35,649 nucleotides of DNA from Nitrospira japonica (lineage in GTDB: Bacteria > Nitrospirota > Thermodesulfovibrionia > UBA6902). The translations under genes were made by a program, and so were the position numbers. This document shows, piece by piece, positions 1-35,649 of the stretch. The stretch lies in the NCBI GenBank assembly GCA_020723105.1, contig DYJL01000029.1:1-35649 (forward strand), read 5' to 3'. The stretch's first letter is position 1, and each line of letters opens with the position of its first letter. The notes beneath the pieces were generated by a model. That model was not told the origin of the DNA. It searched no databases and was given only the letters and a program-made list of their open reading frames with translations.

Positions 1-51
1 GTTTCCACCTTAATTCAGCCCCAAAACTGTCCAACCATTGGGGTCCACCTC
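1..51. mobile_element. possible insertion-sequence terminus at left edge
   Basis: The two tandem spore coat U genes are nearly identical up to the sequence TACTGTATG (+ strand 52-60) and then diverge abruptly. The foreign 51 bases contain GTCCAACC and GGGGTCCACC, which look like the end of an insertion sequence, perhaps of the IS3 group. No transposase is visible because the window ends here, so the family is not assigned. The junction itself is directly visible; its cause is inference. Confidence 0.35.
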
Positions 52-468
52 TACTGTATGCGGCTGCGCTGAGCCACTGCCTGTGTCGGCAAGGCTTGAA
101 CCCAAAGGATAAGTATTGGTAAAGTCTGAGTCACCCCATTGATCATTCCAAGAACCATCCTTAAAAAGGAAGTACGAAATGCCATTCCCTAAAACATTTG
201 TTACTGATCTAAAAATAAACATCGCCTGCCCTGCATCAAGGGCTATGCGGTAACCCGTGCCTGACGCGCAGGTGACTGTCACATCGCCGTTTGCATAAAC
301 AGGTGTGCTGCCGTCATGCACGCCGAAGTAAACAGGAGTGGTCGATACCGAGCAGGTAGGGATAATGGTGGTACGCACGTCAAGTGTTGAAGTGGAAGTT
401 GCGCCATAGGCCACGCCGCTAAGAGCAACAATCAATGCAATTAATACAAAAGATAATATCCGTTTCAT
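10..468 (-). pseudogene. spore coat protein U domain protein, 3'-truncated copy
   Basis: Secreted protein of the spore coat U (SCPU) family, whose members are pilin-like subunits of chaperone-usher surface structures. A signal peptide covers about residues 1-22 (MKR, hydrophobic core, ending GVAYGA). The body has the typical cysteine pair and a DTGSGSAQPHTV stretch shared with the gene upstream. The last 13 residues (from EVDPNG) replace the C-terminal strand that copy two has (ending VTVTVYY). That strand is needed for fold completion in this family, so the product is probably non-functional. Start is supported by GGAGG upstream of ATG at 468. It lies 30 bp downstream of its paralogue, as a tandem duplication. 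No chaperone or usher gene is visible; they may lie left of the window. Confidence 0.7.
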
Positions 469-498
469 TTTGTTGTCCTCCGTCGTATTTGTTTTAGT

Positions 499-996
499 TT
501 AGTAATAAACCGTAACTGTTACCACATCAGTATATGTGCCTGACGGGATAGATCCGGATTGCAGCCGCCCATATACTGTATGCGACTGCGTTGAGCCACT
601 GCCTGTGTCGGCAAGGCTTGAACCAACGAGAAAGGTATTATCATAATCAGAATCACCCCATGCCGTAGTGTAAGTAGAGTCTTTGTACAGGAAGTAGTCA
701 ATGTAATCGGTACCACTGAATACCCTTCTTAAATTTCCGTTAACATTATAATTTACCCCTCCGTCAAGGGCTATGTTATAGCCCACTCCATTAGAGCAAC
801 TAACTGTCACATCGCCATTCGCAGAAGCCGTAGACGAGTTATCATGCGAACCGAAGTCAACAGCCGTGGTTGACACCGCACACCCCGGAACAAGAGTGGT
901 GGTCACGTTAAGTGTTGAAGTAGTAGTTGCCCCATAAGCAATGCCGCTGAAGGCAACAATAACTGCGATTAAAACAAAAGATAACAATCTTTTCAT
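499..996 (-). CDS. spore coat protein U domain-containing protein
   Basis: Intact SCPU-family secreted protein of 165 residues. Signal peptide about residues 1-22 (MKRLLSFVL..., cleavage near AYGA), then a single beta-sandwich domain beginning TTSTLNVTTTLVPGC with conserved cysteines and ending in the alternating strand GTYTDVVTVTVYY. Family members are exported and assembled by a dedicated chaperone and usher. AAAGGAGG stands a few bases before the ATG. It is the upstream member of a tandem pair; the downstream copy (10-468) lost its tail. Role here (surface fibre or matrix) is inferred from the family only. Confidence 0.85.
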   Translation of the reverse strand: MKRLLSFVLIAVIVAFSGIAYGATTTSTLNVTTTLVPGCAVSTTAVDFGSHDNSSTASANGDVTVSCSNGVGYNIALDGGVNYNVNGNLRRVFSGTDYIDYFLYKDSTYTTAWGDSDYDNTFLVGSSLADTGSGSTQSHTVYGRLQSGSIPSGTYTDVVTVTVYY

Positions 997-1561
997 TTTT
1001 TCCTCCTTTAAAATGCTCTTGAGTTGTTAAAAACAACTACCTTTCTCTTATTCACGCTATGTCATACTCATCCCCCCCTTTCCCCGGCGACTCCTTTCCG
1101 GCTACAATTTAATTAAAACCATCCACATACTCAAGGTAAAATTCACATCCCGGCCGTCATCCCTCAGTCGTAACCGTACAATGTAAAGAGGGCGTTCCAA
1201 TCATTCGAAACACCCTTCTGTGCTTTATTATTTCTCTGATAAGAAATTAATTCTGTCTGTCTGTCTGTCGCAAAGACAATGCCTTCATCATGCCCCATGG
1301 CCCCGGAATACAAATCTCTAGGCTTCTGATAAATCTATTGAAAGAGAAACGAAGCTACAACTGCAAAGCCGATGCTGCTATTTTGTGGTAAGACAGTTAC
1401 TGTTAAGACAAATCAAGTAAAACATATATATGCAAATTTATCAAGTAAATTCAGTAGTTGCGTTGTTGCGCAAACAGGCAAACAGACGGGCATTAATTTC
1501 TTTCCCCCTTTGTATTGTCAATTTATTTTTAAAACCGAATTTCTATGTTATAAAATAGTCG
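997..1561. other. intergenic region between SCPU pair and rsmE
   Basis: 565 bp between divergent genes. It must hold the promoters of both, but no strong minus-strand promoter was recognised. On the plus strand a TATAAAAT box at 1549-1556 lies only 6-13 bp before the rsmE ATG, with no clear -35 and no Shine-Dalgarno sequence. A TCTG microsatellite lies at 1252-1269. Open frames here have no family signal. Confidence 0.5.
1252..1269. repeat. TCTG tetranucleotide microsatellite
   Basis: Four complete TCTG units plus TC, uninterrupted. It sits in non-coding sequence upstream of both divergent transcripts and could vary in length by slippage. No function is shown. Confidence 0.8.
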
Positions 1562-2305
1562 ATGACCCGTTTATTCCTACCATCCGAAAAGCTTGCCGGC
1601 GAGAAAATAATAATCGCTGGAGAAGAGGCGCGGTATCTTTCGCTTGTGCTTCGCCTGAAACCCGGGGAACAGATCACTGTATTCGACGGCTCCGGCTACA
1701 GATACATTTGCAACGTTCTTCAGGTTCACAAGAAAGAAGTAGTCGTTGAGAAGATAAAGAAGGAACCCTACTCTGCTGAATCTCCTGTTTCAATCACGCT
1801 CGCGCAGGGGCTGCCCAAAAGCGACAAGATGGATTTAATAGTCCGGAAGTCGACTGAGCTCGGGGTCAATAAAATTATTCCGCTTGTAACGGAACGTTCA
1901 CAAATACGGCATACTGATAAAGTTGAGAGATGGCGGAAGATCGCGCTCTCGGCGTCACAGCAGTGCGGGAGGGAGAAGATTCCGGAGATTGAGGAGGTTA
2001 TGGGGATTGAGGAGTTTTTAAGCGGAATCCATGAAGTAGGGGCACGGCATGCCGTGCCCCTACAAATCATCTTCTCCGAAGAGCAAACAGAACGAAATCT
2101 GAAAAAGATACTGACCGGTTTCAAGGGCGCCCGCCATCTTATTCTTCTCATCGGCCCTGAAGGAGGTTTTACTCGCAAGGAAACAGACCTCGCAGTTGAG
2201 AAAGGCTTCCTCGAGGCCTCACTCGGTCCCCGCGTCCTCCGCACTGAGACCGCGCCGCTGACTGCAATGAGTATTATTCAGTATGAGCTTGGCGACATCG
2301 GCTGA
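1562..2305 (+). CDS. rsmE: 16S rRNA (uracil1498-N3)-methyltransferase RsmE
   Basis: RsmE methylates N3 of U1498 in 16S rRNA, acting on the 30S subunit with S-adenosylmethionine; it belongs to the SPOUT class. The 247-residue product has the N-terminal PUA-like region (MTRLFLP...) and the SPOUT signature: LAQGLPKSDKMD, TELGVNKIIPL, LLIGPEGGFTRKE, and LGPRVLRTETAPL with the knot at the C-terminus. Length is close to the E. coli protein (about 243). Residues 159-167 (VGARHAVPL) are encoded by a perfect 28-bp palindrome inserted in frame between two secondary-structure elements. The ATG has no Shine-Dalgarno sequence, and a -10-like TATAAAAT ends just before it, so a leaderless or near-leaderless message is possible. 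Confidence 0.93.
   Translation: MTRLFLPSEKLAGEKIIIAGEEARYLSLVLRLKPGEQITVFDGSGYRYICNVLQVHKKEVVVEKIKKEPYSAESPVSITLAQGLPKSDKMDLIVRKSTELGVNKIIPLVTERSQIRHTDKVERWRKIALSASQQCGREKIPEIEEVMGIEEFLSGIHEVGARHAVPLQIIFSEEQTERNLKKILTGFKGARHLILLIGPEGGFTRKETDLAVEKGFLEASLGPRVLRTETAPLTAMSIIQYELGDIG
2036..2063. repeat. 28-bp perfect palindromic element inside rsmE
   Basis: Left arm GTAGGGGCACGGCA at 2036-2049 is followed at once by its exact reverse complement at 2050-2063. The element is in frame with rsmE (first base is codon position 1) and adds VGARHAVPL without a stop. Palindromic repeats of this GGGGCACGGCA type are scattered through many bacterial genomes. No second copy was found in this window. Confidence 0.9.
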
Positions 2306-2309
2306 TCTT

Positions 2310-2471
2310 TTACGCCGCGCGCACGTCAACCACCCTGTCGACCGGCACCGTGATCCATCCCTCTTCCGATTTCAGATAAATCTCGGTCTCCCCGATCTCG
2401 ATCAATACCCCCCGGTATGTTATATCGCCGGTGACAACTTCAACCTGTTTGCCAATTAATTCATGTATCAT
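2310..2471 (-). CDS. small Sm-like hypothetical protein (53 aa)
   Basis: A 53-residue frame starting MIHELIGKQVEVVTGDITYR and ending VPVDRVVDVRAA. Its ATG overlaps the TGA of the upstream yihY gene (ATGA), so it is probably translationally coupled. The alternation of short beta strands with a G-x(n)-Y-G/RGVL turn and a closing V-D-R-V-V-D-V strand resembles an Sm/LSm or small SH3-like barrel; this is pattern recognition, not a confirmed homology. It ends 4 bp from the convergent rsmE stop. It is last in a der-yihY operon. Function unknown; RNA binding or a membrane-associated role would be guesses. Confidence 0.7.
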   Translation of the reverse strand: MIHELIGKQVEVVTGDITYRGVLIEIGETEIYLKSEEGWITVPVDRVVDVRAA

Positions 2472-3268
2472 GATTTCCCACTTAAATTTTTTACAAACTC
2501 ACCGCCCAGAAGAAAAATACACGATATATAATACGTCCAGAGGAGAAAAAGAATAAATGTAGTGAGCGAACCGTATATTGCACCTACGTAAGAGACATTC
2601 TTTACTACCCATGTAAAAAAATGTTTTGCTAATTCCCACAAAACAGTAACAAGCAGTGCCCCTGCAAACGCATCTTTCACCAGAATCTTCCCCTTTGGGA
2701 CAATTTTATAAATGGCAGTAAATGTTGCCAGCACCAGGAGAAACGGGGCAATATATTTTATAAATATACCGGCCTTATAACCTATTTCCATATTTAAAAC
2801 ATTTCCCCTGAAGGTGCCGGCCAACGAACTGACTGTGAAAGAAAGAAACAGGAAGAATATTACCAGAGTCACGATAATAATGGTCCAGAGAAGAAATAAA
2901 AGAAAATGTCTCCTTTTAGGGGCCTTGAATATTACATCCATTGCGCGTTCAAGAGAAGAAAAAAGTTGAATAGAAAGAAAACCGTAAATGAAGATTGTAA
3001 TCCAGCTTATTCCCTTATAGGTAATAACATTTCTAAGTTCATTAGTAACTCCCGAGGTAACAGATGGGAAAAAACTGATAAGCCTTGAAAGGGAAAAACG
3101 ATAGACCTCTTCACTTTCTCCCATTATATGACCATAAAGGGCGATAATTAAAAGACTTAAAGGAACCATTGACAATATGAGAAAATATGCTATTGACGCT
3201 GCAAGATAAAAACATTCATCCCTGAAAAATGCTGTTACACTTTTGCCAAAAATTTTCAAGAGATACAT
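2468..3268 (-). CDS. yihY: YihY/BrkB family inner membrane protein
   Basis: 266-residue polytopic membrane protein of the YihY/virulence factor BrkB family. About six hydrophobic segments are visible (starting FYLAASIAYFLILSMVPLSLL, then WITIFIYGFLSIQLF, LLFLLWTIIIVTLVIFFLF, IAPFLLVLATFTAIY, AGALLVTVLWELAKHFF, LTTFILFLLWTYYISCIFLL). Conserved family features include A-x-S-I-A-Y-F, the YKIVPKGK loop and YGSL near the end. It starts immediately after the der stop codon (0-bp spacing) and overlaps the next small gene by 4 bp, so three genes form one tight operon. The molecular activity of the family is not established. Confidence 0.9.
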   Translation of the reverse strand: MYLLKIFGKSVTAFFRDECFYLAASIAYFLILSMVPLSLLIIALYGHIMGESEEVYRFSLSRLISFFPSVTSGVTNELRNVITYKGISWITIFIYGFLSIQLFSSLERAMDVIFKAPKRRHFLLFLLWTIIIVTLVIFFLFLSFTVSSLAGTFRGNVLNMEIGYKAGIFIKYIAPFLLVLATFTAIYKIVPKGKILVKDAFAGALLVTVLWELAKHFFTWVVKNVSYVGAIYGSLTTFILFLLWTYYISCIFLLGGEFVKNLSGKS

Positions 3269-4579
3269 CTACTGTCTCTTTTTCTGTCTGACATAGAACT
3301 CCACAGGAACCCCTTTAAAGGAAAACCGTTCCCTTAGTTTACTTTCCAGAAACTTTATATACTGTTCTTTTATTCCATCTTTAAAGTTTGTAAATATTAC
3401 AAAACCGGGAGGATTGATTTTTATTTGCGTAATATAATATATCTTGACCTGCTTGCCTTTATATAGCGGCGGCTCCTGAACTGCAAGTGTATTGATGAGG
3501 AATTGATTCAGCGCATGTGTATCAATTCTTTTTGAGCGCTCCGAAATAATCATATCCACAAGAGGGAAGAGTTTCGTAAGCCTCTGTTTGCTCATTGCTG
3601 ATATGGTTAAAATCGGCACGTAGCGCATAAACCACAATTTTTGATATACCTGTCTTTCAACATCTTTCACAGACAACATATTTTTATCAACGAGATCCCA
3701 TTTATTCAGAAGAATAACAGCTCCTTTCTTCGCATTAAACACAAGGCCGGCTATTTTCTGATCCAGCTCAACAATCCCTTCCGATGCATCAAGTACCAGC
3801 AGCACAATCTCGCAGCCTTCAATATTTTTCAACGTTCTCAAGAATGAATATCTCTCAACGGTCTCTGCCATCCTGCCTTTCCTGCGTATTCCTGCAGTAT
3901 CTACGATTATATATTTCTTCTTGTAGTACGAGCAGACTGAATCTACTGCATCTCTGGTTGTTCCTGGAATAGGGCTGACAATCATCCTTTCCTTGCCAAG
4001 CAGGGAATTGACAAGGGTTGATTTACCAACATTAGGCCTTCCCACAATCGCAATTCTTGGATGAAGAGTTTCCTCATCTTCACCTTCTGGCAGTAATGAG
4101 ACAATACTATCCATAAACTCTTCATATCCATTTCCATTTAAAGCTGATAAGGGAAATAAATCTACGCCGAGAGAATAAAAATCATAAAGAGCTTTCTCCT
4201 TCTTGGGACCATCTATCTTATTTACAGCATAAAGAACCCTCTTGCCATAATGTCTCAGTTTATCTATTAAATCCATGTCATGCGGGAGCATCCCATTTTC
4301 AGCATCCAGCAATAAAATAATGATGTCTGCTTCTTCCACAGCAAGAAGAACCTGTCTGTTAACCTGTTTGATAAGGTCCTCATAAGGCTCTTGCTGAAAT
4401 CCCCCGGTATCCACTACTAAAAACTTTTTATTATCCCAGGAAGCCTCACCATAAAGCCTGTCTCTCGTTATTCCGGGAACATCTTCTATAACAGCAAGTC
4501 TCTTTCCCACCATCCTGTTAAAGAGTGTGGACTTACCGACATTTGGTCTTCCAATAATTGCAATGACTGGTTTAGGCAT
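3269..4579 (-). CDS. der: ribosome-associated GTPase Der (EngA)
   Basis: Der is the double-GTPase needed for 50S subunit maturation. Two G domains are present in tandem, each with a P-loop GRPNVGKST, a switch with PGTT/PGIT-R, DTxG (DTGGF; DTAGI) and NKxD (NKID; NKWD), followed by a C-terminal KH-like domain (PPLYKGKQVKIYYITQ...). The start is set at MPKPVIAIIGRPN because AAGG lies about 8 bp upstream and the family normally begins here; a 15-residue extension to a TTG at 4624 is possible but unlikely. First gene of the der-yihY-small protein operon. A TATAAT at 4665-4670 (minus strand) may be its -10 box. Confidence 0.96.
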   Translation of the reverse strand: MPKPVIAIIGRPNVGKSTLFNRMVGKRLAVIEDVPGITRDRLYGEASWDNKKFLVVDTGGFQQEPYEDLIKQVNRQVLLAVEEADIIILLLDAENGMLPHDMDLIDKLRHYGKRVLYAVNKIDGPKKEKALYDFYSLGVDLFPLSALNGNGYEEFMDSIVSLLPEGEDEETLHPRIAIVGRPNVGKSTLVNSLLGKERMIVSPIPGTTRDAVDSVCSYYKKKYIIVDTAGIRRKGRMAETVERYSFLRTLKNIEGCEIVLLVLDASEGIVELDQKIAGLVFNAKKGAVILLNKWDLVDKNMLSVKDVERQVYQKLWFMRYVPILTISAMSKQRLTKLFPLVDMIISERSKRIDTHALNQFLINTLAVQEPPLYKGKQVKIYYITQIKINPPGFVIFTNFKDGIKEQYIKFLESKLRERFSFKGVPVEFYVRQKKRQ

Positions 4580-4717
4580 TTTATTAACCTTGATTATATC
4601 AGCTTCCGAATATTTATCCCGCAACCGCAGGATGTGTTTTGTAATTCAGGGGCTCCGGCAAGGAATTATAACAAAGAATTTTCAGAGAAAAATAGATTAC
4701 ATAGACTCATTTTTTAA

Positions 4718-4746
4718 TTGACAATGGCTGGTCTTTCTGTTATAAA
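4718..4746 (+). promoter_or_regulatory. sigma-70 type promoter for the PilZ-SOR gene
   Basis: TTGACA (4718-4723), 17-bp spacer, TATAAA (4741-4746). The expected transcription start is near 4753, about 30 bp before the ATG at 4784. Because the promoter covers the upstream TTG (4718) and ATG (4724), those are unlikely to be the translation start. Confidence 0.7.
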
Positions 4747-4783
4747 TTTAAAACAGTCATATAATATTTTCCTGAAATACCAT

Positions 4784-5569
4784 ATGGAAAAAAGAGCCTT
4801 CGACAGAATTCCTTCAAATGCAGATATAAGATTATGTTTTGAGAATGATATTAATACCGGCAAACTGATAAATCTCTCCAGAAACGGCATGCTTATAAAC
4901 ACAAAAGTGTGCTTCCCGCTGAAAACTCAATTTGAAATTCTTCTGCCCATGGAAGAAGAAATCCTGAGAATTCCTGCAATAGTTACCAGACTGTTAAGAA
5001 AAGGAGACAGCTATGACAGCATAGGTGTTGAACTTTTGGAAGCTCCTGCAAAATATTTTGAATTTATAGACAGTCAGACCAATTTTATTAAAACCAGCAA
5101 AAAACCTATAAAGACTTTTGTATGCACTGTTTGTAATCATGTAGCCTTCAACACAGCTCCAATTAATTGTCCTTTCTGTTCAGGCTCCATTGACAATTTC
5201 GCCGATACTTCCAGCGCCGTAAACGTTTTAGAGAACTTTAAGGTACTTACTGAATTTGAAAGGAAACATTTTCCCATAATAACTATTTCTAAAGAATACG
5301 GCCCGGACCAGGATTGCAAATATATAAACGTTCATGTCAAGATTGGCGAAATACAGCATAAGATGGATGTTGACGACCACATTGCTTTCATAGATCTTTA
5401 TTTAAATCATCTGCACCTCAACAAAAATTGCATCGCAAGGATCAATATGAGTTGCCATATAATGAACCCTGAGACAACTTTCCGTCTTAATGACGTAACA
5501 CCCGGAATCCTTACCGTTATCAGCAATTGTAACGCCCACGGAAGCTGGATGGCTGAGACAAAGATTTAG
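4784..5569 (+). CDS. PilZ domain - zinc ribbon - superoxide reductase (desulfoferrodoxin-like) fusion protein
   Basis: A 261-residue three-part protein. Residues about 1-100: PilZ domain with the c-di-GMP-binding signatures RAFDR (4-8, RxxxR) and NLSRNG (30-35, N-x-S-x-x-G). Residues 114-132: a rubredoxin/rubrerythrin-like knuckle pair C114-x2-C117 and C129-x2-C132. Residues about 155-261: superoxide reductase (neelaredoxin/desulfoferrodoxin centre II) fold, with KHFP (H162), H192 and H199 in QHKMDVDDHI, and C249/H252 in CNAHGSW. These match the four histidines and one cysteine that hold the catalytic iron. Oddities: seven instead of the usual six positions separate the second and third histidines, and the Glu before Lys-His is Arg. 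Superoxide reductases reduce superoxide to peroxide in anaerobes. I infer a cytoplasmic enzyme or redox sensor controlled by c-di-GMP. The start follows from the promoter at 4718-4746. Confidence 0.85.
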   Translation: MEKRAFDRIPSNADIRLCFENDINTGKLINLSRNGMLINTKVCFPLKTQFEILLPMEEEILRIPAIVTRLLRKGDSYDSIGVELLEAPAKYFEFIDSQTNFIKTSKKPIKTFVCTVCNHVAFNTAPINCPFCSGSIDNFADTSSAVNVLENFKVLTEFERKHFPIITISKEYGPDQDCKYINVHVKIGEIQHKMDVDDHIAFIDLYLNHLHLNKNCIARINMSCHIMNPETTFRLNDVTPGILTVISNCNAHGSWMAETKI

Positions 5570-5572
5570 GAC

Positions 5573-6271
5573 TTAATCGCAAGACAATATCTTTTCAGCA
5601 AACTGACAAAATACCTTCTGATAAGTATAAGTCCGGGTATTTTTAAAGTAAGCAACCTTCCCCATAACTGGTATTCTCCCAATATGCTCTATTACCTGCG
5701 GATTTGTCTTTACAGAGATATCGTTACCTGTCTTAAGGGCATCGTTCAGTACAACACCAAGGACCTTTATCCCTCTGTTTCTGGCGGCTTCAATGGAAAG
5801 AAGTGTATGATTGATTGTTCCGAGCCCTGGTCTTGCTACAATTACAACAGGCAGTTTTAAATCTTTTATGAAATCCAGAAAAAGATAGTTTCTCCAAATT
5901 GGGACCATTATTCCCCCTGCCCCTTCGACAAATGTAATATCATACTTGTCTGACAATTGCCGGTAGGCAGAAAATATTTTCTGCCTGTTGATCACAACAC
6001 CTTCAAGGTCGGCTGCAACTGCAGGTGCCACAGGCTGTCTGAATCTGTACGGGTTAATAGAATTAAGGGGCTCGTCTACTTCAGCGGCGCAGATCAGTTT
6101 CAGTGCATCCGCGGGAACAAGCCTTCCATTCAGGGACCTGCAGCCTGTCTCTACAGGTTTCATCGGACAGACAGAATACCCCAATTTTTTCAGCGCCGTT
6201 ATTAGCCCCACAGCAACAAAAGTTTTTCCAACGCCTGTATCTGTACCTGTTATGAAAATGCCTTTGTGCAT
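5573..6271 (-). CDS. bioD: ATP-dependent dethiobiotin synthetase BioD
   Basis: BioD closes the ureido ring of dethiobiotin from 7,8-diaminopelargonate, CO2 and ATP, the penultimate step of biotin synthesis. The 232-residue product shows the P-loop GTDTGVGKT (9-17), MKPVETG, the N-P-Y-R-F-x-x-P-V-A-P region and the VEGAGGIMVP motif, all typical. Length is normal. It converges with the PilZ-SOR gene (3 bp between stops). The helicase gene upstream is unrelated, so bioD has been separated from bioF (15395-16552) by about 8 kb of accessory DNA. Confidence 0.94.
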   Translation of the reverse strand: MHKGIFITGTDTGVGKTFVAVGLITALKKLGYSVCPMKPVETGCRSLNGRLVPADALKLICAAEVDEPLNSINPYRFRQPVAPAVAADLEGVVINRQKIFSAYRQLSDKYDITFVEGAGGIMVPIWRNYLFLDFIKDLKLPVVIVARPGLGTINHTLLSIEAARNRGIKVLGVVLNDALKTGNDISVKTNPQVIEHIGRIPVMGKVAYFKNTRTYTYQKVFCQFAEKILSCD

Positions 6272-6314
6272 ACGTGTTTTCCCTTAACTCCGAATCCGAA
6301 AATCATTATTCAGT

Positions 6315-9275
6315 TTACGTCATCTCCCAACATGCTTTTGCGATGCAGGTTTTCTGAACTTTCAATTTTGATTTCTTTTCAAGGCCTTTCATCTCTCTGT
6401 CTTTTTCCTCAAAAAGCTGTCTCTTTTCCTGGGCTATTTTATCGGCAAGATGACTGTAGGACATTTCAAATTTATGGATGTTCTTTCTTGCCTCCTGACG
6501 CTCTTCAAAGTTCAAAGCCCTCTGTTTTTTCCTTTTAGCTTCACTAAGTTCTGCTTCCTTTTCTTTTAACTCATTATAAAGTTTCAGCAAAACCTCCTCA
6601 GCGTACAACTCCAGTTTATCGAGTTCAGCGTCATAATATTCTTCATTTCTGACGCCGATTTTTTCTGAAAGGTTATTTTGAATCTCTGCAAGCGCTGATT
6701 CTATCAGGTCATCATCCGGCACTCGTATAGAATTAATATCCGCATCCGTAATATCCTTTTCTTTTGCCATTATATTTACCAGTTTCTCTGCCAATTCCTG
6801 CTTGAGAATAATCCACTCATTTTTATCCCATACAAGAACAACATGTATTAGATGTTCTTCTGTATCCAGTCCCTCAAAGGCAAATTTATATACCATCCAG
6901 AAACCGTTTTTGCCGATATATGGCTCAAACTGAGATATTTTGTGTTCACCTTCTGTGTAACAGAGTCTAATAAATCGCATCTTATCAGACTGCATCTCTT
7001 TGGTCTTCCGGATCACAGCGTTGGTGAGAGCATGCCCAAGATGTACTCTTTTGCCTTCTTCATCTTCTGAATATCTGCCGACATAATATTGTCCCGGCGA
7101 CAGCCTTTCTTTGGCCTGAGCATCAATTCCTTTAGGGATGGAATCAATTTGCAGCCTGCATATTCCATCTGTCATTTCAAACTGTTTAATCTCCAGGGCG
7201 CTTATAATCAGTCTTGCAAGCATCATGTCAATAGCAGATATATCTTCTCTGACCTTTTTGTTAATAACCTTGAATCGCGCCCGCACTTCATCGTCAAAAT
7301 GCTCAAGAAGCTTTGCCCGTGTCTCAAGCATTCTCTGATTGATCTGCTCTGAAAGGTCCTCCTGGAGTCTGTCAAATGCGGTGTTTATTTCTTCTTCTGT
7401 CCGGCAGGACTGGTATATATCAAGAATGCGCCGCTCAAAATCAACTCCCGAACCGATTGTGCCGAGGATTTCGTCTGAGGCTCCGAAAACACCATTGAAA
7501 AGCCTGAATTTTCTATCGAGGAGTTCAAAGACTCTTTTGTCGGCCGCATTTGACCTATTAAGAAAATTAAGGACGACAACATCATTTTTCTGCCCGTATC
7601 TGTGACATCTCCCAATCCTCTGTTCCACTCGCTGGGGATTCCACGGCAGGTCATAATTGATGACAATATTACTGAACTGAAGGTTTATGCCCTCAGCCCC
7701 CGCTTCTGTAGCAATCATAATTTTTGTATGATGATTAAACTCGTGTATCAATGCCTCTCTTATGACAGCCTCCCTTGAAAGCAAGCCTTCACCCTCATGC
7801 CTCACTCTTTCTTTTCCCCACAGGGCATAAGCTCTTTTTGCTATCGGACCTTCATTCGTTCCGTTGAAGATTGTTATCTGGTCTTTATATCCGTTACCGG
7901 AAAGAAGTCTTAAAAGATAATCCTGTGTTCTTCGCGATTCAGTAAAGACAACCGCCTTTTCATTACACCCCATCTTTCCCGCATGAGAAAAAGCCTTTTC
8001 AAGCGCCATAAGCAAGGCATCGCCCTTTGCGTTTTTGTATATGGATTCAGCAAGATTTTTGATGGCAATCAGTTCTTCTTTTTCTGATACCAGTTGTTCT
8101 GATGAAAATGTCTCTTTAACGACTGTATTTTCTTTTCTTTCTTCTTCATCGTCTTCAACAGATTCGCCATCTTCCCTTTTTGCTATCTCTTCTTTTTCTT
8201 CTTCGTAACCGTCCACATCATTTACCAGTTCTTCGATGGATTCAGGCGACAGTCCCTTGATCTGTTTTTCAATGTTATCCACAATACTCTGAAGGGTTTT
8301 GGCAATTGCAAAGCTTGAACTGGCAAGAATCTTCCTGTATATCAGAATCATAAGATGTCTTTGTTTGGTGGGAATAGCTGCTACTACAGGTCGTTGCAGG
8401 TATTCGGATACCCTTTCATAAAGCTCAAGTTCTTCATCAGTCGGGGTAAAATCTTCCACCATCGAAATGCGGTTTGTATATGGAATATATTCCCGAACCT
8501 GTCTCCTGATCGTCCGTACAGCAATGGATGATATGCGTTCTTTTAATAATTCAAGATTATTGGGTTCATGCCCGCTTAAGTCAGCCATGAATTTTACTTT
8601 AAAAGCATACTCAGAACCGAATATCCTCTCATCGATAAAGCTCGTAAGCCCGTAAAGCTCCATCAGAGTATTCTGTAACGGCGTGGCCGTTAAAAGTATC
8701 TTGGGCATCCCTGTGAATATCTCTTTCAGCTTCTTTGCCTGTATACTGCCCGACTTCTTGTAAACATTTCTCAGGCGATGAGCCTCGTCAATAACCACTA
8801 AATCCCATTTCCCTGCTGAAGCAATCTCTGGGGACTTTTTTGATGCAAATGGTATCGAGGTTAGTACTACTTCAGACCTGTCAAAGGGATTCTTTTTACC
8901 GTTCTTTTTGGACAGCCTGTATTCAAAACCATCAACTATGACGCATGGGATGCTGAACTTTTCCAATAACTCATTCTGCCACTGTTTTCTAATAGAGGCC
9001 GGAAGAACTACGATAATCTTCCGCTTTCCTTCAGCCCATAACTGACAGATAATAAGACCTGCCTCAATGGTCTTCCCCAATCCTACCTCGTCACATAGGA
9101 TCGCCCCTTTTGACATGGGGCCTTTAAACGCAAAAAGCCCGGCGTCAATCTGATGCGGGTTCAGATCAACCATTGCAGACGAAAGCGGGGCCTCCATTTT
9201 TCGCATGTCGTTTGAGGCGCGCTTAAGAGTGAGTTCGTGGGCTATCAGGATTTGGTGGAATGGAGGAAGTGTCAT
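6315..9275 (-). CDS. SNF2-family DEAD/DEAH helicase (RapA/DrmD-like)
   Basis: A 986-residue superfamily-2 ATPase of the SNF2 type. Walker A DEVGLGKT (62-69), DEAH (163-166), TATP (196-199), and in the second RecA lobe TEAGAEGINLQ (about 523-533) and the arginine-finger motif QRIGRCHRYGQ (552-562). Between lobes lies an acidic, low-complexity insert (about 355-400, many E/D/K). The C-terminal 350 residues are charged and end in a long coiled-coil-like stretch (ELKEKEAELSEAKRKKQRAL...). Relatives of this length are common in defence islands and as DrmD of DISARM, and resemble RapA, but no methyltransferase partner is beside it. The upstream gene (DUF4062-type) ends 55 bp away in the same direction, so the two may be co-transcribed. 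Role in defence is inference. Confidence 0.88.
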   Translation of the reverse strand: MTLPPFHQILIAHELTLKRASNDMRKMEAPLSSAMVDLNPHQIDAGLFAFKGPMSKGAILCDEVGLGKTIEAGLIICQLWAEGKRKIIVVLPASIRKQWQNELLEKFSIPCVIVDGFEYRLSKKNGKKNPFDRSEVVLTSIPFASKKSPEIASAGKWDLVVIDEAHRLRNVYKKSGSIQAKKLKEIFTGMPKILLTATPLQNTLMELYGLTSFIDERIFGSEYAFKVKFMADLSGHEPNNLELLKERISSIAVRTIRRQVREYIPYTNRISMVEDFTPTDEELELYERVSEYLQRPVVAAIPTKQRHLMILIYRKILASSSFAIAKTLQSIVDNIEKQIKGLSPESIEELVNDVDGYEEEKEEIAKREDGESVEDDEEERKENTVVKETFSSEQLVSEKEELIAIKNLAESIYKNAKGDALLMALEKAFSHAGKMGCNEKAVVFTESRRTQDYLLRLLSGNGYKDQITIFNGTNEGPIAKRAYALWGKERVRHEGEGLLSREAVIREALIHEFNHHTKIMIATEAGAEGINLQFSNIVINYDLPWNPQRVEQRIGRCHRYGQKNDVVVLNFLNRSNAADKRVFELLDRKFRLFNGVFGASDEILGTIGSGVDFERRILDIYQSCRTEEEINTAFDRLQEDLSEQINQRMLETRAKLLEHFDDEVRARFKVINKKVREDISAIDMMLARLIISALEIKQFEMTDGICRLQIDSIPKGIDAQAKERLSPGQYYVGRYSEDEEGKRVHLGHALTNAVIRKTKEMQSDKMRFIRLCYTEGEHKISQFEPYIGKNGFWMVYKFAFEGLDTEEHLIHVVLVWDKNEWIILKQELAEKLVNIMAKEKDITDADINSIRVPDDDLIESALAEIQNNLSEKIGVRNEEYYDAELDKLELYAEEVLLKLYNELKEKEAELSEAKRKKQRALNFEERQEARKNIHKFEMSYSHLADKIAQEKRQLFEEKDREMKGLEKKSKLKVQKTCIAKACWEMT

Positions 9276-9330
9276 TGCCTGTTTATATCTTTCCCTATTA
9301 TCTTAACCTGACAAAACGACATAAATTGAT

Positions 9331-10236
9331 CTACTTGTTGAAATATTTGATTATGTTTTCACAAAGGTCCTTACAGGCTATTTCCAGTATTTCTTCCTCT
9401 ATATTGTATGTTTTGTACCACATTTTGTTCTTAATTCCTTCTCTGAATTGTTTTAGTCTTTCCCACTCTTTTTTTATATGATCAAAACGGGTAGAGTCTA
9501 AAGATATAACAGGTGCTACAGAATAGAAATACGCCATTCCTATGGGTGGGGTCTCTTTAAGTTTATCCCCTAACGCTAATAAAAGTTCTTCGGCAGTACC
9601 TGAAGGTGCTCTTTGTGATTTATCTTCAAGGTTAATAGTAGGTGTTCCCAATGTATGCCTGAAGACTGCGATTACAATGTCTGTCTTTGAAACCTTATCC
9701 TCATTGACTAAATCCTGTGGATATCCAGGTTGAGAAGGTAGCGTTTCCCAACCATCAACAATTATGCGTCTACCACATCTTTCCTCATGACTATTTCTTC
9801 TGAATATTGTTTCCAGTTTGTCCATTAACAGTTCTCTTTCTATCTTGACATCAGAAGGTGATGATATTAGCACTTTTATTTCTTCAAATGTTTTCTTTGA
9901 GAGGGATGTTTTTTTTAATTTTTCTTTTTTAATATTTTTATCAGTTTCATCATAATTAGAACTTAACTTTATGTCTTCCAACATTACGCCTAATATATTC
10001 CTAAATTCTTTTAAGCCACTATCAAAGAAAAATCTATGGTCTGTATTCTCATCAATTACCCCCCAAGCAGAATAATTGACATTATTTATGTCATCAAGAT
10101 AATGGCTCTTATCACCAAATATTTTTCTAATTATCATTTCAGTTCTCTTTTGAAGTTCACCAAAATCATCTTGGTTCTCGTAACTGACTATCTTGGCTGA
10201 TTCGATTAAATTTTCAAGTAATTCAATTTTATTCAT
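9331..10236 (-). CDS. DUF4062-like domain protein
   Basis: 301 residues. The N-terminal 100 residues are helical and charged with no recognised family. From about residue 118 comes EEIKVLISSPSDVKIEREL, the opening strand and helix typical of DUF4062/TIR-like flavodoxin folds (I-S-S-P-x-D-V-x-x-E-R), followed by ETLPSQPGYPQDLVNEDKV and KTDIVIAVFRHTLGTPT, matching the second half of that domain. Related domains occur as sensor or effector modules in NTPase-linked defence and signalling proteins. It lies just upstream of the SNF2 helicase on the same strand. Sequence is more AT-rich than bioF/rsmE, consistent with transfer. Precise activity unknown. Confidence 0.7.
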   Translation of the reverse strand: MNKIELLENLIESAKIVSYENQDDFGELQKRTEMIIRKIFGDKSHYLDDINNVNYSAWGVIDENTDHRFFFDSGLKEFRNILGVMLEDIKLSSNYDETDKNIKKEKLKKTSLSKKTFEEIKVLISSPSDVKIERELLMDKLETIFRRNSHEERCGRRIIVDGWETLPSQPGYPQDLVNEDKVSKTDIVIAVFRHTLGTPTINLEDKSQRAPSGTAEELLLALGDKLKETPPIGMAYFYSVAPVISLDSTRFDHIKKEWERLKQFREGIKNKMWYKTYNIEEEILEIACKDLCENIIKYFNK

Positions 10237-10365
10237 AATATATTTACTCGCCTCACCTTTCAGCTTTTTAATATATCTACCCGAATTTCCTCATTGTATC
10301 TGGTAACCTCCAAACAAATTCCATCCCTCAAACCTTCCCCAACAACTCAAAATACTCTTCCCTGC

Positions 10366-10533
10366 TCATATTTTAATTCTCTTCAAAAACTCCACCAGAA
10401 TTTCCTCTTTTATCCGATAGCCTTTCTGGATCAACTCGAGCGTCAATAGTTCAGCGGATTCTTTATCAAGCTGCCCAGATTTAAAAGAATCCCATAATAT
10501 GCCAAGCGTTCCCTTTGGTTTCAGCCCCTTCAA
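10366..10533 (-). pseudogene. C-terminal remnant of a DUF3368 (PIN-like) toxin
   Basis: Directly after the MazF stop codon, in the same frame, the sequence reads LKGLKPKGTLGILWDSFKSG ... ELIQKGYRIKEEILVEFLK. The G-T-L-G-I-L turn and the closing LIxKGYRI helix are hallmarks of the C-terminal third of DUF3368 proteins, PIN-fold nuclease toxins usually paired with a UPF0175 antitoxin. The N-terminal two thirds, with the acidic catalytic residues, are missing, and the mazEF pair occupies their place. There is no start codon of its own. I read it as a relic left when one toxin-antitoxin locus replaced another. Confidence 0.7.
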
Positions 10534-10887
10534 TTATTCCAGCCCAAATGTAACTCTTAAAGCCGAATCTACTGCTTCAAGAGATGGTAAGCTTCCGAGC
10601 ACCTTGTCAATTTCGTTATGTTTCACGGTTGCTAAATTATCTGTCATTATTACTGAATCCATAAGTATGCCAGTGGATTTCCCCTGTTCCGAATCTTTAT
10701 TAATTCGTAAGCGGCTGGGATGTCCATCACGATTTAAGTTGCTCGTTATCATAGCCACGATAATCTGCTCTAATCCCGTGTTCAGATTGTCGGCCTGAAC
10801 AATTAAGGCTGGACGGCGTTTTGCTGTTATAAGGTCTGAATTTGGAAATAGGACTAAAACCACTGTGCCCTTTTTAAACTTTGTCAT
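10534..10887 (-). CDS. MazF/PemK-family endoribonuclease toxin
   Basis: 117-residue type II toxin of the PemK/MazF family, which cleaves mRNA at short sequence motifs. The start MTKFKKGTVVLVLFPNSD is chosen because GGAG precedes it closely, because the family begins with K-x-G-x-V-V-L-V-x-F-P, and because it gives a 14-bp overlap with the antitoxin (ATG inside GAGCTTTATGAC). Typical later features: KRRPALIVQ, the IVAMITSN strand and LMDSVIMTDNLATV. The antitoxin gene lies upstream and overlaps it, the usual order. Downstream it runs into a DUF3368 relic. Confidence 0.88.
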   Translation of the reverse strand: MTKFKKGTVVLVLFPNSDLITAKRRPALIVQADNLNTGLEQIIVAMITSNLNRDGHPSRLRINKDSEQGKSTGILMDSVIMTDNLATVKHNEIDKVLGSLPSLEAVDSALRVTFGLE

Positions 10888-11101
10888 AAAGCTCCATTCC
10901 CGGCGCATTCCAGTCATCTTCAAATGTAAGCAGCCTGCCTCTCAAATCATGCGCATCTTCTTTTGTTATGCCCCGTGATTTAAGGTCTACTGATTCGCCA
11001 TTCTCGATAAACGTTACAAGAACGTCACATTCTTCCACTTGAGGTTTTTCGTAAAGCTCAAATCTCCCATGGCTATAATGTCCCTTAACAGTTTTCAACA
11101 T
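10874..11101 (-). CDS. putative antitoxin of the MazF-like toxin
   Basis: 75 residues, MLKTVKGHYSHGRFELYEKP ... ending DDWNAPGMELYDKV. A strong AGGAGGTGCAAT precedes the ATG, and the 3' end overlaps the toxin start by 14 bp, so it is expressed first and translationally coupled. The N-terminal G-x-Y-x-x-G-R-F-E-L-Y-E strand resembles short DUF2281-like/AF2212-like antitoxins with a beta-rich DNA- or self-binding N-terminus and a toxin-binding tail. Assigned as antitoxin mainly from position and size; family is uncertain. Confidence 0.75.
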   Translation of the reverse strand: MLKTVKGHYSHGRFELYEKPQVEECDVLVTFIENGESVDLKSRGITKEDAHDLRGRLLTFEDDWNAPGMELYDKV

Positions 11102-11190
11102 ATTGCACCTCCTTCTTTATTTCTTTTTTTCAGTTCAGTCCCATTATTAAGAATTCATGATCTTCCGTTCGCTTATTATATCAAACATCG

Positions 11191-14506
<3,316 letters not shown>

Positions 14507-14590
14507 AAATAGTCCCCGTTAAAATGTATTAATAGATTATAGACAATATAGAAGGAAGAGATAAAGTAAAAATTAGAGCGGTAGAACTAT

Positions 14591-14616
14591 GTAGGGTAAC
14601 CGCCGACTTTAGCCTA
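14591..14616. repeat. imperfect inverted repeat upstream of rpoC copy
   Basis: GTAGGGTAACCGCC ... TTTAGCCTAC forms a short stem (GTAGG/CCTAC) in the 152-bp gap between the SDR gene and the rpoC copy. It resembles dispersed repeats of the GTAGGCTAAAG type seen in many genomes. It lacks a U-tract, so a terminator is unlikely. Confidence 0.35.
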
Positions 14617-14658
14617 CGTTTTAAATTAAAGCGCCCTTAAGGCTGCGAATACATAAAA

Positions 14659-15366
14659 TCACAAAATCCTTGAATCCAGATTAAATACCTGCCCTGTTAT
14701 CCCTTTCGTCTCTGAAAGATAACATATAAACTCTACCACGTTATCAGTATTTGAAAAATCTTTTACAAGACTGTCTTTAAGCGCAATTCCTTTTGCCTTA
14801 TCACTTGAAGATCTTCCCATATCAGTAAGCAGGTAACCTGGAAGCACGGCATTAACCATAATATCGTATACACTCAACTCACTCGCCGCACTCATTGTCA
14901 AACCGATAAGTCCAGACTTTGACGCAGAATAAGCTGGTAAACCTGCTTTGCCTTTCAGTCCGGCAATGGAAGAAATATTTATAATATGTCCGCCTTTTTT
15001 TTCTGTCATGAATGGCGCTACCGCATGAATAAAATTAAAGGGGCCCTTGAGATTGGTATCGACCACTTCATCAAAGTCTTTCTCCGATGTTTTCAACAAT
15101 AGAGCTTCTCTGGTAACTCCGGCATTATTCACAAGCACATCAATCCTGCCCCATTTTTTTATCACCTCATCTACAAGAACCCTTACTTCATCAAAAACTC
15201 TGACGTCAGCCCGCAATACAACTGACTTACCGATGCATGAAGCAACATCCTCTGCTTCCTTCTCTCTGCCCTTATAGTGCACAACAATCTGATGCCCTCG
15301 TTTGCCTAAAGCAAGAGCGATTGCTTTTCCAAGTCCTCTTGATGAGCCAGTGATTAGACAGACCAT
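14659..15366 (-). CDS. SDR-family oxidoreductase, FabG-like
   Basis: 235-residue short-chain dehydrogenase/reductase close to 3-oxoacyl-ACP reductase. NADP-binding TGSSRGLG (6-13), NNAG (80-83), catalytic Ser133 (NISSIAG), Tyr146 and Lys150 (YSASK), with the usual 13-residue Ser-Tyr spacing. C-terminus GITGQVFNLDSRIL is FabG-like. It lies 28 bp downstream of bioF on the same strand, so a role in making or trimming the acyl chain for biotin is plausible; general fatty acid synthesis is the alternative. The protein is slightly shorter than housekeeping FabG (about 245). Confidence 0.85.
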   Translation of the reverse strand: MVCLITGSSRGLGKAIALALGKRGHQIVVHYKGREKEAEDVASCIGKSVVLRADVRVFDEVRVLVDEVIKKWGRIDVLVNNAGVTREALLLKTSEKDFDEVVDTNLKGPFNFIHAVAPFMTEKKGGHIINISSIAGLKGKAGLPAYSASKSGLIGLTMSAASELSVYDIMVNAVLPGYLLTDMGRSSSDKAKGIALKDSLVKDFSNTDNVVEFICYLSETKGITGQVFNLDSRIL

Positions 15367-15394
15367 AATTTAAATTCAGACGAGCAATGAATAA

Positions 15395-16552
15395 TCAAGA
15401 TTTAAATTTCTTTAATATATCCAAAACTCTGTCAATATCCTCGTTAGCATGAGCTGCTGTTACGGAAAATCGTATCCTGCACCTGCCTTCCGGTACTGTC
15501 GGGGGCCTTATGGCAGGGGCAAATATTTTTTCTCTGACAAGTTGCTTGCTCATCTTCAAGGCATGTTTTACATCACCAACCAAAACTGGAATTACAGGAG
15601 TCTCCGAATCAAGAGTATCATAACCAAGACTTACAAGGCCTTCATACAATCTCTTCCTGTTCTTCCATAACCTTTCTCTACGCTGTGCCGATTTAAACTC
15701 AACAATATCAATTGCTCTTGTACATGCCTCTGCGACCGCAGGAGGAAGCGACGTTGAATAGATAAAACTCCTGGCTTTGTTAATCAGGATTTTCTTTAAT
15801 TCCCCTGAACCGGCAACGAAAGCTCCGAAACATCCAAGGGCCTTACTGAACGTTCCCATTTGTATCACACGTTCTGAATCTGCAAGCCCGAAATGCTCAA
15901 GCCCGCCTCTGCCGGTTTGCCCTGTCACGCCTGTTGCATGCGCATCATCAAGCATCAACAAGGCGCCATATTTTCCGCATAGAAAAAGCATCTCTTTAAG
16001 CGGCGCAATGTCGCCGTCCATACTGAAAACTGTATCAGTAACAATCAACCTTCTCCCAACTGTCTTGCTCTTCTTTAAAAGAGTCTCAAGATGATTCACA
16101 TCCCTGTGCCGGAAAATCTTCAATCCTGCCTTTGAAAGCCTTATGCCATCAACAATACTTGCATGATTGAGTTCATCACTTAAAATCAGGGCATCCCTTC
16201 CTGCTACAGCAGGAATTATCCCTGTGTTAGCCGCATACCCTGTGTTGAATACAAGCGCTGCTTCTGTCTTTTTGAATCTTGCGATTCTCTGTTCAAGTGT
16301 TATATGGGGCTGCCAGGTACCACTCAGAAGTCTTGACGCCCCTGCGCCAAAGCCATACTCCTTTAACGCCTTTATTGCAGCTTTAATAACAGAAGGATGG
16401 CAGGATAAATTCAGATAATCATTTGAGGAGAAATTTACATAACTTTGACCGGTTACTGAAATCTTTGAATCACTGGATGATTCAATGCAGGTGAGTTTTC
16501 TGAGGAGATTATTCTTACTGAGTTCCTTAAGTTCGTCTTCAAACCATTTCAC
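15395..16552 (-). CDS. bioF: 8-amino-7-oxononanoate synthase BioF
   Basis: PLP-dependent alpha-oxoamine synthase that condenses pimeloyl-ACP/CoA with L-alanine. 385 residues, normal for the family. Motifs: NFSSNDYLNLS (40-50), GAGASRLLSGT (69-79), DELNHASIVDG (126-135), DDAHATGVTG (202-211), and the PLP lysine K237 in GTFSKALG. C-terminus PPTVPEGRCRIRFSVTAAH is typical. A related enzyme (2-amino-3-ketobutyrate CoA ligase) is the alternative, but the downstream FabG-like gene and a bioD in the window favour BioF. It follows queE by 23 bp and may be in the same transcript. Confidence 0.92.
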   Translation of the reverse strand: MKWFEDELKELSKNNLLRKLTCIESSSDSKISVTGQSYVNFSSNDYLNLSCHPSVIKAAIKALKEYGFGAGASRLLSGTWQPHITLEQRIARFKKTEAALVFNTGYAANTGIIPAVAGRDALILSDELNHASIVDGIRLSKAGLKIFRHRDVNHLETLLKKSKTVGRRLIVTDTVFSMDGDIAPLKEMLFLCGKYGALLMLDDAHATGVTGQTGRGGLEHFGLADSERVIQMGTFSKALGCFGAFVAGSGELKKILINKARSFIYSTSLPPAVAEACTRAIDIVEFKSAQRRERLWKNRKRLYEGLVSLGYDTLDSETPVIPVLVGDVKHALKMSKQLVREKIFAPAIRPPTVPEGRCRIRFSVTAAHANEDIDRVLDILKKFKS

Positions 16553-16575
16553 ATTTTTTCAATCTGAACTCTGAT

Positions 16576-17223
16576 TTAATAAACCCCTTCTCTCTCGTCA
16601 GGAGCCCATATATATTTATGTATCTGCAACTGCACTCTTACAGGAAGGTTGTCATGCAATACCCAATTGACAAGATCCTTTGGAGAAAGTATTCCATAGG
16701 CAGGCGACATGAGGATATTATCAAACCTCTCAATCAGCTTATTGTCTGCAATCACATCCTTGGCCCACTTGTAATCAGATTCATCCATCAAAACAAATTT
16801 AATCTGGTCGGTCTTTTTCAGAAAATCAAAATTCTTGGCTCTCATTCTTTCACTCATCCCGCTCTTGGGAGTCTTATAGTCCATAACTATATTAAGCCGT
16901 TTATCAAGACATCCAATGCAAATGGAGCCGTTTGTCTCTATAAGGACATCGAACCCCTTATCCATAAGGGTCTTTATCAGTTGGGGAGTCTCTTCCTGCA
17001 GCATCGGTTCGCCACCGGTGAACTCAACACATTTGACGCCGTATTCTTCTATCTTGGTGATTATTTCCTCGTCAGAGATTTCCTTGCCGTTGTAATACGC
17101 ATAATTGGTATCACAATAAGTGCATCTCAGATTACAGCCAGCCAGCCTTATAAAGGTGCACGGAAGCCCTGCGTATGTTGATTCACCCTGTATGCTTTTA
17201 AATATCTCGTTGATCTTCAGCAT
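16576..17223 (-). CDS. queE: 7-carboxy-7-deazaguanine synthase QueE
   Basis: Radical SAM enzyme converting 6-carboxy-tetrahydropterin to 7-carboxy-7-deazaguanine on the queuosine route. 215 residues, normal length. MLKINEIFKSIQGES opens the protein, and the [4Fe-4S] motif C30-x3-C34-x2-C37 (CNLRCTYC) follows. VEFTGGEPMLQ (SAM-binding GGEP), IETNGS and DYKTPKSG are also present. No other queuosine genes lie nearby. It is the first gene of the minus-strand queE-bioF-SDR run and is divergent from nfeD. Confidence 0.93.
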   Translation of the reverse strand: MLKINEIFKSIQGESTYAGLPCTFIRLAGCNLRCTYCDTNYAYYNGKEISDEEIITKIEEYGVKCVEFTGGEPMLQEETPQLIKTLMDKGFDVLIETNGSICIGCLDKRLNIVMDYKTPKSGMSERMRAKNFDFLKKTDQIKFVLMDESDYKWAKDVIADNKLIERFDNILMSPAYGILSPKDLVNWVLHDNLPVRVQLQIHKYIWAPDEREGVY

Positions 17224-17289
17224 GCTTATAATTACGATACGTCAAACCTTGCATTAAATTTGAATACGGTTATTATACCACGAAAAACC

Positions 17290-17320
17290 TTGACAACTGC
17301 AATATTGTAATAGTTATAAT
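17290..17320 (+). promoter_or_regulatory. promoter for nfeD giving a probable leaderless start
   Basis: TTGACA (17290-17295) and TATAAT (17315-17320) separated by 19 bp, longer than the 17-bp optimum. The last T of the -10 box lies 6 bases before the A of the nfeD ATG (17327), which would place +1 on the start codon itself. No Shine-Dalgarno sequence fits between. Confidence 0.5.
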
Positions 17321-17326
17321 CCAGCG

Positions 17327-18598
17327 ATGATACGGAGACATGTATTTTCCATATTAGTTCTTCTGATGTCTTGCCTTTCTACCTCAGACTCAATTGCCGA
17401 TATAATCGCTATTAAAACTGAAGGCGTCGTAAATCCGGTCATGTCAGAATTCATATTAAAAAGTATTGACGATGCGGAAAAAGAAAAAGCGAATGCCATA
17501 GTTATCGCACTTGATACACCCGGCGGACTGGATACCTCGATGAGATCCATCGTTAAAAAAATAATCTCAAGCAATGTTCCTGTAATAGTTTATGTATCTC
17601 CAAGCGGAGCCAGGGCTGCCTCTGCAGGTGTATTTATAACCCTTGCAGGACATGTAGCTGCCATGGCGCCTGGTACAAATATAGGCGCAGCTCATCCGGT
17701 AGCCGTGGGTGAAAAGATGGATAAAACCATGGCTGAAAAGGCAACGAACGATGCTGCTGCCTATATCAAGTCCATAGCAGAGAAAAAAGGCCGAAATATC
17801 GAATGGGCAGAAAAAGCTGTCAGAAAAAGTGTCTCCATTACAGAAAATGAGGCCTTGAACCTGAAAGTCATAGACCTTGTGGCTCCGGATTTAAAGACCC
17901 TTCTGGAATCAATAGACCAGAAAGAAATAGAGATGCCTTCCGGCAAACATATCCTGAAAACCAAAGGCGTCCATGTTGTGCACAAGGAAATGGGCTACAG
18001 GCATAAAATACTGGACCTCATCAGTGATCCGAATGTAGCTTATCTCCTGATGCTGCTGGGTTTCTACGGAATATTTTTTGAAATGACAAACCCTGGCGCC
18101 ATATTTCCGGGGGTCTTCGGAGCTATAGCACTGATTCTCGCTTTTTATTCATTTCAGACCCTGCCGGTAAATTACGCCGGATTGCTTTTGATAATTCTTG
18201 CTATTATCCTTTTTATCCTTGAAATTAAAATAGTCTCTTTTGGAGTCCTTACAATCGGCGGGATAATCGCAATGACAATTGGCTCTCTCATGCTCTTTGA
18301 ATCCCCTCTCCCATTTTTTCAGCTTTCACTTAAAGTAATCCTCCCCGGCGTTATCATCACCGCACTTTTTTTCTTCCTGACAATCAAACTCGCCCTGCAA
18401 GCTTACAAGCAAAAACCTGTCACCGGCGCAGAAGGACTTGTCGGCCTTGAAGGCAGGGCAAAAACCGATATTTATAAGGAAGGTACGGTTTTCGTTCACG
18501 GTGAAATATGGAAAGCCTGGAGCGATGAACCAATAAAAGCAGGGGAAAAGGTGATTGTCGAAACGATGGAGCATCTGAAGCTGAAAGTGAGAAAGTAG
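17327..18598 (+). CDS. nfeD: NfeD-family membrane serine protease (1510-N type)
   Basis: 423-residue long-form NfeD. A signal sequence (about 1-24) leads into a ClpP/SppA-like protease domain exported to the periplasm; Ser99 in GARAASAGVF and Lys148 in AAAYIKSIAEKKG match the Ser-Lys dyad of the archaeal stomatin protease. PGGLDTSMR and PGTNIGAAHPV are also conserved. About five membrane helices follow (from VAYLLMLLGFYGIFFEM to VILPGVIITALFFFL), then a C-terminal OB-fold (EGLVGLEGRAKTDI... KAGEKVIVE). Family members cut the hydrophobic tail of partner stomatins/slipins; a slipin gene lies 4.9 kb downstream, displaced by an ABC operon. Translation may be leaderless. Confidence 0.93.
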   Translation: MIRRHVFSILVLLMSCLSTSDSIADIIAIKTEGVVNPVMSEFILKSIDDAEKEKANAIVIALDTPGGLDTSMRSIVKKIISSNVPVIVYVSPSGARAASAGVFITLAGHVAAMAPGTNIGAAHPVAVGEKMDKTMAEKATNDAAAYIKSIAEKKGRNIEWAEKAVRKSVSITENEALNLKVIDLVAPDLKTLLESIDQKEIEMPSGKHILKTKGVHVVHKEMGYRHKILDLISDPNVAYLLMLLGFYGIFFEMTNPGAIFPGVFGAIALILAFYSFQTLPVNYAGLLLIILAIILFILEIKIVSFGVLTIGGIIAMTIGSLMLFESPLPFFQLSLKVILPGVIITALFFFLTIKLALQAYKQKPVTGAEGLVGLEGRAKTDIYKEGTVFVHGEIWKAWSDEPIKAGEKVIVETMEHLKLKVRK

Positions 18599-18731
18599 AT
18601 TAATTGCTTATTATCTCTTCCTGTAATTATTCCCAATCTAAGAACACAAAAATACATTCGATTTCACACAGGGAACCTTATTTTTAAAAATATCTCTGTT
18701 ATTTTAACAGCATATTTTAAATATAATTATA
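18599..18731. promoter_or_regulatory. AT-rich gap with inverted repeat CTGTTATTTTAACAG
   Basis: At 18696-18710 arms CTGTTA/TAACAG surround TTT. The site lies just upstream of the small gene at 18732 and could be an operator. It has no GC-rich stem or T-run that would mark a terminator of nfeD. Low support. Confidence 0.25.
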
Positions 18732-18890
18732 TTGTTTCTTCACAAGAACAATTACCTTTTGAAATTTAATGGTGAAGTAAAAATTAATGACAACACGCTG
18801 GTGGCTATAGCCCTTTTGATTGCTGAGAGTAAACCGAAAGAAAAAGAAATAATGACAGCACTGATTACAAATTTACTTAATGAATATTAA
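18732..18890 (+). CDS. small hypothetical protein overlapping Fic relic
   Basis: Open frame from a TTG at 18732 ending NDNTLVAIALLIAESKPKEK and ITNLLNEY, about 52 residues. It overlaps the following ATG (18880) by 11 bp (ATGAATATTAA), the spacing expected for coupled genes. No Shine-Dalgarno sequence is visible, so the N-terminus may have been lost or the true start is elsewhere. Composition and overlap suggest a real gene once paired with the Fic gene, perhaps as its small partner. Family not recognised. Confidence 0.4.
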   Translation: MFLHKNNYLLKFNGEVKINDNTLVAIALLIAESKPKEKEIMTALITNLLNEY

Positions 18891-19110
18891 AGCAATGATC
18901 ACAGACATCCTACAACAAATCGACTCCATCAAATCAATACTTGACGGCTATTGTCCTGTGATTATTCCTCCTGTAAGAAGGTCGGATTATATATCTGCAT
19001 TACAAAAAACGAATAGGGGCGATCTGAATACCTTACGAGTTCTCATCCTGAGTATTGTATATGAAGAAATGAAGGCATTGAGAAAACTCGTCGAAAGACT
19101 CATTAGGTAG
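18880..19110 (+). pseudogene. Fic-family protein with internal deletion
   Basis: 76 residues. Residues 1-24 (MNIKAMITDILQQIDSIKSI) look like the N-terminal helix of long Fic proteins. Residues 25-76 (CPVIIPPVRRSDYISALQKT, then RGDLNTLRVLILSIVYEEM) match the segment that normally follows the Fic active site (PPVIIPxERRxxYxxALxxAxxGD). The HPFxDGNGR motif that transfers AMP and everything between are absent, so the reading frame looks like an in-frame deletion derivative without catalytic ability. Coupled by overlap to the small gene before it. A genuine small protein is the less likely alternative. Confidence 0.6.
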
Positions 19111-19129
19111 TTTTTTACACGGCAAGGCG

Positions 19130-20296
19130 TTAACCCGACCGCAAGGCCTCCACGATATTCATGCGCGCAGCCCTTACTGCAGGCAGCATGCCGCCGATAA
19201 AGCCCATTATCAGAGAGAACAATAAAGACTTGCAGATAATTTCAAACGTCAGTGCAAAGCTGAAGGCAAGCTCTGAAAACGTATAGAAGTTCATCGTCGA
19301 GATGGTCAACGCCTGCATGAATGATGCAAAAAACAACCCGGCACAGCCGCCCGTCAAACTGAGCGCTAATGCTTCAAACATAAATGCTGAAAGAATGTCT
19401 TTCTGCCTGTAGCCGATGGCCCGGAGCGTGCCGATCTCTCCTGTGCGGTTTGCCACTGCCGAATACATTGTAATCATAGCGCCAATAATGGCGCCGAGAG
19501 AAAATATTATCGTGAGAGACAATCCGAGTATCCTGATGAACTTTGCCATCATCTCGGATTGCTCTTTGTAGTATGCCGTCTCCCTTTTTGCCTCAAGCGT
19601 CAGACGCGGGTCGCCTTCGAGGCGCAACTTTATTTTGCCGAATCCGGATGAGTCCCTCAGTTTAAATAAAACAGATGAGTACACGGGACGCCTGAAGGCT
19701 TGCATCATCTGATCCACATCTCCCCATATCTCGGAACTGAAACCAGTATTGCCAGCATCAAATATCCCCACCACCGTCCAATCTCTCATTCCAAACCGCA
19801 GCGTCTCGCCAAGCCCGCCGCCTTTGAACCTCTTTGCAATGCTGCTGCCTGCGATTATTTCCGACGAACCAAAGCGGGGCAGGCGTCCTTTAACAAGTTT
19901 CACCTGGGGGCGTAACAGGAGAGAATTTTCAGATATGCCCCTTATAGTGACATTTGACTGCTTACCTGTTTCACGTTTGGGAAGACTGATTAAAACAACA
20001 ATTTCCTTTGCCAGCAAGGGGCGCCCCTTGGGGCCTATTGCTATCTTCTGCTGCGTCTCCACTATTGACGCCTGCAGACGTTCAATACCGCTCTGCACTT
20101 CTGATGCGGAGCCTTTCCTGATAATTACAACGTTATCGTAAGAACCGGTCTCGACAAGGGCCTTCTGCAACCCCTCGGCAAGCATTAATATCGAGGCAAA
20201 TACGAATACAACAAGCGCTATGCCTGAGGCAGTCAGGACCGTCGTAAGCCTTCTTGTTTTGAGATTGCGGACGCTGTATGAAATTGGAATCTTCAT
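19130..20296 (-). CDS. ABC transporter permease, MacB/FtsX-type (second subunit)
   Basis: About 388 residues with the MacB/FtsX plan: N-terminal helix (LTTVLTASGIALVVFVFASIL), a periplasmic MacB_PCD-like domain of about 220 residues, then three helices (IIFSLGAIIGAMITMYSAV, LALSLTGGCAGLFFASF, LLFSLIMGFIGGMLPAVRAARM). The motif NRTGEIGTLRAIGYRQKDIL is the cytoplasmic FtsX signature. ATG at 20296 is preferred to the GTG one codon earlier because AAAAGG precedes it. Last gene of a four-gene minus-strand operon. Confidence 0.9.
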   Translation of the reverse strand: MKIPISYSVRNLKTRRLTTVLTASGIALVVFVFASILMLAEGLQKALVETGSYDNVVIIRKGSASEVQSGIERLQASIVETQQKIAIGPKGRPLLAKEIVVLISLPKRETGKQSNVTIRGISENSLLLRPQVKLVKGRLPRFGSSEIIAGSSIAKRFKGGGLGETLRFGMRDWTVVGIFDAGNTGFSSEIWGDVDQMMQAFRRPVYSSVLFKLRDSSGFGKIKLRLEGDPRLTLEAKRETAYYKEQSEMMAKFIRILGLSLTIIFSLGAIIGAMITMYSAVANRTGEIGTLRAIGYRQKDILSAFMFEALALSLTGGCAGLFFASFMQALTISTMNFYTFSELAFSFALTFEIICKSLLFSLIMGFIGGMLPAVRAARMNIVEALRSG

Positions 20297-20324
20297 CACC
20301 TTTTCTTAACTCTTGACTCTCTTG

Positions 20325-21482
20325 TCACCCTATTCTCCTCAACCCTTCTGCTATACGTATACTGACAGCCCTGTATGCAGGTATAATCGCTGAGGCGCCG
20401 CCTACAACCACCGAGGCAGCCACATCCAGATAGACCGTATTCCATGACACATTGAATATTGGAAAAAATTGACTCATTGCGTCCCCAAATATCTTTGCAG
20501 CAGGAAAGGTAAGGATAATTCCGATTATACATCCGGCTGATGAGATAAAAAGGGATTCGCCAAATATCAATGCTGTAATATAAGTCCCGCCAAAACCTAA
20601 CGTCTTTAATACCGCATATTCAGCAATGCGCTCCCTCGCCGACATCGCCATTGTGTTGGCCATTACAGCCATGATTATGATTATGACAACAAATGAAACC
20701 AGTTGTATCGCTACTACTATAGCCTCGCTCATGGAAATGAAGCTCATCTGAAACGCCTTCTCTGTTTCGGTAAGAGTTTCAGCAAGAGAATTTTTGAAAG
20801 TCCTGTCTACCGCTTCTGACACATCTGCTGCAACATTCGGATTTTTTATTCCTATCAGATAAAAACCCACCTGATCGGCACGCATTGGAAATGACTTTTT
20901 CAGCGATTCATTCAGGTAATCCCAGTGAAAGAAAAACTGGGTCTCATCTATACTCTTGTCCCGGCCTTTATAAACCCCTCTCAGCACAAAATCCCAGGTG
21001 CCGGGGAAAATAGTGCCTTTCAGCACTACAGTATCCCCAAGTTTCCACTTGTATTTCTCAACAAGTTTTCTCCCGGCGGCAAAGCCCTTCCGGTCCCTGA
21101 GAAGTATAGCCTTCTGATCCTGCGGGAGAATAAATTCGGGATACAATTCAAGATAACTTTTCGGTTCTACTGCAAAATTGGCAAAGAAATTTTTCTCGTC
21201 TATATAAACACCGCCAAACCAGTTCCCGTAAGACACGTTTGTCACGCCTTCGATTTGACGAATCTTTTCCTTATAAGAAAGAGGAAGAGGGAACACAAGT
21301 GAAATGGCATTTCTGCTCACGAGACGGTTTGCAGCAGAGGCCTCCACGCCTGCATACCATGCATTCACCACTGTTCTGAGAAGACCAAAGGCGAGTATGG
21401 CAATGCTGATTCCGGTAATAGTCAGAAAAGTGCGCAGCCTGTGACGAAAGGCGTTTTTAAAAATAAGCTTGAGGAGTTGCAT
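20325..21482 (-). CDS. ABC transporter permease, MacB/FtsX-type (first subunit)
   Basis: 385 residues, paralogous in plan to the next permease: MQLLKLIFKNAFRHRLRTFL, helix LTITGISIAILAFGLLRTVV, large periplasmic domain (VSYGNWFGGVYIDEKNFFA...), then three helices and the signature ARERIAEYAVLKTLGFGG. Two different permeases per ATPase point to a heterodimeric transporter of the LolCDE/MacB group. The start overlaps the 3' end of the ATPase gene by 26 bp, supporting translational coupling. Confidence 0.9.
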   Translation of the reverse strand: MQLLKLIFKNAFRHRLRTFLTITGISIAILAFGLLRTVVNAWYAGVEASAANRLVSRNAISLVFPLPLSYKEKIRQIEGVTNVSYGNWFGGVYIDEKNFFANFAVEPKSYLELYPEFILPQDQKAILLRDRKGFAAGRKLVEKYKWKLGDTVVLKGTIFPGTWDFVLRGVYKGRDKSIDETQFFFHWDYLNESLKKSFPMRADQVGFYLIGIKNPNVAADVSEAVDRTFKNSLAETLTETEKAFQMSFISMSEAIVVAIQLVSFVVIIIIMAVMANTMAMSARERIAEYAVLKTLGFGGTYITALIFGESLFISSAGCIIGIILTFPAAKIFGDAMSQFFPIFNVSWNTVYLDVAASVVVGGASAIIPAYRAVSIRIAEGLRRIG

Positions 21483-22158
21483 TCAACACACCCTTATCAA
21501 GATGTCTGATAACATGAGCCTTTTTTGCTGCACGGGGGTCATGTGTCACCATTATGATAGTCTTGCATAATTCATTGACAAGACGCTCCATAAGTTCCAG
21601 TACCTCTTCGGCTGAAACCCGGTCCAGATCGCCTGTCGGTTCATCGGCAACTACGATTGCAGGGTCCGTAACAATAGCCCGCGCGATTGCAACGCGCTGC
21701 TGCTGGCCGCCGGATAACTGGCCCGGATAATGATCCATCCGGTCGGAGAGGTTCACGATCTTCAGGGCCGTCTCCACATGCGCTCTTCTTTGCTTTCTGG
21801 AAAGCCCTGTCAATAACAAGGGCAACTCAACATTTTCATATGCAGTAAGCACCGGGATAAGGTTATAGAACTGGAAAATAAAACCCACATGACCTGCCCG
21901 CCATCCTGCAAGTTCTGTTTCGGAAAGGGAATTAATATCTGTGCCGGCAACATTTATAATGCCGCTGTCAGCCTTGTCTATTCCTGCAATCAGATTCAGC
22001 AAGGTGCTTTTCCCTGAGCCGGAAGGCCCCATCAATGCCAGGAACTCGCATTGTGCAATTTCAAGATTAATATTTTCCAGGACAGGTATTATCTGGCTGC
22101 CACGCCGGTAGGACTTGCACAGGTTTTTGATCTGGATAACAGGTTGTTTGTTTTCCAT
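21457..22158 (-). CDS. ABC transporter ATP-binding protein, MacB/LolD-type
   Basis: 233-residue ATPase. Walker A GPSGSGKST (about 44-52), Q-loop in FIFQFYNLIPVLTAYENV, signature LSGGQQQR, Walker B and D-loop VVADEPTGDLD, H-loop VTHD. FQFYNLIPVLTAYENVELPL is typical of the MacB/LolD/FtsE subfamily (3.A.1.122/125). Zero spacing to the adaptor gene upstream and overlap with the permease downstream put it in one operon. Confidence 0.95.
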   Translation of the reverse strand: MENKQPVIQIKNLCKSYRRGSQIIPVLENINLEIAQCEFLALMGPSGSGKSTLLNLIAGIDKADSGIINVAGTDINSLSETELAGWRAGHVGFIFQFYNLIPVLTAYENVELPLLLTGLSRKQRRAHVETALKIVNLSDRMDHYPGQLSGGQQQRVAIARAIVTDPAIVVADEPTGDLDRVSAEEVLELMERLVNELCKTIIMVTHDPRAAKKAHVIRHLDKGVLNATPQAYF

Positions 22159-23367
22159 CTACTTCTCAACAACCTTTACCCTGACACCGCTCTTTAATTT
22201 TTCAAGAGGCTTCAAGACAACCCTCTCGCCTGCTTCTACGCCACTTACAATCTCTATCATATCGCCGAATTTACTACCGGTACGTACAGGCACTTCAACA
22301 ACATGAGTATTTTCAACTACAAACACTGACTTCTTATCACCATGATGCATAACGGCTGAGGGATTAATTGCTGTACGCGGCTTTTGTTCTTCAGAAGTTA
22401 CCGGCCGCTCAAGAAAGGCCACCTTTGCGCTCATTTCAGGAAGCACACGATTGTCATTATCCAGAAAACGTATCTTTATCATTACAGAAGCCTTGCTTCT
22501 GTCGGCTGTCGGTACGATCATATGCACTTCGCCCCTGAAGCGCACTTCGGGGAAGGCATCAAGCTGTATTTCGCAGGGCTGACCTAATCTTACATACTGC
22601 AGATTGGATTCGGAAACATCAGCCTCTACCTGCAGCGAGCCCATATCAGCTATAGTAACAACTGCGGCCTTCGCATTAGCCGCTGCGCCAAGCGGAGTAA
22701 CGATGTCTCCTATGTCAGCATTCTTGGTCAAAACTACGGCGTCAAACGGGGCGCGTATGAATGTATATGCCAGAGATACTTCTGCGCCGTTAAGAGCTGC
22801 GTCGTTTGCATAAACTGCAGCTTCTGCCTCTGCAACTGACGCATTCGCTTTTTTATAGAGCGCTTCTGCAGAATCATAATCGGTTTTTGATACCAGCTCA
22901 CTCTTAAGCAATTCTTTATACCGGCTGAAATGTACCTCGGCCTCATGCAGTTCTGCCTGGGCCTTCCTGACATTCGCACGCGCAACGTCCAGATTGGCTT
23001 TGGCCTGTTCACGCAAAGCGGTTACATCTTCATTTTCAAGTCTTGCAATCAGATCCCCCTTTTTTACATGATTGCCTTCTTCTACATTTACAGACACAAT
23101 GCGCCCTGTTGTCTTTGAAGCCACAGCAGCTTTACGCTGCGCCACGACATAACCGCTGGCGTTCAATAATGTAAAAGCCTGGGAAGGATAAATTTCTGAG
23201 ACAGTTGCAACTTCTACTTCAACAGCCGGTCCCATAAAATAAAATGTTCCGGTGAATATAAAAGCTATAACAACGATTACCAAATAAAATACTTGCCTGC
23301 GTTTTGAAGAAGCGGGGAGTGTTAAGGCTCTGTCTATTTTCAATTTTGAAATATCGTTATCAGCCAT
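22159..23367 (-). CDS. periplasmic adaptor (membrane fusion) protein, HlyD/MacA-type
   Basis: 402 residues. Cytoplasmic tail (1-27), one anchor helix (VFYLVIVVIAFIFTGTFYFM), then biotinyl-lipoyl halves (GYVVAQRKAAVASKTTGRIV; NADIGDIVTPLGAAANAK) flanking a coiled-coil hairpin (ANLDVARANVRKAQAELHEA ... AEAEAAVYANDAAL), a beta-barrel and a membrane-proximal domain (RTGSKFGDMIEIVSGVEAGE). This is the MacA-like link between an inner-membrane ABC pump and an outer-membrane channel; no TolC gene is in the window. First gene of the operon, divergent from slipin across 105 bp. Confidence 0.92.
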   Translation of the reverse strand: MADNDISKLKIDRALTLPASSKRRQVFYLVIVVIAFIFTGTFYFMGPAVEVEVATVSEIYPSQAFTLLNASGYVVAQRKAAVASKTTGRIVSVNVEEGNHVKKGDLIARLENEDVTALREQAKANLDVARANVRKAQAELHEAEVHFSRYKELLKSELVSKTDYDSAEALYKKANASVAEAEAAVYANDAALNGAEVSLAYTFIRAPFDAVVLTKNADIGDIVTPLGAAANAKAAVVTIADMGSLQVEADVSESNLQYVRLGQPCEIQLDAFPEVRFRGEVHMIVPTADRSKASVMIKIRFLDNDNRVLPEMSAKVAFLERPVTSEEQKPRTAINPSAVMHHGDKKSVFVVENTHVVEVPVRTGSKFGDMIEIVSGVEAGERVVLKPLEKLKSGVRVKVVEK

Positions 23368-23388
23368 GGATACATTGCTCTGCCGAGA

Positions 23389-23417
23389 TTGATTTAGTGT
23401 TTAAACTTGATTATTAT
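23389..23417 (+). promoter_or_regulatory. sigma-70 type promoter for slipin
   Basis: TTGATT (23389-23394), 17-bp spacer, TATTAT (23412-23417), about 55 bp before the slipin ATG. A weaker minus-strand pair, TTGGCG with 17 bp to TATCAT, overlaps the same gap and could serve the adaptor operon. Confidence 0.45.
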
Positions 23418-23472
23418 ACCAATGATATAACTTATTTAACATAACGCCAAGAGCGTTTAAAGGAGGGACAAC

Positions 23473-24243
23473 ATGTTTCAGGTAGGTTTTTCAGGTTTGG
23501 TGTTAGTAATAGTTCTTATTGTTTATTTCCTCTCAAGCGCCATCAAGGTGCTCCGGGAATATGAAAGAGGCGTTGTCTTCAGACTTGGAAGGTTGATACC
23601 GGTAAAAGGGCCCGGCCTTGTAATTATCTGGCCCGTTATTGATAAACTGGTAAAAGTAGGCCTGCGAACCGTCACCATGGATGTGCCTTCACAGGATATA
23701 ATTACAAGAGACAACGTTACCGTAAAAGTTAATGCAGTAGTCTATTTCAGAGTAGTGGAACCTACAAAGGCCATTACTGAGGTAGCTGATTATGAATACG
23801 CAACATCGCAGATATCACAAACTACGCTCAGGAGTGTCCTGGGACAAAGCGCTCTTGATGACCTCCTTTCCAAAAGAGATGAGTTAAATGCAGAACTGCA
23901 AAAAATCATAGATGAACAAACAGAACCATGGGGAATAAAAGTCACCACTGTTGAGGTCAAAAATGTGGATCTCCCCGTTGAAATGCAAAGGGCCATTGCC
24001 AAGCAGGCTGAAGCCGAGCGTGAAAGAAGGGCTAAAGTCATACATGCTGAGGGTGAATTCCAGGCCGCTCAGAAACTGGCGGATGCAGCAGCAATTATCG
24101 GTTCACAGCCTACAGCTATTCAATTAAGATTTCTGCAGACCCTGACAGAAATAGCAGCCGAGAAAAATTCAACTACTATCTTCCCGGTTCCGATAGATCT
24201 TATAGAGCCTTTTTTCAGAAAAATAAAAAAGGAAGCAGAATAA
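23473..24243 (+). CDS. slipin (SPFH/stomatin-family membrane protein)
   Basis: 256 residues: one N-terminal helix ([16 protein letters not shown]), SPFH/band-7 domain ([20 protein letters not shown] ... [20 protein letters not shown]), and a C-terminal helical part with [18 protein letters not shown]. Slipins scaffold membrane microdomains and are normally encoded next to a long-form NfeD protease that cuts their C-terminus. A strong AAAGGAGGG precedes the ATG. The expected partner nfeD is at 17327-18598, separated by an opposite-strand efflux operon. Confidence 0.95.
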
Positions 24244-24301
24244 TAAGTAGCAAGTGACAAGTGACTGGTTACGGATATTATACCCTCGAACCTTTTAAAA
24301 A

Positions 24302-24568
24302 ATGACAGACAGACCAAAACAGAAGCAACATCCGCTAATTACAACCCTTCAACAGGCAAAACGGCTTATTAAAGTTGTAATAGGCTTTACTATACTCATT
24401 ATAGGTATTGCCATGATTGCACTGCCCGGCCCTGCAACTGTAGTAATTCCTGTTGGTCTGGCTATTCTTGCAACAGAATTTATCTGGGCTAAAAAATTAT
24501 TGAAGCGTTTTAAGGATGGGGCGAATAATATAAAGAATTCCATCTTGAATAATAACAAACCGAATTAA
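24302..24568 (+). CDS. PGPGW-type small transmembrane protein
   Basis: 88 residues. Two hydrophobic helices (VVIGFTILIIGIAMIALPGP and VVIPVGLAILATEFIWA) flank the loop LPGPATVV, matching the putative transmembrane protein family named for its PGPGW motif (here PGPA). The C-terminal part AKKLLKRFKDGANNIKN is basic. Located 58 bp after slipin in the same direction, so possibly co-transcribed. Its stop codon coincides with the outer end of the decayed IS1182-like element. Function unknown. Confidence 0.8.
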   Translation: MTDRPKQKQHPLITTLQQAKRLIKVVIGFTILIIGIAMIALPGPATVVIPVGLAILATEFIWAKKLLKRFKDGANNIKNSILNNNKPN

Positions 24569-25728
24569 ATAAGGGATGTGGAGCCTGTCTAAAAACTCAG
24601 TTTCCATATCACTCGAAAAATCTTTTTTCATGAATTCTCTTACAATAAATCATTTGGTAAAAACAGCGTTGGTAATCTTCTTGTAATCTGTTAATAATAG
24701 TGCTCATTTAATATCAAAAGTGCCCGTTTAAGTACATGGCGCATTCGCTAATAAAACTTTCCCTTCAATAATCCTTCTGCTTATTTTCAATAAATTATGG
24801 GCAACCGCTCCTACCTTCCATTCGATCCTGATTTTTTCTGTCCCCCTCAATAGAAACTGGGTTAATCCTTCCACAATCTTCATTTGCCCGAATACCGGTT
24901 CTGCAAGTATCTTCCTCTTGCCGTATATCTTTCTGCCTTCTTCGGTATTTAGCTTCTTTCTCATCTTCTGCCTGTATTCCTCATAGCCGTCACGGGTTAT
25001 TGCCCGCCCGCTTTTCTTGTTCGTTGTGCATTTATGATTATTTTCACAAGTAGAACATAACCCTCTTGCTGTCCGATAAGTTGTTATATGCTTCTCACTG
25101 TATTTGGTTTTTATCGTACTATTCGCTACAGGTCGCATCTCTTGTCCCGCCGGGCAAATGTAAAGATTTTTCTCTTCATTATATATGAAATCCTCTTTCC
25201 GGAATAGTTCAGGACGAGCCCCCTTTATCTTGCCGATATTCCTCTCACCGCACTTCCCCATTCCCAATACCCTCGCCAACAATACAACCTCGGCAAATAC
25301 TTTCTCTATTAAAGCCCTATTCGCTGTGCGAAATAAACATATTGTTCGAAAGTCCGGCTTCTCCAACGCTGCCAACCACATAAAGGCTACATCAGTTTGA
25401 AGTTCTGATTCTATCTTCCGGCTTGATCGTATTCCGCTTGCATACCCCCATAAAAGTATCTTCAACATCATTCGGGGATGTTACGCAGGTCTTCCTTCCA
25501 CCTTCGCCTCTCTGAATCCGCCTATATCAATTCGTTCCAATATCTCAGAAAATACTCTGACAGAATGATCTTTTGTTTTCCATTCGTCGAGGCTTGGCGG
25601 CAAGAGAAAAACTATGTTCTGATCGTATTGCCTGTAGGGCATGTGATTACCTCCAATTGAAATTTCGGTACTCTATCACACACCTGTTGCTCTTGCAAGT
25701 TTTTAGACAGGCTCTCTGTCCCTTATTT
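24567..25728. mobile_element. decayed IS1182-like insertion sequence
   Basis: Perfect 17-bp terminal inverted repeats GAGCCTGTCTAAAAACT at 24581-24597 and its complement at 25698-25714. Ten further inverted bases, AAATAAGGGA at 24567-24576 and its complement at 25719-25728, lie outside a 4-bp mismatch, so the true ends may be the outer ones. No clear target duplication was identified. The enclosed transposase is broken. Confidence 0.85.
24728..25642 (-). pseudogene. IS1182-family transposase, nonsense and internally deleted
   Basis: Begins at ATG 25642 after GGAGGTAATCAC with MPYRQYDQNIVFLLPPSLDE, the classic IS1182 start. At 25481-25483 a TAA stop replaces the expected Tyr codon in GRPA-Y-HPRMMLKILLWGY; the frame then continues intact to 24728. 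The total, about 304 codons, is well short of the usual 450 or more. The sequence jumps from LLARVLGMGKCGERN to KEDFIYNEEKNLYICPAGQE, so the central part with catalytic DDE aspartates is missing. The C-terminal zinc-like cysteines and FGQMKIVEGLTQFLLRGTEK remain. It cannot be active without help in trans. Confidence 0.85.
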
Positions 25729-25741
25729 TTTCTTATTTTTT

Positions 25742-26326
25742 TTAGAAAATAAATCCCACCTGTCCCCCAACTCTCCAGTTATTATAGTTATAGTCTGCAC
25801 CTTCAATATCTTCAGTAAGTTGATATTTGCCATTAAGGCCTACAAAGAACTTATCTATTGTGTAATTCAAATCAATAAAAACCTGCCCTCCTAATAACCA
25901 GTCAGTGTCAGATGCAGAATCGCTGGACGTGGATGCATCTTCTTCAACATAGCTATAGGAAGCTCCGGCGCCAATATCTAACACAACATTGGAGGCTGCT
26001 TTGACAGCATACTTTAAGTTTAATTCAACAGGGATGAAAGTCAGTTCTGTTTCAACATCTTCAATAAATGCGCTGACTGAGCCCTTAGGGTTTGCATAAC
26101 CGACCTCAGCACCGAGATAAAGATTGTCCGCAATCTCTTTAAAGCCTTCAATACCCAAATATAATCCTGTATCAACGTCAACATCCCCTATAACATCGTC
26201 GGTAAAATCAATGTAATCCACCTTGATTGCAATATTTCCCGCGCCTATGGGAGTTTCTTCACCCGCATACGATGTAGACATCACTGCAAAAATACAAAAC
26301 AGAAAAACTAACACTACTTTCTTCAT
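25742..26326 (-). CDS. outer-membrane beta-barrel protein
   Basis: 194 residues. Start MKKVVLVFLFCIFAVMSTSY is chosen because AGGAGGG lies 4 bases before this ATG; a start six codons earlier lacks such a site. The signal peptide cleaves near SYAGE. The rest is eight or so amphipathic strands (IAIKVDYIDF, DTGLYLGIEG, NLYLGAEVGYANP, FIPVELNLKYAV, LLGGQVFIDLNYTI, FFVGLNGKYQLT, NWRVGGQVGFIF) ending in Phe, the BAM recognition residue. This is the OmpA/OmpW-like small barrel shape. Ligand or role unknown. It adjoins the IS1182-like element. Confidence 0.85.
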   Translation of the reverse strand: MKKVVLVFLFCIFAVMSTSYAGEETPIGAGNIAIKVDYIDFTDDVIGDVDVDTGLYLGIEGFKEIADNLYLGAEVGYANPKGSVSAFIEDVETELTFIPVELNLKYAVKAASNVVLDIGAGASYSYVEEDASTSSDSASDTDWLLGGQVFIDLNYTIDKFFVGLNGKYQLTEDIEGADYNYNNWRVGGQVGFIF

Positions 26327-26692
26327 TATTCCCTCCTGAGACAATAGATTTGATTTTTTAAAATATTCATTGTTACGGTTGAACTTACCATAGAATCTGC
26401 TTCATCTTTTGTCCCCTCCTTCCTTTTTTCCTGCCCTCTCACTCAGGTATAACACATCCCTTATTGCCGTTTATCAGCAGTAAGTTTTTTTAGAAAATAT
26501 GGCTCTGTGTCCTCATACTTCATGCATTAACTATCTTGTGGATTGTTCCGCAGTGGTCTTGCCATGTCCCCCTCAATATTCAAATGTTAGAATAGATTAA
26601 ACAATTCTGTTGGCTTAAATCAAGTCATTTTGCTGTTCTTTTTCCAAATTACTTTTTCAAGGGCTACCCCCTTTGTTTCTCTTTCGTTTTTT
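26327..26692. other. intergenic region upstream of OMP gene
   Basis: About 366 bp between the start of the outer-membrane protein gene and the end of the methyltransferase fragment. It probably contains the OMP promoter, though no clear box pair was recognised. Its distal part holds a RAYT-type repeat at 26646-26670. No conserved open frame was seen. Confidence 0.4.
26646..26670 (+). repeat. solo RAYT-type repeat (copy A)
   Basis: AAATTACTTTTTCAAGGGCT followed by ACCCC. The first 20 bases are identical to those at 32470-32489, at the right end of the RAYT transposase element. One G is missing from the GGGCTGACCCC core. Confidence 0.8.
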
Positions 26693-27157
26693 TTATTTTC
26701 CAGCCGACGCCATCTTGGATATCGGTTGCTTTTTTGCAAATATTTTCAGTTGATTTCTGTATGTTTTTATTCTTTGATTTGCCAACGTAACATAAGAAAG
26801 ATCTATATCATATCCGATATAATGCCGACCGTCTTTTAAGGCAACAAGACAAGTTGTTCCACTGCCACAAAATGGATCAAGAACAACGTCTCCCTCGAAA
26901 GTATAAAGTTGAGTTAACCTGTGGGGCATCTCCTCTGGGAATGGTGCAGGATGTCCAATCATGCGGGCTGAAACTGCGGGGGAGGTCCAAACGCTTTTTG
27001 TCCACTCAAGAAAATCGTCTTTGGTAATGGTACTTTTTTTATGCCCTCTCTTTCTCGAAAAAGATTCCTTCGAGAAAACTAAAATATACTCATGAATATC
27101 TCTTAGCACAGGGTTTGCGGCAGAAGGAGCTGGCCTGGAAAAACTGGACAGTGACAT
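26693..27157 (-). pseudogene. DNA methyltransferase, C-terminal half only
   Basis: 154 residues from ANPVLRDIHEYILVFSKE to the SAM-binding motif I VVLDPFCGSGTTCLVALKDG and IGYDIDLSYVTLANQRI. In beta-class N6-adenine/N4-cytosine methyltransferases the catalytic DPPY motif precedes this part; here it is absent, replaced by an unrelated N-terminal stretch (MSLSSFSRPAPSA). The protein could fold around SAM but cannot transfer a methyl group. No restriction gene is nearby. Surrounded by other broken mobile genes. Confidence 0.8.
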
Positions 27158-27195
27158 AAGTGATAAAGCTGCTCTAAACTAAGAACCCCTGGGTA

Positions 27196-28205
27196 TCAGA
27201 GGTCAGGTGACTTCGAGATAGCCCCGTATAGGGCAAATGTGAAAGCCGAATTTGGCTGATTGCCCTGCTCTTTAAACCTGCATACAACATGAATGATTCT
27301 ACCATCTATTGCAGGTCCTTCAATTCTATATCTCGTTCCACGTATGTCTTCTGTTAGTTTCTTTTCTATTCTTCCTTTAAGTAAGTATAGCATTTTCAAT
27401 ATCTCCTCTTTCCAGTTAGTGCGCAAGATATAGTTGCCGCCGCTCTGAAGCGCCCACTGATAGCGATCCTCGTTCTTGTATATTTCGATATTTAAACGAA
27501 TGTTTTTTCCTGTTGTTGTCTCCGTAACTGTCACGTCAAACAAAGAAGCAGCGCGGCTGTTTCTCTCAAGTAACCGCCCGATCCTTCTTTCCGCCTTCTG
27601 CCGGTCTCTGAGTTTTCCCGGTTCAGGATTGCCGTCTCTTTCTCCTTCCGGCCTTCAGAGCGGCAAAGCACAAAGACTTCCTCTGCGCCTTCGGGGCTTG
27701 CACATTTTTTCATTTCAACGCCGGGATGAACAGACTTGTGGACAGTCAGGGCGGCTGTCGCGACTGTAACCCCTTTTTGCCTGGGGATTACCTATGGCCG
27801 TGCCTTCAAAGTATGTGGAGGTGATATCGTAAAACAGAAAGTCGAAGCTCTCTCTAAAGAGTTCACCATAGCGCTCCTGCAGATGTCTGCACAGAGCGTC
27901 CTTATGGGGAAGCAGGGCATCCAATGACCGGTAAAGACGGTCGTCATTTACCCTGTCCGTGGGAACTCCCAGCAGATCATCAAGCGCTGTCTTGTCATAC
28001 CATGATTCCGCTATCTGCAGCTCCGAAGACGGTGCACAAAATCGCGCAATAGTGAGGATACAGGCCATTACTGACCACGGAATTGCTTCCCTTCCTTCCG
28101 GCATCTGTTCTTTACAGAATTCGGCAAAGCCGAGTTTCTGCCAAAGTAGAAGGTAGGACGATTGATTTGCTTCTTTTTGCGGCCTGGTAATTGAATACGC
28201 CCTTT
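27196..28205 (-). pseudogene. IS1634-family transposase relic, multiply broken
   Basis: Pieces in order on the minus strand: SSYLLLWQKLGFAEFCKEQM (about 28150), then PWSVMACILTIARFCAPSSE ... FLFYDITSTYFEG ... NPQAKRGYSRDSRPDCPQVC (27715-28104). An internal deletion joins this to VHPGVEMKKCASPEGAEEVF and CRSEGRKEKETAILNR (27610-27735). After a frameshift comes AERRIGRLLERNSRAASLFD ... ALQSGGNYILRTNW (27420-27600). All match segments of IS1634-type DDE transposases. Beyond YILRTNW (27196-27420) the frame continues into unrelated sequence (GTRYRIEGPAIDGRIIHVVC) resembling a small toxin tail. No terminal inverted repeats were found. Confidence 0.75.
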
Positions 28206-28227
28206 CTCGGGCCGGGAAGATACAAAT

Positions 28228-28266
28228 GAGTTGGAGAGTTTGAAGAGTTCATAGAGTTGGGAGTTT
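28228..28266. repeat. degenerate GAGTT-rich repeat tract
   Basis: GAGTT recurs at 5-12 bp intervals (GAGTTGGAGAGTTTGAAGAG, then TTCATAGAGTTGGGAGTTT) between the IS1634 relic and the primase fragment. A related tract is at 28604-28640. Spacing is irregular, so it is not a CRISPR. Confidence 0.55.
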
Positions 28267-28718
28267 CAGAAGCTGAGCGCTGACTGCTCTATTTTCCTCC
28301 CATACAAGCCTACGCAATCCTTGTTCTCATCAAAGACCGGAAAGACCGCGCAGCCGTAGAACATCTCATTACCTTTGTCGTTGAGTATCCCGATCTCTTT
28401 AAGTGAGTCCAGGATATCGCCCTCATCCGGAATGGTGTTTAAGAGAGTGCCATTGCTATAGCCGATCTGGAAGTCTGCAAAGATGCTGTTATCGGTGATC
28501 CCTCTGGATATCAAATACTCCATCGCCCTCTGATCTTCACAGAAGCTTTTGTGATAGAAAGATACGACGCGATTTAAGAAACGGGTTTTAGAGGTTTTAG
28601 AGGTTTTAGAGTTCATGGAGTTATGGAGTTCAAGAGTTTTTGTCTGAGTGCTCGGTGTTCCGACTTTTGCCTTTCCCTTCTGCTCTTCTGCTCTTTTGCG
28701 CTCCATTGAGCTTTTCAT
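28266..28718 (-). pseudogene. DnaG-type primase, catalytic N-lobe fragment
   Basis: Encodes a linker rich in SKT repeats, then RFLNRVVSFYHKSFCEDQRA, YLISRGITDNSIFADFQIGY and GNEMFYGCAVFPVFDENKDC, VGLYGRK. This is the region between the CHC2 zinc finger and the Toprim centre of DnaG-like primases (the YLxxRGI...F.IGY and R.hFPI.d..G.v.gf.gR motifs). It is one frame off from the CHC2 segment (28630-28971), and the protein stops before the Toprim acidic residues. With the zinc finger segment it makes a broken plasmid- or ICE-type primase. Confidence 0.8.
28586..28611. repeat. 9-bp tandem repeat (TTTTAGAGG)
   Basis: Three consecutive units, the last lacking one base. On the coding strand they specify Ser-Lys-Thr three times in the primase linker. 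Each unit keeps the frame, so its number can vary without harm. Confidence 0.8.
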
Positions 28719-28971
28719 ATGCTTCCCGAAATCCGATGCCCTCTTTCTTGGTAACGAACCCGATCACGTCGCCGCCGGCGTTGCAGCCGAAGCAGTGATA
28801 GAGGTTTGTTTTGGGATTTACGGTAAAGGATGGGGTTTTCTCTTTATGGAAGGGACAGAGGCCGACGTAGTTGCTGCCCTTTTTGGTGAGCTTTACGCCG
28901 TAAGACTCGATTACCGCCGCAAGCTCATAAGACCGCTTGACGGACTCGATCTCTTTCTTGCTTATTTGCAT
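28630..28971 (-). pseudogene. CHC2 zinc-finger primase segment, frameshifted
   Basis: Starts MQISKKEIESVKRSYELAAV and contains the primase zinc ribbon C39-P-F-H42 ... C60-F-G-C63 (CPFHKEKTPSFTVNP, YHCFGCNAGGD), followed by VIGFVTKKEGIGFREAYEKL. In DnaG-type primases this binds the template. The frame then leaves the catalytic part, which continues in another frame in 28266-28718. The join lies near two direct copies of the 8-mer AGAGCAGA; a third copy would restore the frame, so loss of one unit by slippage is a likely cause. The start overlaps the DUF5659-like gene by 47 bp. GAGGAG precedes the ATG. Confidence 0.8.
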
Positions 28972-29242
28972 GGCTGCTCCTCTCTTTGTTTCTCTCGTTT
29001 TCGCGTTTGGTCTTAAACAGCACGTCCCTGAGATGGTTCAGGCTTTCTCTAAGCTGCAGGGGATCAACCATTGCCCTGCCGCTTCGGTACGCCTCATCAA
29101 GCTCCTTCAGGTCATCCCCCACAATCAGGAATGAGACTATTTTTCTGCTGTCTTCAGACAGGTGAACATCCGAAAGCTTTCCGCCTTTGGTCAGAAAGAA
29201 CGCCCCCCGGAATATGTCCGTCGTCTCAACTATGCTCTGCAA
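28925..29242 (-). CDS. DUF5659-like protein of a mobile element
   Basis: 105 residues. IFRGAFFLTKGGKLSDVHLS, then IVSFLIVGDDLKELDEAYRS and QLRESLNHLRDVLF follow the DUF5659 pattern (A-x-x-L-x-x-G-x-x-L near the N-terminus and a closing helix ending R-x-L-x-D-x-L-F). Translation begins at a TTG (29240-29242); AAGGAGGT 8 bases upstream decides this. The gene overlaps both neighbours (symE-like by 17 bp, primase by 47 bp), as in compact plasmid or ICE modules. Function unknown. Confidence 0.6.
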   Translation of the reverse strand: MQSIVETTDIFRGAFFLTKGGKLSDVHLSEDSRKIVSFLIVGDDLKELDEAYRSGRAMVDPLQLRESLNHLRDVLFKTKRENERNKERSSHANKQERDRVRQAVL

Positions 29243-29471
29243 CCTGCATCACCTCCTTGCCTTTTTCCACTCTATCAAGAGGGGCCAGGGGTGTGTTGTC
29301 CTCCTCAAACCGGATCGCTCTGATATTGAGAGCCCCGCGCCGACACTCAACCAGCACCTTGCCCCCTATATCAAACCCGCACTCCTTCAGCCATTTGCCC
29401 CCTAAGAAGATCAACGGATGCCCCGGATTCTCCCCGGGCTTTACCGTGACCGTCAATATCTGGTGTTTCAT
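29226..29471 (-). CDS. SymE-like toxin family protein
   Basis: 81 residues, MKHQILTVTVKPGENPGHPL then FLGGKWLKECGFDIGGKVLV. The P-x-x-x-L-x-G-K-W-L-x-x-x-G-F-x-x-G-x-x-V core is the signature of the SymE toxin fold (AbrB-like, type I toxin-antitoxin in E. coli). AAGGAG stands before the ATG. In mobile elements such SymE-like genes often have other roles. No antisense RNA could be recognised. First gene of the minus-strand SymE / DUF5659 / primase set. Confidence 0.7.
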   Translation of the reverse strand: MKHQILTVTVKPGENPGHPLIFLGGKWLKECGFDIGGKVLVECRRGALNIRAIRFEEDNTPLAPLDRVEKGKEVMQVAEHS

Positions 29472-29522
29472 TCTCAGCTCCTTTCCCCGCCTTTTCCCAA
29501 AATCGTGTCAAGTGGTTTTTTT

Positions 29523-29543
29523 GTGAATTGCAAATTTTTTCAC
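29523..29543. promoter_or_regulatory. possible operator, GTGAA-N11-TTCAC
   Basis: Short dyad with 5-bp arms in the 202-bp gap between the divergent SymE-like gene and the XRE regulator. A regulator of the XRE type would bind such a site. The arms are short, so chance is possible. Confidence 0.25.
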
Positions 29544-29673
29544 GGTTGTTTTATGGTTCAGGTTATGATACGCTGGATGTATCAGCTTGTCAAAAACTTT
29601 CTTATGGAAGTCTATGAAGAGCACTATTTTGAATTACAATAACAGGCATGAGAACGCTCAAGAGGAGTTCATA

Positions 29674-30057
29674 ATGCCTAAAAGGAAAGCTCAGCTAACC
29701 GAGGAAGGTAAAAGCTTCGGCGAAAGGTTAGCCCGGTTCCGGCAGGCTGCCGGGTATTCCCAGAGAGAGCTTGCCGCTGAAACCGGAATATCTCAACGTA
29801 TGGTTGTTTACTATGAGAAGGAATGCGAACGCATTCCCGTTCAACTTTTGCCGGTGTTCGCTAAGGTCCTCGGCATATCGGCGGATCAATTGCTGGGATT
29901 GGAGAAGACCAAAGACAACGGCAAGCGTCAAGACAGCCGCCTATGGAGAAGATTCAGTCAGGTCGAGAAGCTCCCCCCGCCTAAACGCAAGCAGATAGTC
30001 CAACTTCTCGACACCTTTTTGGAGAGCAAACGACTCAAGAAGGCCGGCCAACCATGA
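29674..30057 (+). CDS. XRE-family transcriptional regulator
   Basis: 127 residues. The helix-turn-helix domain (about 15-70) reads GERLARFRQAAGYSQRELAA, ETGISQRMVVYYEKE, then VQLLPVFAKVLGISADQLLG, followed by a tail PKRKQIVQLLDTFLES. Start MPKRKAQLTEEGKS is chosen because AGAGGAG lies 9 bases upstream; an earlier ATG-like start has no such site. The stop overlaps the ATG of the next gene by 4 bp. It probably controls the toxin-antitoxin pair downstream. Tails of related regulators survive at 32514 and 34278. Confidence 0.9.
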   Translation: MPKRKAQLTEEGKSFGERLARFRQAAGYSQRELAAETGISQRMVVYYEKECERIPVQLLPVFAKVLGISADQLLGLEKTKDNGKRQDSRLWRRFSQVEKLPPPKRKQIVQLLDTFLESKRLKKAGQP

Positions 30058-30365
30058 TGGATATTGATTGGATACGGCAGCGGATAAGGCTGGGAGAATA
30101 CTTCTTCTCAAAACACGGCGATCAGGAGCGGCAGAATGACAATCTCACTATTTCGGAGGTTAAAGAAGCCTTGCTGTCAGGCAGGATTTTAGAGCAGTAT
30201 CAGGATACGGGCAGGGGCGAAAGCTGTCTGGTTGCCGGATTTACAGAGGAGGGGAAGCCGATACATATTGTTTGCGGAGAGCGCGGCGGATGGCTTGTTA
30301 TAATTACCGTATACATCCCTCGTCCTCCTAAATTCAAAACGCCTTATGAAAGGGGTGAACGATGA
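30054..30365 (+). CDS. DUF4258-domain protein, putative toxin
   Basis: 103 residues. FSKHGDQERQNDNLTISEVK, then GRILEQYQDTGRGESCLVAG and KPIHIVCGE ... LVIITVYIP form the DUF4258 fold, a RelE/MqsR-like nuclease domain (S-x-H...R...I...V...ITVY). It is coupled by 4-bp overlaps to the XRE gene before and the YgiT-type antitoxin gene after, an order seen for MqsRA-like systems. Toxin role is inferred from domain and neighbours. Confidence 0.82.
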   Translation: MMDIDWIRQRIRLGEYFFSKHGDQERQNDNLTISEVKEALLSGRILEQYQDTGRGESCLVAGFTEEGKPIHIVCGERGGWLVIITVYIPRPPKFKTPYERGER

Positions 30366-30613
30366 ACAAGGTTTGCAGTTTCTGCGGCAACAAAAATTTC
30401 AGAGTGAGAAACGTTCAATACATCTACCGGCATGACGATCATCTCCTTATGGTCAATAATGTGCCCTGCGAAGAATGCGAATATTGCGGAGAGCAGTATT
30501 TCAGAGGCACGGACCTGGAGAAGATCGAGGCCAATTTCAAGGCCATTTACTCCTCTGGCAAAAAGGTCAAAAAAGAGATCGCCGTCCCAGTCGAGGAGTT
30601 CACAGAGATTTAA
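30362..30613 (+). CDS. YgiT-type zinc finger antitoxin
   Basis: 83 residues with two zinc knuckles, CSFCGNKN (C5-x2-C8) and CEECEYCGEQYF (C37-x2-C40-x2-C43), and VNNVPCEECEYCGEQYF typical of the MqsA N-terminal domain. There is no C-terminal DNA-binding HTH, so repression is probably done by the separate XRE protein. Ends TDLEKIEANFKAIY and a short basic tail. Third gene of a three-gene operon, overlapping the toxin gene by 4 bp. Confidence 0.88.
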   Translation: MNKVCSFCGNKNFRVRNVQYIYRHDDHLLMVNNVPCEECEYCGEQYFRGTDLEKIEANFKAIYSSGKKVKKEIAVPVEEFTEI

Positions 30614-30614
30614 G

Positions 30615-30634
30615 CTCTTCCTCGGTAGGAAGAG
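30615..30634 (+). terminator. hairpin after the XRE/DUF4258/YgiT operon
   Basis: Perfect 7-bp arms CTCTTCC/GGAAGAG around TCGGTA, starting 1 bp after the antitoxin stop. There is no T-run, so if it terminates transcription it is weak or factor-aided. Confidence 0.35.
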
Positions 30635-30663
30635 GCAACGAACGAATAAGGTACGGGCTTTCC

Positions 30664-30975
30664 TCAATAACACCGTTTCCCTTCCGTCTTATATCCAATG
30701 ATGATTCCCGCCGGATCTACTTCCCAATGGATGAAACAATCCGGACGCACCGGTTCGATATAAGCTAAATTTCCGTTATCCAATTTGTATGTTTTTTCTT
30801 TCCAGCCAATCCTCGATGGATAGGATTCAGGACGTGCCAGAACTTCTTTCAGTTCAGATAATGGTTGATTTTTCCATGCTTCAATAAATTCTTCAAGTGG
30901 AACTATTTGGGATAAACACCCATGTGAAAGAAACACGAGCATTATAAACCACCACATGATTAAGCGGTATTTCAT
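30664..30975 (-). CDS. small lipoprotein, putative immunity for rhs tip 3
   Basis: 103 residues. Signal peptide with lipobox LSHGC (Cys20), then a short soluble domain (EEFIEAWKNQPLSELKEVLA ... WEVDPAGIIIGYKTEGKRCY). Its ATG overlaps the TGA of the rhs-type tip upstream by 4 bp. The same coupling of tip and lipoprotein occurs at 32579 and 34345, which suggests immunity proteins anchored in the periplasm. No named family was recognised. Confidence 0.75.
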   Translation of the reverse strand: MKYRLIMWWFIMLVFLSHGCLSQIVPLEEFIEAWKNQPLSELKEVLARPESYPSRIGWKEKTYKLDNGNLAYIEPVRPDCFIHWEVDPAGIIIGYKTEGKRCY

Positions 30976-31420
30976 CTCTCACCTCGTGCTACCGTCTGAT
31001 AAGTAACTGATGCTCCATAGTCAGTCATCAACGCCGAATATGAAAGAGCAGCAGCTGGCAGCATACCTGGATAGTTTAGGGAGCTTCTGGCGAAACTCCC
31101 CATATATTTGTCAATGTTAACCTGAAATACGTCGTGCATACCTGCGACTGCATTAATTCCAGGGATGCGGTTAAGTACTCGGGAAATACGGCCGCCTTCA
31201 TTAAGCCATCCATTTGGATTTAATGGCCCACCTTGCTCCCCAATATTATTACATCCTTTGCAAGGGTATTGCAGCGGATCTTTCTTAACTGCCTCTCCGC
31301 CGCTTTCCAACGTAGCATCATAAGGTACCATCTTGCTATACATATACCTTGCCGCTACGGCTCCCGCTGCCGCTATCGCCCCAGTCTTAAATCCGTCCCA
31401 GAACGAACGGAAAGAACGGG
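30972..31420 (-). pseudogene. rhs-type C-terminal tip 3, cut by RAYT element
   Basis: Open from the RAYT element boundary: RSFWDGFKTGAIAAAGAVAA, RYMYSKMVPYD, then KGCNNIGEQGGPLNPNGWLN, NRIPGINAVAGMHDVFQVNI and LNYPGMLPAAALSYSALMTD. The HD motif is encoded at 31131-31136. This is the C-terminal effector portion of an rhs/polymorphic toxin. The N-terminal RHS core is missing, and the 5' end abuts GGGGTCAGCCC of the transposon. It shares with tip 2 the order P-x-x-N ... HD ... L-x-Y-P ... P-A. A start at ATG 31343 would give a 123-residue protein. Confidence 0.65.
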
Positions 31421-32495
31421 GTCAGCCCTTGAAATTATACAAACTTTTCTCAATTTGTGAGGCCTTCCTTTTCATTTTCCGGTTTCCTTTTACCTTAACT
31501 TTTGTCTTCTGATAAATCTTGGAAACAGATGAATAACTCAATCCCCCAACCATTTCCCCTATTTCATTGTTTGTTGCGCCCGTTCTCTCTTTCATCAGAT
31601 AAATAGCAACATCTCTTGGTTCCGACAACTTAATCCCTTCTTTTTTTTGCATATTCATGTAGTGATCTGAAACTGCCTCAAGCACGTCTCTTATACTGAA
31701 AGCCGCCCGTAACTCTTTCCTGCGGGAAACTTCATCCCTTTTGGAATTTTCTTCTTTTATTGTCCTAAGCGTTTCTTTGATAAATCTTGTGCTGCCAAGA
31801 ATCATTCCGCCATAAACGTCTTTTGCCGGATTATCCAGATCAATTCCAACTGCACTCTCTACAAACTTCCGGTAATTTTCTTTGGCGTTGCCATTTTTGT
31901 ATTCTACTAATCCAAGCACTAAATGGTCCGTTATTAATTCATTTTGAGTGTTTGAAGTATACATCTTATAACTGCTGTATTGATAAGATTCAGGCCGTTC
32001 TACTATTCCCGCCCTGACCGGATTCAGATGAACATACCTGCTTAGTTCAAGCAGGTAATTATTCTTATCCACCATAAACGATTTATATCTCCCCTGAAAC
32101 AAATGGCCGCTTCTTTTCGTTTTTTTATTGAAATAGGTTGTGTAGGATCCATTGATATAATGCATCGCTCTACTGAGGTTGGCTTCCGGGGTTTCGATAA
32201 TGAGATGATAGTGATTGCTCATCAATACGTAACAATGGATCATAATCTTGTACTTATTCCTGGCATTGGCAAGATACTCTATAAACTTCTCGTAATCTCT
32301 TTTGCATGAATATATTTTCTTGCGCTCATTCCCCCTCGCAGTTACATGATAAACAGCCCCCTCATATTCCATTCGTAACGGCCTTGCCATCGTGTCCCCT
32401 CAGACTTTGATGCAATAGAATAAAGAACTCCGCCCTCCCAAGTCAATTTTATTTTAATTGTTTGTCCTAAAATTACTTTTTCAAGGGCTGACCCC
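31418..32495. mobile_element. RAYT (REP-associated Y1 transposase) element
   Basis: Inverted copies of a 16-bp sequence, GGGGTCAGCCCTTGAA at 31418-31433 and TTCAAGGGCTGACCCC at 32480-32495, bound the transposase gene. The transposase stop codon lies inside the left copy. Related solo copies are at 26656-26670 and 34255-34270. The element lies immediately 5' of the remnant of rhs tip 3. Confidence 0.8.
31422..32390 (-). CDS. REP-associated tyrosine (Y1) transposase with DnaA-like C-terminus
   Basis: 322 residues. Starts MARPLRMEYEGAVYHVTARG; has the HuH motif HYHLII (MSNHYHLIIETP), the region SGHLFQGRYKSFMVDK, and RYVHLNPVRAGIVERPESYQ with the tyrosine-bearing helix typical of IS200/RAYT Y1 transposases. 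A C-terminal 100-residue extension (RELRAAFSIRDVLEAVSDHY and GATNNEIGEMVGGLSYSSVS) is an HTH resembling the DnaA DNA-binding domain, common in long RAYTs. All catalytic motifs are intact. It ends NFKG, encoded by the repeat itself. Confidence 0.93.
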   Translation of the reverse strand: MARPLRMEYEGAVYHVTARGNERKKIYSCKRDYEKFIEYLANARNKYKIMIHCYVLMSNHYHLIIETPEANLSRAMHYINGSYTTYFNKKTKRSGHLFQGRYKSFMVDKNNYLLELSRYVHLNPVRAGIVERPESYQYSSYKMYTSNTQNELITDHLVLGLVEYKNGNAKENYRKFVESAVGIDLDNPAKDVYGGMILGSTRFIKETLRTIKEENSKRDEVSRRKELRAAFSIRDVLEAVSDHYMNMQKKEGIKLSEPRDVAIYLMKERTGATNNEIGEMVGGLSYSSVSKIYQKTKVKVKGNRKMKRKASQIEKSLYNFKG

Positions 32496-32513
32496 TGTCG
32501 TTTCTGTCCCTCT

Positions 32514-32570
32514 CAACAAAAGACCCTCCTGAAGACTATTGATACTTTCCTGAAGGCGGCGGAGAAGTAA
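32514..32570 (+). pseudogene. tail of an XRE-type regulator (relic)
   Basis: Reads QQKTLLKTIDTFLKAAEK then stop, like the C-terminus of XRE regulators such as the intact one at 29674 (KRKQIVQLLDTFLES). It stands 18 bp after a RAYT repeat and 8 bp before the convergent lipoprotein stop. No upstream HTH remains. Confidence 0.5.
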
Positions 32571-32578
32571 TTTCTAAT

Positions 32579-33145
32579 TTAAGGACTCGTCAGCATTTCT
32601 TTGAAACGATACCATTGATAATCCCCACCGCCCATAGGAATAAAGCCAAAAGCTAATCCTGCTCCTTCAGAATGTTGTTTTATCACAAGATACCCATCAT
32701 CACTTTTCATAAGAATATGTTTCGTTTTCATCAGGCCAATAACATTTTCGCCCACAAGCTCAGTATTAGATTTCAGGGCGATCTCCTCATTTGTACAAAA
32801 ATAGTCTCTATCTTTCTTGTAATATTTTCTATCTACAAGATTACTTTCATCCCAAAGAGTAATTTCTATACTGTCACTGCTTGTCTGACTGATTTGTATA
32901 TGCGATATTTTTCTCTTATCCTGGTATAACAACAAGCTAAAGCCAATCGGTCGTTTTGGATGGTCTGCATCATCACCCATATTAATATATCTACCAGTTA
33001 CATCGAGGCAACCAGTATCTCGTTTAGGAATTAACTTTCCCCATTTATTTGGATAATCAGTATTGGCAGCATGCGTATAACAGCCAGTCACTGCCAAGAT
33101 CAACCACCCAATTAAAAGATAAATTCGCATCGAGGGCAGTTTCAT
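32579..33145 (-). CDS. lipoprotein, putative immunity for rhs tip 2
   Basis: 188 residues. Signal peptide with lipobox AVTGC (Cys22) and a soluble domain of about 165 residues (GCLDVTGRYINMGDDADHPK ... GAGLAFGFIPMGGGDYQWYR). Starts directly after the stop of tip 2 (0-bp spacing); an internal ATG five codons later would also leave a full signal peptide. Longer than the other two lipoproteins and not obviously homologous, as expected for immunity proteins that match different toxins. Function inferred from position. Confidence 0.75.
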   Translation of the reverse strand: MKLPSMRIYLLIGWLILAVTGCYTHAANTDYPNKWGKLIPKRDTGCLDVTGRYINMGDDADHPKRPIGFSLLLYQDKRKISHIQISQTSSDSIEITLWDESNLVDRKYYKKDRDYFCTNEEIALKSNTELVGENVIGLMKTKHILMKSDDGYLVIKQHSEGAGLAFGFIPMGGGDYQWYRFKEMLTSP

Positions 33146-34114
33146 TTATTTGATTCTTTTATTCTCCATGCCTAATGTTATCGGAACAGTCATAGGCGAA
33201 TATTGGGCCGCAGCTCCAGCCAAAGTAAAGGCAACCGCCGGTGGTATAGTCGGATACAACATGAGTGGTCGCAACATCTTAGGCGTTAAATCAATAATTA
33301 GATCATGCGCCACTGAACCCTGATTGACATATGGGACGTTTTTTGCAATCCATTCCATTTTTGGATTTCCTTCACAAAGGAAACCAGTGCAATGAGCCTT
33401 ACCAAAAAGCGCATGTGATGTATTCTCTGGATCGCTATAATATTCTGGAGATCCTTCTCTATATAAATCGGCGTCCTCAGTTGCAACTCTCCCGTCAGGC
33501 GGCACGCCAAACAACTTATTATAAGAGTATGCAGCAAATGCAAAAGATGCTGCATACACAAATCCATCTTCAAATGACCCGCCAGCCAATGCCGAAACTC
33601 CGCCGCCTGCAAGCCCGGACACAGCAACACGCCCCATGCTCCATGAATTACCGTAATGGCCGCCTATTGCTCCGAAAGCTGCTCCGCCTATAGCACCAAG
33701 TCCAGCGCCTCTTAGCATGCCCTGCCCTATATCTCCGCCATAGATAGCTGCGCCCAGTCCTCCAGCCGTTGCCCCTGCCGCCGCCCCGCCCGCAGCACCT
33801 GAAATTGCACCTGCAAGTGTAACATTTGTGACTGAATTCTTGATCGCACCTGCGACTGCGCCTTCCACCCCAGAAAATACGCCTCCTGAAACACCTCCAA
33901 TAAAAGCTCCTGTCAACATAGCGCCCGCATCCCAGTCACTTTGTGCCCCTGCGCTTATAGCACCAATTGCTGCCCCTTGAGCTATGACAGCCGCATTAGC
34001 TGCAACATATGAAGCAACAGCAACTATGATGTCATCGATTAGGAAGAAGTGCCCACTGGGATCTGTGTATATGACCGGATTATTTGCGCAAACAATCCGG
34101 TAAGCCGTCTTCGC
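33146..34114 (-). pseudogene. displaced rhs C-terminal tip 2
   Basis: Open frame of 322 residues without a natural start. It opens with the end of an RHS core, CANNPVIYTDPSGHFFLIDD, then a long glycine/alanine-rich hydrophobic segment (GAISGAAGGAAAGATAGGLG ..., about 33600-33960), and a terminal domain with NVPYVNQGSVAHDLIIDLTP (HD codons at 33302-33307) and LMLYPTIPPAVAFTLAGAAA. An ATG at 33919 would give 257 residues. It keeps only about 30 bp of homology with the rhs core of tip 1 (TGCGCAAATAATCCGGT), typical of an orphan tip. A 26-bp near-palindrome (34075-34100) covers the breakpoint. Confidence 0.7.
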
Positions 34115-34250
34115 TCAAACAGCTAATAACCCAATAAAGACGCCCGGTTGGAGGCGATCCGCCGCAATAGGAGCTTCAGCGATTTTTGACCATTTTTAGA
34201 AAGAGCGTAACAGTAATTCTATAGGAACTTTCGTTTTCCGTCAAAAGTAT

Positions 34251-34270
34251 TTTTTCAAGGGCAGACCCCA
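34251..34270 (+). repeat. solo RAYT-type repeat (copy B)
   Basis: TTTTTTCAAGGGCAGACCCC, differing from the transposon end by CAG for CTG. It lies in the 230-bp gap between lipoprotein 1 and tip 2. Confidence 0.75.
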
Positions 34271-34277
34271 GTCACAC

Positions 34278-34319
34278 CAAGACGCAAACAGATCGTTCAG
34301 ATCCTCGATGCCTTCACTC
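34278..34319 (+). pseudogene. tail of a second XRE-type regulator (relic)
   Basis: Reads PRRKQIVQILDAF, nearly identical to PKRKQIVQLLDTF in the intact XRE protein (29674-30057). It begins 7 bp after a RAYT repeat and runs toward the stop of lipoprotein 1, the same arrangement as at 32514. Nothing of the HTH domain remains. Confidence 0.55.
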
Positions 34320-34344
34320 GATACCACAAACACCAGTTTCTTTT

Positions 34345-34758
34345 CTAATCCCAATAGTCTTTTTTAATTTGACCATCGGGCTCGATAACGTAATCAATTC
34401 TTAATCCTTCCGATATATCAAACCAATAGCGTCCGTATTCTTCAAATTTCTGATTTATCACCCATTGATCACCTTTATCAGTCTTAATTCCTATCCAAAA
34501 ATAATTGTATTCACTAATCACAGACCACTTGATATGAATCCACTCCCCATTTTTTAAATTTTCTTGCTGACCTTTAGCAAATAAATATTCAAAACTTTGC
34601 CCTGATATCTGGATGGGATCAACATAATAATATTTTGAAATCTCTAATGTTTGCCTGGTCTCATTTGTAATAAGTACCCTATATCTGCTTGGAGAAGCAC
34701 ATGAAACAAGCAAGAGCAATGATGTCGTTAGAATTAAATACAATTTGTAACTTTTCAT
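34345..34758 (-). CDS. lipoprotein, putative immunity for rhs tip 1
   Basis: 137 residues with signal peptide and lipobox LVSCA (Cys20). The soluble part SRYRVLITNETRQTLEISKY ... GEWIHIKWSVISEYNYFWIG is beta-rich, reminiscent of small Ig-like inhibitor folds. It begins 3 bp after the stop of the rhs tip at 34762. If that tip is a phospholipase, a periplasmic lipoprotein is where an inhibitor would be needed. No named family was recognised. Confidence 0.75.
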   Translation of the reverse strand: MKSYKLYLILTTSLLLLVSCASPSRYRVLITNETRQTLEISKYYYVDPIQISGQSFEYLFAKGQQENLKNGEWIHIKWSVISEYNYFWIGIKTDKGDQWVINQKFEEYGRYWFDISEGLRIDYVIEPDGQIKKDYWD

Positions 34759-34761
34759 GTT

Positions 34762-35649
34762 TTAATGCTGAACATTTTTATATGCCGCCCCTCCTCCCAA
34801 AGACACCGCCCCATAATACATCGGACTTATTGCTAACCCAACTGCTGCTTTAAGAAAACCATTCCTTTGAAATGCGAGATTTGAGACGGAGCCTTTCACC
34901 ATACCTGAAAAAATCCCAAAATCAACAACGTTTTTATTAGCACCAGGGGTCTCATATCCAATATCATGATTATCAGAAGGCTTATAGCCCGCAGCTATGG
35001 TCCCTACCATATCAATAATAGAATTAAAGATAGCATTACCACATTCTGAACCATAGCCATTACGTGCTCGACTATTTACTCCATTCTTATAAGTATCCTT
35101 CAAGTCCTGCACATCAACATTAAAGCCGGCTCGCTTCGTCCCTGTATCATAATACGCTCCCATCAACCCGGGTCTCGCAGACCATCCACTATTGCTATGT
35201 CCTACTGCAAACGACGCAGGCCCAAAGCCTGACCCAATGCTAACAGAATAAATTCCCTCGTTAAAATAATATGAGGCTGAATAACTGACTACCCCTGGAA
35301 TAGCGCCACTCTCCGCGTAATAAAACCCCATGTTTGAATCATATCCTAAAGTAGCCCAGCCCCCCAGTCCACCACCTATATCATAGTCAGGAGTAGAGAT
35401 ATTAGCGTACCCACCTACCCCAATCCCTATGCCAGCGTGGGTTATATCCACGCCATTTCTAAAGTCAAACCCGATTTCACCGCCAATGCCTATGAAAAGA
35501 CCAATATCAAGTTGCTCAATACCAAGCACATCATCCATCACTTTACTTACAGCATCTTCAAGAAAGCTAAAAATACCGTGTCCTGTAGGATCAATATATA
35601 TAACCGGATTATTTGCGCAGTAGCTATACCGATTCAGCGTCTGCGGATC
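34762..35649 (-). CDS. RHS repeat protein, C-terminal part with phospholipase A2-like tip (partial at window edge)
   Basis: The frame is open to the right edge. It enters with the conserved RHS core end DPQTLNRYSYCANNPVIYID and PTGHG, after which the variable tip begins (DDVLGIEQLDIGLFIGIGGE ...; glycine/tyrosine-rich strands). Near the C-terminus comes GYKPSDNHDIGYETPGANKN and VVDFGIFSGM (HD codons at 34963-34968), like the D-x-HD-x-x-Y helix and following segment of phospholipase A2-type toxins, but with the usual cysteines replaced. RHS proteins enclose such tips in a shell and deliver them by type VI or other secretion. The lipoprotein gene follows after 3 bp. Toxin activity is inferred. 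Confidence 0.75.
   Translation of the reverse strand, partial: DPQTLNRYSYCANNPVIYIDPTGHGIFSFLEDAVSKVMDDVLGIEQLDIGLFIGIGGEIGFDFRNGVDITHAGIGIGVGGYANISTPDYDIGGGLGGWATLGYDSNMGFYYAESGAIPGVVSYSASYYFNEGIYSVSIGSGFGPASFAVGHSNSGWSARPGLMGAYYDTGTKRAGFNVDVQDLKDTYKNGVNSRARNGYGSECGNAIFNSIIDMVGTIAAGYKPSDNHDIGYETPGANKNVVDFGIFSGMVKGSVSNLAFQRNGFLKAAVGLAISPMYYGAVSLGGGAAYKNVQH

Follow-up and report, generated by a model that had tools for sequence, protein, structure and literature searches.

A PilZ, rubredoxin-like ribbon and superoxide reductase fusion with a replaced metal ligand in one Nitrospirota family

Superoxide reductase (SOR) domains are known both alone and behind other modules. The two-iron enzyme (desulfoferrodoxin, Dx-SOR) carries a four-cysteine site, of the desulforedoxin pattern CX2CX15CC, N-terminal to its centre II domain. 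According to the available part of the SORGOdb article (PMC3116461), an HTH-Dx-SOR class adds an N-terminal, DNA-binding helix-turn-helix regulatory domain to the SOR module; a small "atypical" class is also described there, and no PilZ fusion is named in that part. Shorter proteins of about 150 aa, found in Omnitrophota, Elusimicrobiota and Nitrospirota (L048-L079) and here called unfused ribbon-SOR, consist of a CxxC-x11/12-CxxC ribbon followed by a SOR domain. Those of Omnitrophota and Elusimicrobiota, where the ribbon is rubredoxin-like instead of desulforedoxin, are fairly numerous and are not named as a class in the same part of SORGOdb. On the side of c-di-GMP signalling, the hemerythrin-linked enzymes (PMC9388753) join a non-heme iron domain, with a diiron site, to domains making or breaking c-di-GMP, under redox control; in the YcgR-type receptors of Leptospirales, as far as the available part of PMC11800159 describes them, PilZ is fused to a GAF-like domain.

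The protein described here has features of each. Like HTH-Dx-SOR, it carries an N-terminal regulatory domain on a SOR module, but this domain is PilZ, which receives c-di-GMP rather than making or breaking it; the partner of PilZ is a metal/redox domain, not a GAF-like one. The cysteine site has the spacing CxxC-x11-CxxC, shared with the unfused ribbon-SOR and different from desulforedoxin, and one centre II histidine is replaced. A reading made from the sequence alone knew of no described protein joining PilZ and SOR, and the literature search agrees: PilZ or c-di-GMP appears with SOR in coincidental co-mentions only, in a search that covered few subscription papers and neither InterPro nor UniProt. 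None of the domains is new in itself; what is provisionally new is their combination, together with the ligand change shared by the whole clade.

The gene lies in a contig of 35,649 nucleotides, analyzed as a whole and indicated below as the window. The main features, all on the forward strand, are the following.

4718..4746, +, sigma-70-like promoter TTGACA-N17-TATAAA (hexamers 4718-4723 and 4741-4746), read from the sequence
4784..5569, +, whole fusion gene, stop included (P0001, 261 aa), from translation and end-to-end ortholog alignment from ATG 4784
4784..5083, +, PilZ domain, residues 1-100, from Pfam PF07238 and Foldseek
4793..4807, +, RxxxR c-di-GMP motif (R4, R8), invariant in 17 orthologs
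4871..4888, +, NxSxxG c-di-GMP motif (N30, S32, G35), S and G invariant, position 30 N or D
5111..5209, +, rubredoxin-like ribbon CxxC-x11-CxxC (C114, C117, C129, C132), from conserved cysteines and a RUBY_RBDX match below cut-off
5246..5566, +, SOR (desulfoferrodoxin centre II) domain, residues 155-261, from PF01880 and Foldseek

The open reading frame is translated without interruption, and the start at ATG 4784 agrees with the N-termini of 16 orthologs; an alternative TTG start at 4718, present in the list of open reading frames, overlaps the promoter-like element and was discarded. The same TTGACA-N17-TATAAA arrangement is found ahead of the fusion gene in L031-L035. It is missing from the output of a promoter scan, which accepts a second hexamer only if it ends in T. 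Between der and bioD, the gene has an intergenic space to itself.

The proposed fusion of PilZ, a zinc or rubredoxin-like ribbon and a SOR domain was borne out by the domain searches, both Pfam models scoring above their gathering cut-offs: PF07238 (PilZ) at residues 2-89 (34.8 bits, cut-off 22.5, E 2e-8) and PF01880 (Desulfoferrodox) at residues 157-257 (58.9 bits, cut-off 22.2, E 8e-16). The cut-offs of two NCBIfam models were not reached: P0001 scores 44.9 with TIGR00332 (cut-off 61.9) and 18.4, far under the cut-off of 146.9, with dfx_rbo. Its cysteines follow CX2CX11CX2C and the desulforedoxin pattern CX2CX15CC is absent. An AlphaFold2 model, built on a 29-sequence alignment (mean pLDDT 86, pTM 0.59), defines each domain well and leaves their relative placement uncertain. 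When submitted to Foldseek, its N-terminal part matches the c-di-GMP-bound PilZ structures 4xrn, 4rt1 and 5xly (probability 1.00), and its C-terminal part matches solved superoxide reductases, with a TM-score of 0.80 on target length for 6gq8.

Both PilZ motifs noticed in the sequence are present and kept: RxxxR and [DN]xSxxG are complete in 17 of 17 aligned orthologs. R4, R8, position 30, S32 and G35 correspond to the residues that bind c-di-GMP in PilZ domains, and conservation of the motifs suggests that this domain binds it too. In the window genome, 16 GGDEF and 13 PilZ loci are found, so c-di-GMP signalling is very likely active there.

The metal site of the SOR domain was examined by ungapped alignment of the ligand columns, first to the N. 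equitans SOR and that of P. horikoshii and also to a further 74 sequences; columns were counted in 19 fused proteins and in 57 unfused relatives, 39 of them ribbon-SOR. The relevant positions are given here.

5267..5269, +, His162, ligand 1 (KHxP), invariant in all groups
5357..5359, +, His192, ligand 2, invariant in all groups
5375..5377, +, Asp198, where the third His ligand canonically stands, with 17 Asp and 2 Asn among the 19 fused proteins
5378..5380, +, His199, adjoining the lost ligand, His in 17, Tyr in 1 and Arg in 1 of the 19 fused proteins
5429..5431, +, Cys216, in 19/19 fused and 0/57 unfused
5453..5455, +, Cys224, in 19/19 fused and 0/57 unfused
5528..5539, +, Cys249 and His252, the Cys and fourth His ligands (CNxHGxW), invariant in the fused clade

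All five ligand positions of the SOR iron centre had been claimed from the sequence. Four of them, H162, H192, C249 and H252, are indeed there, and are invariant in the fused clade (17 aligned orthologs; 19/19 in the larger alignment). The third histidine is not: every one of the 19 fused proteins has Asp or Asn in its column, against His in all 57 unfused ones, leaving the Fe(His)4(Cys) set incomplete throughout the clade. The histidine taken for it, H199, is variable (Arg in L005/L034, Tyr in L016), and the extra residue supposed to lie between the second and third histidines does not exist: the spacing from H192 to I200 and Y206 is exactly canonical, which puts Asp198 in the column of the third His, and H199 one column further on. 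The fused clade also features a five-residue insertion before C216, absent from the unfused ribbon-SOR, which likewise lack PilZ, C216 and C224 and keep the third His in 39 of 39 sequences. As the fused proteins are related, the ligand and cysteine changes are those of one clade, not 19 independent events.

The usual Glu before Lys-His is missing, literally, as had been noticed: P0001 has R160 in that column. As a sign of altered chemistry, or of a sensor, its loss was rejected, since most bacterial relatives have Lys there and the N. equitans neelaredoxin/SOR reduces superoxide without that Glu, as reported in the available part of PMC3116461 (its reference B112). E159, three residues before the His, is invariant in the aligned sequences. 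Altered chemistry, perhaps that of a sensor, is still the favoured reading, for reasons other than those first given: the Asp/Asn at the third His and the two clade-specific cysteines.

In the closest unfused relative (L019/L206, G042) the third His is kept and Asn takes the place of the CxxH histidine (CSVNGSW), which suggests that the constraints on SOR had already begun to loosen in the lineage at large. By eye, its gene (L206:2294-2737) lies near a 362-aa minus-strand gene resembling a [NiFe] hydrogenase small subunit.

These columns bear directly on what the protein may do. The SOR domain has probably kept the ability to bind iron or another metal, and Asp, being a possible iron ligand, might still permit catalysis. 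The protein might thus be a working superoxide reductase, with activity or location controlled by c-di-GMP. Either Asp198 or His199 would then stand in for the third His, and electrons would reach the iron through the ribbon, the part played in two-iron SORs by the rubredoxin-like centre. Lys161, the catalytic lysine before the first His, is kept in 18 of the 19 fused proteins and His1, His2, Cys and His4 in all of them; every member has either Asp at 198 or His at 199; and the Glu loss alone, given the N. equitans case, is compatible with activity. This explanation is nevertheless considered unlikely: a histidine kept in all 57 other proteins is lost in all 19 of these, and Asn, found in two members, is a poor ligand. 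The genomes, discussed below, count on both sides.

A chance still smaller is assigned to an enzyme with a changed substrate (e.g. peroxide, NO or a sulfur species), created by the altered first coordination shell together with C216 and C224. The ordered replacement of one ligand, along with two invariant new cysteines, would fit it; the neighbouring genes, however, give no clue to a substrate, and no SOR with such a change was met in the literature searched.

The two CxxC knuckles of the ribbon, C114, C117, C129 and C132, were correctly recognized and are invariant, being present in 19/19 fused proteins and in 39/39 unfused ribbon-SOR. The RUBY_RBDX match (residues 112-139) scores 19.8 bits, under the cut-off of 26.5, and the ribbon of the fused proteins lacks the Gly usual after rubredoxin CxxC pairs. 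The four cysteines would hold one metal, either Fe or Zn. The weak resemblance to rubredoxin and the loss of a SOR ligand would both suit a structural or protein-interaction adaptor, where ribbon and SOR-like site hold zinc for stability only and PilZ alone carries the signal. Such an adaptor appears about as improbable as the working reductase: the near-invariance of the four SOR ligands, of Lys161 and of the Trp of CxxHGxW in the fused clade exceeds the needs of a scaffold, and two redox-capable cysteines have been gained.

The fusion architecture is present in 18 genomes, all among the 37 examined from the family of the window, and in none of the remaining genomes of a 230-genome search of the class, where no other long SOR frame contains PilZ. 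It was not found elsewhere among 84,980 species genomes, searched by peptide patterns excluding the third His, which divergent fusions could escape. Named records bearing it are Nitrospirota/Thermodesulfovibrionia assemblies, with the one exception of "Bacterium BMS3Abin06"; the carriers are uncultured subsurface bacteria of one Nitrospirota (Thermodesulfovibrionia) family. In the tree, the fused proteins group together (one clade, support 100/97) and branch from inside the PilZ-less ribbon-SOR proteins of Nitrospirota, and a single fusion event in one ancestor is thus the simplest reading. No PilZ gene was seen within about 1.5 kb of an unfused ribbon-SOR in the Nitrospirota loci.

Wherever dS is not saturated, dN/dS ranges from 0.06 to 0.19 for PilZ as well as for SOR, which speaks against decay of the SOR half. 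Chance or an assembly artefact was discarded on the basis of this purifying selection and of the occurrence in 18 genomes from independent assemblies; a phage origin was also discarded, viral contigs holding no relative. One genome contains a second fused copy (L047, G008:C13), where the first half of PilZ is out of frame with the rest; the copy is either a paralog in decay or a product of misassembly. C216, C224 and the replaced third His are all present in it.

In the window genome the fusion is the only SOR domain, as a working reductase would lead one to expect, and the same genome encodes an Fe/Mn SOD. Among the 12 carriers of the fusion that were checked, 9 encode SOD or a conventional SOR, and G005 encodes an unfused ribbon-SOR in which no ligand is missing, bringing to 10 of 12 those with another superoxide defence. 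None was found in G001 (89% complete) and G031 (85% complete). Since most carriers already have such a defence, the case for a reductase is reduced; this allows a non-enzymatic role, without proving it. The suggestion that the protein ties superoxide detoxification to c-di-GMP is accordingly weakened, both by the ligand loss and by the SOD or ordinary SOR of most carriers.

A conserved operon partner was looked for and none is shared across the family: neighbours differ by sublineage, bioD being downstream in that of the window. In another sublineage (L040:6867-7445 and six others) the gene directly downstream encodes an S30AE domain (ribosome-hibernation-like) fused to a cold-shock domain. 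A palindrome like GCATAGTTGCGCAACTATGC lies about 100-190 bases upstream of many fusion genes of sister genera (L037, L039, L041, L047 and others), and is absent upstream of the window gene; the exact TTGCGCAA occurs in 5 of 17 fusion upstream regions, versus about 1.3% of random 350-base stretches. Similar palindromes also precede several genes for PEP-CTERM proteins (3 among 25 tested; loci noted L161, L167, L159 and L158) and may possibly mark a shared regulator of matrix proteins.

Elsewhere in the window, positions 11191-14506 of the minus strand hold a second, broken rpoC, in pieces distributed over three frames, with about 265 middle residues missing and 49-83% identity to the intact rpoC on G000:C53; a smaller rpoC remnant is found near the fusion gene of G005. 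Towards one contig end (29587-32390) there are a helix-turn-helix protein (29587-30057) and an IS200-like transposase (31422-32390) with a DnaA-C-like helix-turn-helix.

One of the five standard ligands being lost, a redox-responsive regulator is more likely than a detoxifying enzyme. The preferred reading, held at about even odds and by analogy with the hemerythrin-linked c-di-GMP enzymes (PMC9388753), is that of a soluble c-di-GMP receptor, whose former SOR module would now be a regulatory redox/metal module. Somewhat below even stands the more specific proposal that the SOR fold is a redox or oxygen sensor within the receptor, the loss of the third His and the gain of C216/C224 having turned an enzyme into a switch. 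In such a receptor the N-terminal PilZ would bind c-di-GMP, and the four ribbon cysteines would hold one metal, Fe or Zn; the SOR domain, with three His and the Cys ligand kept, Asp/Asn at the third His and two new invariant cysteines, would bind iron or another metal. Redox, oxygen or metal status, and not fast superoxide turnover, would set the state of the protein, and the state of the metal module and c-di-GMP occupancy may jointly decide its action on a partner. Both the sensing and the coupling between domains are put forward as proposed features of the model.

The fused set, with Asp/Asn and two extra cysteines, and the unfused set, with His, make the question testable by single-residue swaps. 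If the preferred reading is true, the family would offer a clear test case of a metalloenzyme becoming a signalling domain, the loss of the ligand going back to one common ancestor. Attachment and motility are steered by c-di-GMP, and oxygen ranks among the chief reasons an anaerobe has for moving or attaching: in this one Nitrospirota family, a single protein would link oxidative state to c-di-GMP signalling and, while the known non-heme-iron links are on enzymes making or breaking c-di-GMP, here the link would be on the receptor side.
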